The notes beneath the pieces are model-generated. The model made no database searches. It saw only the letters and a program-made list of their open reading frames with translations, and was not told where the DNA came from. A stretch of 38,778 nucleotides of DNA from contig JAFLCE010000032.1 in assembly GCA_017303655.1 (NCBI GenBank), positions 1 through 38,778 on the forward strand, given 5' to 3'. Position numbers and translations under genes: made by a program. Below are positions 1-38,778 of this stretch, in pieces (the stretch's first letter is position 1; the number at the start of each line of letters is the position of its first letter). Source of the stretch: Anaerolineae bacterium (GTDB lineage Bacteria; Chloroflexota; Anaerolineae; Anaerolineales; Villigracilaceae).

Positions 1-27
1 CGCCTCCTTTTATTTATACTTTTCCAC

Positions 28-56
28 TTGACCCTTGCCCTTGATGGTTCTACAAT
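28..56 (+). promoter_or_regulatory. Sigma-70 type promoter of the SHMT-GcvT gene
   Basis: TTGACC (28-33) and TACAAT (51-56) are separated by exactly 17 bases, so transcription should begin near base 63 and leave a leader of about 100 bases. The same hexamer pair with the same spacing recurs at 19435-19463. I see no glycine riboswitch in the leader. Confidence 0.6.
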
Positions 57-161
57 TCAACCGTAGGATAAAACGCTTCGCTTCTTGCTTAACTGGAAGT
101 TGATACAGCTTCATCAAGCCTTTTCTTGCTCTGATACTTTTCCCCCAACAGGAGATACAGC

Positions 162-3100
162 ATGACCGATTATTTATTTCGTGGTTCGCTCGAAAAATTG
201 GACAAAGATATTTACGAATTGACCCAGCTCGAAGCGGAGCGACAGTATCGCAAGCTCATCATGATTCCCAGCGAATCGACTGCGCCAATGGCAGTGCGTG
301 AAGCGTTGATGTCTGCCTTTCAGAACATTTACGCCGAAGGTTACCCCAGCGAAGAATCGCGCTGGATGAGCGAGGATGAAATTCTCGATCACCCGATGAG
401 GCTTGCCGATTATCGCCGCAACGGTGACCCGCGCTATTACAAAGGCGTGGAATATGCCAACGCCGTGGAAGCGCTCGCCCGCAAACGCGCCGCGCAGGCT
501 TTTGCTGCAAACGGATTTACTGCCAATGATATTTACGTCAACGTGCAGGCGCTCTCGGGCGGACCTGCCAACAATGCGGTCTATCAAGCCTTGTTGAACA
601 TCGGCGATACCGTGATGGGACTCGACCTGCTGCATGGCGGTCATCTCTCGCACGGCTCACCGGTCAACCGCAGCGGCAAATGGTTTAAGGCTGTGCATTA
701 CTCTGTAGGCGCGGACGAGAAACTCGATTATGAAGCTATTCGTCAGCTTGCATTGGAACATAAACCGAAATTGCTCATCGCCGGTTACTCTTCCTATTCA
801 TGGATTCCGGATTGGAAGAAGTTCCGCGAGATCGCCGATGAAGTGGGTGCGTATTTACTGACCGACATCTCCCACATCGGTGGGTTGGTGGCGGCGGGCG
901 TTGTGCCTTCCCCGATTGGTATTGCTGATATTGTCATGTCTACGACTCACAAGAGTCTCGATGGCCCACGCGGGGCGGTGTTGATGACCACCAAAGCCGA
1001 CATCGCCAAGAAGATCGATAAAGCCGTCTTCCCCGGGGAGCAGGGCGGACCTCACGTGAATGTCTTCGCGGGTTTGGCGTTGACTTTCAAGCTGGCGCAG
1101 ACCAAGCAGTTCAAGAAACTGCAAGACCAGACCATCAAGAACGCGGTGGCGATGGCAGATCAATTCACCAAGCGCGGACTGCGCGTTCCATTCGGCGGCA
1201 CGAATAGCCACATGCTGAACGTGGATTGCTCATCCGTCGTCGGTGAGGATGGAACGAAGTTGAGTGGTGACCAAGCGGCTCGCATTCTCGATATTATTGG
1301 CGTGGTCGTTAATCGCAACACCATTCCCGGTGATAAGAGCGCGGCGGCGCCTTCGGGCATTCGCCTCGGTACGCCATGGATCACCCAGCGTGGATTCAAC
1401 GAGAAGCAGTCGCGCCAACTCGCAGACATCATCGCGGATGTGCTGTTGGCATGTGCGCCGCATGCAGTGGATACCGTCCGCAAGGGCAAGCAGCGCCGCG
1501 CAAAAGTGGACTTCAAAGCCTTCAACGATGCCAAGTTGAAGATCCGCAAGTTGGCAATGGGCGCAGGCATTGACTTCAAACCGACCAAGACCGGTTACCC
1601 GCATTTCTATTACATTGACGATAAAGCCACCACAGGCGTGTACGAACTCAGCGGTCAGCGCATTCGCCAAGTGTTGGATTATGTCGCATCGTCTGACCTT
1701 TCGGCGTTGAAGAAGGGCAAGACGCAGGTCACTTCGATTGCGACTCCCAAGGGAGTGGTCAAAGGTTTGTTGAAGAATGTAGATAACACCACCTATCAAT
1801 TATCCGTTCCCGTGAAAGATGCTTCAGTTGTAGGAACATGGTTGCGCGATCTTTCGGATGGATACACCTCGTTCAATTTGGACGGCTCGAAAGATTTCAG
1901 CACCAAGCGTGTGCCGGGTCCGTTCGTGGTGAGTGAAGTGAAGGCGAAACTCGCTGCTACGAATCCGCCGCTTCAGAGTGAGGTCAAGCCTTGGTTTGTA
2001 GGCGTCAGCTCAAACGTTAAGGAAGAGGCGCTGCCGCCTTTCGTTTGGAATGAAGCTGAAGGTGAGTTAAAGAAAACAGCGTTGAATCAAACTCATAAGG
2101 ATCTCGGCGGCAGAATGGTCCCCTTTGCGGGTTGGGAAATGCCGGTGCAGTATACGGGGATTTTTGAGGAGCATCTTGCCACGCGTAATGCGGCGGGACT
2201 CTTTGATGTGAGTCACATGGGCGCGTATGACGTGCGCGGCGCGGATGCCGCCTCTTTCCTCGACACGGTCTGCGGCAATGACTGCGGAGGTTTGATGCCG
2301 GGTGAGAGTTTGTACACCCACTTCCTGACGCCCGATGGCGATGTGATCGACGATACGTTGGTCTACCGCCGCGGATTTGATAATTTCCTGGTGGTGGTCA
2401 ACGCGTCGAACGATGACAAAGACCGCACCTGGCTCGAAAGCGTGCGCGATGGCAAAGTGAAAATTGACAACGCTCGTCCGTGGGCGCGCGCGTACGGCTA
2501 CAACGCGGAGATCCGCAATTTGCGTGACCCGAAATCTGGCAACGACATGCGCGTGGACATTGCTTTGCAGGGACCGAAGTCTCGTGATATTTTGTTGGCG
2601 ATGGGCGTGGATGATGAAACAAAGCAACGAGTTATGAAGTTGAAGCGCACCGAGTTGTGCGATGCAAACATAGGCGGCTTTGACTTGATCGTTTCGCGCA
2701 CGGGCTATACCGGTGAGAAGATGGCGTTTGAGTTGTTCGTCCACCCGGATAGTGCCGTGGCATTTTGGAACGGCGTGTTGAAAGCGGGTGAGCCCTTCGG
2801 CGTGAAGCCCATCGGCTTGGGCGCGCGTGACTCTTTGAGAACCGAAGCCGGTTTGCCTTTGTATGGTCATGAGATGGGATTAGGTTCTGGCAAAGGCGAT
2901 GGCTTTGGCTGGGAGTACATGGAACAGCGCGACTTTTCGGGTACCCTCATGCGTGACCTCGGCGTTGCCGAAGGCGGCTTTGGTTCGTATGTGAAGACCT
3001 ACAAGCCGTGGTTCATCGGTCGCGATGCCTTCGTGGCGCGTGAGAAAGAACGCAAGGGTGTGGTGGTGCGCTTCACCTTCGACGAACAGCGCACGCGCAT

Positions 3101-3314
3101 GGCGCATAACGGTGACCCGGTGCTCAATGCCGACGGAAAACGCATCGGCTTCGTGACCTCCTGCGCCATCGACAGCGCGCGCTTTATTACCGGTCAGGCA
3201 TACGTGCAGTTAGCGTACGCGAAGGAAGGTACGGTGATCGGGGTCAATCAGGGCGGGAATGTGGAACGTCCGGCAGGAATGGCGAAGGTGGTGAGTCGCT
3301 TCGCGAAGTTGTAG
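162..3314 (+). CDS. glyA-gcvT: Serine hydroxymethyltransferase-aminomethyltransferase (GcvT) fusion protein
   Basis: The 1050-residue product joins two folate one-carbon enzymes. Residues about 1-440 are a PLP-dependent serine hydroxymethyltransferase; the Schiff-base lysine is K264 in [12 protein letters not shown]. Residues about 460-635 are a linker that I do not recognise. Residues 640-1050 are the glycine-cleavage T protein, starting at [20 protein letters not shown] and including [10 protein letters not shown] and a slightly variant [10 protein letters not shown] folate-site region. GcvT makes methylene-tetrahydrofolate from the aminomethyl group carried on H protein; SHMT uses it to turn a second glycine into serine, so the fusion would couple both steps in one cytoplasmic chain. 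The start is supported by AGGAG seven bases upstream. gcvH and gcvP are not in the window. The last 33 bases are repeated in diverged form at 5410-5442. Confidence 0.93.
3282..3314 (+). repeat. Left copy of the 33-bp direct repeat (functional gcvT 3' end)
   Basis: These bases encode the last ten residues of GcvT plus the stop. They match 5410-5442 at 30 of 33 positions by eye. Together the copies flank the PIN-GNAT/ASCH cassette. Confidence 0.85.
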
Positions 3315-3340
3315 GAAGAAAGACGAAAGAGGAAAGATGG

Positions 3341-3371
3341 GACGGCGTCAGGGGTGGGACGCCGTCTTTTT
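3341..3371 (+). terminator. Rho-independent terminator after SHMT-GcvT
   Basis: A perfect 9-bp stem (3341-3349 with 3358-3366, GACGGCGTC/GACGCCGTC), an 8-base loop, then five T. It lies between the intact gcvT end and the AT-rich cassette. Confidence 0.85.
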
Positions 3372-3433
3372 CTTGTAAATTCATGTATACTTTGGAAGTC
3401 GTCGTCTTCTCACCCATAAAAGGGGAGTGTGAA

Positions 3434-4945
3434 ATGAGAATCTTACTTGACACTAATATAATAATTCATCGAGAAGGTAATTATCCATCAAACAAGGATA
3501 TTGGGATTTTATTTCGATGGATTGATAATCTTCATTACACAAAATGTGTACACCAAGTTACTGTTAACGAAATAAATAAGTTGAAAGCAGGCAATACACG
3601 GGAGGTCATGAATATAAAGTTAGATGCTTACAACGTGTTGCAAGTTCAGTCTGCTATGAATTCGCGTGTAAGTAGTGTGAGTCAGACTATTGATGTTACT
3701 GATAATGATCGAAACGACTCTTTGCTGTTGAATGAACTCTTTGTTGGAAAAGTAGATGTATTTATTACAGAAGATAAGAAGATTAAGAAAAAAGCCGAAT
3801 TGCTCAACATAGGAGATAAAGTCTTTACTATTGAAGCATTTCTGGAAAAAGTTATTGCAGAGCATCCTAGCCTGGTCGATTACAAAGTTTTATCTGTTAC
3901 GACAGACCATTTTGGAAACATTGATTTATCAGATGATTTCTTTGATAGTTTTAAGGTAGATTATCCAGGCTTTGAGGGATGGTTTAATAAAAAGAGCGAA
4001 GAAGTAGCTTATATTTATAAATCTGATGGAAAGATATCAGCTTTTCTATACTTGAAAACTGAAGATCAAAACGAGACTTACGAAGATATAGAACCATTAT
4101 TCAGTAAAAAGAAAAGATTGAAAATAGGGACTTTTAAAGTCGTCTTGAATGGTTATAAACTTGGGGAAAGATTTATAAAAATTATTTTTGATAACGCCAT
4201 TAAACAAAAGGTTGAAGAAATTTATGTGACAATCTTTAATAAAAGTCTTGAACATCAGCGTCTAATAAGCTTATTAGAAGAATTTGGTTTTATTTATCAT
4301 GGAATAAAACATAATAAATATGGAGACGAGTCTGTATATATCAGAGATATGACGAAGACTTTTGATGAACAGAACCCGAAATTTACATATCCCTTTTTCA
4401 AGGAAAATTCAAAAGCATATATCGTTCCCATTAAGCCGGAATATCATACGAGTTTGCTTCCAGACTCGATTCTAAAAACAGAAAAACCAGCCGATTTTGT
4501 TGAGAACGAGTCGTTTCGAAATGCGATAAGTAAGGTTTATATTTCACGGTCTTGGTTTAGAGACCTACATCGCGGAGATACAATTGTTTTTTATCGTACC
4601 GGTGGCTACTACCATGCTGTAATTAGCACAATTGGAGTGATCGAAAGTGTTGTTGCCAATATCAAGGATGGGAAACAATTCATTGACTTATGTAGAAAAA
4701 GGAGTGTTTTTTCTGATAAAGAGTTGCTTGAATGGTGGGATTACAATCCGCGCAGTAGACCATTTATTGTAAACTTTTTGTATCTTTACTCATTTCCAAA
4801 ACGACTTACAATGAAGAGGTTGATGGAAATTGGCGTGATTGCCGATATAAGCTCTGCTCCTAGAGGCTTTGAATTGATAAAGCAGGAAAAGTTTGAGCAA
4901 ATACTAAAGGAGACCCAGACTGATGAAAGCCTTATTGTCCATTAA
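3434..4945 (+). CDS. PIN-GNAT-EVE/PUA-like multidomain protein
   Basis: This 503-residue protein begins MRILLDTNIIIHRE, the first acidic motif of a PIN-family ribonuclease. Further PIN-like acidic residues follow in DNDRNDSLLLNEL and VDVFITEDKKI (about residues 90-120). Residues about 200-310 resemble a GNAT acetyltransferase (an LGERFIKIIFDNAI helix, then VEEIYVTIFN). The C-terminal part, about 360-500, looks like an EVE/PUA-type nucleic-acid-binding fold (VYISRSWFRDLHRGDTIVFYRTGG). I chose the start at 3434 because GGGGAG lies just upstream; an in-frame ATG at 3383 has no such site. The coding sequence is far richer in A+T than its neighbours, which suggests transfer. It overlaps the ASCH gene by 23 bases, so the two are probably co-translated. 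PIN, GNAT and PUA-like folds are each common in RNA-targeting toxins and modification systems. A toxin or defence role is inference only. Confidence 0.75.
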   Translation: MRILLDTNIIIHREGNYPSNKDIGILFRWIDNLHYTKCVHQVTVNEINKLKAGNTREVMNIKLDAYNVLQVQSAMNSRVSSVSQTIDVTDNDRNDSLLLNELFVGKVDVFITEDKKIKKKAELLNIGDKVFTIEAFLEKVIAEHPSLVDYKVLSVTTDHFGNIDLSDDFFDSFKVDYPGFEGWFNKKSEEVAYIYKSDGKISAFLYLKTEDQNETYEDIEPLFSKKKRLKIGTFKVVLNGYKLGERFIKIIFDNAIKQKVEEIYVTIFNKSLEHQRLISLLEEFGFIYHGIKHNKYGDESVYIRDMTKTFDEQNPKFTYPFFKENSKAYIVPIKPEYHTSLLPDSILKTEKPADFVENESFRNAISKVYISRSWFRDLHRGDTIVFYRTGGYYHAVISTIGVIESVVANIKDGKQFIDLCRKRSVFSDKELLEWWDYNPRSRPFIVNFLYLYSFPKRLTMKRLMEIGVIADISSAPRGFELIKQEKFEQILKETQTDESLIVH

Positions 4946-5291
4946 GCCTGAATTTGCTTCCAAAATTTTTGAGGGTGAAAAAAAATTTGAGTTTCGGAGA
5001 AGCATTTTCAAGAAACCAGTGAGAAAAGTTATTGTGTATGCTTCGGCGCCAGTATGTAAAGTAATAGGCGAGTTTGAGATTGAAGAATTAATTTCTGATA
5101 ATTTGGAGAGCTTGTGGAGGAAAACCAAGAAGCATGCAGGTATTAGTGAAGACTATTTTTACTCTTATTTTTCAGAAAAAGAAAATGGTCATGCCATAAA
5201 AATTGGAACTACTAAGAAATACAGGAAACCCTTGTCACTAAAAGAGACATATGGGGTAGTGCCGCCACAATCTTTCCTATATGTTTCGTAA
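4923..5291 (+). CDS. ASCH-domain protein
   Basis: A 122-residue protein starting MKALLSIKPEFASKIFEGEK, followed by FEFRR; the pattern is I-x-P-x-x-A-x-x-I-x-x-G-x-K...E-x-R, typical of ASCH domains, which are PUA-like RNA-binding folds. E. coli YqfB, an ASCH protein, hydrolyses N4-acetylcytidine; whether this one does is unknown. AAGGAG lies ten bases before the ATG, inside the 3' end of the PIN-GNAT gene, and the reading frames overlap by 23 bases. Base composition is AT-rich like its partner. A regulatory or antidote role toward the upstream protein, or a paired RNA-modifying activity, are both possible; nothing in the sequence decides between them. Confidence 0.75.
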   Translation: MKALLSIKPEFASKIFEGEKKFEFRRSIFKKPVRKVIVYASAPVCKVIGEFEIEELISDNLESLWRKTKKHAGISEDYFYSYFSEKENGHAIKIGTTKKYRKPLSLKETYGVVPPQSFLYVS

Positions 5292-5323
5292 GTATTGGCA
5301 ATTGACTAAGTTATGGGCATAAT

Positions 5324-5356
5324 CTCACCCTGATAAGCGCCATGATTGGCTTATGT
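5324..5356 (+). repeat. Boundary element, first copy (CTGATAAGCGCC type)
   Basis: CTGATAAGCGCCATGATTGGC (5330-5350) matches 11348-11368 at 18 of 21 positions. The preceding CTCACCC resembles CTCTCCC before a shorter third copy at 11387. Each lies just after the last gene of an AT-rich block. The origin is unknown. Confidence 0.5.
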
Positions 5357-5397
5357 GGGGAAGGCTGCTCTGCTCCATATAGCAAGTGATAGATTAT

Positions 5398-5442
5398 CCA
5401 ACTGGGTTGGTGAAGGTGGTGAGTCGATTCGTGAAGTTGTAG
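5398..5442 (+). pseudogene. Orphan diverged 3' end of gcvT (right direct repeat)
   Basis: Read in frame, these bases encode PTGLVKVVSRFVKL and a stop, aligning with [14 protein letters not shown] and the stop of the functional gene. Substitutions at protein level are mild (A/T, M/L, A/V, A/V), as if this tail had diverged in a functional gene before it was cut off. An in-frame TAG at 5380-5382 precedes it, and no further similarity to GcvT is visible upstream. It is therefore a 14-codon remnant on the far side of the cassette. Confidence 0.75.
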
Positions 5443-5480
5443 TTTTTTGGAAATAGGATAACTTACTTCAATCTCACGCT

Positions 5481-5520
5481 AATAAAAAGGATGGCATTGA
5501 TTGATGCCATCCTTTTTATT
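5481..5520. terminator. Strong bidirectional terminator
   Basis: A perfect 17-bp inverted repeat (5481-5497 with 5504-5520), loop TGATTG, with A-runs and T-runs at both edges. It lies 20 bases beyond the stop of the minus-strand secreted-protein gene and can also end transcripts from the cassette. Confidence 0.9.
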
Positions 5521-5539
5521 GCGCTAACTAAGGTAGTTT

Positions 5540-8500
5540 CTACTGTGAACTGTAGGCGACAATACTTAGGATATCGACAGTAAACGAACCTGAATACCAA
5601 AAACGAGTATGTAATGTGCCAACGGAAGCATTTGAATTAAGTCCAGGAAAATCAGACAATGGGATGTCAATAGTTTGAACTCCATCCAATCCATTTTGTC
5701 CATAGTCTGACAAGCTGATATATTGCCAGCCTGACTGGTCAAATATAATAGCTGACGCGTCGCCTCCGAGAGCATTCAGTCCATGGAGGTTGTAAGTAAT
5801 TCGCAGCATATCTTTCCCTTGTAGTGCACTGCTGCTAATACTTTGATATAACTCCGCCGCTCCATTGCTACCTGTAAGATGCCAGGATTGAGGTAACAAT
5901 TCCGTTCCTGTACTGCCAGTTGACGTGGGTTGAGCAGTAACAGTGGCTGTTGGAGTCATGGTTGCAGTGTTGGCACCACTTGTAGCCTGGGTTGGAGTAT
6001 TTGTTGATACCGCGGTAGGAGTCAATGTTGGCGTTGAAGTTGCCAAAGGAGTGTTAGTCCTTGTAGGTGTACGAGTTGGAGTAGGCGTACGAGTCGGTGT
6101 CGGAGTGCGAGTTGGCGTTCTCGTTACGGTTGGTGTGTAAGTTTTAGTTGAAGTTGGGTTAGATTGTGAGCTATATGCGACAATGCTAAGGATATCGACC
6201 GTAAATTGACTAGAGTACCAGAAACGGGTATGTAAAGTTCCAACCGAAGAATTGGGGTTTAGTCCAGAAAAATTCGCCAATGGGATGTCAACAGTTTGCA
6301 CTCCATCCAATCCATTTTGTCCATAATTGGACAAGCTGATGTATTTCCAGCCTGACTGGTCAAATATGATTGCTGACGCGTCACCACTGAGAGCATTCAG
6401 TCCATGGAGATTGTAAGTAATACGCAGCATATTTTTCCCTTGCAATGCGGTGCTACTAATACCTTGATACAACTCCGCCGCTCCATTGTTGCCTGTTAAA
6501 TGCCAGGGTTGAGGCAGCAATTCAGTTCCTGTACTACCAGTTGACGTGGGTTGAGCAGTAGCAGTTTTTGTTGGGGTGTTTGTTAGAGTCAGGGTAGGAG
6601 TCAATGTAGGCAGCAGAGTAGCTGTTGCTAGAGGAGTATTTGTCCGTGTAGGTGTGAAGGTTGGGGTGTAGGTAAGCGTATTTGTGGGCACCGAAGTTGC
6701 TATAGGTGTGAAAGTCGGTATTGCCGTTGGTGTGTAAGTACTAGTAGCTGTTGGTGTCAGTGTATTAGTAATGGGCACATTGAGTTCTTCAGCTGACGGG
6801 TTTACACCATTTTTTACATTACCCCAACTTTTTTGAAAATAGTTGGAAGGAATGATTTGATTAGCAAATCCCGGACCAGACATGGCTAGTTTCCATGGGC
6901 CGCAACCAACCCACATATTGCGTGCATCCATCTTATGCCACCCAGCCTTCAAATTCATTGAACCGATGGTTGCCCATCGACCACCGTCATACCCATCGAA
7001 ACGACCCACTTCAACATCGTCCAAATAGAGGCGGTAACCATCATTAGTATATACACTAAAGGTCCATGTACCGGTTGTTGGGATATAAAGACGACCACGA
7101 AACTTATCTGAATCGTCAAAAGAACTGTTAACCCTCGATTGATGGCTTAATGGTGGCTCGCAGACATTATTAAAATCCATGGACTGATTAAATTCCCATG
7201 TTCCACCCCACGACTCCCACCACTTGTCACGGTACATATCCACATACCATCCACTGGGCAAGCTGAAAGTTGGCGGAGTGCCCGCGTTTGGGTTTCCATA
7301 ATATAGATAATAGGATGTATCAGTGCCAGGGTAAATATCTGAGAGCAATTGGAACTCAACATCCCAGCCAGAGGCATAAATACGTTGCACCTCCTGCCAT
7401 GTGTTTGCCGAAAGACGGCGAACAACACGCAAGTCATTGTGATCCGCGCGCATTTTCCCTTCTGCGACCAGTGTTTCCAAATCCATTCCATCAACTTTAA
7501 TGACCATTCCAGCTTTTAGATCGTCATTCGTTGTAATTGTTAACGGGCGTCGATATAAATATGCGGTATCCCATGAATATCCCGTTTGGACAGGAAGCCC
7601 TGTAAGAGACTGAGGGACCGATGTAGGCTGTTGAGGATCGTACAATGGTGGAGATAAAGTGAAATGTATAGTATCTCCAAATCCGCCCTCGGATCCATGG
7701 CTATCCCTTGCTTTAACATGCCACTGATATGTAAAGTACTGCCCCGCAATTGTTGTTGGACGCCAACACGTTCCATTGATCCAACCACTGTTGTCTAAAA
7801 CCGCACTCTGATAGATTTCAGCATAATATTGAACTGAGTCGCCATCAGGGTCACCAACTGCATCCCAACATAATTCGGGTGCTTGTTGGCTATGGATTTC
7901 AGCCCAGTTATTAGGTGTGCGTGGTGTAGGCGCTGATGGGGCATGGTTTGGCATTCCCACATTAACATGGATGATAGCCTGCGGTCCAATATGGTTTCCA
8001 TTTACCCGCAATTGCCAGACAAGTTGATAATTGCCTGGAGTGTTTGGTGCAGTCATTTGAAAACCAGGGTCTTTATTTACATCAAATGTATAGTTCTGCC
8101 CTGTGCCAACATAATTTTTGACTTCTTGAACGGGCCAAGCCCCCATAGTATTACTCGAATCTTCTGGTGTCGCGTGGAGATGATCTCCATCCGCAGGATC
8201 AAGATTCCCTGAGGTTACACGGATTGTCACAGACGGATTAAATTTTTCTCCAGGTTGGACACTATGACTGGAAACACTTACCAATTCAATACCATTTTGA
8301 GCAGGTGGGGAGGTAGCTGGTGGTTGAGACGAGATTGGATTCAATCTGATAGTAGGAGCTTCAGTAGGGATATCCGCATTGACACTGCAACTACTAGCTG
8401 AACCACCATTGTAACCGCTTGCCGATGCCAACAAGCTGCAATTACCGGCTGGCATACTATAGAAGCGATATATTCCGTTATTGTCTGTAGTAGCAGTACC

Positions 8501-9049
8501 ATGACCGAGGAAATCAACAGTTGCACCGATAATGGGAGCGCCTGTTATGTTATTAACCACTGCACCACTGATATCATTTCCGCAAGCATATTTGATAGTC
8601 CAATTATCTGGGGATGAAAGAGTAAACCAATGCAGATAACCCCAAGAGCTATGAATCCGTAAATCGATATATGGATCGTCTAGAGAATTAGATGATCCTG
8701 CGACATCCTCACTCACTCCCGAGCCTCCTGTTCCTTCATAGACATTTTGTCCATCATAATTAATCTCACGAATCAAACTAACGTAATCTCCCGGCAATTT
8801 AACACGCATATAAAAACCGTGTTCAACATAAGGTGGAGGGGGCAGTTCCCACCTTGCTACTCCAGACGCCGGGCACAAAAGCTCACTTGCCAGTGGTTGT
8901 GCATGGACAATTGGTAGGGTAGTTGTGCCAAGAGTAGAAAATAGTATCGCGACCAGCATAATCCCATGTAGAAGTTTGTGGGTCAGAAAGACCACGACAT
9001 CACTTATCATAACTTTTTTACCAGGATTTGATTTATAAGAAGTATTCAT
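5540..9049 (-). CDS. Large multidomain secreted protein (carboxypeptidase-regulatory-like, Ig-like, DUF2341, PA14, duplicated C-terminal module)
   Basis: The 1169-residue protein has a Sec-type signal (hydrophobic about 22-45, then IVHAQP). Recognisable parts, in order: a carboxypeptidase-regulatory-like beta sandwich (155-236, ISGAVVNNITGAPIIGATV); an Ig-like domain (253-366); a fibronectin-like segment with DPDGDS (369-464); DUF2341 (494-593); a PA14 domain (598-727, IPTTGTWTFSVYTNDGYRLYLDD); a Thr/Pro stalk; a 125-residue module (835-963); a second stalk; and a near-identical module (1048-1169). DUF2341 and PA14 often accompany surface glycan recognition. No catalytic domain is evident, so it is probably an adhesin, matrix or polysaccharide-binding protein. 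AAAGGAG precedes the ATG. It is divergent from the membrane regulator at 9191, whose C-terminal domain matches its Ig-like domain. Confidence 0.85.
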   Translation of the reverse strand: MNTSYKSNPGKKVMISDVVVFLTHKLLHGIMLVAILFSTLGTTTLPIVHAQPLASELLCPASGVARWELPPPPYVEHGFYMRVKLPGDYVSLIREINYDGQNVYEGTGGSGVSEDVAGSSNSLDDPYIDLRIHSSWGYLHWFTLSSPDNWTIKYACGNDISGAVVNNITGAPIIGATVDFLGHGTATTDNNGIYRFYSMPAGNCSLLASASGYNGGSASSCSVNADIPTEAPTIRLNPISSQPPATSPPAQNGIELVSVSSHSVQPGEKFNPSVTIRVTSGNLDPADGDHLHATPEDSSNTMGAWPVQEVKNYVGTGQNYTFDVNKDPGFQMTAPNTPGNYQLVWQLRVNGNHIGPQAIIHVNVGMPNHAPSAPTPRTPNNWAEIHSQQAPELCWDAVGDPDGDSVQYYAEIYQSAVLDNSGWINGTCWRPTTIAGQYFTYQWHVKARDSHGSEGGFGDTIHFTLSPPLYDPQQPTSVPQSLTGLPVQTGYSWDTAYLYRRPLTITTNDDLKAGMVIKVDGMDLETLVAEGKMRADHNDLRVVRRLSANTWQEVQRIYASGWDVEFQLLSDIYPGTDTSYYLYYGNPNAGTPPTFSLPSGWYVDMYRDKWWESWGGTWEFNQSMDFNNVCEPPLSHQSRVNSSFDDSDKFRGRLYIPTTGTWTFSVYTNDGYRLYLDDVEVGRFDGYDGGRWATIGSMNLKAGWHKMDARNMWVGCGPWKLAMSGPGFANQIIPSNYFQKSWGNVKNGVNPSAEELNVPITNTLTPTATSTYTPTAIPTFTPIATSVPTNTLTYTPTFTPTRTNTPLATATLLPTLTPTLTLTNTPTKTATAQPTSTGSTGTELLPQPWHLTGNNGAAELYQGISSTALQGKNMLRITYNLHGLNALSGDASAIIFDQSGWKYISLSNYGQNGLDGVQTVDIPLANFSGLNPNSSVGTLHTRFWYSSQFTVDILSIVAYSSQSNPTSTKTYTPTVTRTPTRTPTPTRTPTPTRTPTRTNTPLATSTPTLTPTAVSTNTPTQATSGANTATMTPTATVTAQPTSTGSTGTELLPQSWHLTGSNGAAELYQSISSSALQGKDMLRITYNLHGLNALGGDASAIIFDQSGWQYISLSDYGQNGLDGVQTIDIPLSDFPGLNSNASVGTLHTRFWYSGSFTVDILSIVAYSSQ
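5543..5905 (-). repeat. Duplicated C-terminal module, distal copy
   Basis: This segment and 6163-6540 encode nearly the same ~120-residue module (ELLPQ.WHLTGxNGAAELYQ ... TRFWYS..FTVDILSIVAYSSQ). Similarity holds at DNA level, pointing to recent tandem duplication together with the stalk. Confidence 0.85.
5935..6150 (-). repeat. Thr/Pro stalk-coding short tandem repeat
   Basis: Imperfect repeats encode TPT, RTPT and PTRTPT units. A similar array lies at 6560-6770. These are low-complexity protein stalks and not CRISPR repeats, since there are no unique spacers. Confidence 0.8.
6163..6540 (-). repeat. Duplicated C-terminal module, proximal copy
   Basis: Partner of the copy at 5543-5905. Differences are mostly single-base (for example SGDAS against GGDAS). 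Confidence 0.85.
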
Positions 9050-9087
9050 GTTGTTTCTCCTTTAAATGTGATGCCTGAACGATGAGT

Positions 9088-9116
9088 AAAATAGCACCAT
9101 TTGCATGTTACTCCAA
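9088..9116 (-). promoter_or_regulatory. Candidate promoter of the secreted-protein gene
   Basis: On the minus strand, TTGGAG (9116-9111) and TATTTT (9093-9088) are 17 bases apart, about 39 bases before the ATG. The fit is moderate. Confidence 0.4.
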
Positions 9117-9139
9117 TAATTATTTTTGCGATGCAATAA

Positions 9140-9166
9140 CACTGTAAAAGCACTGTATAATCACTG
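9140..9166 (+). promoter_or_regulatory. Three CACTG iterons at 11-bp spacing over a TATAAT box
   Basis: CACTG begins at 9140, 9151 and 9162, so the spacing is exactly one helical turn. The middle unit runs into TATAAT (9156-9161), the likely -10 box of the regulator gene. This is the arrangement expected of an operator read by a DNA-binding protein along one face. Autoregulation by the adjacent regulator is inference. Confidence 0.5.
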
Positions 9167-9190
9167 CAATTCATAAATTAGGGTTGCAAA

Positions 9191-11293
9191 ATGAGAATTC
9201 TTCCTTTAACTGATGAAGTAAAAACGGAAATCGATGAGGCTTTAACCAATTTGAATTCGCCGTTACAACTTGGTGAATCTAAATTGATTTCGTACAATAC
9301 TGCTATCAAATATCAACAAGAAAATGTAACGACTTTGCCGTATCAAGCTTTAAAAGCTGTATTAACTGATATCTTAGAAAGATTAGAAATAGAAAACCCA
9401 GTCTATGCAGATATTTTAAGGGGCAGATTTTGGGAAGGGTTAAGTCCCAATGATATGATCGTAAAAGAACGTCCAAAGCGATGGGCAGAAAAGACTTTTT
9501 ATAATTACCAAAGAAAGGCTAAAAACGAGTTCTACTTCCTCTTTTGGCAAAGAGAACAGAGTCTTAGACAGAGTGCCCAGCTAAACTCCTTGGTTAATTC
9601 AGAGGAGGCGCGCGAAAATATTAAAAATAAATCAAATCTATCTAGACGATTAATATTTAATTCCCTATGGGCTTATATGTTCCTAGTTGTATTTGCCTTT
9701 GCAGTTGCCGCGTTATTTTTTATTGTTTCAAATAACAAGACAAAACCGTCTGAACAAATATTAGTACCTACGTCAACATCTGTAACATTAACACCAATAA
9801 CATCAGACATTACTTCCACTCCTGTAAATCAAAATACATTTTGCGGTGAAACGGAACAAATCCCATTGGATTTTGGCATTCCCAGATTTGTCAGAAGTCA
9901 AGGGATAAGTAATTTTAATATTGAGAACACCCCCGGCATTCTGAGTAATGCTGTTCGTGCATTAGCGATTGACCAAACGGGTCTCTGGATAGGCTACTTT
10001 AATTCTGACAAGAGCCTATTAGGTAACATAGGGCATTATGACAAAAAGAGTTTTGCGATTTGTGGAATTTCAAATATTGTTGAAGCTCAAAATATCAACA
10101 CAATTGCGATAAGCCCATCTGGCAAAATCTGGGTCGGCACCGAAAAAAATGGAGTGCTTTTATTTGATGGACAAAAATGGAATCGCTATACTACACTCGA
10201 TGGTCTGCCGAGCGATGAAATATTTGCATTGACTGTTGATAGTCAGGATAATTTATGGGTTGGAACCTGGGAAGGTGTAGCTAAGTTTGATGGGGTAAAT
10301 TGGAGTGTCCCATACCAAGTACAAAACGATACTATATATAACAACCACATAAGCTCAATTGAATTTGATAGCCAACAGAACATCTGGATTGGGCATATAC
10401 GGGATGGTGTTAGCGAATATCGGCAAGTAGACAGTAAATGGATTTACTACACAACTTTGACCGAGAATGGTTTAGCAGGAGACCAAATCCGAGATATTAT
10501 GATCCGCCCTAAAAGTGAGGGTCAACTTGAATCAGTCTGGTTTGCGACTGCAGATGGGGGTATCAGCCGTTTTGAGCAAGGAAATTGGACGACTTATCGA
10601 ACTGAAGATGGTTTGCCCAGCAATGACGTGAGTGCTTTGACATTAGATCGCTATAACCGTATATGGGCAGCTACAGCAAAAGGTGTTGCTTACTTTGATG
10701 ACAAAATTTGGAAAATCTATCACACTTTACCTGCTACTACGATAGCTATCGGAAGTAGGTGTACAGACGCATCATGTCTTTTTGATGAAGATCACGTTTG
10801 GACTGGCACCCTAGAAATGGGGCTTACTCATTCTCGTATCCCATTGCCAGACCCTGTTCTCAAGGTAATGAGTATTTGCTTTGTCACATCACAAAGGGAG
10901 CGAATTTGTCCTTCATACTCATTTGATGATTCCTTACCAGTCCCGGTTGTAACGGCTGTATATCCTTCCCCGCTTAAGTCAGATGACACACTGCGATTTG
11001 AAATTACTGTCTCGCCCGAAGGAACATATGAACTTCGAGAAGATCGTGGCGATTTCATGTCTAATATGGATGATAATGATTTTAATCTCTTTGGAGCTTG
11101 GCCAGTAATCGGTGTAAAAGGAGCTATCGAAACTGGGCAACCATATACCTTTACAGATTACGATAATCCTTTCATGGCGCCATCATTGCCAGAGGGGATT
11201 CAAGAAAAACAATTTATTAGTACTTGGCGAATGTGGATGCATACTAGATATGTCGGTCCAGTTATTCAGCTTGTGTTTACTGTAAAAAAATAA
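9191..11293 (+). CDS. Membrane-anchored one-component regulator with extracytoplasmic beta-propeller
   Basis: A 700-residue protein. Residues 1-130 are cytoplasmic and look like a DNA-binding region (helical, basic, ...RWAEKTFYNYQRKAKNEFY), although I cannot name the family. One membrane span lies at about 160-184. After a Ser/Thr linker, residues about 215-560 form repeats of the two-component-regulator propeller type (IWVGTEKNGVLLFDG, YTTLDGLPSDEIFALTVD, LWVGTWEGVAKFDG). Residues 590-700 are a beta domain with GAWPVIGVK...TGQPYTF. The same signature occurs in the Ig-like domain of the divergent secreted protein (GAWPVQEVK...GTGQNYTF). The layout suggests a one-component sensor: outside propeller, membrane helix, inside DNA-binding part. 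Control of the neighbouring gene is inference from divergence and the shared domain. There is no histidine-kinase module. Confidence 0.75.
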   Translation: MRILPLTDEVKTEIDEALTNLNSPLQLGESKLISYNTAIKYQQENVTTLPYQALKAVLTDILERLEIENPVYADILRGRFWEGLSPNDMIVKERPKRWAEKTFYNYQRKAKNEFYFLFWQREQSLRQSAQLNSLVNSEEARENIKNKSNLSRRLIFNSLWAYMFLVVFAFAVAALFFIVSNNKTKPSEQILVPTSTSVTLTPITSDITSTPVNQNTFCGETEQIPLDFGIPRFVRSQGISNFNIENTPGILSNAVRALAIDQTGLWIGYFNSDKSLLGNIGHYDKKSFAICGISNIVEAQNINTIAISPSGKIWVGTEKNGVLLFDGQKWNRYTTLDGLPSDEIFALTVDSQDNLWVGTWEGVAKFDGVNWSVPYQVQNDTIYNNHISSIEFDSQQNIWIGHIRDGVSEYRQVDSKWIYYTTLTENGLAGDQIRDIMIRPKSEGQLESVWFATADGGISRFEQGNWTTYRTEDGLPSNDVSALTLDRYNRIWAATAKGVAYFDDKIWKIYHTLPATTIAIGSRCTDASCLFDEDHVWTGTLEMGLTHSRIPLPDPVLKVMSICFVTSQRERICPSYSFDDSLPVPVVTAVYPSPLKSDDTLRFEITVSPEGTYELREDRGDFMSNMDDNDFNLFGAWPVIGVKGAIETGQPYTFTDYDNPFMAPSLPEGIQEKQFISTWRMWMHTRYVGPVIQLVFTVKK

Positions 11294-11347
11294 TTTTCCG
11301 ATAATAAAAAATACTGTGAATTTATTGATGTGTGTGAAGAACACATT

Positions 11348-11405
11348 CTGATGAGCGCCGTGATCGGCATGTCCGCTGACCTCTCCCTGATGAGCGTAAT
11401 AATCG
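11348..11405 (+). repeat. Boundary element, second and third copies
   Basis: CTGATGAGCGCCGTGATCGGC (11348-11368) and a shorter CTGATGAGCGTAATAATCG (11387-11405) resemble 5330-5350. They lie about 55 and 95 bases after the regulator gene. I found no equivalent next to the GC-typical genes. Confidence 0.45.
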
Positions 11406-11420
11406 AACAAGTCCGTTTGC

Positions 11421-11449
11421 CCCTCTCCTAAAGGAGAGGGTATTTTTTT
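11421..11449 (+). terminator. Terminator after the regulator gene
   Basis: CCCTCTCC (11421-11428) pairs with GGAGAGGG (11433-11440) across TAAA, followed by a T run. A second G/C-rich palindrome (11517-11523 with 11528-11534) lies about 70 bases on without a T run. The rest of the 510-base gap before the next gene shows no ORF that I trust. Confidence 0.7.
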
Positions 11450-11588
11450 GGTTGCTGTTCTGTGGATGGGCGCTGAGTTTCCAAGTCAATGTTTGGGTGA
11501 TGGGATGGTTTTAGCTCCTCCCCTTTAGGGGAGGCGGGGGAGAGGTTGTTTTAGCCCCCATATATGGCACAACCCATCACAGTCTTCT

Positions 11589-11632
11589 TTCGACTATCCT
11601 TCGACTATCCTTCGACAGTCCTTCGACTACCT
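11589..11632. repeat. Four 11-bp tandem repeats (TTCGACTATCC)
   Basis: Units start at 11589, 11600, 11611 and 11622. The first two are identical; the third and fourth differ by one to three bases. They lie in the gap before the polyphosphate kinase genes. The function is unknown. Confidence 0.7.
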
Positions 11633-11802
11633 CTCACAAACTACATCTACACCTACCCCCCAGATATGGGGGTGGTTGTAGATTCTCGCCGCAATGTCAC
11701 CGAATAGAGGGTAGGGAACATCGTACCCAAAGCCAAGCTCAGTGGTAAGCGGGAGGAGAGGTAAAATAATCAAGTTCCCAAACCAACAAACTGGAGACCG
11801 CC

Positions 11803-12582
11803 ATGCTGGAATACGTCAACCTTGAACTGGCTTTGTCACAGGAAGAATATAAAAAACGACTGCGACCCTTGCAGCAGCGGCTCTATGAATTGGAGCACGC
11901 CGTCTTCGATGCCAAGGTTCCGGTCATCATTGTGTTCGAGGGTTGGGCAGCCACGGGCAAGGGACGGCTGATCAGTCTGCTCGCAGAACGGCTGGACCCA
12001 CGCGGCTTTCGCGTGGTGCCGATCACACCGCCGCGCACGGCGGAGACGCGTTATCCGTGGATGTGGCGCTTCTGGCAAAAGATTCCCGCCCGCGGGCAAA
12101 TGGTCGCATTCGATACGTCCTGGTATCGCCGGGTTTTGATCGACCGTTTGAACAAGACCGTCAACAAAAGTGAAATACGTGCTGCCTATCAAGACATTGC
12201 CGAATTTGAAGAGATGCTCAGCGCCGATGGAACCGTCATCTTGAAGTTCTGGCTGCACATCAGCGAAGCGGATCAGCATAAGCGCATCAAGAAATTACGC
12301 AAAGATAAACTAACCGCCTGGCAAGTGAGCGAAGAAGACCTGCTCCAAAACAAACGCTATGAAAAATACACGAGCTATGTCGAAGATATGATCGCCCGAA
12401 CCGATTCGCCTCACTCTCCCTGGACCATTGTTGAGTCCGCTGACCGGTATTACATGCGCATCAAAGTTTTTGAAACCATCATCGCCTCGCTCGAAGCCCG
12501 TTTAGGGTTGCCCGCTTCAACAGGGTCCAAGTCCAAACGTTCACGCGCAACAAAAGAAATGAAAGGAGCCGTCAATGCTTGA
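11803..12582 (+). CDS. Polyphosphate kinase 2 family protein, degenerate-type partner
   Basis: A 259-residue PPK2-fold protein. It has a Walker A loop EGWAATGKG (K53), ERLDPRGF, and the lid/Walker B region as FDTSWYRRVL where active PPK2 enzymes have FDRSWYGRVL, so one usually conserved arginine is Thr here. The partner gene that overlaps it is canonical. In two-domain polyphosphate:AMP phosphotransferases (class II PPK2) an N-terminal half with weakened motifs is fused to a catalytic C-terminal half, and these two genes look like the same architecture as separate chains. It may be structural, regulatory or weakly active. GGAG lies upstream of the ATG. Confidence 0.85.
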   Translation: MLEYVNLELALSQEEYKKRLRPLQQRLYELEHAVFDAKVPVIIVFEGWAATGKGRLISLLAERLDPRGFRVVPITPPRTAETRYPWMWRFWQKIPARGQMVAFDTSWYRRVLIDRLNKTVNKSEIRAAYQDIAEFEEMLSADGTVILKFWLHISEADQHKRIKKLRKDKLTAWQVSEEDLLQNKRYEKYTSYVEDMIARTDSPHSPWTIVESADRYYMRIKVFETIIASLEARLGLPASTGSKSKRSRATKEMKGAVNA

Positions 12583-13282
12583 ACGACTCGATCTTACATT
12601 GGCACTTGAACGCGAAGACTATGACACACAACTCAAGACCTTACAGGCTGAAGTACATGAGCTGGCGTTCGAGGTGTATGCACAGAAGCGACCCGTGGTC
12701 ATCGTCTATGAAGGCATGGATGCCTCAGGCAAGGGTGGCACCATCAAACGTTTGACTGAACGCATCGATCCCCGCGGATACGTGGTCTGGCCCATTGCAG
12801 CTCCCTCTGGCGAAGAGAAAGAGCGTCACTACCTATATCGCTTCTGGCGGCGTTTGCCTGAACAAGGACAGATCGCCATCTTCGACCGCTCCTGGTACGG
12901 GCGCGTCTTGGTTGAACGCCTCGAAGGCTATTGCACCGAAGCCGATTGGCGCCGCGCCTATAGCGAGATCAATCAGTTCGAGCGTCAACTCACTGAATCT
13001 GGCACGATCGTCTTTAAATTCTGGATGCACATCAGTAAGCAGGAGCAACTGCGCCGCTTCAAAGAGCGCACCCGCACCAATTACAAAACATGGAAGATCA
13101 CCGATGAAGATTGGCGCAATCGCGGCAAATGGGAAGATTACATCATCGCCGCCGAAGAAATGCTCTTGAAGACCAGCACCCCCGATGCCCCCTGGACGTT
13201 AGTGGAAGCCAATGACAAATACTTTGCGCGTATCAAGTCCCTGCGCACAGTCGCTGAGAAATTGCGCCGGGAATTGAAGTGA
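12575..13282 (+). CDS. ppk2: Polyphosphate kinase 2 (nucleotide phosphotransferase)
   Basis: A 235-residue cytoplasmic enzyme with intact PPK2 motifs: Walker A EGMDASGKGG (K53), RIDPRGY, and FDRSWYGRVLVERLEGY. The family moves phosphate between inorganic polyphosphate and nucleotides. Resemblance to the catalytic half of polyphosphate:AMP phosphotransferases suggests AMP to ADP, but substrate class cannot be fixed from sequence alone. The ATG lies eight bases before the end of the upstream paralogue and has AAAGGAG before it, so the two are translationally coupled and may form a heteromer. Confidence 0.9.
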   Translation: MLERLDLTLALEREDYDTQLKTLQAEVHELAFEVYAQKRPVVIVYEGMDASGKGGTIKRLTERIDPRGYVVWPIAAPSGEEKERHYLYRFWRRLPEQGQIAIFDRSWYGRVLVERLEGYCTEADWRRAYSEINQFERQLTESGTIVFKFWMHISKQEQLRRFKERTRTNYKTWKITDEDWRNRGKWEDYIIAAEEMLLKTSTPDAPWTLVEANDKYFARIKSLRTVAEKLRRELK

Positions 13283-13310
13283 AAGATCAATAAAACTGGT
13301 TAGAAGACAT

Positions 13311-13350
13311 AACTCACCCCGAAATTAAGGTTTCGCGGGTGAGTTTATTT
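13311..13350 (+). terminator. Terminator after the PPK2 pair
   Basis: AACTCACCC (13311-13319) pairs with GGGTGAGTT (13337-13345), extended inward by CGAAA/TTTCG, followed by a T-rich run. Confidence 0.75.
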
Positions 13351-13362
13351 TTAAGAGCAAAT

Positions 13363-13434
13363 GGGACGCTGATTCACGCAGAAAAACGCTGATCTTTTGC
13401 TCTTATCAGCGTGGGTCAGCGTTTTCTGCGTCCC
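13363..13434. repeat. Long intergenic palindrome (GGGACGC...GCGTCCC)
   Basis: The outer arms GGGACGC and GCGTCCC enclose a second pair, GCAGAAAAACGCTGA (13378-13392) with TCAGCGTTTTCTGC (13416-13429). The compound hairpin looks like a dispersed repeat. No second copy is present in the window. Confidence 0.6.
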
Positions 13435-13461
13435 AAATTAAATTCGGGGTTAATTATTTTT

Positions 13462-14271
13462 TTATTTCTGACGTCTGCGAGATTCCATTATGCTGTAGAA
13501 AACAAAGATCGTAATTAACATGATCGCCATGAAAACTGTATACCAATTGACGATGCTTGTCTTGAAGTCTGCGGGGTTCATGAAGGCGGCGACAAAGACT
13601 AGGCTGTAGGCAATGAAGATGCCTTCAAGGATGGCGCGCCAACCTGTCCAGCGCGGGTCGAGGGAGATCATCACGGCGCTGGTGCCGATCACAGAAAGCC
13701 AACCGCATAAGACCCGTGCGGTGAGCGGAGTCAGCTCCCAGGGCCAGATGGGGATGAATAGATTGGGGAATAAGAATCCGCTCGTAACGAGAATCAGGAT
13801 GAAGGTCCCGATGAGGCGAGTGATCCGTCGTGCCAAGTCTGGAACGATTACATCCGATTCTTCGGGTTCGGGCGATTCGGTACGTCGGTTGTATATCCAA
13901 AGCGCTGGGATGAGAAAGGGTGAAACAATATACAGAATCAGCCAGGCAATGAAGGGAGCCGTGCCGAGTGAAAAACGATCCCAATGCAGAAGGGTCGCGA
14001 TCAACATGGCAGTGGCGAAGACGGCCACCGCAGGGAAAACGGCTTGGACGCGATGCCAGCGTTTGCCGAGGGCGGTCTTGGCGAGGATCCACGCGCCGCC
14101 CAAATAGGCTGCCCCGAAGTACATGGAGGACATGTGCGGCTTGATCGCCCAGGCAAACAAGGTGCCTGTCTGGTCGGGTAGGAAGAACAGAATTATAAAA
14201 GCAGCGACCAGAAATAAAACTACAACACCTGCAATGGCGCGGGTGAGTGGCAGGATGGCATCGTTCTTCAT
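13462..14271 (-). CDS. Multi-pass membrane protein, paralogue of the next gene upstream
   Basis: A 269-residue hydrophobic protein with about seven predicted spans (for example AGVVVLFLVAAFIILFFL near the N-terminus) and a charged loop PEPEESDVI. I do not recognise the family. Its length and order of segments match the adjacent gene at 14268, so the two probably arose by duplication. The start at 14271 overlaps the previous stop as ATGA, giving tight coupling; a longer frame to 14349 would overlap the neighbour and lacks support. It is last in an operon with a prenyl synthase and a methyltransferase, so a role at the membrane linked to isoprenoid products is possible but unproven. Confidence 0.75.
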   Translation of the reverse strand: MKNDAILPLTRAIAGVVVLFLVAAFIILFFLPDQTGTLFAWAIKPHMSSMYFGAAYLGGAWILAKTALGKRWHRVQAVFPAVAVFATAMLIATLLHWDRFSLGTAPFIAWLILYIVSPFLIPALWIYNRRTESPEPEESDVIVPDLARRITRLIGTFILILVTSGFLFPNLFIPIWPWELTPLTARVLCGWLSVIGTSAVMISLDPRWTGWRAILEGIFIAYSLVFVAAFMNPADFKTSIVNWYTVFMAIMLITIFVFYSIMESRRRQK

Positions 14272-15077
14272 TTTGTTTTTCCCTTTGCGTTGTTCAACAT
14301 CCAAATTCCAAGGCTGCCCATGCATGCAAAAAGCAGGAACCAGACCCATGTGCCAATGGCAAAATAATCTACACGATTAACAGTCGCATCGACGATCAAC
14401 ACGCCGAGGATGGGCAGGAAGCCGAGCAGGAGTTGCGCAAGCCCCAGCGTGGTCCATTCCAGTTTGGTGGCACCCTTCGTCAGCACGTACGAGCCGATGG
14501 CAGGCGTCAGAAATGTCACGCTGTACACCTGGGCATGGAAGTTGTCAATTTCCCAGGACCAGATCCCTTTTGCAAAAGCAGGAGCGACGATCAGCATGAG
14601 TCCATACAAACCCAGTACGATGGTTTGGGCTATTAGAATTGTCCGCGTGGAAGCGCCGAGTGGAGTAGAGTCTACGGGTGGGAGGTTGCGGTACAGCCAA
14701 AGATGATAAGCGGCATTGATGGGCAAAATGATATACACGATGAACCAGACCCAAACTTCCCAGCGCTGAAAGTTAAAGTTATTTATATATACAAACGAAA
14801 GAATACTGATGAGCGTTGTGAAAAGGAAGATCATCGATGTGACGAGTCGCGCCGGTGACCAGCGTGCGTAAACAAGTTGGATAACAGCGGCAAAACAGGC
14901 AGCGGCATAGATCGCGCCTAAAAACCGCGCGTTGAAGGGCAGCAAGTCCCACGGCCAGATCTGAGACGCTATATTTGGGACGATCAAGAGCCCGGCTCCC
15001 ACTGTGAAAAGGACCAGTACTTTTATGAACGTAAGGAAACGGAGTAAGGGAGAGATGGGTGGATTGATTTCAGCCAT
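14268..15077 (-). CDS. Multi-pass membrane protein
   Basis: A 269-residue integral membrane protein with about seven hydrophobic segments (FIKVLVLFTVGAGLLIV, VWVWFIVYIILPINAAYHLWLY). No named family is recognised. It starts 12 bases after the stop of the squalene/phytoene synthase-like gene and overlaps its paralogue by four bases at the other end, so all three are transcribed together. Both paralogues carry a W-P-W-[DE]-L motif (IWPWDLLPFNARF here, IWPWELTPLTARV in the partner). Confidence 0.75.
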   Translation of the reverse strand: MAEINPPISPLLRFLTFIKVLVLFTVGAGLLIVPNIASQIWPWDLLPFNARFLGAIYAAACFAAVIQLVYARWSPARLVTSMIFLFTTLISILSFVYINNFNFQRWEVWVWFIVYIILPINAAYHLWLYRNLPPVDSTPLGASTRTILIAQTIVLGLYGLMLIVAPAFAKGIWSWEIDNFHAQVYSVTFLTPAIGSYVLTKGATKLEWTTLGLAQLLLGFLPILGVLIVDATVNRVDYFAIGTWVWFLLFACMGSLGIWMLNNAKGKTK

Positions 15078-15089
15078 GTTTATATTCTT

Positions 15090-16061
15090 TTAGGATTTGA
15101 CGGTGCTCAGCTCTTGGTAATATTTATCCAGCCAAACATTCGACCAGCCCCATAGAGTCGAATCCATTACGATCTTTTTTACATCATCGCGTGTGATCTT
15201 GGCTTCGCTTTCGAAGACTTGTGCATTGCGGCGGCAAACTGCCAACGTGCGGATGGCGAACATGAGCGGGAAGATGCATCCCAGCCGGATGCCATGCTGC
15301 CACCACGGCAGGGATTTGACATACTTCAACGCCTCGCGCAGGTGACGTTCAGCTTTATCGGTCAGCATATCCAAAACTTGTAACGCTCGTTCGCGATTGT
15401 CTGCATCAAAGAGCTGTTCTTTGGTTAATCCCATTTCGCTTAAGAATTTCTTGGGCACATACACCCAGCCGCGTTCAAAGTCTTCACGCAAACCACGGAT
15501 GACGTTCACCGTCTGCAAGCCGAGACCGAACTCACGTGCCAGCGGCATGATCTCCTGCTCCTTACGGCGGATGGTTAATGAATACCAGGCGAATAATTGC
15601 GTGATGAGATACCCGACCCGCCCGGCAACCTCGAACATGTAATCGTCCATTTCCTTTTCATCGGCTACGTTGGGACCGATCTTTGTCCACCGAGCCATGC
15701 CCTGGGTGCTGTGGATGACATGCCTCACGATGATCTCCTGCACGGCATATGGCAGGGCGCGCAATTGTTGCAGGATCTCTTCGGTGTGTTGTGCTACGAT
15801 GGCATCGGGATTAGTGGTATCTGCATCGGAGAATTGACGAGTGAGGGAAGTAATGTCCGCTTCTTGGCGCAAGACATTGACCCACAGATTCAGTAAATCC
15901 ACTTTCTGGTCGGTTTCCATTTCTTCATTGTCTTCAAGGTAATCAGATACGCGTAACAATAAATAAGCGATCGTAGTAGCCTCGCAGAGTGTGCCCGGCA
16001 GGCGTTCGATCCCAATAGCAAAGGTACGGCTGGCAGTTCGCAGTAGGTCTCGTATATTCAT
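15090..16061 (-). CDS. Squalene/phytoene synthase family prenyl transferase
   Basis: A 323-residue enzyme of the trans-isoprenyl head-to-head family. The first aspartate-rich motif is visible as RVSDYLEDNEE (about 38-48) and the second as GLREDFERGWVYVP near residues 200-215. Both bind diphosphate through magnesium. The family condenses two farnesyl or geranylgeranyl diphosphates into squalene, dehydrosqualene or phytoene, and sequence inspection cannot say which. The start has GAGGTG upstream. It follows a methyltransferase by 73 bases and precedes two membrane proteins. No desaturase or cyclase is next to it, so squalene-type chemistry is somewhat more likely than carotenoid synthesis. Confidence 0.85.
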   Translation of the reverse strand: MNIRDLLRTASRTFAIGIERLPGTLCEATTIAYLLLRVSDYLEDNEEMETDQKVDLLNLWVNVLRQEADITSLTRQFSDADTTNPDAIVAQHTEEILQQLRALPYAVQEIIVRHVIHSTQGMARWTKIGPNVADEKEMDDYMFEVAGRVGYLITQLFAWYSLTIRRKEQEIMPLAREFGLGLQTVNVIRGLREDFERGWVYVPKKFLSEMGLTKEQLFDADNRERALQVLDMLTDKAERHLREALKYVKSLPWWQHGIRLGCIFPLMFAIRTLAVCRRNAQVFESEAKITRDDVKKIVMDSTLWGWSNVWLDKYYQELSTVKS

Positions 16062-16134
16062 CAGATCACCTCAACTGTAAAGATTTCTATTTATAACCCA
16101 CCTGCCCTCATTTCGTCTTGTTTTACTCTGCCGC

Positions 16135-16812
16135 TTATTCAGGCTGAAATACGCCGTGGATTAGCATGTACACATCGCCGATGGTTTCCACGCGCAGGCT
16201 GTTTAAACCAGTTGTCTTAAGCTGCTCGCGGACTTCTTCAGGCGTAAAGGCGGCGCATAAGGATGCCGCGAAATCCTGCTGCAAAATGGGATGTTCATTC
16301 CCGGCTCTTTCCCGTACGATTCGTTGTGCTGTTTCGACGCTTTCCACACGCTGCAAGTCTGAGACGAAGACCATCGTCCCCGGGCGGGCGTGGGCGCGGA
16401 TGGTCTCCCACAATGCCAGTGGATTATGAAAATGATGCAAGGCACTATGAGACATGGCCAGGTCATAATTTCCTTGTGGAATGTCATCACTGGGTAAAAA
16501 GGCTTTTGCAAATTGAATACGCCCGGCGAGCTCAGGCTCGGCTTTTACATCTTGTGCGGCAATGTCAAGCATGGCTTGCGAACCATCCACGGCGACGATG
16601 TGCGCGTGTGCAAAGGCTCGGGCGAAGCGAAAGGTCATATCGCCGCCACCACAGCACAGGTCCAGGATCGAGGCGGGCTGGCTTCCCATCCCAAAGCGTT
16701 CGTGAAACCACGTCACACGCAGTTGATGTGAGGTGGCAAAATCTGCATGGGCATAGGCGATCGCCTGCTCCATGTCTTCCATTAATTCGGGTTCAAGGAT
16801 GCGTTCCATCAT
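16135..16812 (-). CDS. Class I SAM-dependent methyltransferase
   Basis: A 225-residue protein with the SAM-binding motif ILDLCCGGGDMTFRFA (about 48-63), an acidic motif II as IVAVDGSQAMLD, and YDLAMSHSALHHFHNP. The last is common in small-molecule methyltransferases of the UbiE/COQ5 type. The substrate is unknown. I placed the start at 16812: TATACT lies six bases before this ATG, so the mRNA is probably leaderless. The longer upstream extension is Cys/Leu-rich and crosses a terminator region. Its position upstream of a prenyl synthase suggests, without proving, an isoprenoid or quinone substrate. Confidence 0.8.
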   Translation of the reverse strand: MMERILEPELMEDMEQAIAYAHADFATSHQLRVTWFHERFGMGSQPASILDLCCGGGDMTFRFARAFAHAHIVAVDGSQAMLDIAAQDVKAEPELAGRIQFAKAFLPSDDIPQGNYDLAMSHSALHHFHNPLALWETIRAHARPGTMVFVSDLQRVESVETAQRIVRERAGNEHPILQQDFAASLCAAFTPEEVREQLKTTGLNSLRVETIGDVYMLIHGVFQPE

Positions 16813-16818
16813 GGCGCA

Positions 16819-16824
16819 AGTATA
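16819..16824 (-). promoter_or_regulatory. -10 box giving a probable leaderless mRNA
   Basis: On the minus strand TATACT is followed by six bases and then ATG, so the transcript should start at or next to the start codon. The -35 region is poor. Similar spacing is seen at 31450-31455 and before the ECF sigma gene. Confidence 0.45.
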
Positions 16825-16887
16825 GCGAATACAGCATAAAAGAAACTCCCCCAAAGTGGTTAAGCGTGCCTGTATGCACGCAATCAA

Positions 16888-16913
16888 AAGGACGGGCAAT
16901 TTGCCCGTCCTTT
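16888..16913. terminator. Terminator after the fasciclin gene
   Basis: AAAGGACGGGCAA and TTGCCCGTCCTTT form a perfect 12- to 13-bp hairpin with a very small loop. It lies 34 bases past the fasciclin stop on the minus strand. Confidence 0.8.
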
Positions 16914-16947
16914 CTTCGTACACACTACACACAGAGGAGAAAGTTGC

Positions 16948-17928
16948 TTATTGAGGCGGGAGGAGAACCGCGTCAATTACATGGATCACACCATTGGAAG
17001 CTTCGACGTCGGTAATGATGACTTCAACGGTGTCGTTCAGGAAAACCTTGCCGTCTTTGACGGTGATTGTCAGGTCTTTGCCGAGCACGGTGGTGGCGCT
17101 GGTCAGAGTGACCACGTCTGCTGCCATAACCTTGCCGGAAACCACATGGTAGGTGAGGATATCAGTGAGGGCTTGCTTGTTCTCGGGCAGGAGTAGGCTT
17201 TCAACTGTGCCTGCGGGAAGAGCCGCGAAAGCATCATCGGTGGGGGCGAAGACTGTGAATGGACCTTCACCGCTGAGGGTTTCTACCAAACCGGCGGCTT
17301 CAACAGCAGCGACCAAGGTGGTGAAGCGACCATCGGCTACAGCGACATCCACAATGGTGTTGGATTCAGCAGCTTCTTCAGAAGGCGGTAGCAATACAGC
17401 GTCGATGACGTGGATCACACCGTTGGAGGTTTCGATATCGGTGATGATGACCTTGGCTTCGTTGATATACACATTGCCCATGTCTACTTTGATGGCGACG
17501 TCCTTGCCAAGCACGGTGGTGGCGCTGGTGAGTGCGGTCACATCGGCTGCCATGACTTTGCCAGCAACAACATGATAGGTGAGGATGTCAGTGAGAGCTT
17601 GCTTGTTCTCGGGCAGAAGCAGGCTTTCAACGGTGCCTTCTGGGAGAGCGGCAAAGGCATCATCGGTGGGGGCGAACACAGTAAAGGGACCTTCACCCTT
17701 GAGGGTATCGATCAACTCGGCAGCTCCGAGGGCAGCAGCGAGGGTGGTGAAGCGACCATCGGCAACGGCGGTGTCAACAATGTCCAACAGTTCGGGTGTG
17801 GCAGTGGGTTCCGGCATTGCTGTAGGCTCAGGGACGGCGGTCGGCTCCGGCGTCGCAGCGGGGGCACAAGCTGCTAAAACCATTGTGAATACAACCAGTA
17901 GTGCAACGAACAGGGAAGTGCGTTTCAT
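16948..17928 (-). CDS. Lipoprotein with two fasciclin (FAS1) domains
   Basis: A 326-residue lipoprotein. The signal peptide ends in a lipobox, VLAAC, followed by an (EPTA/MP)n stalk. There are two FAS1 domains, about 45-180 and 190-326, each with the two family motifs ([17 protein letters not shown] near its start and [14 protein letters not shown] at its end). FAS1 domains mediate surface adhesion. The domains are very alike at DNA level (about 16960-17360 against 17385-17790), pointing to recent duplication. I chose the start at 17928 because AAGGAG lies eight to nine bases upstream; the ATG at 17949 has no such site and overlaps that signal. The gene is divergent from an NHL lipoprotein, and a 37-bp palindrome lies in its promoter region. 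Confidence 0.92.
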
Positions 17929-17967
17929 ATCTCTAAACTCCTTTTTCAATTTAAAACAGGTTTATGC

Positions 17968-18004
17968 GACAATATATTTGCACATGTTTTGCAAATATAT
18001 TGTC
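17968..18004. promoter_or_regulatory. 37-bp perfect palindrome upstream of the fasciclin gene
   Basis: GACAATATATTTGCA (17968-17982) and TGCAAATATATTGTC (17990-18004) are exact inverted 15-mers around CATGTTT. It is AT-rich, lacks a T tail and lies 40 bases before the ATG, so a dimeric regulator's operator fits better than a terminator. The remaining 300 bases to the NHL gene are AT-rich, with a TATAAT box at 18273-18278. Confidence 0.6.
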
Positions 18005-18306
18005 TTTATTCTATCCAGATTTTAGGCAGAGTCAATCATTTTTTGGGCTTTCTAACCCATTTATCATTCTTAATCTTATTATCTTGTTCTTATTTTGCAC
18101 AGGTTTTAACTTATTATCTTCCCTCTTGAGTATTAAAAAAGCTCTACATCCTAGCTCATCACATTAATGCTTTTTTTGTATCATGGGCATAACAAGTTTT
18201 TTTCTTTAAAAAAATATGGAGAAAATCCAAAAGACCACCCTCAAGAAGGATGTCTATTCATCTTGCCAACCCTATAATCCGGAAAACTTAATAAGAGGAG
18301 AAATGG

Positions 18307-19311
18307 ATGAAGAGAACCGTTTGGATCAGCTTAATGTTTGCCTATGTGCTTAGTGCTTGTGGAGGAGGGGTCCCTCCCGCTACGACTACTCCCACTGAAA
18401 CTCTGTTGCCAGAACCGACCCTTCCCCCAACCCTTACTGCAACCATCGAGGTGCCTATGACCCCTGAACCTACCCCCTTATTCAAGATCACCAACGAAGC
18501 CGACGCCATGAAAGACCCCTATGGTGTTGCCGTCAATTCGTTAGGGAATGTCTATGTCTTCGACGCTGGCAACAACCGCGTCCTGGTCTTTGACGGTGAC
18601 GGAAACCTCCTCGCCAAATGGGACAAACAGGGCAGCGGCGATGGTGAATTCAATACCATGGGCTTTGGCGGGCTGGCGATCGACCCGAATGACAATGTCT
18701 TTGTAGTGGATAACGGCAATCACCGCATTCAAAAGTTCGATAAAGATGGTAACTACCTTTTGCAGTGGGGCACAGAAGGCAGCGAAGATAGGCAGTTCGT
18801 GCGTGCCATTGGCATCGCGACCGACTCAGCCGGGAATGTTTACGTCACCGACGACGGTAATCCCTTTGTGCAAAAGTTTGATAACAATGGTGTCTTCATA
18901 AGCAAGTTCGGTGGGCAAGGCGAAGAGGATGGTCTGTTCAGTCACGCCACCGGCATCGCTGTCGATGCTCAGGGCAACATCTTCGTTGCTGATTACGAGA
19001 ACAAACGCGTGCAGAAGTTCGACTCTGCTGGCACCTTCCTCGCGGTCTGGGCAATGGGAGACGATATCAGCATTAAAGGTGTCCCCGAAGCCATTGCTGT
19101 GGATGCCGCTGGAAACGTCTTTGTTTCTGATTACAACCTGGGGCGCATTCAAGTATTCGATAATGACGGTACCTTCCTGTGGGCGCTTGGCGGCAAGAGC
19201 ATCACCAGCAATCCGTTCAAACGTCCTACGGCAATTGCCTTTGATGCGCAGGGACGCATGTTCGTAGTGAATCAAGCTGGGAACTCAGTCTCGGTCTTTC
19301 AATTGCCGTAA
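18307..19311 (+). CDS. NHL-repeat beta-propeller lipoprotein
   Basis: A 334-residue protein with a short signal ending in the lipobox LSAC, a Thr/Pro stalk (about 22-58), and six NHL-type blades across residues 60-334. Each blade carries a pattern like GVAVNSLGNVYVFDAGNNRVLVFD. NHL propellers act as protein- or ligand-binding discs on the cell surface; no catalytic residues are evident. GAGGAG lies just upstream of the ATG. It is divergent from the fasciclin lipoprotein, so the two may be co-regulated surface proteins. Confidence 0.88.
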   Translation: MKRTVWISLMFAYVLSACGGGVPPATTTPTETLLPEPTLPPTLTATIEVPMTPEPTPLFKITNEADAMKDPYGVAVNSLGNVYVFDAGNNRVLVFDGDGNLLAKWDKQGSGDGEFNTMGFGGLAIDPNDNVFVVDNGNHRIQKFDKDGNYLLQWGTEGSEDRQFVRAIGIATDSAGNVYVTDDGNPFVQKFDNNGVFISKFGGQGEEDGLFSHATGIAVDAQGNIFVADYENKRVQKFDSAGTFLAVWAMGDDISIKGVPEAIAVDAAGNVFVSDYNLGRIQVFDNDGTFLWALGGKSITSNPFKRPTAIAFDAQGRMFVVNQAGNSVSVFQLP

Positions 19312-19389
19312 CGGCTCGGGCGTAGCCTCTGCTTGATGGGTGGACCCAAGCCGGGGCGCAGCTGGAAGCGTTTGACTGTTCCTTTCGAG

Positions 19390-19422
19390 AACAGGATGGA
19401 CACATCGTCCATCCTGTTTTTT
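19390..19422 (+). terminator. Terminator after the NHL lipoprotein gene
   Basis: AACAGGATGGAC (19390-19401) pairs with GTCCATCCTGTT (19407-19418), five-base loop, followed by a T run to 19422. Confidence 0.88.
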
Positions 19423-19434
19423 ATACGACTTAGT

Positions 19435-19463
19435 TTGACCAATAAACTAATAGACCTTACAAT
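19435..19463 (+). promoter_or_regulatory. Sigma-70 type promoter of the glycogen phosphorylase gene
   Basis: TTGACC (19435-19440) and TACAAT (19458-19463) with a 17-base spacer, identical in both hexamers and spacing to the promoter at 28-56. The predicted start is near 19470. Confidence 0.65.
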
Positions 19464-19503
19464 ACTGACTTCGAAAAAAACAATGAGGTATCATCCGCCC
19501 ACT

Positions 19504-21636
19504 ATGGAATTCTTAACTTCTCCCTCTCAAAAATTTGATTTGCCCAAGCGCATCAGCCGCCTGGGCGAACTTGCCACCAACTTGTGGTGGTCTTGGAATC
19601 CTGAAGCGTTTCGCTTGTTTGGTCGTCTCGATTATGACTTGTGGGAACGACTGAATCACAATCCGATCCGTTTGCTGAACGAAGTCGGGCAGACGCGCTT
19701 GAATCAAGCCGCCAACGACAAGGAATATCTCGATCATTACGATCAGATCTTTAAGAACTTCGATGCATACTTCACCAAAGAGTCTTGGTCGCAAAAAACG
19801 CACAAGAGTTTGAAAAAGCCCATCGCCTATTTCTCAATGGAATACGGTCTGCACGAAACTTTGCCCATCTACTCAGGCGGCTTGGGCGTGCTCTCTGGCG
19901 ACCATCTCAAAGAAGCCTCTGACCTTGGGTTGCCCTTCATCGCCGTCGGCTTCATGTATGCGCAGGGTTACTTCTCGCAGCGCATCACCGAAGATGGCTG
20001 GCAAGAAGCTGTCAACAATCCGCTCACTTTCGAGCACTTGCCCGTCACCCTCGTTCAAAAAGATGGCAAGCCCGTCACCGTCTCTTTTCATTTTCCCGAT
20101 AGAAAACTCCTCGCGCAAATTTGGGAAGTGCGTGTTGGGCGTGTGCCGCTGTACCTGCTCGACTCAAACGTTGAAGGCAATACTGACTACGACCGTCTGC
20201 TCACCGCCCGCCTCTACTGGTCAGACTTGGATCGCCGCGTCATGCAAGAAGCTCTGTTGGGAATTGGCGGAGTCCGCGCATTGCGAGCGCTGGGATATGA
20301 CCCCGCCGTCTGGCACATGAACGAAGGTCACGCCTCTTTCTTAACCCTCGAACGGATTCGTGAACAAGTGGCTTCAGGCGTCACCTTTGCCGTTGCCGCC
20401 GAAAAGAACCGCGGACAGAACGTCTTCACCACGCATACCCCCGTCCCGGCTGGTAACGATGAATTCCCACTCTGGCTCATCGACAAATATCTCGGCGCCT
20501 ATTGGCATGAACTCGGACTCACCCGCGAAGAGTTCGTAGACGTGGCAAAACACAACACTCCGCACGGCGACATGTACTCCATGCCCGTGCTCGCGCTCAA
20601 ACTCTCTGGCGGCTCGAACGGCGTTTCGGCGTTGCACGGCGAAGTCTCCCGCGATATGTGGAAGTTCCTGTGGGAAGACCGCGCTGTCAAAGATGTCCCT
20701 ATTCAGCACGTCACCAACGGCGTTCACACCCGTAACTGGATGGCGCGCCGCATGAACAACCTGCTCGAAAAATATCTCGGCGATACCTGGTACGACAACC
20801 TCGACGATCATGAATTAATGGAAAAGATCGACCAGATCCCTGATAAAGAATTGTGGGGAGTTCATCTTCATCTAAAACGCAAGATGGCGTTCTACCTCAC
20901 CGAACGCGTACGCGACCGCTGGACTCGCGGCGGTTTCCACCCGGTGCAGGTCGTCGCTTCGGGCGTGCTTATCAATCCCTACGCTCTCACCATCGGCTTC
21001 GCCCGTCGTTTTGCCACTTACAAACGTGCCAGCCTGATTCTCTCAGACATTGAACGTCTGCTCGAATTGATCAATCGCCCTAATCATCCGGTGCAGATCA
21101 TCTTTGCAGGCAAGGCGCACCCCGCCGATGACCCCGGCAAGAAGTTGATTCAGCAGGTGTATCGCACCGTCAAGAAAGCCGAAACCGGCGGTCGCATTAT
21201 CTTTGTTGAAGATTACGATATGAACCTCGCTCGCTACCTCGTCCAGGGTGTGGATGTGTGGCTGAATACTCCGCGCCGTCCCTACGAAGCCAGCGGAACC
21301 TCCGGCATGAAAGCCGCCATCAATGGCGTACCGAATTTCTCCGTGCTGGATGGCTGGTGGTGTGAAGCCTACAACGGTAAGAATGGCTGGTCGATCGGAG
21401 ATGACAGAGAATACGAATCCAACGAAGCACAGGATGCCTTCGATGCTGAGAATCTTTACAGCACGCTTGAGCACCAGATCATCCCGAAATTTTATGACCG
21501 TGACCCGAAGGAAATGTCGACTGCCTGGGTTGCCTTCATGAAAGAATCAATGAAGACCGTTATCCCGCAATTCTCCACTCGCCGCATGGTGAAGGAATAC
21601 GTACAGAAGTTTTACATCCCGGCGCTGAAGAAATAA
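19504..21636 (+). CDS. glgP: Alpha-glucan (glycogen/maltodextrin) phosphorylase
   Basis: A 710-residue GT35 enzyme of the short bacterial/archaeal form. It releases glucose 1-phosphate from alpha-1,4-glucan in the cytoplasm. The N-terminal part has the family's ATNLWWSWNPEA segment and the substrate region AYFSMEYGLHETLPIYSGGLG. The PLP-binding lysine is K603 in EASGTSGMKAA, followed by NFSVLDGWW. I start at 19504 (MEFLTSPSQKF). An in-frame ATG at 19483 is also downstream of the promoter and cannot be excluded; starts before 19470 would precede the transcript. No other glycogen genes are adjacent. Confidence 0.93.
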   Translation: MEFLTSPSQKFDLPKRISRLGELATNLWWSWNPEAFRLFGRLDYDLWERLNHNPIRLLNEVGQTRLNQAANDKEYLDHYDQIFKNFDAYFTKESWSQKTHKSLKKPIAYFSMEYGLHETLPIYSGGLGVLSGDHLKEASDLGLPFIAVGFMYAQGYFSQRITEDGWQEAVNNPLTFEHLPVTLVQKDGKPVTVSFHFPDRKLLAQIWEVRVGRVPLYLLDSNVEGNTDYDRLLTARLYWSDLDRRVMQEALLGIGGVRALRALGYDPAVWHMNEGHASFLTLERIREQVASGVTFAVAAEKNRGQNVFTTHTPVPAGNDEFPLWLIDKYLGAYWHELGLTREEFVDVAKHNTPHGDMYSMPVLALKLSGGSNGVSALHGEVSRDMWKFLWEDRAVKDVPIQHVTNGVHTRNWMARRMNNLLEKYLGDTWYDNLDDHELMEKIDQIPDKELWGVHLHLKRKMAFYLTERVRDRWTRGGFHPVQVVASGVLINPYALTIGFARRFATYKRASLILSDIERLLELINRPNHPVQIIFAGKAHPADDPGKKLIQQVYRTVKKAETGGRIIFVEDYDMNLARYLVQGVDVWLNTPRRPYEASGTSGMKAAINGVPNFSVLDGWWCEAYNGKNGWSIGDDREYESNEAQDAFDAENLYSTLEHQIIPKFYDRDPKEMSTAWVAFMKESMKTVIPQFSTRRMVKEYVQKFYIPALKK

Positions 21637-21643
21637 TGAAATT

Positions 21644-21672
21644 GTAGGGGCGTAGCATTGCTGCGCCCCTAC
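21644..21672. repeat. Intergenic palindrome GTAGGGGCG...CGCCCCTAC
   Basis: A near-perfect 14-bp hairpin between glgP and the rhodanese gene. It starts GTAGG and ends CCTAC like the elements at 22319-22345 and 35413-35439, suggesting one REP-like family. There is no T run, so it is not a classical terminator. Confidence 0.6.
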
Positions 21673-21686
21673 GTCAAGGATTGAAA

Positions 21687-22031
21687 ATGTTCCCTGAAAT
21701 CACCGTCGCCCAATTGGGCGAAAAACTAAAAACTGACGAGAAGTTCATTTTGCTCGATGTGCGCGAACTCGACGAGTTGGCTCAAGCCAAGGTCGAAGAC
21801 AGCAGGCTTGAGGTCACGCCGATGAGCCGCCTGGCGAGTGAAGGACCAACTGCATTGTCCGAGTCGGTTCGCGGGCAAGAAATCCCTGTTTACATCATGT
21901 GTCATCATGGCAGCCGCAGCGTACAGGTGACCATGTGGCTGGCGCAGCAAGGCTATAAAAATATCTTCAATGTGCAAGGCGGCATCGACGCGTATGCACG
22001 GCAAGTGGATCGCTCGGTCGGCTTTTACTAA
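21687..22031 (+). CDS. Rhodanese-domain protein
   Basis: A 114-residue single-domain rhodanese. The active-site loop is CHHGSRS with the sulfur-carrying cysteine at residue 72, and the entry motif LLDVRELDE lies near residue 30. Such proteins carry persulfide sulfur in the cytoplasm, and the donor and acceptor here are unknown. The ATG at 21687 is preceded by AAGGA; a TTG six bases earlier is in frame but less likely. A hairpin terminator follows directly. Confidence 0.88.
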   Translation: MFPEITVAQLGEKLKTDEKFILLDVRELDELAQAKVEDSRLEVTPMSRLASEGPTALSESVRGQEIPVYIMCHHGSRSVQVTMWLAQQGYKNIFNVQGGIDAYARQVDRSVGFY

Positions 22032-22034
22032 AAG

Positions 22035-22065
22035 AAAAACTCCTCCACAACGGAGGAGTTTTTTT
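22035..22065. terminator. Bidirectional terminator between rhodanese and the small minus-strand gene
   Basis: AAAACTCCTCC pairs with GGAGGAGTTTT around ACAAC, with T runs on both strands. It can end the rhodanese mRNA and the leftward small transcript. Confidence 0.85.
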
Positions 22066-22082
22066 GCCCATTAAACCAGACT

Positions 22083-22155
22083 GCCACCCTTGCGGGTGGC
22101 AATCGTGGGGCGCTGTGGCTTCCGACTTACTTCTTGAGGAGGGATGCCACAGCGC
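22083..22155 (-). ncRNA. Structured 3' part of the small minus-strand transcript
   Basis: On the minus strand, GCGCTGTGGC (22155-22146, inside the 19-codon ORF) can pair with GCCACAGCGC (22119-22110, after the stop). Then GCCACCC-GCAA-GGGTGGC (22100-22083) forms a seven-bp hairpin capped by a GNRA loop. The arrangement suggests a stable or regulatory RNA element. It matches no riboswitch class I know. Confidence 0.45.
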
Positions 22156-22186
22156 TGGGTTTATTGCTACTATCCATGAGAGACAT
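22127..22186 (-). CDS. 19-residue small protein with very strong ribosome binding site
   Basis: The ATG at 22186 is preceded directly by AAAGGAGGAGGTG, nearly the full complement of the 16S rRNA 3' end. The frame reads MSLMDSSNKPSAVASLLKK and stops with TAA. A consensus-like minus-strand promoter lies at 22246-22274, two hairpins follow or overlap the ORF end, and the shared terminator at 22035-22065 closes a unit of about 205 bases. I do not recognise the peptide. It could be a small protein, or a translated leader whose ribosome controls folding of GCGCTGTGGC (within codons 11-14) with GCCACAGCGC after the stop. Reading as coding is inference from the start signals. Confidence 0.5.
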   Translation of the reverse strand: MSLMDSSNKPSAVASLLKK

Positions 22187-22245
22187 CACCTCCTCCTTTC
22201 ATTAGGATGGCGAATTCAATTTGTTTGCCCCCGTGCGGTAACGGA

Positions 22246-22274
22246 AGTATGCCCCAATTCAAATCGAATGTCAA
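22246..22274 (-). promoter_or_regulatory. Promoter of the small minus-strand gene
   Basis: On the minus strand, a perfect TTGACA (22274-22269), 17-base spacer and CATACT (22251-22246). The predicted start is near 22239, 53 bases before the 19-codon ORF. Confidence 0.6.
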
Positions 22275-22318
22275 TAGTCCGATTTTAGATTCTCATCGAA
22301 TTGTAATTTTGAGGTTTT

Positions 22319-22345
22319 GTGGGGCGGGCTTTTAGCCTGACCTAC
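22319..22345. repeat. REP-like palindrome, diverged copy
   Basis: Twelve-base arms GTGGGGCGGGCT and AGCCTGACCTAC around TTT. The right arm and geometry match 35413-35439. Two of the three left-arm differences keep G-U pairs. Two further small hairpins (CCGCAAG/CTTGCGG near 22399-22413 and TAGCCG/CGGCTA near 22430-22446) fill the gap before the next gene. Confidence 0.55.
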
Positions 22346-22464
22346 ATTTTCCATCCTGCCACAAATTTCAAACTTCTGATACCTTTTGAGAGCCTCCGCA
22401 AGCCTTGCGGGGCTATCCTTCAGAAACGTAGCCGACCTGCGGCTAAATCATTTCAGGAGTAATC

Positions 22465-24060
22465 ATGAAAAGCACCCCCAATAAACTTTGGATCATCGTC
22501 CTCATTCTCGGCTGGCTATTCGATTTCCTCTTTTGGCAGCACACCCCTGGTGTCAATTTCGCCATCTTTTGGATGATCTCTCTGATCGCTGGTTTCTATC
22601 TTTTGCTCAATGATGGACACCGCCCGCATCGCACGACCTTATGGCTGATCCCCCTCTTTGGTTTTTTCGCCGCTGTTACCTTCATCCGCTCCGAGCCGCT
22701 GACGACCTTCCTCGCTTACACCTTCACCATGTTCACGCTGACGATTTTCACGGTCACCTACCTCGGCGGACGTTGGATCAAATACACACTTGCCGACTAT
22801 GCCAGCAAATTACTTTCACTGGTCGGCAGTTTATTGATTCGTCCCATCAGCTTCACGGCAGATGTACGCAAAACTCAAACTGAAGCGGGTGTGCAACCTT
22901 CAAAATACAACTTTATGCCCATCCTGCGTGGACTTGTTATTGCCATCCCCGTAGTGATGATCTTTGCCGCCCTGCTCGCTTCAGCGGACGTGGTCTTCAA
23001 CCAACGTCTTGAAGATTTCGTCGAAGTCTTCAAACTGGAGAACCTGCCCGAATATATTTTCCGCTTGATCTACATCCTTGTCATCGGCTATGGGCTGGCA
23101 GGCATCTTCCTGCATGCCGCCACTGAATCAAAAGATGAAAAACTAGTCGGCGAAGAAAAACCCGTCATCCCTGCTTTCCTGGGTTTCATTGAATCATCCA
23201 TTGTGTTAGGTAGTGTCGTGACGCTTTTCGCTGCCTTCGTCGTCATTCAGTTCCAGTACTTTTTCGGCGGCACTAACAACATCAACGTAGAAGGCTACAC
23301 CTATGCCGACTATGCCCGCAAAGGCTTTGGTGAATTGGTCGCTGTGGCATTCTTCGCCTTGATGATGCTACTGACCCTGAGCGGCATTACCAAACGCGAA
23401 ACTGAAACGCAACGTAAAATCTATTCCGGTCTTGGTGTTACATTGGTTGCGCTTCTGCTCGTCATGCTGGTCTCAGCGTATCAACGCCTCAACCTTTACG
23501 AAGTTGCTTACGGCTTCTCGCGCCTACGCACCTATACCCACGTCTTCTTGATCTGGATCGGCTTGTTGCTTATCACGACCATCGTGCTTGAGATCTTGCG
23601 AAAAGAGCGCATGTTCGCTTTTGCCATGCTCATCGCTTCCTTCGGATTCGCCATCTCCCTGCCTATTCTCAATGTAGATGCCTTCATTGTCAATCAGAAC
23701 ATCCAACGTGAACTACGTGGAGGAAATGCCGAAGACTTGGACTCTCAATACTTCATCGAACTCTCTGACGACGCCGTCCCGCCTCTCGTAAAAGCGCTTC
23801 AATCTTCGACCTTGCCTGATTCCGTCCATGAGAAAGTTGCCGCCGCCTTAGCCTGCATCCGCTATGACCGAGACTTGCAGCGTAACGACCGCGAATATAC
23901 CTGGCAATCCTTCCACTTCTCCCGCGTCAATGCCGATGCCGCTTTCACATCTGTCAACGCCGATCTCGATGTCTTCACAATCGATGACTCTGAATATCCT
24001 GCTAAAGCCGTCTCGCCAGGCGGTGATGAGTATCCCTGCTCAGAGTATTACTACGATTAA
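22465..24060 (+). CDS. DUF4173-type multi-pass membrane protein
   Basis: A 531-residue integral membrane protein with about twelve hydrophobic segments. The signature RLNLYEVAYGFSRLRTYTH (about residue 342) and the NVDAFIVNQNIQR segment are typical of DUF4173 proteins, whose function is not established. A soluble tail from about residue 425 (ELRGGNAEDLDSQYFIELSDDAVPPL) may lie outside the membrane. AGGAG lies eight bases upstream of the ATG. There are no obvious operon partners; the next gene has its own ribosome site 70 bases on. Confidence 0.8.
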   Translation: MKSTPNKLWIIVLILGWLFDFLFWQHTPGVNFAIFWMISLIAGFYLLLNDGHRPHRTTLWLIPLFGFFAAVTFIRSEPLTTFLAYTFTMFTLTIFTVTYLGGRWIKYTLADYASKLLSLVGSLLIRPISFTADVRKTQTEAGVQPSKYNFMPILRGLVIAIPVVMIFAALLASADVVFNQRLEDFVEVFKLENLPEYIFRLIYILVIGYGLAGIFLHAATESKDEKLVGEEKPVIPAFLGFIESSIVLGSVVTLFAAFVVIQFQYFFGGTNNINVEGYTYADYARKGFGELVAVAFFALMMLLTLSGITKRETETQRKIYSGLGVTLVALLLVMLVSAYQRLNLYEVAYGFSRLRTYTHVFLIWIGLLLITTIVLEILRKERMFAFAMLIASFGFAISLPILNVDAFIVNQNIQRELRGGNAEDLDSQYFIELSDDAVPPLVKALQSSTLPDSVHEKVAAALACIRYDRDLQRNDREYTWQSFHFSRVNADAAFTSVNADLDVFTIDDSEYPAKAVSPGGDEYPCSEYYYD

Positions 24061-24129
24061 AGAAATGTAAGAAAATATCTCCACCAGATGTCCTTCACTC
24101 GTAACTCATAACTTTATCAAGGACATTTC

Positions 24130-24744
24130 ATGGATACTTTCACACTAACCATCTTCTCTGATTACATATGACCATGGTGCTATGTCGGCCAGGGTGTGGT
24201 CGAGAGGCTTAAGAAAGAATACAACGTGGAGGTGGACTGGCGTCCGTACTATTTGCGTCCAGATACTCCACCCGAAGGCATGGAATTGCCTGATTACATC
24301 AAGCGCGCCAGAGACAACGGCTCAGAAGAACGTCTGCAAATGATGGCTGAAATGCACGGGATGAACTTCAAGTCTACTGAGCGTATTTACAACACACGCA
24401 TTGCCCACGAAGCGACGGAATACGCTCGCGAGAAAGGCAAAGCCAACGAATTCCATCACATTGTCTTCCGCAAAGTGTATGCCGATGGATTCGACATTAG
24501 CAAGTGGAATGTGCTCCGCGCTGCCGCCGAAGAAGCCGGGTTGGATGCCGCTGATATGCAGATGGTGGTGGAAAGCGGAAAATATACAAAGGAAGTGGCT
24601 GGGCAAGTGCAGTGGGCACAGCAGATCGGTGTCACTGGTGTCCCTACTTACGTCATCAACAACAAATATGCCATCGTCGGCGCACAGCCTTATGAAGCCT
24701 TCAAAAATGCGTTGGCACAGATCGAAAAAGAACTAAAGAGTTAG
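24130..24744 (+). CDS. DsbA/FrnE-like thiol-disulfide oxidoreductase, probable selenoprotein (UGA at residue 14)
   Basis: From ATG 24130 (AAGGA seven bases upstream) the frame reads MDTFTLTIFSDYI, then TGA (24169-24171), then PWCYVG and onward without interruption to 24744. DsbA proteins of the FrnE type carry a CPWC active site after an FSDxx strand, so the UGA sits exactly where the first catalytic Cys belongs: U14-P-W-C17. A hairpin at 24185-24203 fits the bacterial SECIS pattern. Downstream features are intact, including the cis-proline loop GVTGVPTYVI. The product would be a 204-residue thioredoxin-fold oxidoreductase with selenocysteine. An alternative GTG start at 24196 would delete strand 1 and the active site, so it is unlikely. 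Sequencing error or pseudogene remain possible; selA/B/C are not in the window. Confidence 0.85.
24185..24203 (+). promoter_or_regulatory. Bacterial SECIS-like hairpin
   Basis: TCGGCCA (24185-24191) pairs with TGGTCGA (24197-24203), one G-U pair, closing the five-base loop GGGTG. The loop starts 21 bases after the UGA and its first two bases are G, both as expected for bacterial SECIS elements. Confidence 0.65.
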
Positions 24745-24752
24745 TTAAAATG

Positions 24753-24788
24753 AAATCCGGCGGCTTGAAAGCCGCCGGATTTTTATTT
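24753..24788. terminator. Shared terminator between the selenoprotein-like gene and the exonuclease gene
   Basis: AAATCCGGCGGC (24753-24764) pairs with GCCGCCGGATTT (24771-24782) around TTGAAA, followed by a T run. Confidence 0.88.
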
Positions 24789-25595
24789 TTCACCTTCTAC
24801 TTCGGTGCTCAAAATTCGATCCAACCGGAAGGTCCGGTCGGCTTCGCGGGTGTGGCAATAGGCTTGCAGGTAGAGATAATCTGCCAAGCCTATCACTTCT
24901 TTGGGGGTGACCCAGCGTTTTGAGGTTTCACCGTCTTTGTCCATATATTCAATGAAAAGCCGTTTGCCGCTGTGAATGGCTTCGCTTAACTCGGTGGGCA
25001 GGTAAATGCCCTCCTGGGGCCAGGCAGGGGAGTTGTAAATACCGATAAGGTCGTCAAGAGTTTTGTTGACAGACTTGAGTGAATCGACCATGAGAAAGAA
25101 CAGGTTCTTCATGGTAACGGCATCTGCAAAGGCGCGTGAACCTTCAATATAGGTGGAAACCTGAAAATCTTTCGAGAGATGACTCAGGCTGTATGAAGGT
25201 AGTTCGTAGTAATCGCGTGCCAGCAGCAAGGTGTCGATCAAGTTGGGGAATTCGAGAGTGCGTCCCAGTTTTCTGTATTCATTGTCGAGAAATTGAATAT
25301 CAAATTTGGCATTGTGGCATACGATCACAACATCGGTCAGGGCTTCTGCCAGTTGGTCTGCGATCTCGGCGAAACGCGGCTTGCCTTTGAGAGAGGCACC
25401 ATCCAAGCCGTTGACGTGAATCGCTGACGGCGAAAGCTCCCGCTCGGGGTCGATGAGCAGGTCGAGGGTCCGTTTGATGCGTTTGCCTTCGGTCACGATC
25501 ACAGCAATTTGGCAGATGCGATCCCCAAACCAAGGAGAAAGCCCTGTGGTTTCGATATCCAGAAAAGCGAAGCGGGTATTGGAAAGTTCAAGCAT
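24783..25595 (-). CDS. DnaQ-like exonuclease domain fused to a WYL domain
   Basis: A 270-residue protein. Residues 1-170 are a DEDD-family 3'-5' exonuclease fold: D13 and E15 in FLDIETTGLSP, D99 in CHNAKFDIQFL and D158 in SRAFADA. The catalytic His of the DEDDh group, expected in HRAxxD, is Ser153 here. Residues about 203-265 resemble a WYL domain (RLFIEYMDKDG ... RWVTPKEVIGLADYLYLQAYC ... RTFRLDRI), a ligand-sensing fold found in many regulators of DNA-damage and defence genes. The fusion would place a nucleic-acid-processing or binding module under ligand control. The start at 25595 has GGTGGTG upstream; an in-frame GTG lies 12 bases earlier. It is convergent with the DsbA-like gene. Confidence 0.82.
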   Translation of the reverse strand: MLELSNTRFAFLDIETTGLSPWFGDRICQIAVIVTEGKRIKRTLDLLIDPERELSPSAIHVNGLDGASLKGKPRFAEIADQLAEALTDVVIVCHNAKFDIQFLDNEYRKLGRTLEFPNLIDTLLLARDYYELPSYSLSHLSKDFQVSTYIEGSRAFADAVTMKNLFFLMVDSLKSVNKTLDDLIGIYNSPAWPQEGIYLPTELSEAIHSGKRLFIEYMDKDGETSKRWVTPKEVIGLADYLYLQAYCHTREADRTFRLDRILSTEVEGEK

Positions 25596-25856
25596 ATAAG
25601 TCACCACCGTTTGATTTTCCCTATCTTACCGTATTTCATAATTAAACTTGGGGTTGTGTCTACCTTTCAAGGTTGATAGATGATTATTAAACATTTTTTA
25701 AATTTCGCATATCCTGCACATATGCGTTTTCTTATGCTCAGGATTTGCAAGGTTTTCTAACTGATATGTAATGTTTGCAGGTTTGGGAGGGGGAGTAGTA
25801 CCCAGGTCATGCCTATAAAGCCTCTTTCTTAGTGCCCGGTTTGTTACCCTGCGTAC

Positions 25857-25898
25857 AGACGTTGGGATTCCTGTTTCATCCTTCCAACACCAACGTCT
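25857..25898 (+). promoter_or_regulatory. Leader hairpin before the beta-helix gene
   Basis: AGACGTTGG (25857-25865) pairs exactly with CCAACGTCT (25890-25898). An alternative shorter pairing of GTTGG with CCAAC at 25884-25888 is possible. It lies 20 bases before the ATG and could affect translation. The rest of 25608-25856 holds no convincing gene or known riboswitch. Confidence 0.4.
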
Positions 25899-25917
25899 TG
25901 TTCAAAAGGAGAACAAC

Positions 25918-28626
25918 ATGAAAAAGACAATGATTAAATTCATTAGCGGGGTTGCGGCACTTGCGCTGGCGCTTGTGAGTTTTCAAGGCGTTTCGGCGTC
26001 GACGTCTGCTTCTCCATTGCAGGCAGCTTCTGCTTACTATGTAAGCCCAACTGGCAATGATGCCAATATCGGTACGATCAATGCGCCTTTCAAGACTATT
26101 CAAAAGGCGACGAGCAAGACTGCGGCAGGTGATACGATCATCCTGTTGGCGGGTACGTATACGGGGGCTACTACTGTCACCGAGGTGGGGGCGCCGAATG
26201 CCCCTATTGTCATCCGCGGCGAAGGCGCTGTGTTCAATAGCGGTTCGTTGACTTTTAAAAACTCACAATGGCTCATCATTGAGAACTTGTCCTTTGTGGG
26301 TGGAACGAATCAAGTCACTTTACAGAATAGCCATTACCTTGGGTTTCGCGGTAACAAGTTCGATTTCGTGACGCGTGGTATATATATTTTGGATTATTCC
26401 AGCCATCTACTCATTGAAAACAATGAGTTCTATCAGTCTTGTGCAATAGGCAAGACCTGGACACAGCTTAAGGGGTCTACCTGTGAAGGTGGTGCGGTGT
26501 ATGGCTCTTCCTTTGGCGGAGGGACGTATCACATCCGCAATAACTGGGTCCATGACTCGTTCAATGGCTTTATCTTTTCAGATGACTCTGCCGGGCAGTG
26601 GATGAATGCCAATGTTTTCATCTATAACAACCGCTTCGAGCGCATTGTAGATGACCCTGCTGAGCCTGAAGGTGACTCGTTCAACTTCCATGTTTACAAA
26701 AACACGATGATCGATACACATCGTATGACCAGCATCACCACCAAGGGTTTGGGACCGGTGTTCGTGTACAACAATGTGCAGATCACCAAAGGGAATCCCA
26801 CTAACGAGGCGAGTCGCCTCAACTCAGCTTTTAAGCTGGATCTCTCCGGTGGCTTTACCAATGGCGTTTATCTGTTCAATAACACCATCGTCGGTGAGGC
26901 TGCTGTCAACTTCTACGCATTTGATATGCTCTCTCGAACTATTGCCACCCCATTGACGGTTCGAAATAATGTGTATGTCACTAAACTCAATGCCTTCAGC
27001 TCGACACCCACTGGCGGCTCGATCAACTACGATATCAGCAAAGCCCCATTTGGCATGACACAAGCCAATGGTATTGTTGCTGACCCATTAGTGCAAGCGA
27101 ATGGAGTACTTTCTCCTACTAGTAAAGCTATTGGGAAATCTACACCCGTATCCATTCCCACGTACTTCGCGAGTTCTGCGGTAGTTCCTACGGGTGCAAA
27201 TCTGGGCGCGTTTCAGTCCATGCCCGCTCCGGCGTGGGTGACTCCTCCCAGCTACCCCACTGCAAATATCCCTGCCAATGTAACGGGATGGGTGGACGTG
27301 CTCGCCGCTTCTGTGAGTCAACCTGTTGCAACGCCAACAAGTATTATCTTCACTCCGACCGCTATCGTTGCATCCCCGACACCGACGACCAAGGTTGTCT
27401 CACCGACACCGACCACCATCATTGCTACACAAACAACGGTGAAACTACCAACCACCACCGCAACTGCTGCACCTACTACTATGCCTACAAATGTTCCCAC
27501 CAATGCCCCAGGTGTGCAGACTCTGATCCTGCAACCGAACGGCACGACTGGTATCGATGCTTATATGCTGAATACATCGGCAACATCGAACTATGGTAAC
27601 GCCACCGATATGGGTGTGGGTGAGAACAACGACACTGCCAACAAATATGCACATGGTTTGATCAAGTTCGATCTCTCATCTCTGCCAGCTAATGCCACCA
27701 TAGTTTCGGCAACATTATCTCTTTGGACTTCTGGGGACCTATCTAACACTAACCGTACGATTCAGGTATATCGTCTTAAAACTCCTTTTGTGGAGGGACA
27801 GGTGAACTGGAAACGTTCTGCCACCGGCGTGAACTGGCAGGCTGCTGGTGCATCTGGTGCTAAGGATAAAGAGACGAACGCTATTGGCTCTGTTCTAATC
27901 CTTGCCAACGAATCATTGAATACAGAAAAGCAGATAGGTTTGGATCCTGCGAAAATTCAGGAATTGGTCAATGGAGCCTACACCAATAACGGCTTCATCC
28001 TTATCGCGGATACGGAATTGGACGACCGCTTTAATTACAAGACATCTGATACTAGTAATGCTGGGCAACGTCCTAAATTGGTCATTCAGTATGTGGTGGG
28101 TGAGCAGCTAAATGCCCTCTCCAACATTCCAGATGCTACAGTTACGACTGCGCCTACCATTGTGCCTACCATCACCGCGACTTCAGTACCGACTGAGACG
28201 GTTGTTTTGCCTACAGAAACTCCCGTGCCGACTCAAGCTAGTGTTACACCGGTGGAAGTGACGTACGACAATACCGATGCTGGTTTTGCCTACTCGCCTG
28301 AATGGACGAATAATGGTGACAGTGCGGCGTATGGCGGCTCCTTCAATCAGACCACCGAAAATGGAGCTACAGCTACATTCACCTTCGAGGGTACATCCTT
28401 CAGCGTTTTGTACACGGGCGGACCAGCCTTCCGTAGCATGGATGTATATTTGGATGACGTGTTGGTGGGCAGCATCAACCAGAAAGCAGATGGGCGTACC
28501 TATCAGCTTCGCTGGGATTACACCGGTCAACTTGAACCTGGCTCTCATGTGTTGAAGCTGGTCTTCGTCACCGATAACACTTCGGGCGACACGAAAGGCT
28601 CACTGGATGCTGTAATCGTCCGATAA
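25918..28626 (+). CDS. Secreted right-handed beta-helix protein with DNRLRE and C-terminal beta-sandwich domains
   Basis: A 902-residue exported protein. The signal peptide (1-28) ends near VSASTSA. Residues about 39-330 form a parallel beta-helix of the DUF1565/pectate-lyase-like type (YYVSPTGNDANIGTINAPFKTI ... with NN-rich turns). A Thr/Pro stalk follows (465-530), then a DNRLRE domain (535-727, beginning LILQPNGTTGIDAY and including HGLIKFDLSSLP), a second stalk and a C-terminal beta sandwich (781-902, FTFEGTSFSVLYTGGPAFRSMDVYLDD), probably carbohydrate-binding. Beta-helices of this type bind or cleave polysaccharides. No catalytic residues can be assigned by eye. AAAAGGAG precedes the ATG. 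Confidence 0.85.
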   Translation: MKKTMIKFISGVAALALALVSFQGVSASTSASPLQAASAYYVSPTGNDANIGTINAPFKTIQKATSKTAAGDTIILLAGTYTGATTVTEVGAPNAPIVIRGEGAVFNSGSLTFKNSQWLIIENLSFVGGTNQVTLQNSHYLGFRGNKFDFVTRGIYILDYSSHLLIENNEFYQSCAIGKTWTQLKGSTCEGGAVYGSSFGGGTYHIRNNWVHDSFNGFIFSDDSAGQWMNANVFIYNNRFERIVDDPAEPEGDSFNFHVYKNTMIDTHRMTSITTKGLGPVFVYNNVQITKGNPTNEASRLNSAFKLDLSGGFTNGVYLFNNTIVGEAAVNFYAFDMLSRTIATPLTVRNNVYVTKLNAFSSTPTGGSINYDISKAPFGMTQANGIVADPLVQANGVLSPTSKAIGKSTPVSIPTYFASSAVVPTGANLGAFQSMPAPAWVTPPSYPTANIPANVTGWVDVLAASVSQPVATPTSIIFTPTAIVASPTPTTKVVSPTPTTIIATQTTVKLPTTTATAAPTTMPTNVPTNAPGVQTLILQPNGTTGIDAYMLNTSATSNYGNATDMGVGENNDTANKYAHGLIKFDLSSLPANATIVSATLSLWTSGDLSNTNRTIQVYRLKTPFVEGQVNWKRSATGVNWQAAGASGAKDKETNAIGSVLILANESLNTEKQIGLDPAKIQELVNGAYTNNGFILIADTELDDRFNYKTSDTSNAGQRPKLVIQYVVGEQLNALSNIPDATVTTAPTIVPTITATSVPTETVVLPTETPVPTQASVTPVEVTYDNTDAGFAYSPEWTNNGDSAAYGGSFNQTTENGATATFTFEGTSFSVLYTGGPAFRSMDVYLDDVLVGSINQKADGRTYQLRWDYTGQLEPGSHVLKLVFVTDNTSGDTKGSLDAVIVR

Positions 28627-28645
28627 ACTCAACCTCACTTAAAGC

Positions 28646-28676
28646 AAACGGCTCACTGGATTCCAGTGAGCCGTTT
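28646..28676. terminator. Shared terminator of convergent genes
   Basis: A 15-bp perfect inverted repeat (AAACGGCTCACTGGA with its complement at 28662-28676) around a single T, serving the beta-helix gene and the minus-strand membrane protein. Confidence 0.82.
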
Positions 28677-28694
28677 AGTGTTATTCGGTCAGGA

Positions 28695-29147
28695 TCACTT
28701 CAACTGACGTGGCTTGAGGTTTCGTCCGCCCACCCAGGCGCCGACAGCCGTGGCAAGGATCGAGAGAAGAAAGCTGACAAGGATCGCCGCCTCAAAGCGC
28801 CCCGAAAAAATGACATTCAAGATCAGCACATCGAGAGCCAAGACACTCAACCGAAACGACTCTGGCAAAAAGACGCCGAAGATCAACCCTAAAAACGCAC
28901 CGAATGCCATGCCTGTATAAGCACCCGCGCTGACCCCGCCTGTATCGCCTGCCGTGCGTACGGTCAGCGCGCCGGTCAATGCACCAGTGATGCCGCCGGA
29001 GACTCCACCTATAATGGCTGTAAAAATGATTCCGTTCAACATTCCGCTTAATGCGCCGGTGGCGGCTCCGAGCAGTGCGCCCAGTAAAATTCCCAGCCAG
29101 GTGCCGAAGATACTGCTTTTCACATAAAGTTTATTGGGTGTAGACAT
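28695..29147 (-). CDS. Glycine-rich small membrane protein
   Basis: A 150-residue protein, highly hydrophobic, with repeated [11 protein letters not shown] and [15 protein letters not shown] glycine-zipper-like segments (residues about 15-75) and two more hydrophobic stretches to residue 140. I do not recognise a named family. Glycine zippers pack helices tightly in membranes and occur in pores and in scaffolds. GAGGA lies seven bases upstream of the ATG. It is divergent from folE, with 93 bases between them. Confidence 0.65.
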
Positions 29148-29240
29148 TGGAAATCCTCGTTTTTGAATTGGTTGTTATTTTACGCCAGTTCGGTCTTCAA
29201 ATCAGATAAAATTATCTCACCTTGTTTACCGGAGAAAACC

Positions 29241-29876
29241 ATGCATGATCCTGAAATGAACGAAGATTTCGACGAGCCCGCGACCTTTACAGAAGAGATC
29301 GATACCGCAGCCATCGAAGCATCCATTCGATCCATGTTGACTGCCTTCGGTGAAAACCCTGACCGCGAAGGTTTGCAGAACACGCCCAAACGGGTAGCAC
29401 GCATGTACCCTGAATTGCTCAGTGGTTATCGCACCGATGTGGATAAACTCGTCAACAACGCGATCTTCAATGTGACCTACGATGACATGGTCATTGTGCG
29501 CGACATTGAATACTTCAGTCTGTGTGAACATCACATGCTGCCTTTCATGGGGCGCGCGCATGTTGCCTACATTCCGAAAGGACAGGTGATCGGTCTCTCA
29601 AAGATTCCCCGCATAGTGGATATGTTCTCTCGCCGTTTGCAAGTGCAGGAACGCATGACCCGTCAAATCGCAGACTTTATCAACGACCTGCTTAAGCCAC
29701 AAGGTGTAGCTGTAGTGGTGGAAGGCTTGCATCTGTGCGCGATGATGCGTGGTGTAAAAAAACACGATGCTCGCATGACGACTTCCGCCATGCTGGGCTC
29801 GTTCCGTAAGAGTATCAATACCCGCCAGGAATTTTTGGATCACCTCAACCGTGGCGCGGAACCGCTAAGGATCTAG
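29241..29876 (+). CDS. folE: GTP cyclohydrolase I
   Basis: A 211-residue enzyme that converts GTP to 7,8-dihydroneopterin triphosphate, the first step to folate and other pterins. Zinc ligands are visible in [10 protein letters not shown] (Cys, His) and [11 protein letters not shown] (second Cys). The core motif [18 protein letters not shown] starts near residue 37. I start at 29241, with GGAG seven bases upstream; a TTG extension to 29163 gives an unrelated hydrophobic tail. The 3' end overlaps convergent folK by 32 bases. It faces folB, folK and a folM-like gene, so pterin synthesis is clustered here. Confidence 0.95.
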
Positions 29877-30345
29877 AGACATCTTCTCGTTTTCGCATCC
29901 ATACTTTAACGTTGAGTTGTTCGGCGAAAGCGGAAAGTTTCTCGCCGCTGGAAGCGTGTAAAAACTCGGGTAGTAACTCGGCCAACGGCATAATGACGAA
30001 CGCATCATTCCAAGTTTGGGTGTTGTGCGCTGCGCCATCAAATAAAACAATATCAATATCAATTGGGCGAGGTGCATTCTGATCTTCACCCCGTATACGT
30101 CCCATCTGAGTCTCGATGGGACGTATGATTTTATACTTGATCTGTTCTACATCGAGTGGGGTTAATAGCAAAATACAAACATTTAGAAAATTCGGTCCTG
30201 CATAACCGACTGATTCAGTTTCCCAGACCGAAGAGACTTCTATTATCTCCCCAACTTCACTCAATAACTTTATCGCGTTTGGGATATTCTTCTCAGGTTC
30301 AATGTTCGAACCGAGATTGAGATAAACGTGGTGCAGGTCACTCAT
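29845..30345 (-). CDS. folK: 6-hydroxymethyl-7,8-dihydropterin pyrophosphokinase
   Basis: A 166-residue enzyme that transfers pyrophosphate from ATP to hydroxymethyl-dihydropterin. The start region VYLNLGSNI and the signature [15 protein letters not shown] (about residues 90-104) are diagnostic. I start at 30345 ([12 protein letters not shown]), which overlaps the folB stop by eight bases and fits translational coupling. The 3' end overlaps folE by 32 bases tail to tail. Confidence 0.93.
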
Positions 30346-30694
30346 CCCGTCTGCGTTCAACCTCCACGCCCACTGATTTTGCAAAACGGACCGCACCAGG
30401 TTTTTCTACCCGTACAACAACTTTTCTCACCAGTGTCGTTTCAAGGCACAGCATGGCTAAGTCATTTGCCAACGCTTCCACCGTGAGCCGTTTGGCAGTT
30501 TCAGTATGATGCTGAATTTTCTTTGCCAAGGCGCTGTAATCCACACAATCTTCGATGCTATCCGTTTCGGCGGCACGCAGCGTGTTGGTATAGACCGTCA
30601 CATTGATAAGGATATCCTGGTCTACCTCACGCTCCCACTCGCGGATGCCGATCACGCCGCGCACGAGCAAATCTTTGATGAATACTTTGTCCAT
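30338..30694 (-). CDS. folB: Dihydroneopterin aldolase (FolB/FolX family)
   Basis: A 118-residue protein starting MDKVFIKDLLVRGVIGIREWERE, with DYSALAKKI and TVEALANDLA, all typical of the family. FolB cleaves dihydroneopterin to hydroxymethyl-dihydropterin; the related FolX epimerises the triphosphate toward monapterin. Position next to folK favours FolB, but the adjacent folM-like gene and Phe hydroxylase keep a FolX-like role open. GAGGAG lies upstream. It overlaps folK by eight bases. Confidence 0.9.
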   Translation of the reverse strand: MDKVFIKDLLVRGVIGIREWEREVDQDILINVTVYTNTLRAAETDSIEDCVDYSALAKKIQHHTETAKRLTVEALANDLAMLCLETTLVRKVVVRVEKPGAVRFAKSVGVEVERRRDE

Positions 30695-30719
30695 GAGTCT
30701 CCTCGCAATGACGGGATGA

Positions 30720-31442
30720 TTAAACTAAATGCCTGCCGCCATCTACATGAATGATCTCGCCGGTAATATAAGCAGAACCGGATAATAGAAACAATAAGGC
30801 TTCTTCGACTTCGCCCGCCTCACTCCAACGTTGAGCGGGTACGGCTTCGATGATCTTTTCACTCGCTGATACTTGATCACTTGGCGGCAGAATTGCTCCC
30901 AACGCCAGCCCGTTGACGGTGATATGCGGCGCGAGTGCCACTGCCAGAGATTTCGTCATTGCTGCAAGTGCAGATTTGGTGACCGTATATGGGAAGTGAT
31001 CCGCGCTGGGGCGGGTAGCGCGCCAATCTAAAATGTTGACGATACGACCTTTGTTGACATGTTTTGCAAATGCCTGACTCAACAAGAACGGCGCAGTGAG
31101 GTTGATATTGAGGTGACGATTCCAATCGTCGAGCGAAGTGTCATGCACGCTAAGCAGCTCGAAGATGGAGGCGCTATTAACCAACCCATATAAAGGACTT
31201 AGTTCACTAGCGCGTTCGATTAATTGGGATGCGTTATCAGGGTGAGAAAGGTCTGCAGCGAGAACCCAGGCACGAGCGCCGAGTGAGGCGATTTCATCTC
31301 GCACAGATTCTGCCTCAGCAGGGGAGTGTCCATGATGAATGATGACATCCGCACCGGCACGTCCACAAGCGAGGGCGAAGGCGCGCCCCAAACGGCGGGC
31401 GGCTCCGGTGATGAGGATGGTCTTGTCATGCAGGTCATTCAT
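30720..31442 (-). CDS. Short-chain dehydrogenase, FolM/pteridine-reductase-like
   Basis: A 240-residue SDR enzyme. The NADPH-binding loop is TGAARRLGR (about 12-20); the Arg after the Gly-rich turn is characteristic of pteridine reductases and FolM. The catalytic pair is in YTVTK, and the C-terminal ITGEIIHVDGG is standard for SDRs. FolM reduces dihydromonapterin or dihydrofolate. It is first in an operon with folB and folK (25 bases to folB) and divergent from Phe hydroxylase, which needs a tetrahydropterin, so reduction of that cofactor is the favoured role. TACAAT lies seven bases before the ATG, so the mRNA may be leaderless. Confidence 0.82.
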   Translation of the reverse strand: MNDLHDKTILITGAARRLGRAFALACGRAGADVIIHHGHSPAEAESVRDEIASLGARAWVLAADLSHPDNASQLIERASELSPLYGLVNSASIFELLSVHDTSLDDWNRHLNINLTAPFLLSQAFAKHVNKGRIVNILDWRATRPSADHFPYTVTKSALAAMTKSLAVALAPHITVNGLALGAILPPSDQVSASEKIIEAVPAQRWSEAGEVEEALLFLLSGSAYITGEIIHVDGGRHLV

Positions 31443-31449
31443 CGTGGTG

Positions 31450-31455
31450 ATTGTA
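31450..31455 (-). promoter_or_regulatory. -10 box for the folM-folB-folK operon
   Basis: TACAAT on the minus strand is followed by seven bases and then the ATG. There is no clear -35. A leaderless transcript is likely. Confidence 0.4.
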
Positions 31456-31467
31456 TCATCGCGGAGG

Positions 31468-31496
31468 TTGACTCCTGTTTTTGCTAGTGATAATAT
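31468..31496 (+). promoter_or_regulatory. Promoter of the Phe hydroxylase gene
   Basis: TTGACT (31468-31473), 17 bases, TAATAT (31491-31496). The predicted start is near 31503, giving a 60-base leader. It overlaps the divergent folM promoter zone. Confidence 0.5.
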
Positions 31497-31564
31497 GATT
31501 CGAACGTTATAGCGATTGCCGATGTTTTGCGAACTTCAAATTTAATTTTAGAAAGGTGCAAATC

Positions 31565-32575
31565 ATGACCAGGAATCAAAACGTACCGGCTTATACAGGG
31601 GATATTGCAGCACAGCAGATCACTTCGCCAGAATATTCAGAAGCGAGTCAGGAAATTTTGTTTTCAGAAGAACAGCATGCCATTTGGGCAGACTTGTTCG
31701 TAGGCATCCATCAGCCGTATCTGACCGAGCACATTTGCGCGGAATGGAAGACTGGCATGGAGTTGTTGCAGCTTGACCCGGGGCGCATCCCAACTGTGAG
31801 ACATCTGATTGACCGTATAACGCCGCGTTCGGGTTGGCGCATTGAGCGCACCGTGGTGCGTTACACCATGGCAGACGATTGGTATAAAAAATTTTCTCAG
31901 CGTGTATTTTTAATTACCGATTATTTACGCACGCGTGACCAAATGGAATTCACACCCGAGCCGGATATGTTCCACGACATCTTCGGGCATTTACCATTCC
32001 TGACCCAGAAATTCTATGCGCGCATTGAAGATAAATTTGCGCCCGCCTACCTGAAGGCAACCACAGAAGAACGCGAAGTCATCAAACGCTTGGCGTGGTA
32101 TAGCACGGAGTTTGGTTTGGTGGCGCAGGATAATCGTTTTAAGGTTTTTGGGGCGGGCATCATTTCGGGGCGCAAGGAGTTGACGCGCACTATCATGGAG
32201 TTCTACCGCTTGGGGGTGGATAATGTCATTGACTACTCAAAGGATGTGTACGAGCAATTGAATCAGCATTTCCTTGCCAACAAGAATAACTTGTACAAAG
32301 TCATTGATGGCGTGAATGCACTCCATCAAAAGGGACAGATGTCTTCTGCGGATGAAGGTTGGAATGTGGTGCTTTCGCTATATAAGAGTTTGGGCATTGC
32401 GCAGGAAGGCATGTTTGGCGGGGACGTGATCCTTGTGCCATTCAATGTGGAGACCATTGCGAGGATCCCGAAGACGGTCTATGCCTTTAACCCGATGCTA
32501 TTCGTGAGCCGGTCATTGGATGAGATGGATGAGATCCTTGACTCGTATTTGAAACCAATTGCCGGGCGAGCCTAA
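31565..32575 (+). CDS. phhA: Phenylalanine 4-hydroxylase (aromatic amino acid hydroxylase family)
   Basis: A 336-residue non-haem iron enzyme that hydroxylates phenylalanine to tyrosine with O2 and a tetrahydropterin. The iron ligands are H137 and H142 in PDMFHDIFGHLP and E182 in WYSTEFGL. It is longer than many bacterial PhhA proteins, with an N-terminal extension of about 30 residues that I cannot assign to a regulatory domain. The ATG at 31565 has AAAGG eight bases before it. It is divergent from a folM-like reductase, and folB, folK and folE lie just beyond, so the pterin cofactor is probably made by its neighbours. The preferred substrate (Phe, Trp or Tyr) is not settled by motif reading. 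Confidence 0.93.
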   Translation: MTRNQNVPAYTGDIAAQQITSPEYSEASQEILFSEEQHAIWADLFVGIHQPYLTEHICAEWKTGMELLQLDPGRIPTVRHLIDRITPRSGWRIERTVVRYTMADDWYKKFSQRVFLITDYLRTRDQMEFTPEPDMFHDIFGHLPFLTQKFYARIEDKFAPAYLKATTEEREVIKRLAWYSTEFGLVAQDNRFKVFGAGIISGRKELTRTIMEFYRLGVDNVIDYSKDVYEQLNQHFLANKNNLYKVIDGVNALHQKGQMSSADEGWNVVLSLYKSLGIAQEGMFGGDVILVPFNVETIARIPKTVYAFNPMLFVSRSLDEMDEILDSYLKPIAGRA

Positions 32576-32584
32576 ATGATTGTG

Positions 32585-32627
32585 AAAAAGCCTTCAATAA
32601 ATAAAACATTGAGGGCTTTTTCTTTTT
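32585..32627 (+). terminator. Terminator after phhA
   Basis: AAAAAGCC-T-TCAAT (32585-32598) pairs with ATTGA-G-GGCTTTTT (32608-32621), followed by more T. Confidence 0.8.
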
Positions 32628-32694
32628 TAGGAAATATGTCTGCGGGTGTATAATCCCCAAAAAATTTCCGTTCTTATTTCAGGAGGATGATATT

Positions 32695-33282
32695 ATGGCT
32701 GCAACTGAAATTCCTTGCCCGTTTTGTGGGGAGATGATTAAGTCGACTGCGAAGAAATGCCGTTTTTGTAACGAATTTTTGGCGGAAGGTCTGACGCGTC
32801 AGGCAGTTCTTCAGGAACATGCTGCTGCACCTGTGGAAGCGGCTCCTCCTCCAGCGGTGGCACCAGCTGTACCGGTCGCAGAAGCAGCGCCTACTGCTGC
32901 ACCGACTGTACAAGCCGCAGTCTCCGTTGAAGTGGCTCCCGCCGCACAAGCAACGGCTGCCCCAGCGGATGCGGTTGCTCTTGCTGCCGCTCCTGTTGCT
33001 GCGGTTGTTACAGCAGCGGGTTTAGCGGATATTTATGCCAAGGTCAATGCCCTGCCCGATTCTGAAGAGAAGACCAAACTGCTCGAAAACCTAAAAGCCC
33101 TTGAATCTAAAACAGATGAATCAGATGAAGTCGAAGTAGAAGGCATCATCCAAAATGTGGTTGAGTATGCGCCGGATGTTGCTGAGATAGCCATCAGTAC
33201 TCTTATCAACCCTGCCAGCGGCGTGACGACTCTCGTACAAAAGATCGCCATGCGCATGTCGGAAGGCAAGAAGAAGGAATAA
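32695..33282 (+). CDS. Zinc-ribbon protein with Ala/Pro-rich linker
   Basis: A 195-residue protein. A four-cysteine zinc ribbon lies at residues 8-25 (C8, C11, C22, C25 in CPFCGE...CRFC). A long Ala/Pro/Val linker follows (about 40-105), and then an acidic C-terminal part (EEKTKLLENLKALESKTDESDEV) that may be helical. The linker is unusually low in complexity. AGGAGG precedes the ATG. It lies 47 bases upstream of the 692-residue unknown protein on the same strand. The family and partner are unknown. Confidence 0.7.
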   Translation: MAATEIPCPFCGEMIKSTAKKCRFCNEFLAEGLTRQAVLQEHAAAPVEAAPPPAVAPAVPVAEAAPTAAPTVQAAVSVEVAPAAQATAAPADAVALAAAPVAAVVTAAGLADIYAKVNALPDSEEKTKLLENLKALESKTDESDEVEVEGIIQNVVEYAPDVAEIAISTLINPASGVTTLVQKIAMRMSEGKKKE

Positions 33283-33329
33283 GTAAGCCTGGGATTGTTT
33301 ATCCATACAGCATTAGAGGAGAGTACATC

Positions 33330-35408
33330 ATGGCAGAAACCTACAACTTTCAATGGCAGAATCCCATCTTACTGAAAGACATTTACCCAATGCGCCTCGC
33401 GAAATTGCGCGACTTCCTGATCTACTTTAAGGAAGCCGACTTATGGGCTGAATATAAAGACAAAGACATCTCCACCCTGGCAGCAGACGTGAAAGCCTAC
33501 GAAGACGGCATGGATGCCGCCCGCTCGGCTGGCTTCAAGCAATACTCAAGCCTTAAGGCATACTTCCTGACGAAGGATGTCAAAGGCTTTTATGTTAAGT
33601 ACAACCCGCTGGAGCCGGAAGCATTGGCACTCGTTCAAAAGAATCATGACCTCTTCGTTGCCTCCTGGCCTAAGGATATTCGCGGTGAACGTTCCTTTAT
33701 CCAAAGCCGCATCGAGTCGTTCAAAACCAATTTGGGCTTTTTGCGTGACCGGGTGCGCTTCCTACAGCGACAACTGGAAGGTATGCCAGCCGAACATCCC
33801 AGCCGCGCCAAGGTGGAAGCGGAGTTTAAACTCAAGAATGAATCCGCTTTGCCGATGGTGCTGGAAGAAATGGAAAAGCTGCGCCAGTTCGATGAGACGT
33901 ACACCAAGCTCGAAGCGCCCAAGTTGGAATGGTACAAGCTCAGCAAAGCCGACCCGAACTACAAGACCACTGAAGAGGAATTCCTCGTCAATTACGACCC
34001 GAAGGTTCCTGTAACCGTCAAAGATATTGTGCGCCTAAAAGTGGAACAGTATTCGAAAACTCTTGAAGGCAAGGATCAATATCAATTGTTGACCGACATC
34101 CGTGCGCGCTTTGAGAAGGAGCCCAAACGCTTCCCGCTTTGGCTGCAATACATGATCATCCATTTTTCAGGGATGCGCTATAAATCCGCGCATGGCTCGT
34201 GGGCAGATCCCAAAGACTTGCTCATCCGCCTGCGTGTGGATGAAGTGAAGAAAGCCCAAACCGCACTCAGCGATGCAGACGTGACAGCCAAATGCGCCGA
34301 GAAGATCGCGCAATATGAGACGAGCGCAAGCAAAACCGGTCTTGCAGCAGCGACTGATAAAGTTTGGAAGGACAAAGTCGCTTTGCATATGCAGGGCGTA
34401 AAAGCCAATGGACCGAAGACCAAGCGCGCTGGTCTCGCCGCTTTAGTGGAAGAAGAAGCCCGGTACGAGTTCATGACTATGACGACCGACCAAGCCCTCG
34501 CGAAGTTGGAGGCGATGAAGTCCCAACTCCCAGCCTGGGCATGGAAGTGGATCGTCATGCTTACATCGCTGCGAGTCAATCAAGTTACCGCAGATGGCTG
34601 GGAAACTTTCACGCCCGAAGAAGATAAGATCCGTTTTGCCGATTTGACGTACTATCCTATCTTTAGCAAATGGGCAACGGATAACACCGGCATGTGGCGA
34701 CCCGAACATGGACGTTCACAAGAAGTGATCGTTACCCGCGCCGTCTGTAATGAAACCGCAGAACATGCCCAACACATTCGCGGACATCTTCCGCCTGGCG
34801 GTCTAACGGATAACGCCGCGCGTTACGTGAAAGCCGCTGCCGAAAAAGTGCCCGGCGCATACTTTATCAAGCCCACGGATGCAAAACCTTACACACAAGG
34901 CGCGAGCATTTTCTGGCTGCGCTATGTTAACAGCGAGCCGAGCGTGTGGCAGGTTCCAAAACCCACTCAAGACTCAAGCGGAGTAGGTTTGGTGCCCGCT
35001 GAGTTTATGGGCAAACGTCCGCAACCCAAAGGCGGCAAGAACGCCGCGCCCGTGGCAGTGCCTTGGGAATACAAAGGCGGCGGCTTCACTCGCACACGCA
35101 CCACAGTGGGTGCGGATAAAAAGAAAGTGACGCAAAGCCAATGGCTGCGTTGGATCCATGAAGCGACAGTCATCGAAGTCGTCGATACCGCCGACGGCAC
35201 CTACGTCTACACGTTTGAAACCTCCCTGCCCGATGACTTCCGCGGCACATCCTGCCTGGGTGTCTTCCGCAATACCTTGCGTTGGAATCTCGACGACGGC
35301 AGCGAAGACAACTACAATCGTTCCTTCGTTGGCTACGTGCCCGAAGGTAAGGTTCCGCTTGAAAACCTCAAAGCGTTGATGGATTGGAACAAGATCATCC
35401 TGAAGTAA
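33330..35408 (+). CDS. Large soluble protein of unknown function
   Basis: A 692-residue protein that I do not recognise. There is no signal peptide or clear membrane span. Helical, charged segments dominate residues 100-250 (possible coiled coil around RVRFLQRQLEGM). Two internally similar stretches, about 268-300 (RFPLWLQYMIIHFSGMRYKS, then HGSWADPKD) and 397-428 (LPAWAWKWIVMLTSLRVNQV, then DGWETFTPEE), suggest an ancient repeat. A lysine/glycine-rich loop (EFMGKRPQPKGGKNA) lies near residue 555, and a beta-rich end contains YVYTFETSLPDDFRG. GAGGAG precedes the ATG. The zinc-ribbon gene upstream is probably in the same operon. Codon use is ordinary for the backbone. Confidence 0.7.
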   Translation: MAETYNFQWQNPILLKDIYPMRLAKLRDFLIYFKEADLWAEYKDKDISTLAADVKAYEDGMDAARSAGFKQYSSLKAYFLTKDVKGFYVKYNPLEPEALALVQKNHDLFVASWPKDIRGERSFIQSRIESFKTNLGFLRDRVRFLQRQLEGMPAEHPSRAKVEAEFKLKNESALPMVLEEMEKLRQFDETYTKLEAPKLEWYKLSKADPNYKTTEEEFLVNYDPKVPVTVKDIVRLKVEQYSKTLEGKDQYQLLTDIRARFEKEPKRFPLWLQYMIIHFSGMRYKSAHGSWADPKDLLIRLRVDEVKKAQTALSDADVTAKCAEKIAQYETSASKTGLAAATDKVWKDKVALHMQGVKANGPKTKRAGLAALVEEEARYEFMTMTTDQALAKLEAMKSQLPAWAWKWIVMLTSLRVNQVTADGWETFTPEEDKIRFADLTYYPIFSKWATDNTGMWRPEHGRSQEVIVTRAVCNETAEHAQHIRGHLPPGGLTDNAARYVKAAAEKVPGAYFIKPTDAKPYTQGASIFWLRYVNSEPSVWQVPKPTQDSSGVGLVPAEFMGKRPQPKGGKNAAPVAVPWEYKGGGFTRTRTTVGADKKKVTQSQWLRWIHEATVIEVVDTADGTYVYTFETSLPDDFRGTSCLGVFRNTLRWNLDDGSEDNYNRSFVGYVPEGKVPLENLKALMDWNKIILK

Positions 35409-35412
35409 ATAC

Positions 35413-35439
35413 GTAGGTCACGCTACAAGCGTGACCTAC
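35413..35439. repeat. REP-like palindrome GTAGGTCACGCT-ACA-AGCGTGACCTAC
   Basis: Perfect 12-bp arms around a three-base loop, just after the 692-residue gene. It is the best-preserved copy of the family also seen at 22319-22345. It may also act as a transcription stop, though the T run is weak. Confidence 0.65.
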
Positions 35440-35458
35440 AATTTTCAACACAGCATTC

Positions 35459-36499
35459 ATGCGAAAATTATCTGGTATCGAATCATCACTTCTTATTGGT
35501 TTAGCCATTGGCTTTTTGGGGTTGTGTTTGCTGATCGGTTACGCGGTCATCGTCGTTGCGAACGAACCAGCGGGAACACCCACGCCTGCGCTTGACCTGC
35601 CTCTCATCGCCGAAAGCGGACTCGTCCCTACCGACTCTGCCGCGCCTCTTTCTACCCCCAACCTGATTCCCACCATCGAATTTATTCCAACGCCGAACCC
35701 TTCCTTCAACGACACCCCGCCGCCCACTGGCAAGATCGCTTTCACCTGTTACGTCAAACAGATCGACCAGATATGTTTACTCAACGCCGACGGCAGTGGA
35801 CGAATTCAACTCACCAATCTCAAAGCGACAGCCTTTTATCCCTCCGTCTCACCCGATGGGCAGACCATCTACTTCTCATCACGTGATAGCGGGAATTATG
35901 AAATCTATTCGATCGATATTTTCGGGAACAACCTGCAAAAGTTGACCAACGGAATTGGCTCGCTCTATGCCCCCGAACTTTCCCCCAATGGCGAATGGAT
36001 CATCTTCACCAACAACGGTAATGGACTCTGGCTCATGAAACCCGACGGTTCCAATGACCATGCCCTCACAAACAAAGATGACATCGATCCCTCATGGTCG
36101 CCTGATGGCTCGATGATTTCTTTTGCTTCTTCGCGTGCTGGTGCACGCCAATTATTTGTCATGAATTCTGATGGCACCAACATTCGCCAAGTGACTGACC
36201 TTAACAACATGGGCGGACGCAACACCTGGTCACCTGATGGCACAAAACTCGCCTTCTACCGCGGACCCCAAGGTGACCGTAACATCTACGTCATCAACGT
36301 GGACGGCACCGGCTTGGTCAAACTCACCGACGGCGGCGACAACCTCGGTCCCTCCTGGTCACCCGACGGCAACTGGATCGTCTTCACCTCCTTCAGAGAT
36401 GGCAACAACGAACTCTACATCATCCACCCTGATGGCACGGGACTAATGAGACTAACGAATAGTCCCATTTCCGATTGGCAGCCAAGGTGGGGGAGGTGA
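35459..36499 (+). CDS. TolB-like (PD40) beta-propeller protein, membrane-anchored
   Basis: A 346-residue protein with one N-terminal membrane helix (about 10-34, no cleavage site evident), a Thr/Pro stalk (38-85), and repeated PD40 units through residue 346 (YPSVSPDGQTIYFSSRDSGNYEIYSID, PSWSPDGSMISFASSRAG, PSWSPDGNWIVFTSFRDGNNELYII). The fold matches the TolB C-terminal propeller, but there is no Tol system nearby and this is a likely surface-binding module. No strong ribosome binding site precedes the ATG. Confidence 0.85.
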   Translation: MRKLSGIESSLLIGLAIGFLGLCLLIGYAVIVVANEPAGTPTPALDLPLIAESGLVPTDSAAPLSTPNLIPTIEFIPTPNPSFNDTPPPTGKIAFTCYVKQIDQICLLNADGSGRIQLTNLKATAFYPSVSPDGQTIYFSSRDSGNYEIYSIDIFGNNLQKLTNGIGSLYAPELSPNGEWIIFTNNGNGLWLMKPDGSNDHALTNKDDIDPSWSPDGSMISFASSRAGARQLFVMNSDGTNIRQVTDLNNMGGRNTWSPDGTKLAFYRGPQGDRNIYVINVDGTGLVKLTDGGDNLGPSWSPDGNWIVFTSFRDGNNELYIIHPDGTGLMRLTNSPISDWQPRWGR

Positions 36500-36570
36500 A
36501 TTTAATCTAAATAAAATGTATACTTGAATTGTTTCTGGATAAATTCTGAGTCTGGCTTGTTGAGTAAATC

Positions 36571-38127
36571 ATGCATTGGAATAAGGTCACCTTTTCCCTA
36601 CTTTCGCTAGCTCTTTTTTTTCTGCTTTTCTTTGCACTCTATTTGCCCTTGCAGCCTATGGGTCAAATTTTGGATCAGGGTTGGACCGTTGAATACAGAG
36701 GAGTCAAAACTTATAACAACAGTATCCCCTATATTCAGGATAGCAGCGAAGCAGCAGATATTCTCACCCTCACCATACCCCTGACCGATCTTCAGGGAGA
36801 TGGTCTTGTTTTTCGCCCTGGGGGATATGCCTATGCCGTCCTTCTGAATGGACAGCAGATCGCTGGGATCGGCGACCTTGATGAACCCACCGCCAATGTG
36901 TGGAACATGGTTCAGGTTGTTCCACTTACGAATTTGCGATCTGGTGAGAACGTCTTGCAAATTAAACTCAGTTCCGCAAATCGGGCTGTTGGGTTGGGGG
37001 CACCGCCTTACATAGACGAATTCAAGACAGCGAATTTCAGAGTTACATTTATCAATTGGTTCGCCAATGATTTTTTGCTAATCAATCAGGGCGCTGGAAT
37101 TTTGGTTGGTGCCCTTCTCATTGCCATTGCCCGTTCTCGTCGTTCCCTTTTCAGTACTGAGTTTTATATGGGCGTAGCCGCCATTCTTGCCAGTCTGTAT
37201 GTTTTTGATTTTGATATGCGTGCTTCGACGGGCAATCTGGCTGTTTTACTACTGGTTCGAAAGGTTTCTCTGATAAGTGGGTATCTCGGCTCCTTGCTTT
37301 TCGTCTGCAGTCTGGAAACGTACTACCATGGGCGCTTGAGAGTGAGCCGCATCATAGCCGTGCCCACCGTGTTGGCTGTCATTACCCTTGCGGTTCAACC
37401 CAGTCAGTTTCAATTCTCCAAAGTTCTGGTCTATTTAAATATAGTGATGCTGATAAACCTTGTCGCGGCGTGTTTCTATATCTTCCGAAACAGCACAAAG
37501 AAGGATTGGCTGATCGTACCAGCCTTGCTTTTGACCCTTTCAATTCTTGAATCCATCATTGCTATGGGGTTTACGCAACCATGGCCCTTCATGACTCAAT
37601 ACATCGTGCTCTTCAGTGTGGTTTTCTTCGGCATGAATCTGATTTTAGATTTTCACCAGTTGTATCAGGAAAACATTACACTTCAAGTTAAAGCCAATAT
37701 TGACCCGCTCACAGGCGTCTTTAACCGGAATGTCTTGAAGGATACATTGACACGCCAATACAACATGCTGGCAATGATCGACCTGGATAATTTCAAATAT
37801 TTTAATGACAAATATGGGCACGCCGAAGGAGATAAACTTCTTTTGTTGTTCGTGGATACACTGCGTAGGAATATCCGGCAGGGAGACCTCATTGTCCGCA
37901 TCGGCGGGGATGAATTTGTGCTTTTGTTGAACCATAGCATTCCCCACTATGCCGACGAAACCCTCGAGCGGATCTGCGCCCAGTTCGCGCTGGTTTCGCC
38001 AGATCCACACGTCAACTTATCCTATGGCATCGAAATGATCACAAACTCTTTAGAAAACAGCCTGTACCACGCAGATAAACGGATGTATGAAATGAAAACT
38101 CTCCACAAACAAAATATCAGACTTTGA
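36571..38127 (+). CDS. Membrane-bound diguanylate cyclase (7TM-type sensor plus GGDEF)
   Basis: A 518-residue protein. An N-terminal helix (9-28) precedes an extracytoplasmic jelly-roll-like region (about 30-165), then about seven membrane helices (168-360), then a GGDEF domain (375-518). The active site is intact as RIGGDEF at 445-449, and the metal-binding IDLDNFKYFNDKYGH is also intact. It should make cyclic di-GMP in response to an outside signal. The layout resembles 7TMR-DISM diguanylate cyclases. No inhibitory RxxD site is obvious before GGDEF. There is no strong ribosome binding site. Confidence 0.88.
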   Translation: MHWNKVTFSLLSLALFFLLFFALYLPLQPMGQILDQGWTVEYRGVKTYNNSIPYIQDSSEAADILTLTIPLTDLQGDGLVFRPGGYAYAVLLNGQQIAGIGDLDEPTANVWNMVQVVPLTNLRSGENVLQIKLSSANRAVGLGAPPYIDEFKTANFRVTFINWFANDFLLINQGAGILVGALLIAIARSRRSLFSTEFYMGVAAILASLYVFDFDMRASTGNLAVLLLVRKVSLISGYLGSLLFVCSLETYYHGRLRVSRIIAVPTVLAVITLAVQPSQFQFSKVLVYLNIVMLINLVAACFYIFRNSTKKDWLIVPALLLTLSILESIIAMGFTQPWPFMTQYIVLFSVVFFGMNLILDFHQLYQENITLQVKANIDPLTGVFNRNVLKDTLTRQYNMLAMIDLDNFKYFNDKYGHAEGDKLLLLFVDTLRRNIRQGDLIVRIGGDEFVLLLNHSIPHYADETLERICAQFALVSPDPHVNLSYGIEMITNSLENSLYHADKRMYEMKTLHKQNIRL

Positions 38128-38186
38128 GGCGTGTTCTGCTGACGCGTCCACATCCCCATTGGCAACTGAGGTGGGAAGGTAGGAAA

Positions 38187-38450
38187 ATGGACAACCTAAT
38201 AAACGCACTTCAAGAGACTATCCAATTTCTGCAAGATTCTCAAGACCCAATTTACTCTCATCTAACTGTCGCAGAAATCATCCAACAACTGGAAAAAGAA
38301 TTGGCAAATATCAAAAACTCCCAACCAATTGATAAAAACCGCCTATCTTTATTGTTTGCCCCTACAGGAGGCATTCAAGAAACTTCAATTGACAACGGCT
38401 GGGGGCAAGAATTTTTGGAACTCTCGAGTGTTGTAGATAATTACCTATAG
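38187..38450 (+). CDS. Small hypothetical protein
   Basis: An 87-residue, mostly helical soluble protein (MDNLINALQETIQFLQDSQD start; IIQQLEKELANI). The last third is looser and less charged. I do not recognise it. The ATG at 38187 follows AGGAAA; a TTG-start extension would run into the diguanylate cyclase end. The gap to the cyclase is 59 bases, so co-transcription is possible. Confidence 0.5.
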   Translation: MDNLINALQETIQFLQDSQDPIYSHLTVAEIIQQLEKELANIKNSQPIDKNRLSLLFAPTGGIQETSIDNGWGQEFLELSSVVDNYL

Positions 38451-38560
38451 TTTCTGCAACTAGATAATTGCACAGACTCACCACCAACTACCAACCATCC
38501 ACCACCAACCGCCTTTCTCCTGCAACTTTTCCCCCTCCCCGCCTGTATTACACTCTAGCC

Positions 38561-38778
38561 ATGAATGCGCCCACCGACCGCGACCTGATCCTGCGAGCCC
38601 GTCGCGGCGACCCTGAAGCCTACGGCGACCTCGTCTCCCGCCACCAAACGGGCGTGTTCAACGTCTGCTACCGCATTCTGCACAACCGCGCCGATGCCGA
38701 AGACCTCGCCCAAGAGACCTTCATCCGCGCCCTCGACCGTCTGCACACCTTCGACCTCGAACGCGAGTTCAGCCCGTG
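38561..38778 (+). CDS. ECF RNA polymerase sigma factor, N-terminal part (cut by window end)
   Basis: The frame from ATG 38561 runs off the window after 72 codons. It reads MNAPTDRDLILRARRGDPEAY, followed by the region 2 signature of ECF sigma factors (VFNVCYRILHNRADAEDLAQETFIRAL). TACACT lies six bases before the ATG, so the mRNA may be leaderless. Region 4 and any anti-sigma partner are outside the window. Confidence 0.88.
   Translation, partial: MNAPTDRDLILRARRGDPEAYGDLVSRHQTGVFNVCYRILHNRADAEDLAQETFIRALDRLHTFDLEREFSP

Follow-up and report, generated by a model that had tools for sequence, protein, structure and literature searches.

A Probable Selenocysteine Codon at the Active Site of a FrnE-Type DsbA Gene in Anaerolineales

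Introduction

When an in-frame UGA falls exactly where a redox enzyme should carry its first catalytic cysteine, is the codon a stop or does it encode selenocysteine (Sec)? The question is raised by a locus on contig JAFLCE010000032.1 of assembly GCA_017303655.1 (Anaerolineae bacterium; Chloroflexota, Anaerolineales, Villigracilaceae). We analysed positions 1 to 38,778 of its forward strand, and this whole stretch of 38,778 nucleotides is called the window below. In the usual arrangement, Sec takes the position of the leading Cys in a CxxC motif. An initial annotation, made from the letters of the window, had accordingly proposed a DsbA/FrnE-like gene as a probable selenoprotein, with a ribosome site, a start upstream of the UGA and a hairpin downstream of it. 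The features considered here are collected in Table 1.

Results

With the UGA passed, the frame gives SDYI-UGA-PWCYVG across the interruption, and conceptual translation confirmed that the frame stays open to its terminal TAG, as the initial annotation had stated. The ribosome site that it had reported can also be read in the sequence, 5 nt ahead of the ATG, and AAGGA-like runs precede the ATG in most of the relatives inspected. Upstream of the UGA, codons −7, −6, −4, −3 and −2 encode T, I, S, D and Y in every one of the 32 Sec loci compared, with varying third bases; the protein is conserved on either side of the codon in the relatives compared, showing that coding sequence flanks the in-frame UGA. 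The mechanical list of open reading frames gives 24196..24744 from a GTG, just the start at which a gene caller had been expected to lose the active site. The gene model is corrected here on this point, as a start 3′ of the UGA would drop the active site, and the same mis-called start is to be expected in related genomes.

Table 1. Positions of the selenoprotein gene and of associated features in the window
Feature	Position	Strand	Basis
FrnE-type DsbA selenoprotein gene (probable), 204 residues, stop TAG	24130..24744	+	translation with TGA as Sec
Ribosome-site-like AAGGAC, 5 nt upstream of ATG	24119..24124	+	sequence reading
UGA read as Sec14 (probable), position 1 of UPWC active-site motif	24169..24171	+	aligned loci
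SECIS-like hairpin, 7 bp, loop GGGUG	24185..24203	+	fold, synonymous diversity, stem pairing
GTG, start of mechanical gene call, within hairpin, 3′ of active site	24196..24198	+	ORF list
Inverted repeat then T run, terminator-like	24757..24784	+	sequence reading

The inverted repeat listed last is strong and lies between the Sec gene and an exonuclease-WYL gene on the opposite strand. Elsewhere in the window, a 1050-aa ORF (162-3314) appears to be a fusion, with a match to serine hydroxymethyltransferase at residues 91-424 and one to the glycine cleavage T protein at residues 641-905, two PPK2 polyphosphate kinase genes adjoin with a slight overlap (11803-13282), and matches to GTP cyclohydrolase I and to a biopterin-dependent aromatic amino acid hydroxylase lie close together (29163-29876 and 31556-32575). 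To look for a second interrupted selenoprotein gene, we tested the stops of the window's 29 main ORFs: seven are TGA and none of the seven is followed by more than 15 open codons, in a test that is blind to genes with a UGA soon after the start, such as 24130-24744, so that others may exist.

The encoded protein matches the Pfam DSBA family (PF01323) with 140.3 bits against a cut-off of 25.6 over residues 5-196, and hence carries a thioredoxin-like domain along its whole length. The closest relative of solved structure is FrnE of D. radiodurans (chain 5cnw_A, 3.2e-37), which matches end to end, followed by the putative DsbA oxidoreductase SCO1869 (5.3e-25). Sec14 and Cys17 are the only redox residues, Cys17 being the sole Cys, and both columns are invariant in an alignment of 17 proteins (A1) in which Sec is written as C. 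The protein is probably cytoplasmic, as its start lies only 13 residues before Sec14 and leaves no space for a signal peptide. The gene neighbourhood was considered as a clue to function and set aside: of 79 named loci, which are of unequal lengths, 22 have an upstream DUF4153 gene and 16 have the exonuclease-WYL gene; these genes name no partner, and the sharing looks like shared descent.

The initial annotation had pointed to an alignment of homologues at the UGA as a check. In the pooled column of 112 aligned loci the codon is TGA in 89, TGC in 21 and TGT in two, and no other codon occurs; four of these loci (L047, L048, L049, L051) had been found by a pattern that already demanded TGA, TGC or TGT, and some species are present in both of the locus sets that were pooled. 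The UGA thus stands at the redox position, which is Cys in 23 of the 112. A search of 61 genomes at E below 1e-50 returned 35 matching places in 32 genomes, 33 of them with an in-frame TGA and two (G012, G024) without; no match at this threshold was found in seven of 37 genus genomes (G001, G006, G010, G019, G031, G033, G034). Thirty loci, counting that of the window, were read directly and gave 28 TGA and two TGC. Rather than a stop followed by decay, all 28 TGA loci are open for 186 to 197 codons past the TGA, including two (in G007 and G020; 186 and 187 codons) with an extra TAA close to where the match ends. Among the best 80 of 120 relatives in a scan of named genomes, 74 bear Chloroflexota names (sorted manually); the site could be aligned in 79, with 58 TGA and 21 Cys, one of the two search patterns having required a Cys codon and so biased the set towards Cys forms. 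One of the relatives (L114) has USWC in place of UPWC, with Ser after the UGA. Two loci under other phylum names, L097 (Planctomycetota) and L102 (Acidobacteria), share 72% and 64% identity with the window protein, and we suspect misnamed or mis-binned contigs.

Of 301 sampled genomes of the phylum, taken as Chloroflexota from the names of relatives, 86 contain a match at 1e-20 or better; by hand count, a single in-frame TGA interrupts the best match in 54 of these, and the other 32 have no TGA there. We read 35 distant TGA loci, 29 of them among the 54, and each TGA lies within a U-P-[WFY]-C motif, the locus script having favoured TGA where a choice existed; two distant control loci without TGA have TGC and TGT at the site. 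The genome of the window itself carries a second Sec copy (G000:C120:5992-6597, L047), 64% identical, with a TGA and the same hairpin core.

The hairpin downstream of the UGA has the sequence TCGGCCA-GGGTG-TGGTCGA. Its 7 bp and G-starting loop are as first described, but the distance of 21 nt assigned to the hairpin is that of the loop, and the stem begins 14 nt past the UGA. Taken alone the structure is weak evidence, since the fold of 81 nt around it is not unusual in energy (z = −0.32) and, among 20,000 random synonymous recodings, 6.0% produced all seven pairs in the original position and 10.8% contained a hairpin of equal quality. An Rfam search of 24080-24380 matched no family up to E = 5. 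The case for a SECIS is decided by comparison with relatives and not by folding of a single sequence.

In that comparison the codons of the hairpin show very little synonymous change in the Sec genes. Codons +5 to +9 of 32 Sec loci are GTC (32), GGC (32), CAG (31, with one CAA), GGT (31, with one other residue) and GTG (32), as against GTG, GGT, CAG, GGC or GGT, and GTG in two Cys loci. Synonymous diversity was measured in six-codon windows across 82 distinct genes. In the 61 Sec genes it falls to 0.047 at codons +4 to +9, the lowest of 195 windows (median 0.508), and the window from +5 is third lowest at 0.064. The constraint is absent from the 21 Cys genes, where codons +5 to +10 score 0.627 (rank 135 of 195, median 0.601). 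The SECIS that had been placed just downstream of the UGA is thus borne out by a synonymous constraint that is found in UGA genes and not in Cys genes.

Pairing tells the same story. With the register fixed, the paired fraction of stem cells is 0.879 over 90 distinct Sec segments, compared with 0.238-0.446 when the register is slid by 1-3. For 22 Cys segments the value is 0.591 against 0.325-0.539, so part of the stem is kept, as shared protein sequence alone would give. At least six of the seven pairs form in 76 of the 90 Sec but only four of the 22 Cys segments, and with the peptide PWCYVGQ held identical the counts are 58/58 and 3/16. Among the other, more distant Sec segments, 18 of 32 reach six pairs and 14 fall short at the fixed register; by eye, several of the segments below this level have a shifted stem and some have none at the site. 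Pairs 2, 4, 5, 6 and 7 occur as standard pairs with both sides changed among segments, and the stem can be rebuilt from other bases, as in TCGGCCA/TGGTCGA of the window and TCGACTC/GAGTCGA of locus L140. The first loop base is G in 83 of the 90 distinct Sec segments.

A further check suggested at the outset was for selA, selB, selC and selD in the same genome, and all four were found in the assembly (4,605,709 bases in 172 contigs, 93.55% complete, 5.82% contamination). SelA matched at 9.3e-133 and the SelB wing domain at 1.6e-16 within a 631-aa frame; tRNA-Sec scored 68.5 bits, above its cut-off of 47, and was also called by ARAGORN, with anticodon tca. SelD matched at 8.0e-108 with one in-frame TGA inside the match (G000:C129:40505-41434, L045), for which reason the SelD of this genome is itself probably a selenoprotein. 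At the level of contamination given, any single sel gene could sit on a foreign contig. In 14 well-known control genomes the cut-off was passed by SelB in one, SelA in two, SelD in two and tRNA-Sec in five, so that a tRNA-Sec match alone is unspecific. The SelB wing domain is present in 54 of 57 genus genomes. It was not matched in the remaining three, G003 (77% complete), G014 (71%) and G080 (97%); G003 and G014 carry the UGA gene, and we tentatively take their SelB to lie in missing sequence.

Sec and Cys have exchanged repeatedly at this site. On an 82-row tree inferred with the site masked, seven Sec/Cys changes are required, at least six of them forced by well-supported branches, against 18.8 with shuffled labels; the ancestral state is unsure because of the midpoint root and the meeting of long outgroup branches. 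Cys rows fall within or beside Sec groups at L055, L071, L118, L107 and the pair L033/L034. A SelB wing match is present in all six of their genomes; in G372 and G374 it lies within short open frames of 214 and 135 aa. In L107 (Anaerolineaceae bacterium UBA2260, around 3025-3060), which shares 91% DNA identity (544/596) with the related Sec loci L035 and L099, the site is TGC and all seven stem pairs are kept.

Discussion

Our results point with high confidence to a FrnE-type DsbA oxidoreductase, probably cytoplasmic, whose UGA would be decoded as Sec through a SelB-bound hairpin. The initial proposal that UGA replaces the first catalytic Cys agrees with the sel genes, with a column that holds only UGA or Cys, and with a hairpin constraint confined to Sec genes. 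Comparative genomics supports both that coding continues across the UGA and that the hairpin is under a constraint linked to this codon. By analogy with established bacterial Sec insertion, SelB with Sec-tRNA would bind the hairpin and bring Sec to the UGA. In the product, knowledge of the DsbA fold suggests that Sec14 may serve as the attacking and Cys17 as the resolving residue of the UPWC motif, and that the cis-Pro loop may lie at TGVPTY.

Other readings of the UGA have to be weighed against these observations. A Cys codon could have become TGA through an error in sequencing or an isolated nonsense mutation, leaving a pseudogene; a single base separates TGA from TGC and TGT, and 23 of the 112 loci have Cys at the homologous site. 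The other 89 loci, from independent assemblies, nevertheless have TGA at the site, as do relatives with as little as about 30% identity; moreover, the downstream frame is open, protein residues are conserved on either side, and the hairpin codons are constrained in TGA genes only. We consider this explanation refuted already and give it practically no weight.

It is also very improbable that translation truly starts at the GTG of the mechanical ORF list and that the region upstream is untranslated. That product would be missing both the first strand and the entire active-site motif of the DSBA domain, for which the Pfam match begins at residue 5, whereas the residues before the UGA are conserved through synonymous changes and the upstream ATG is the start used in Cys relatives. 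A further reading is that a suppressor or an altered genetic code inserts a residue other than Sec at the UGA, such as Cys or Trp; the homologous residue is Cys, so a misinserted Cys would give a working enzyme too. The assembly, however, holds the whole Sec pathway; TGA terminates seven of the window's 29 main ORFs and is thus an ordinary stop here; and the hairpin accompanies the UGA codon but is relaxed in Cys genes. Non-Sec readthrough is therefore most unlikely, and Sec is the reading we adopt.

If the UGA is read as Sec, the distribution of the gene would mean that a large group of uncultured Chloroflexota includes a thiol-redox enzyme dependent on selenium. Within the group, locus L107 is most simply understood, from its sequence, as a recent Sec-to-Cys change with a probable relic SECIS, although its TGC may stem from an assembly error or the change may have run in the reverse direction. 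More broadly, we think it likely that Sec-using Anaerolineales have undergone several Sec-to-Cys reversions with the Sec machinery kept, L107 being a fossil selenoprotein with an intact SECIS. If this is true, the family provides a natural series for the rate at which a SECIS decays after Sec is lost, and may also show why a lineage drops Sec at one active site only. Sec and Cys orthologues together form a clean data set for SECIS evolution.

Among characterized proteins the nearest comparison is FrnE (DR_0659) of D. radiodurans, which the window protein matches over its full length with Sec14 aligned to Cys22, so that UxxC lies over the CPWC of FrnE. The two differ in that FrnE has Cys where the window protein has Sec, and in that the C-terminal CXXXXC of FrnE (residues 239-244) is absent from the window protein, whose only Cys is Cys17; some FrnE proteins are described, in the text available to us, as likewise lacking this motif (PMC8945050). 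The same text presents D. radiodurans FrnE as a cytoplasmic DsbA-family oxidoreductase and proposed disulfide reductase, the mutant of which is sensitive to cadmium and diamide (PMC8945050), and by analogy we infer that the window protein may have a FrnE-like role. The NCBIfam family NF041057 (Rcas_1661 family thioredoxin-like (seleno)lipoprotein), by its name another thioredoxin-like family with Sec members, was considered and rejected, as it scores 44.2 bits against a cut-off of 190 over residues 91-197, outside the active site.

The window gene very probably adds a well-supported member to a selenoprotein family described before. COG2761, to which the published family is assigned, is presumably the FrnE group. 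In the portions of the literature available to us, a DsbA-like selenoprotein with UxxC (COG2761) appears in the Sargasso Sea paper of 2005 (PMC1088965), DsbA 1-3 selenoproteins in the GOS set (PMC2398784), four DsbA-like selenoproteins and three Chloroflexi selenoproteins in a 2006 survey (PMC1794560), and DsbA-like protein form 1 (UxxC, PF01323) in a 2026 review whose main text, as available, has no word beginning Chloroflex (PMC13188914). Compared by names, motifs and domain accessions only, the published family shares with the window protein the DSBA domain, Sec as the first residue of UxxC and a SECIS just past the UGA; it differs in that members of the window type are Chloroflexota, which these sources, to the extent available, do not name for the family. 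A literature search at the level of titles and the beginnings of abstracts gave no description of this gene in Anaerolineales. No principle is changed, the DsbA-like UxxC family having been in print since 2005; what is new is its spread in Chloroflexota, the second Sec copy, the repeated Sec/Cys changes with SelB kept, and a TGC beside an intact hairpin.
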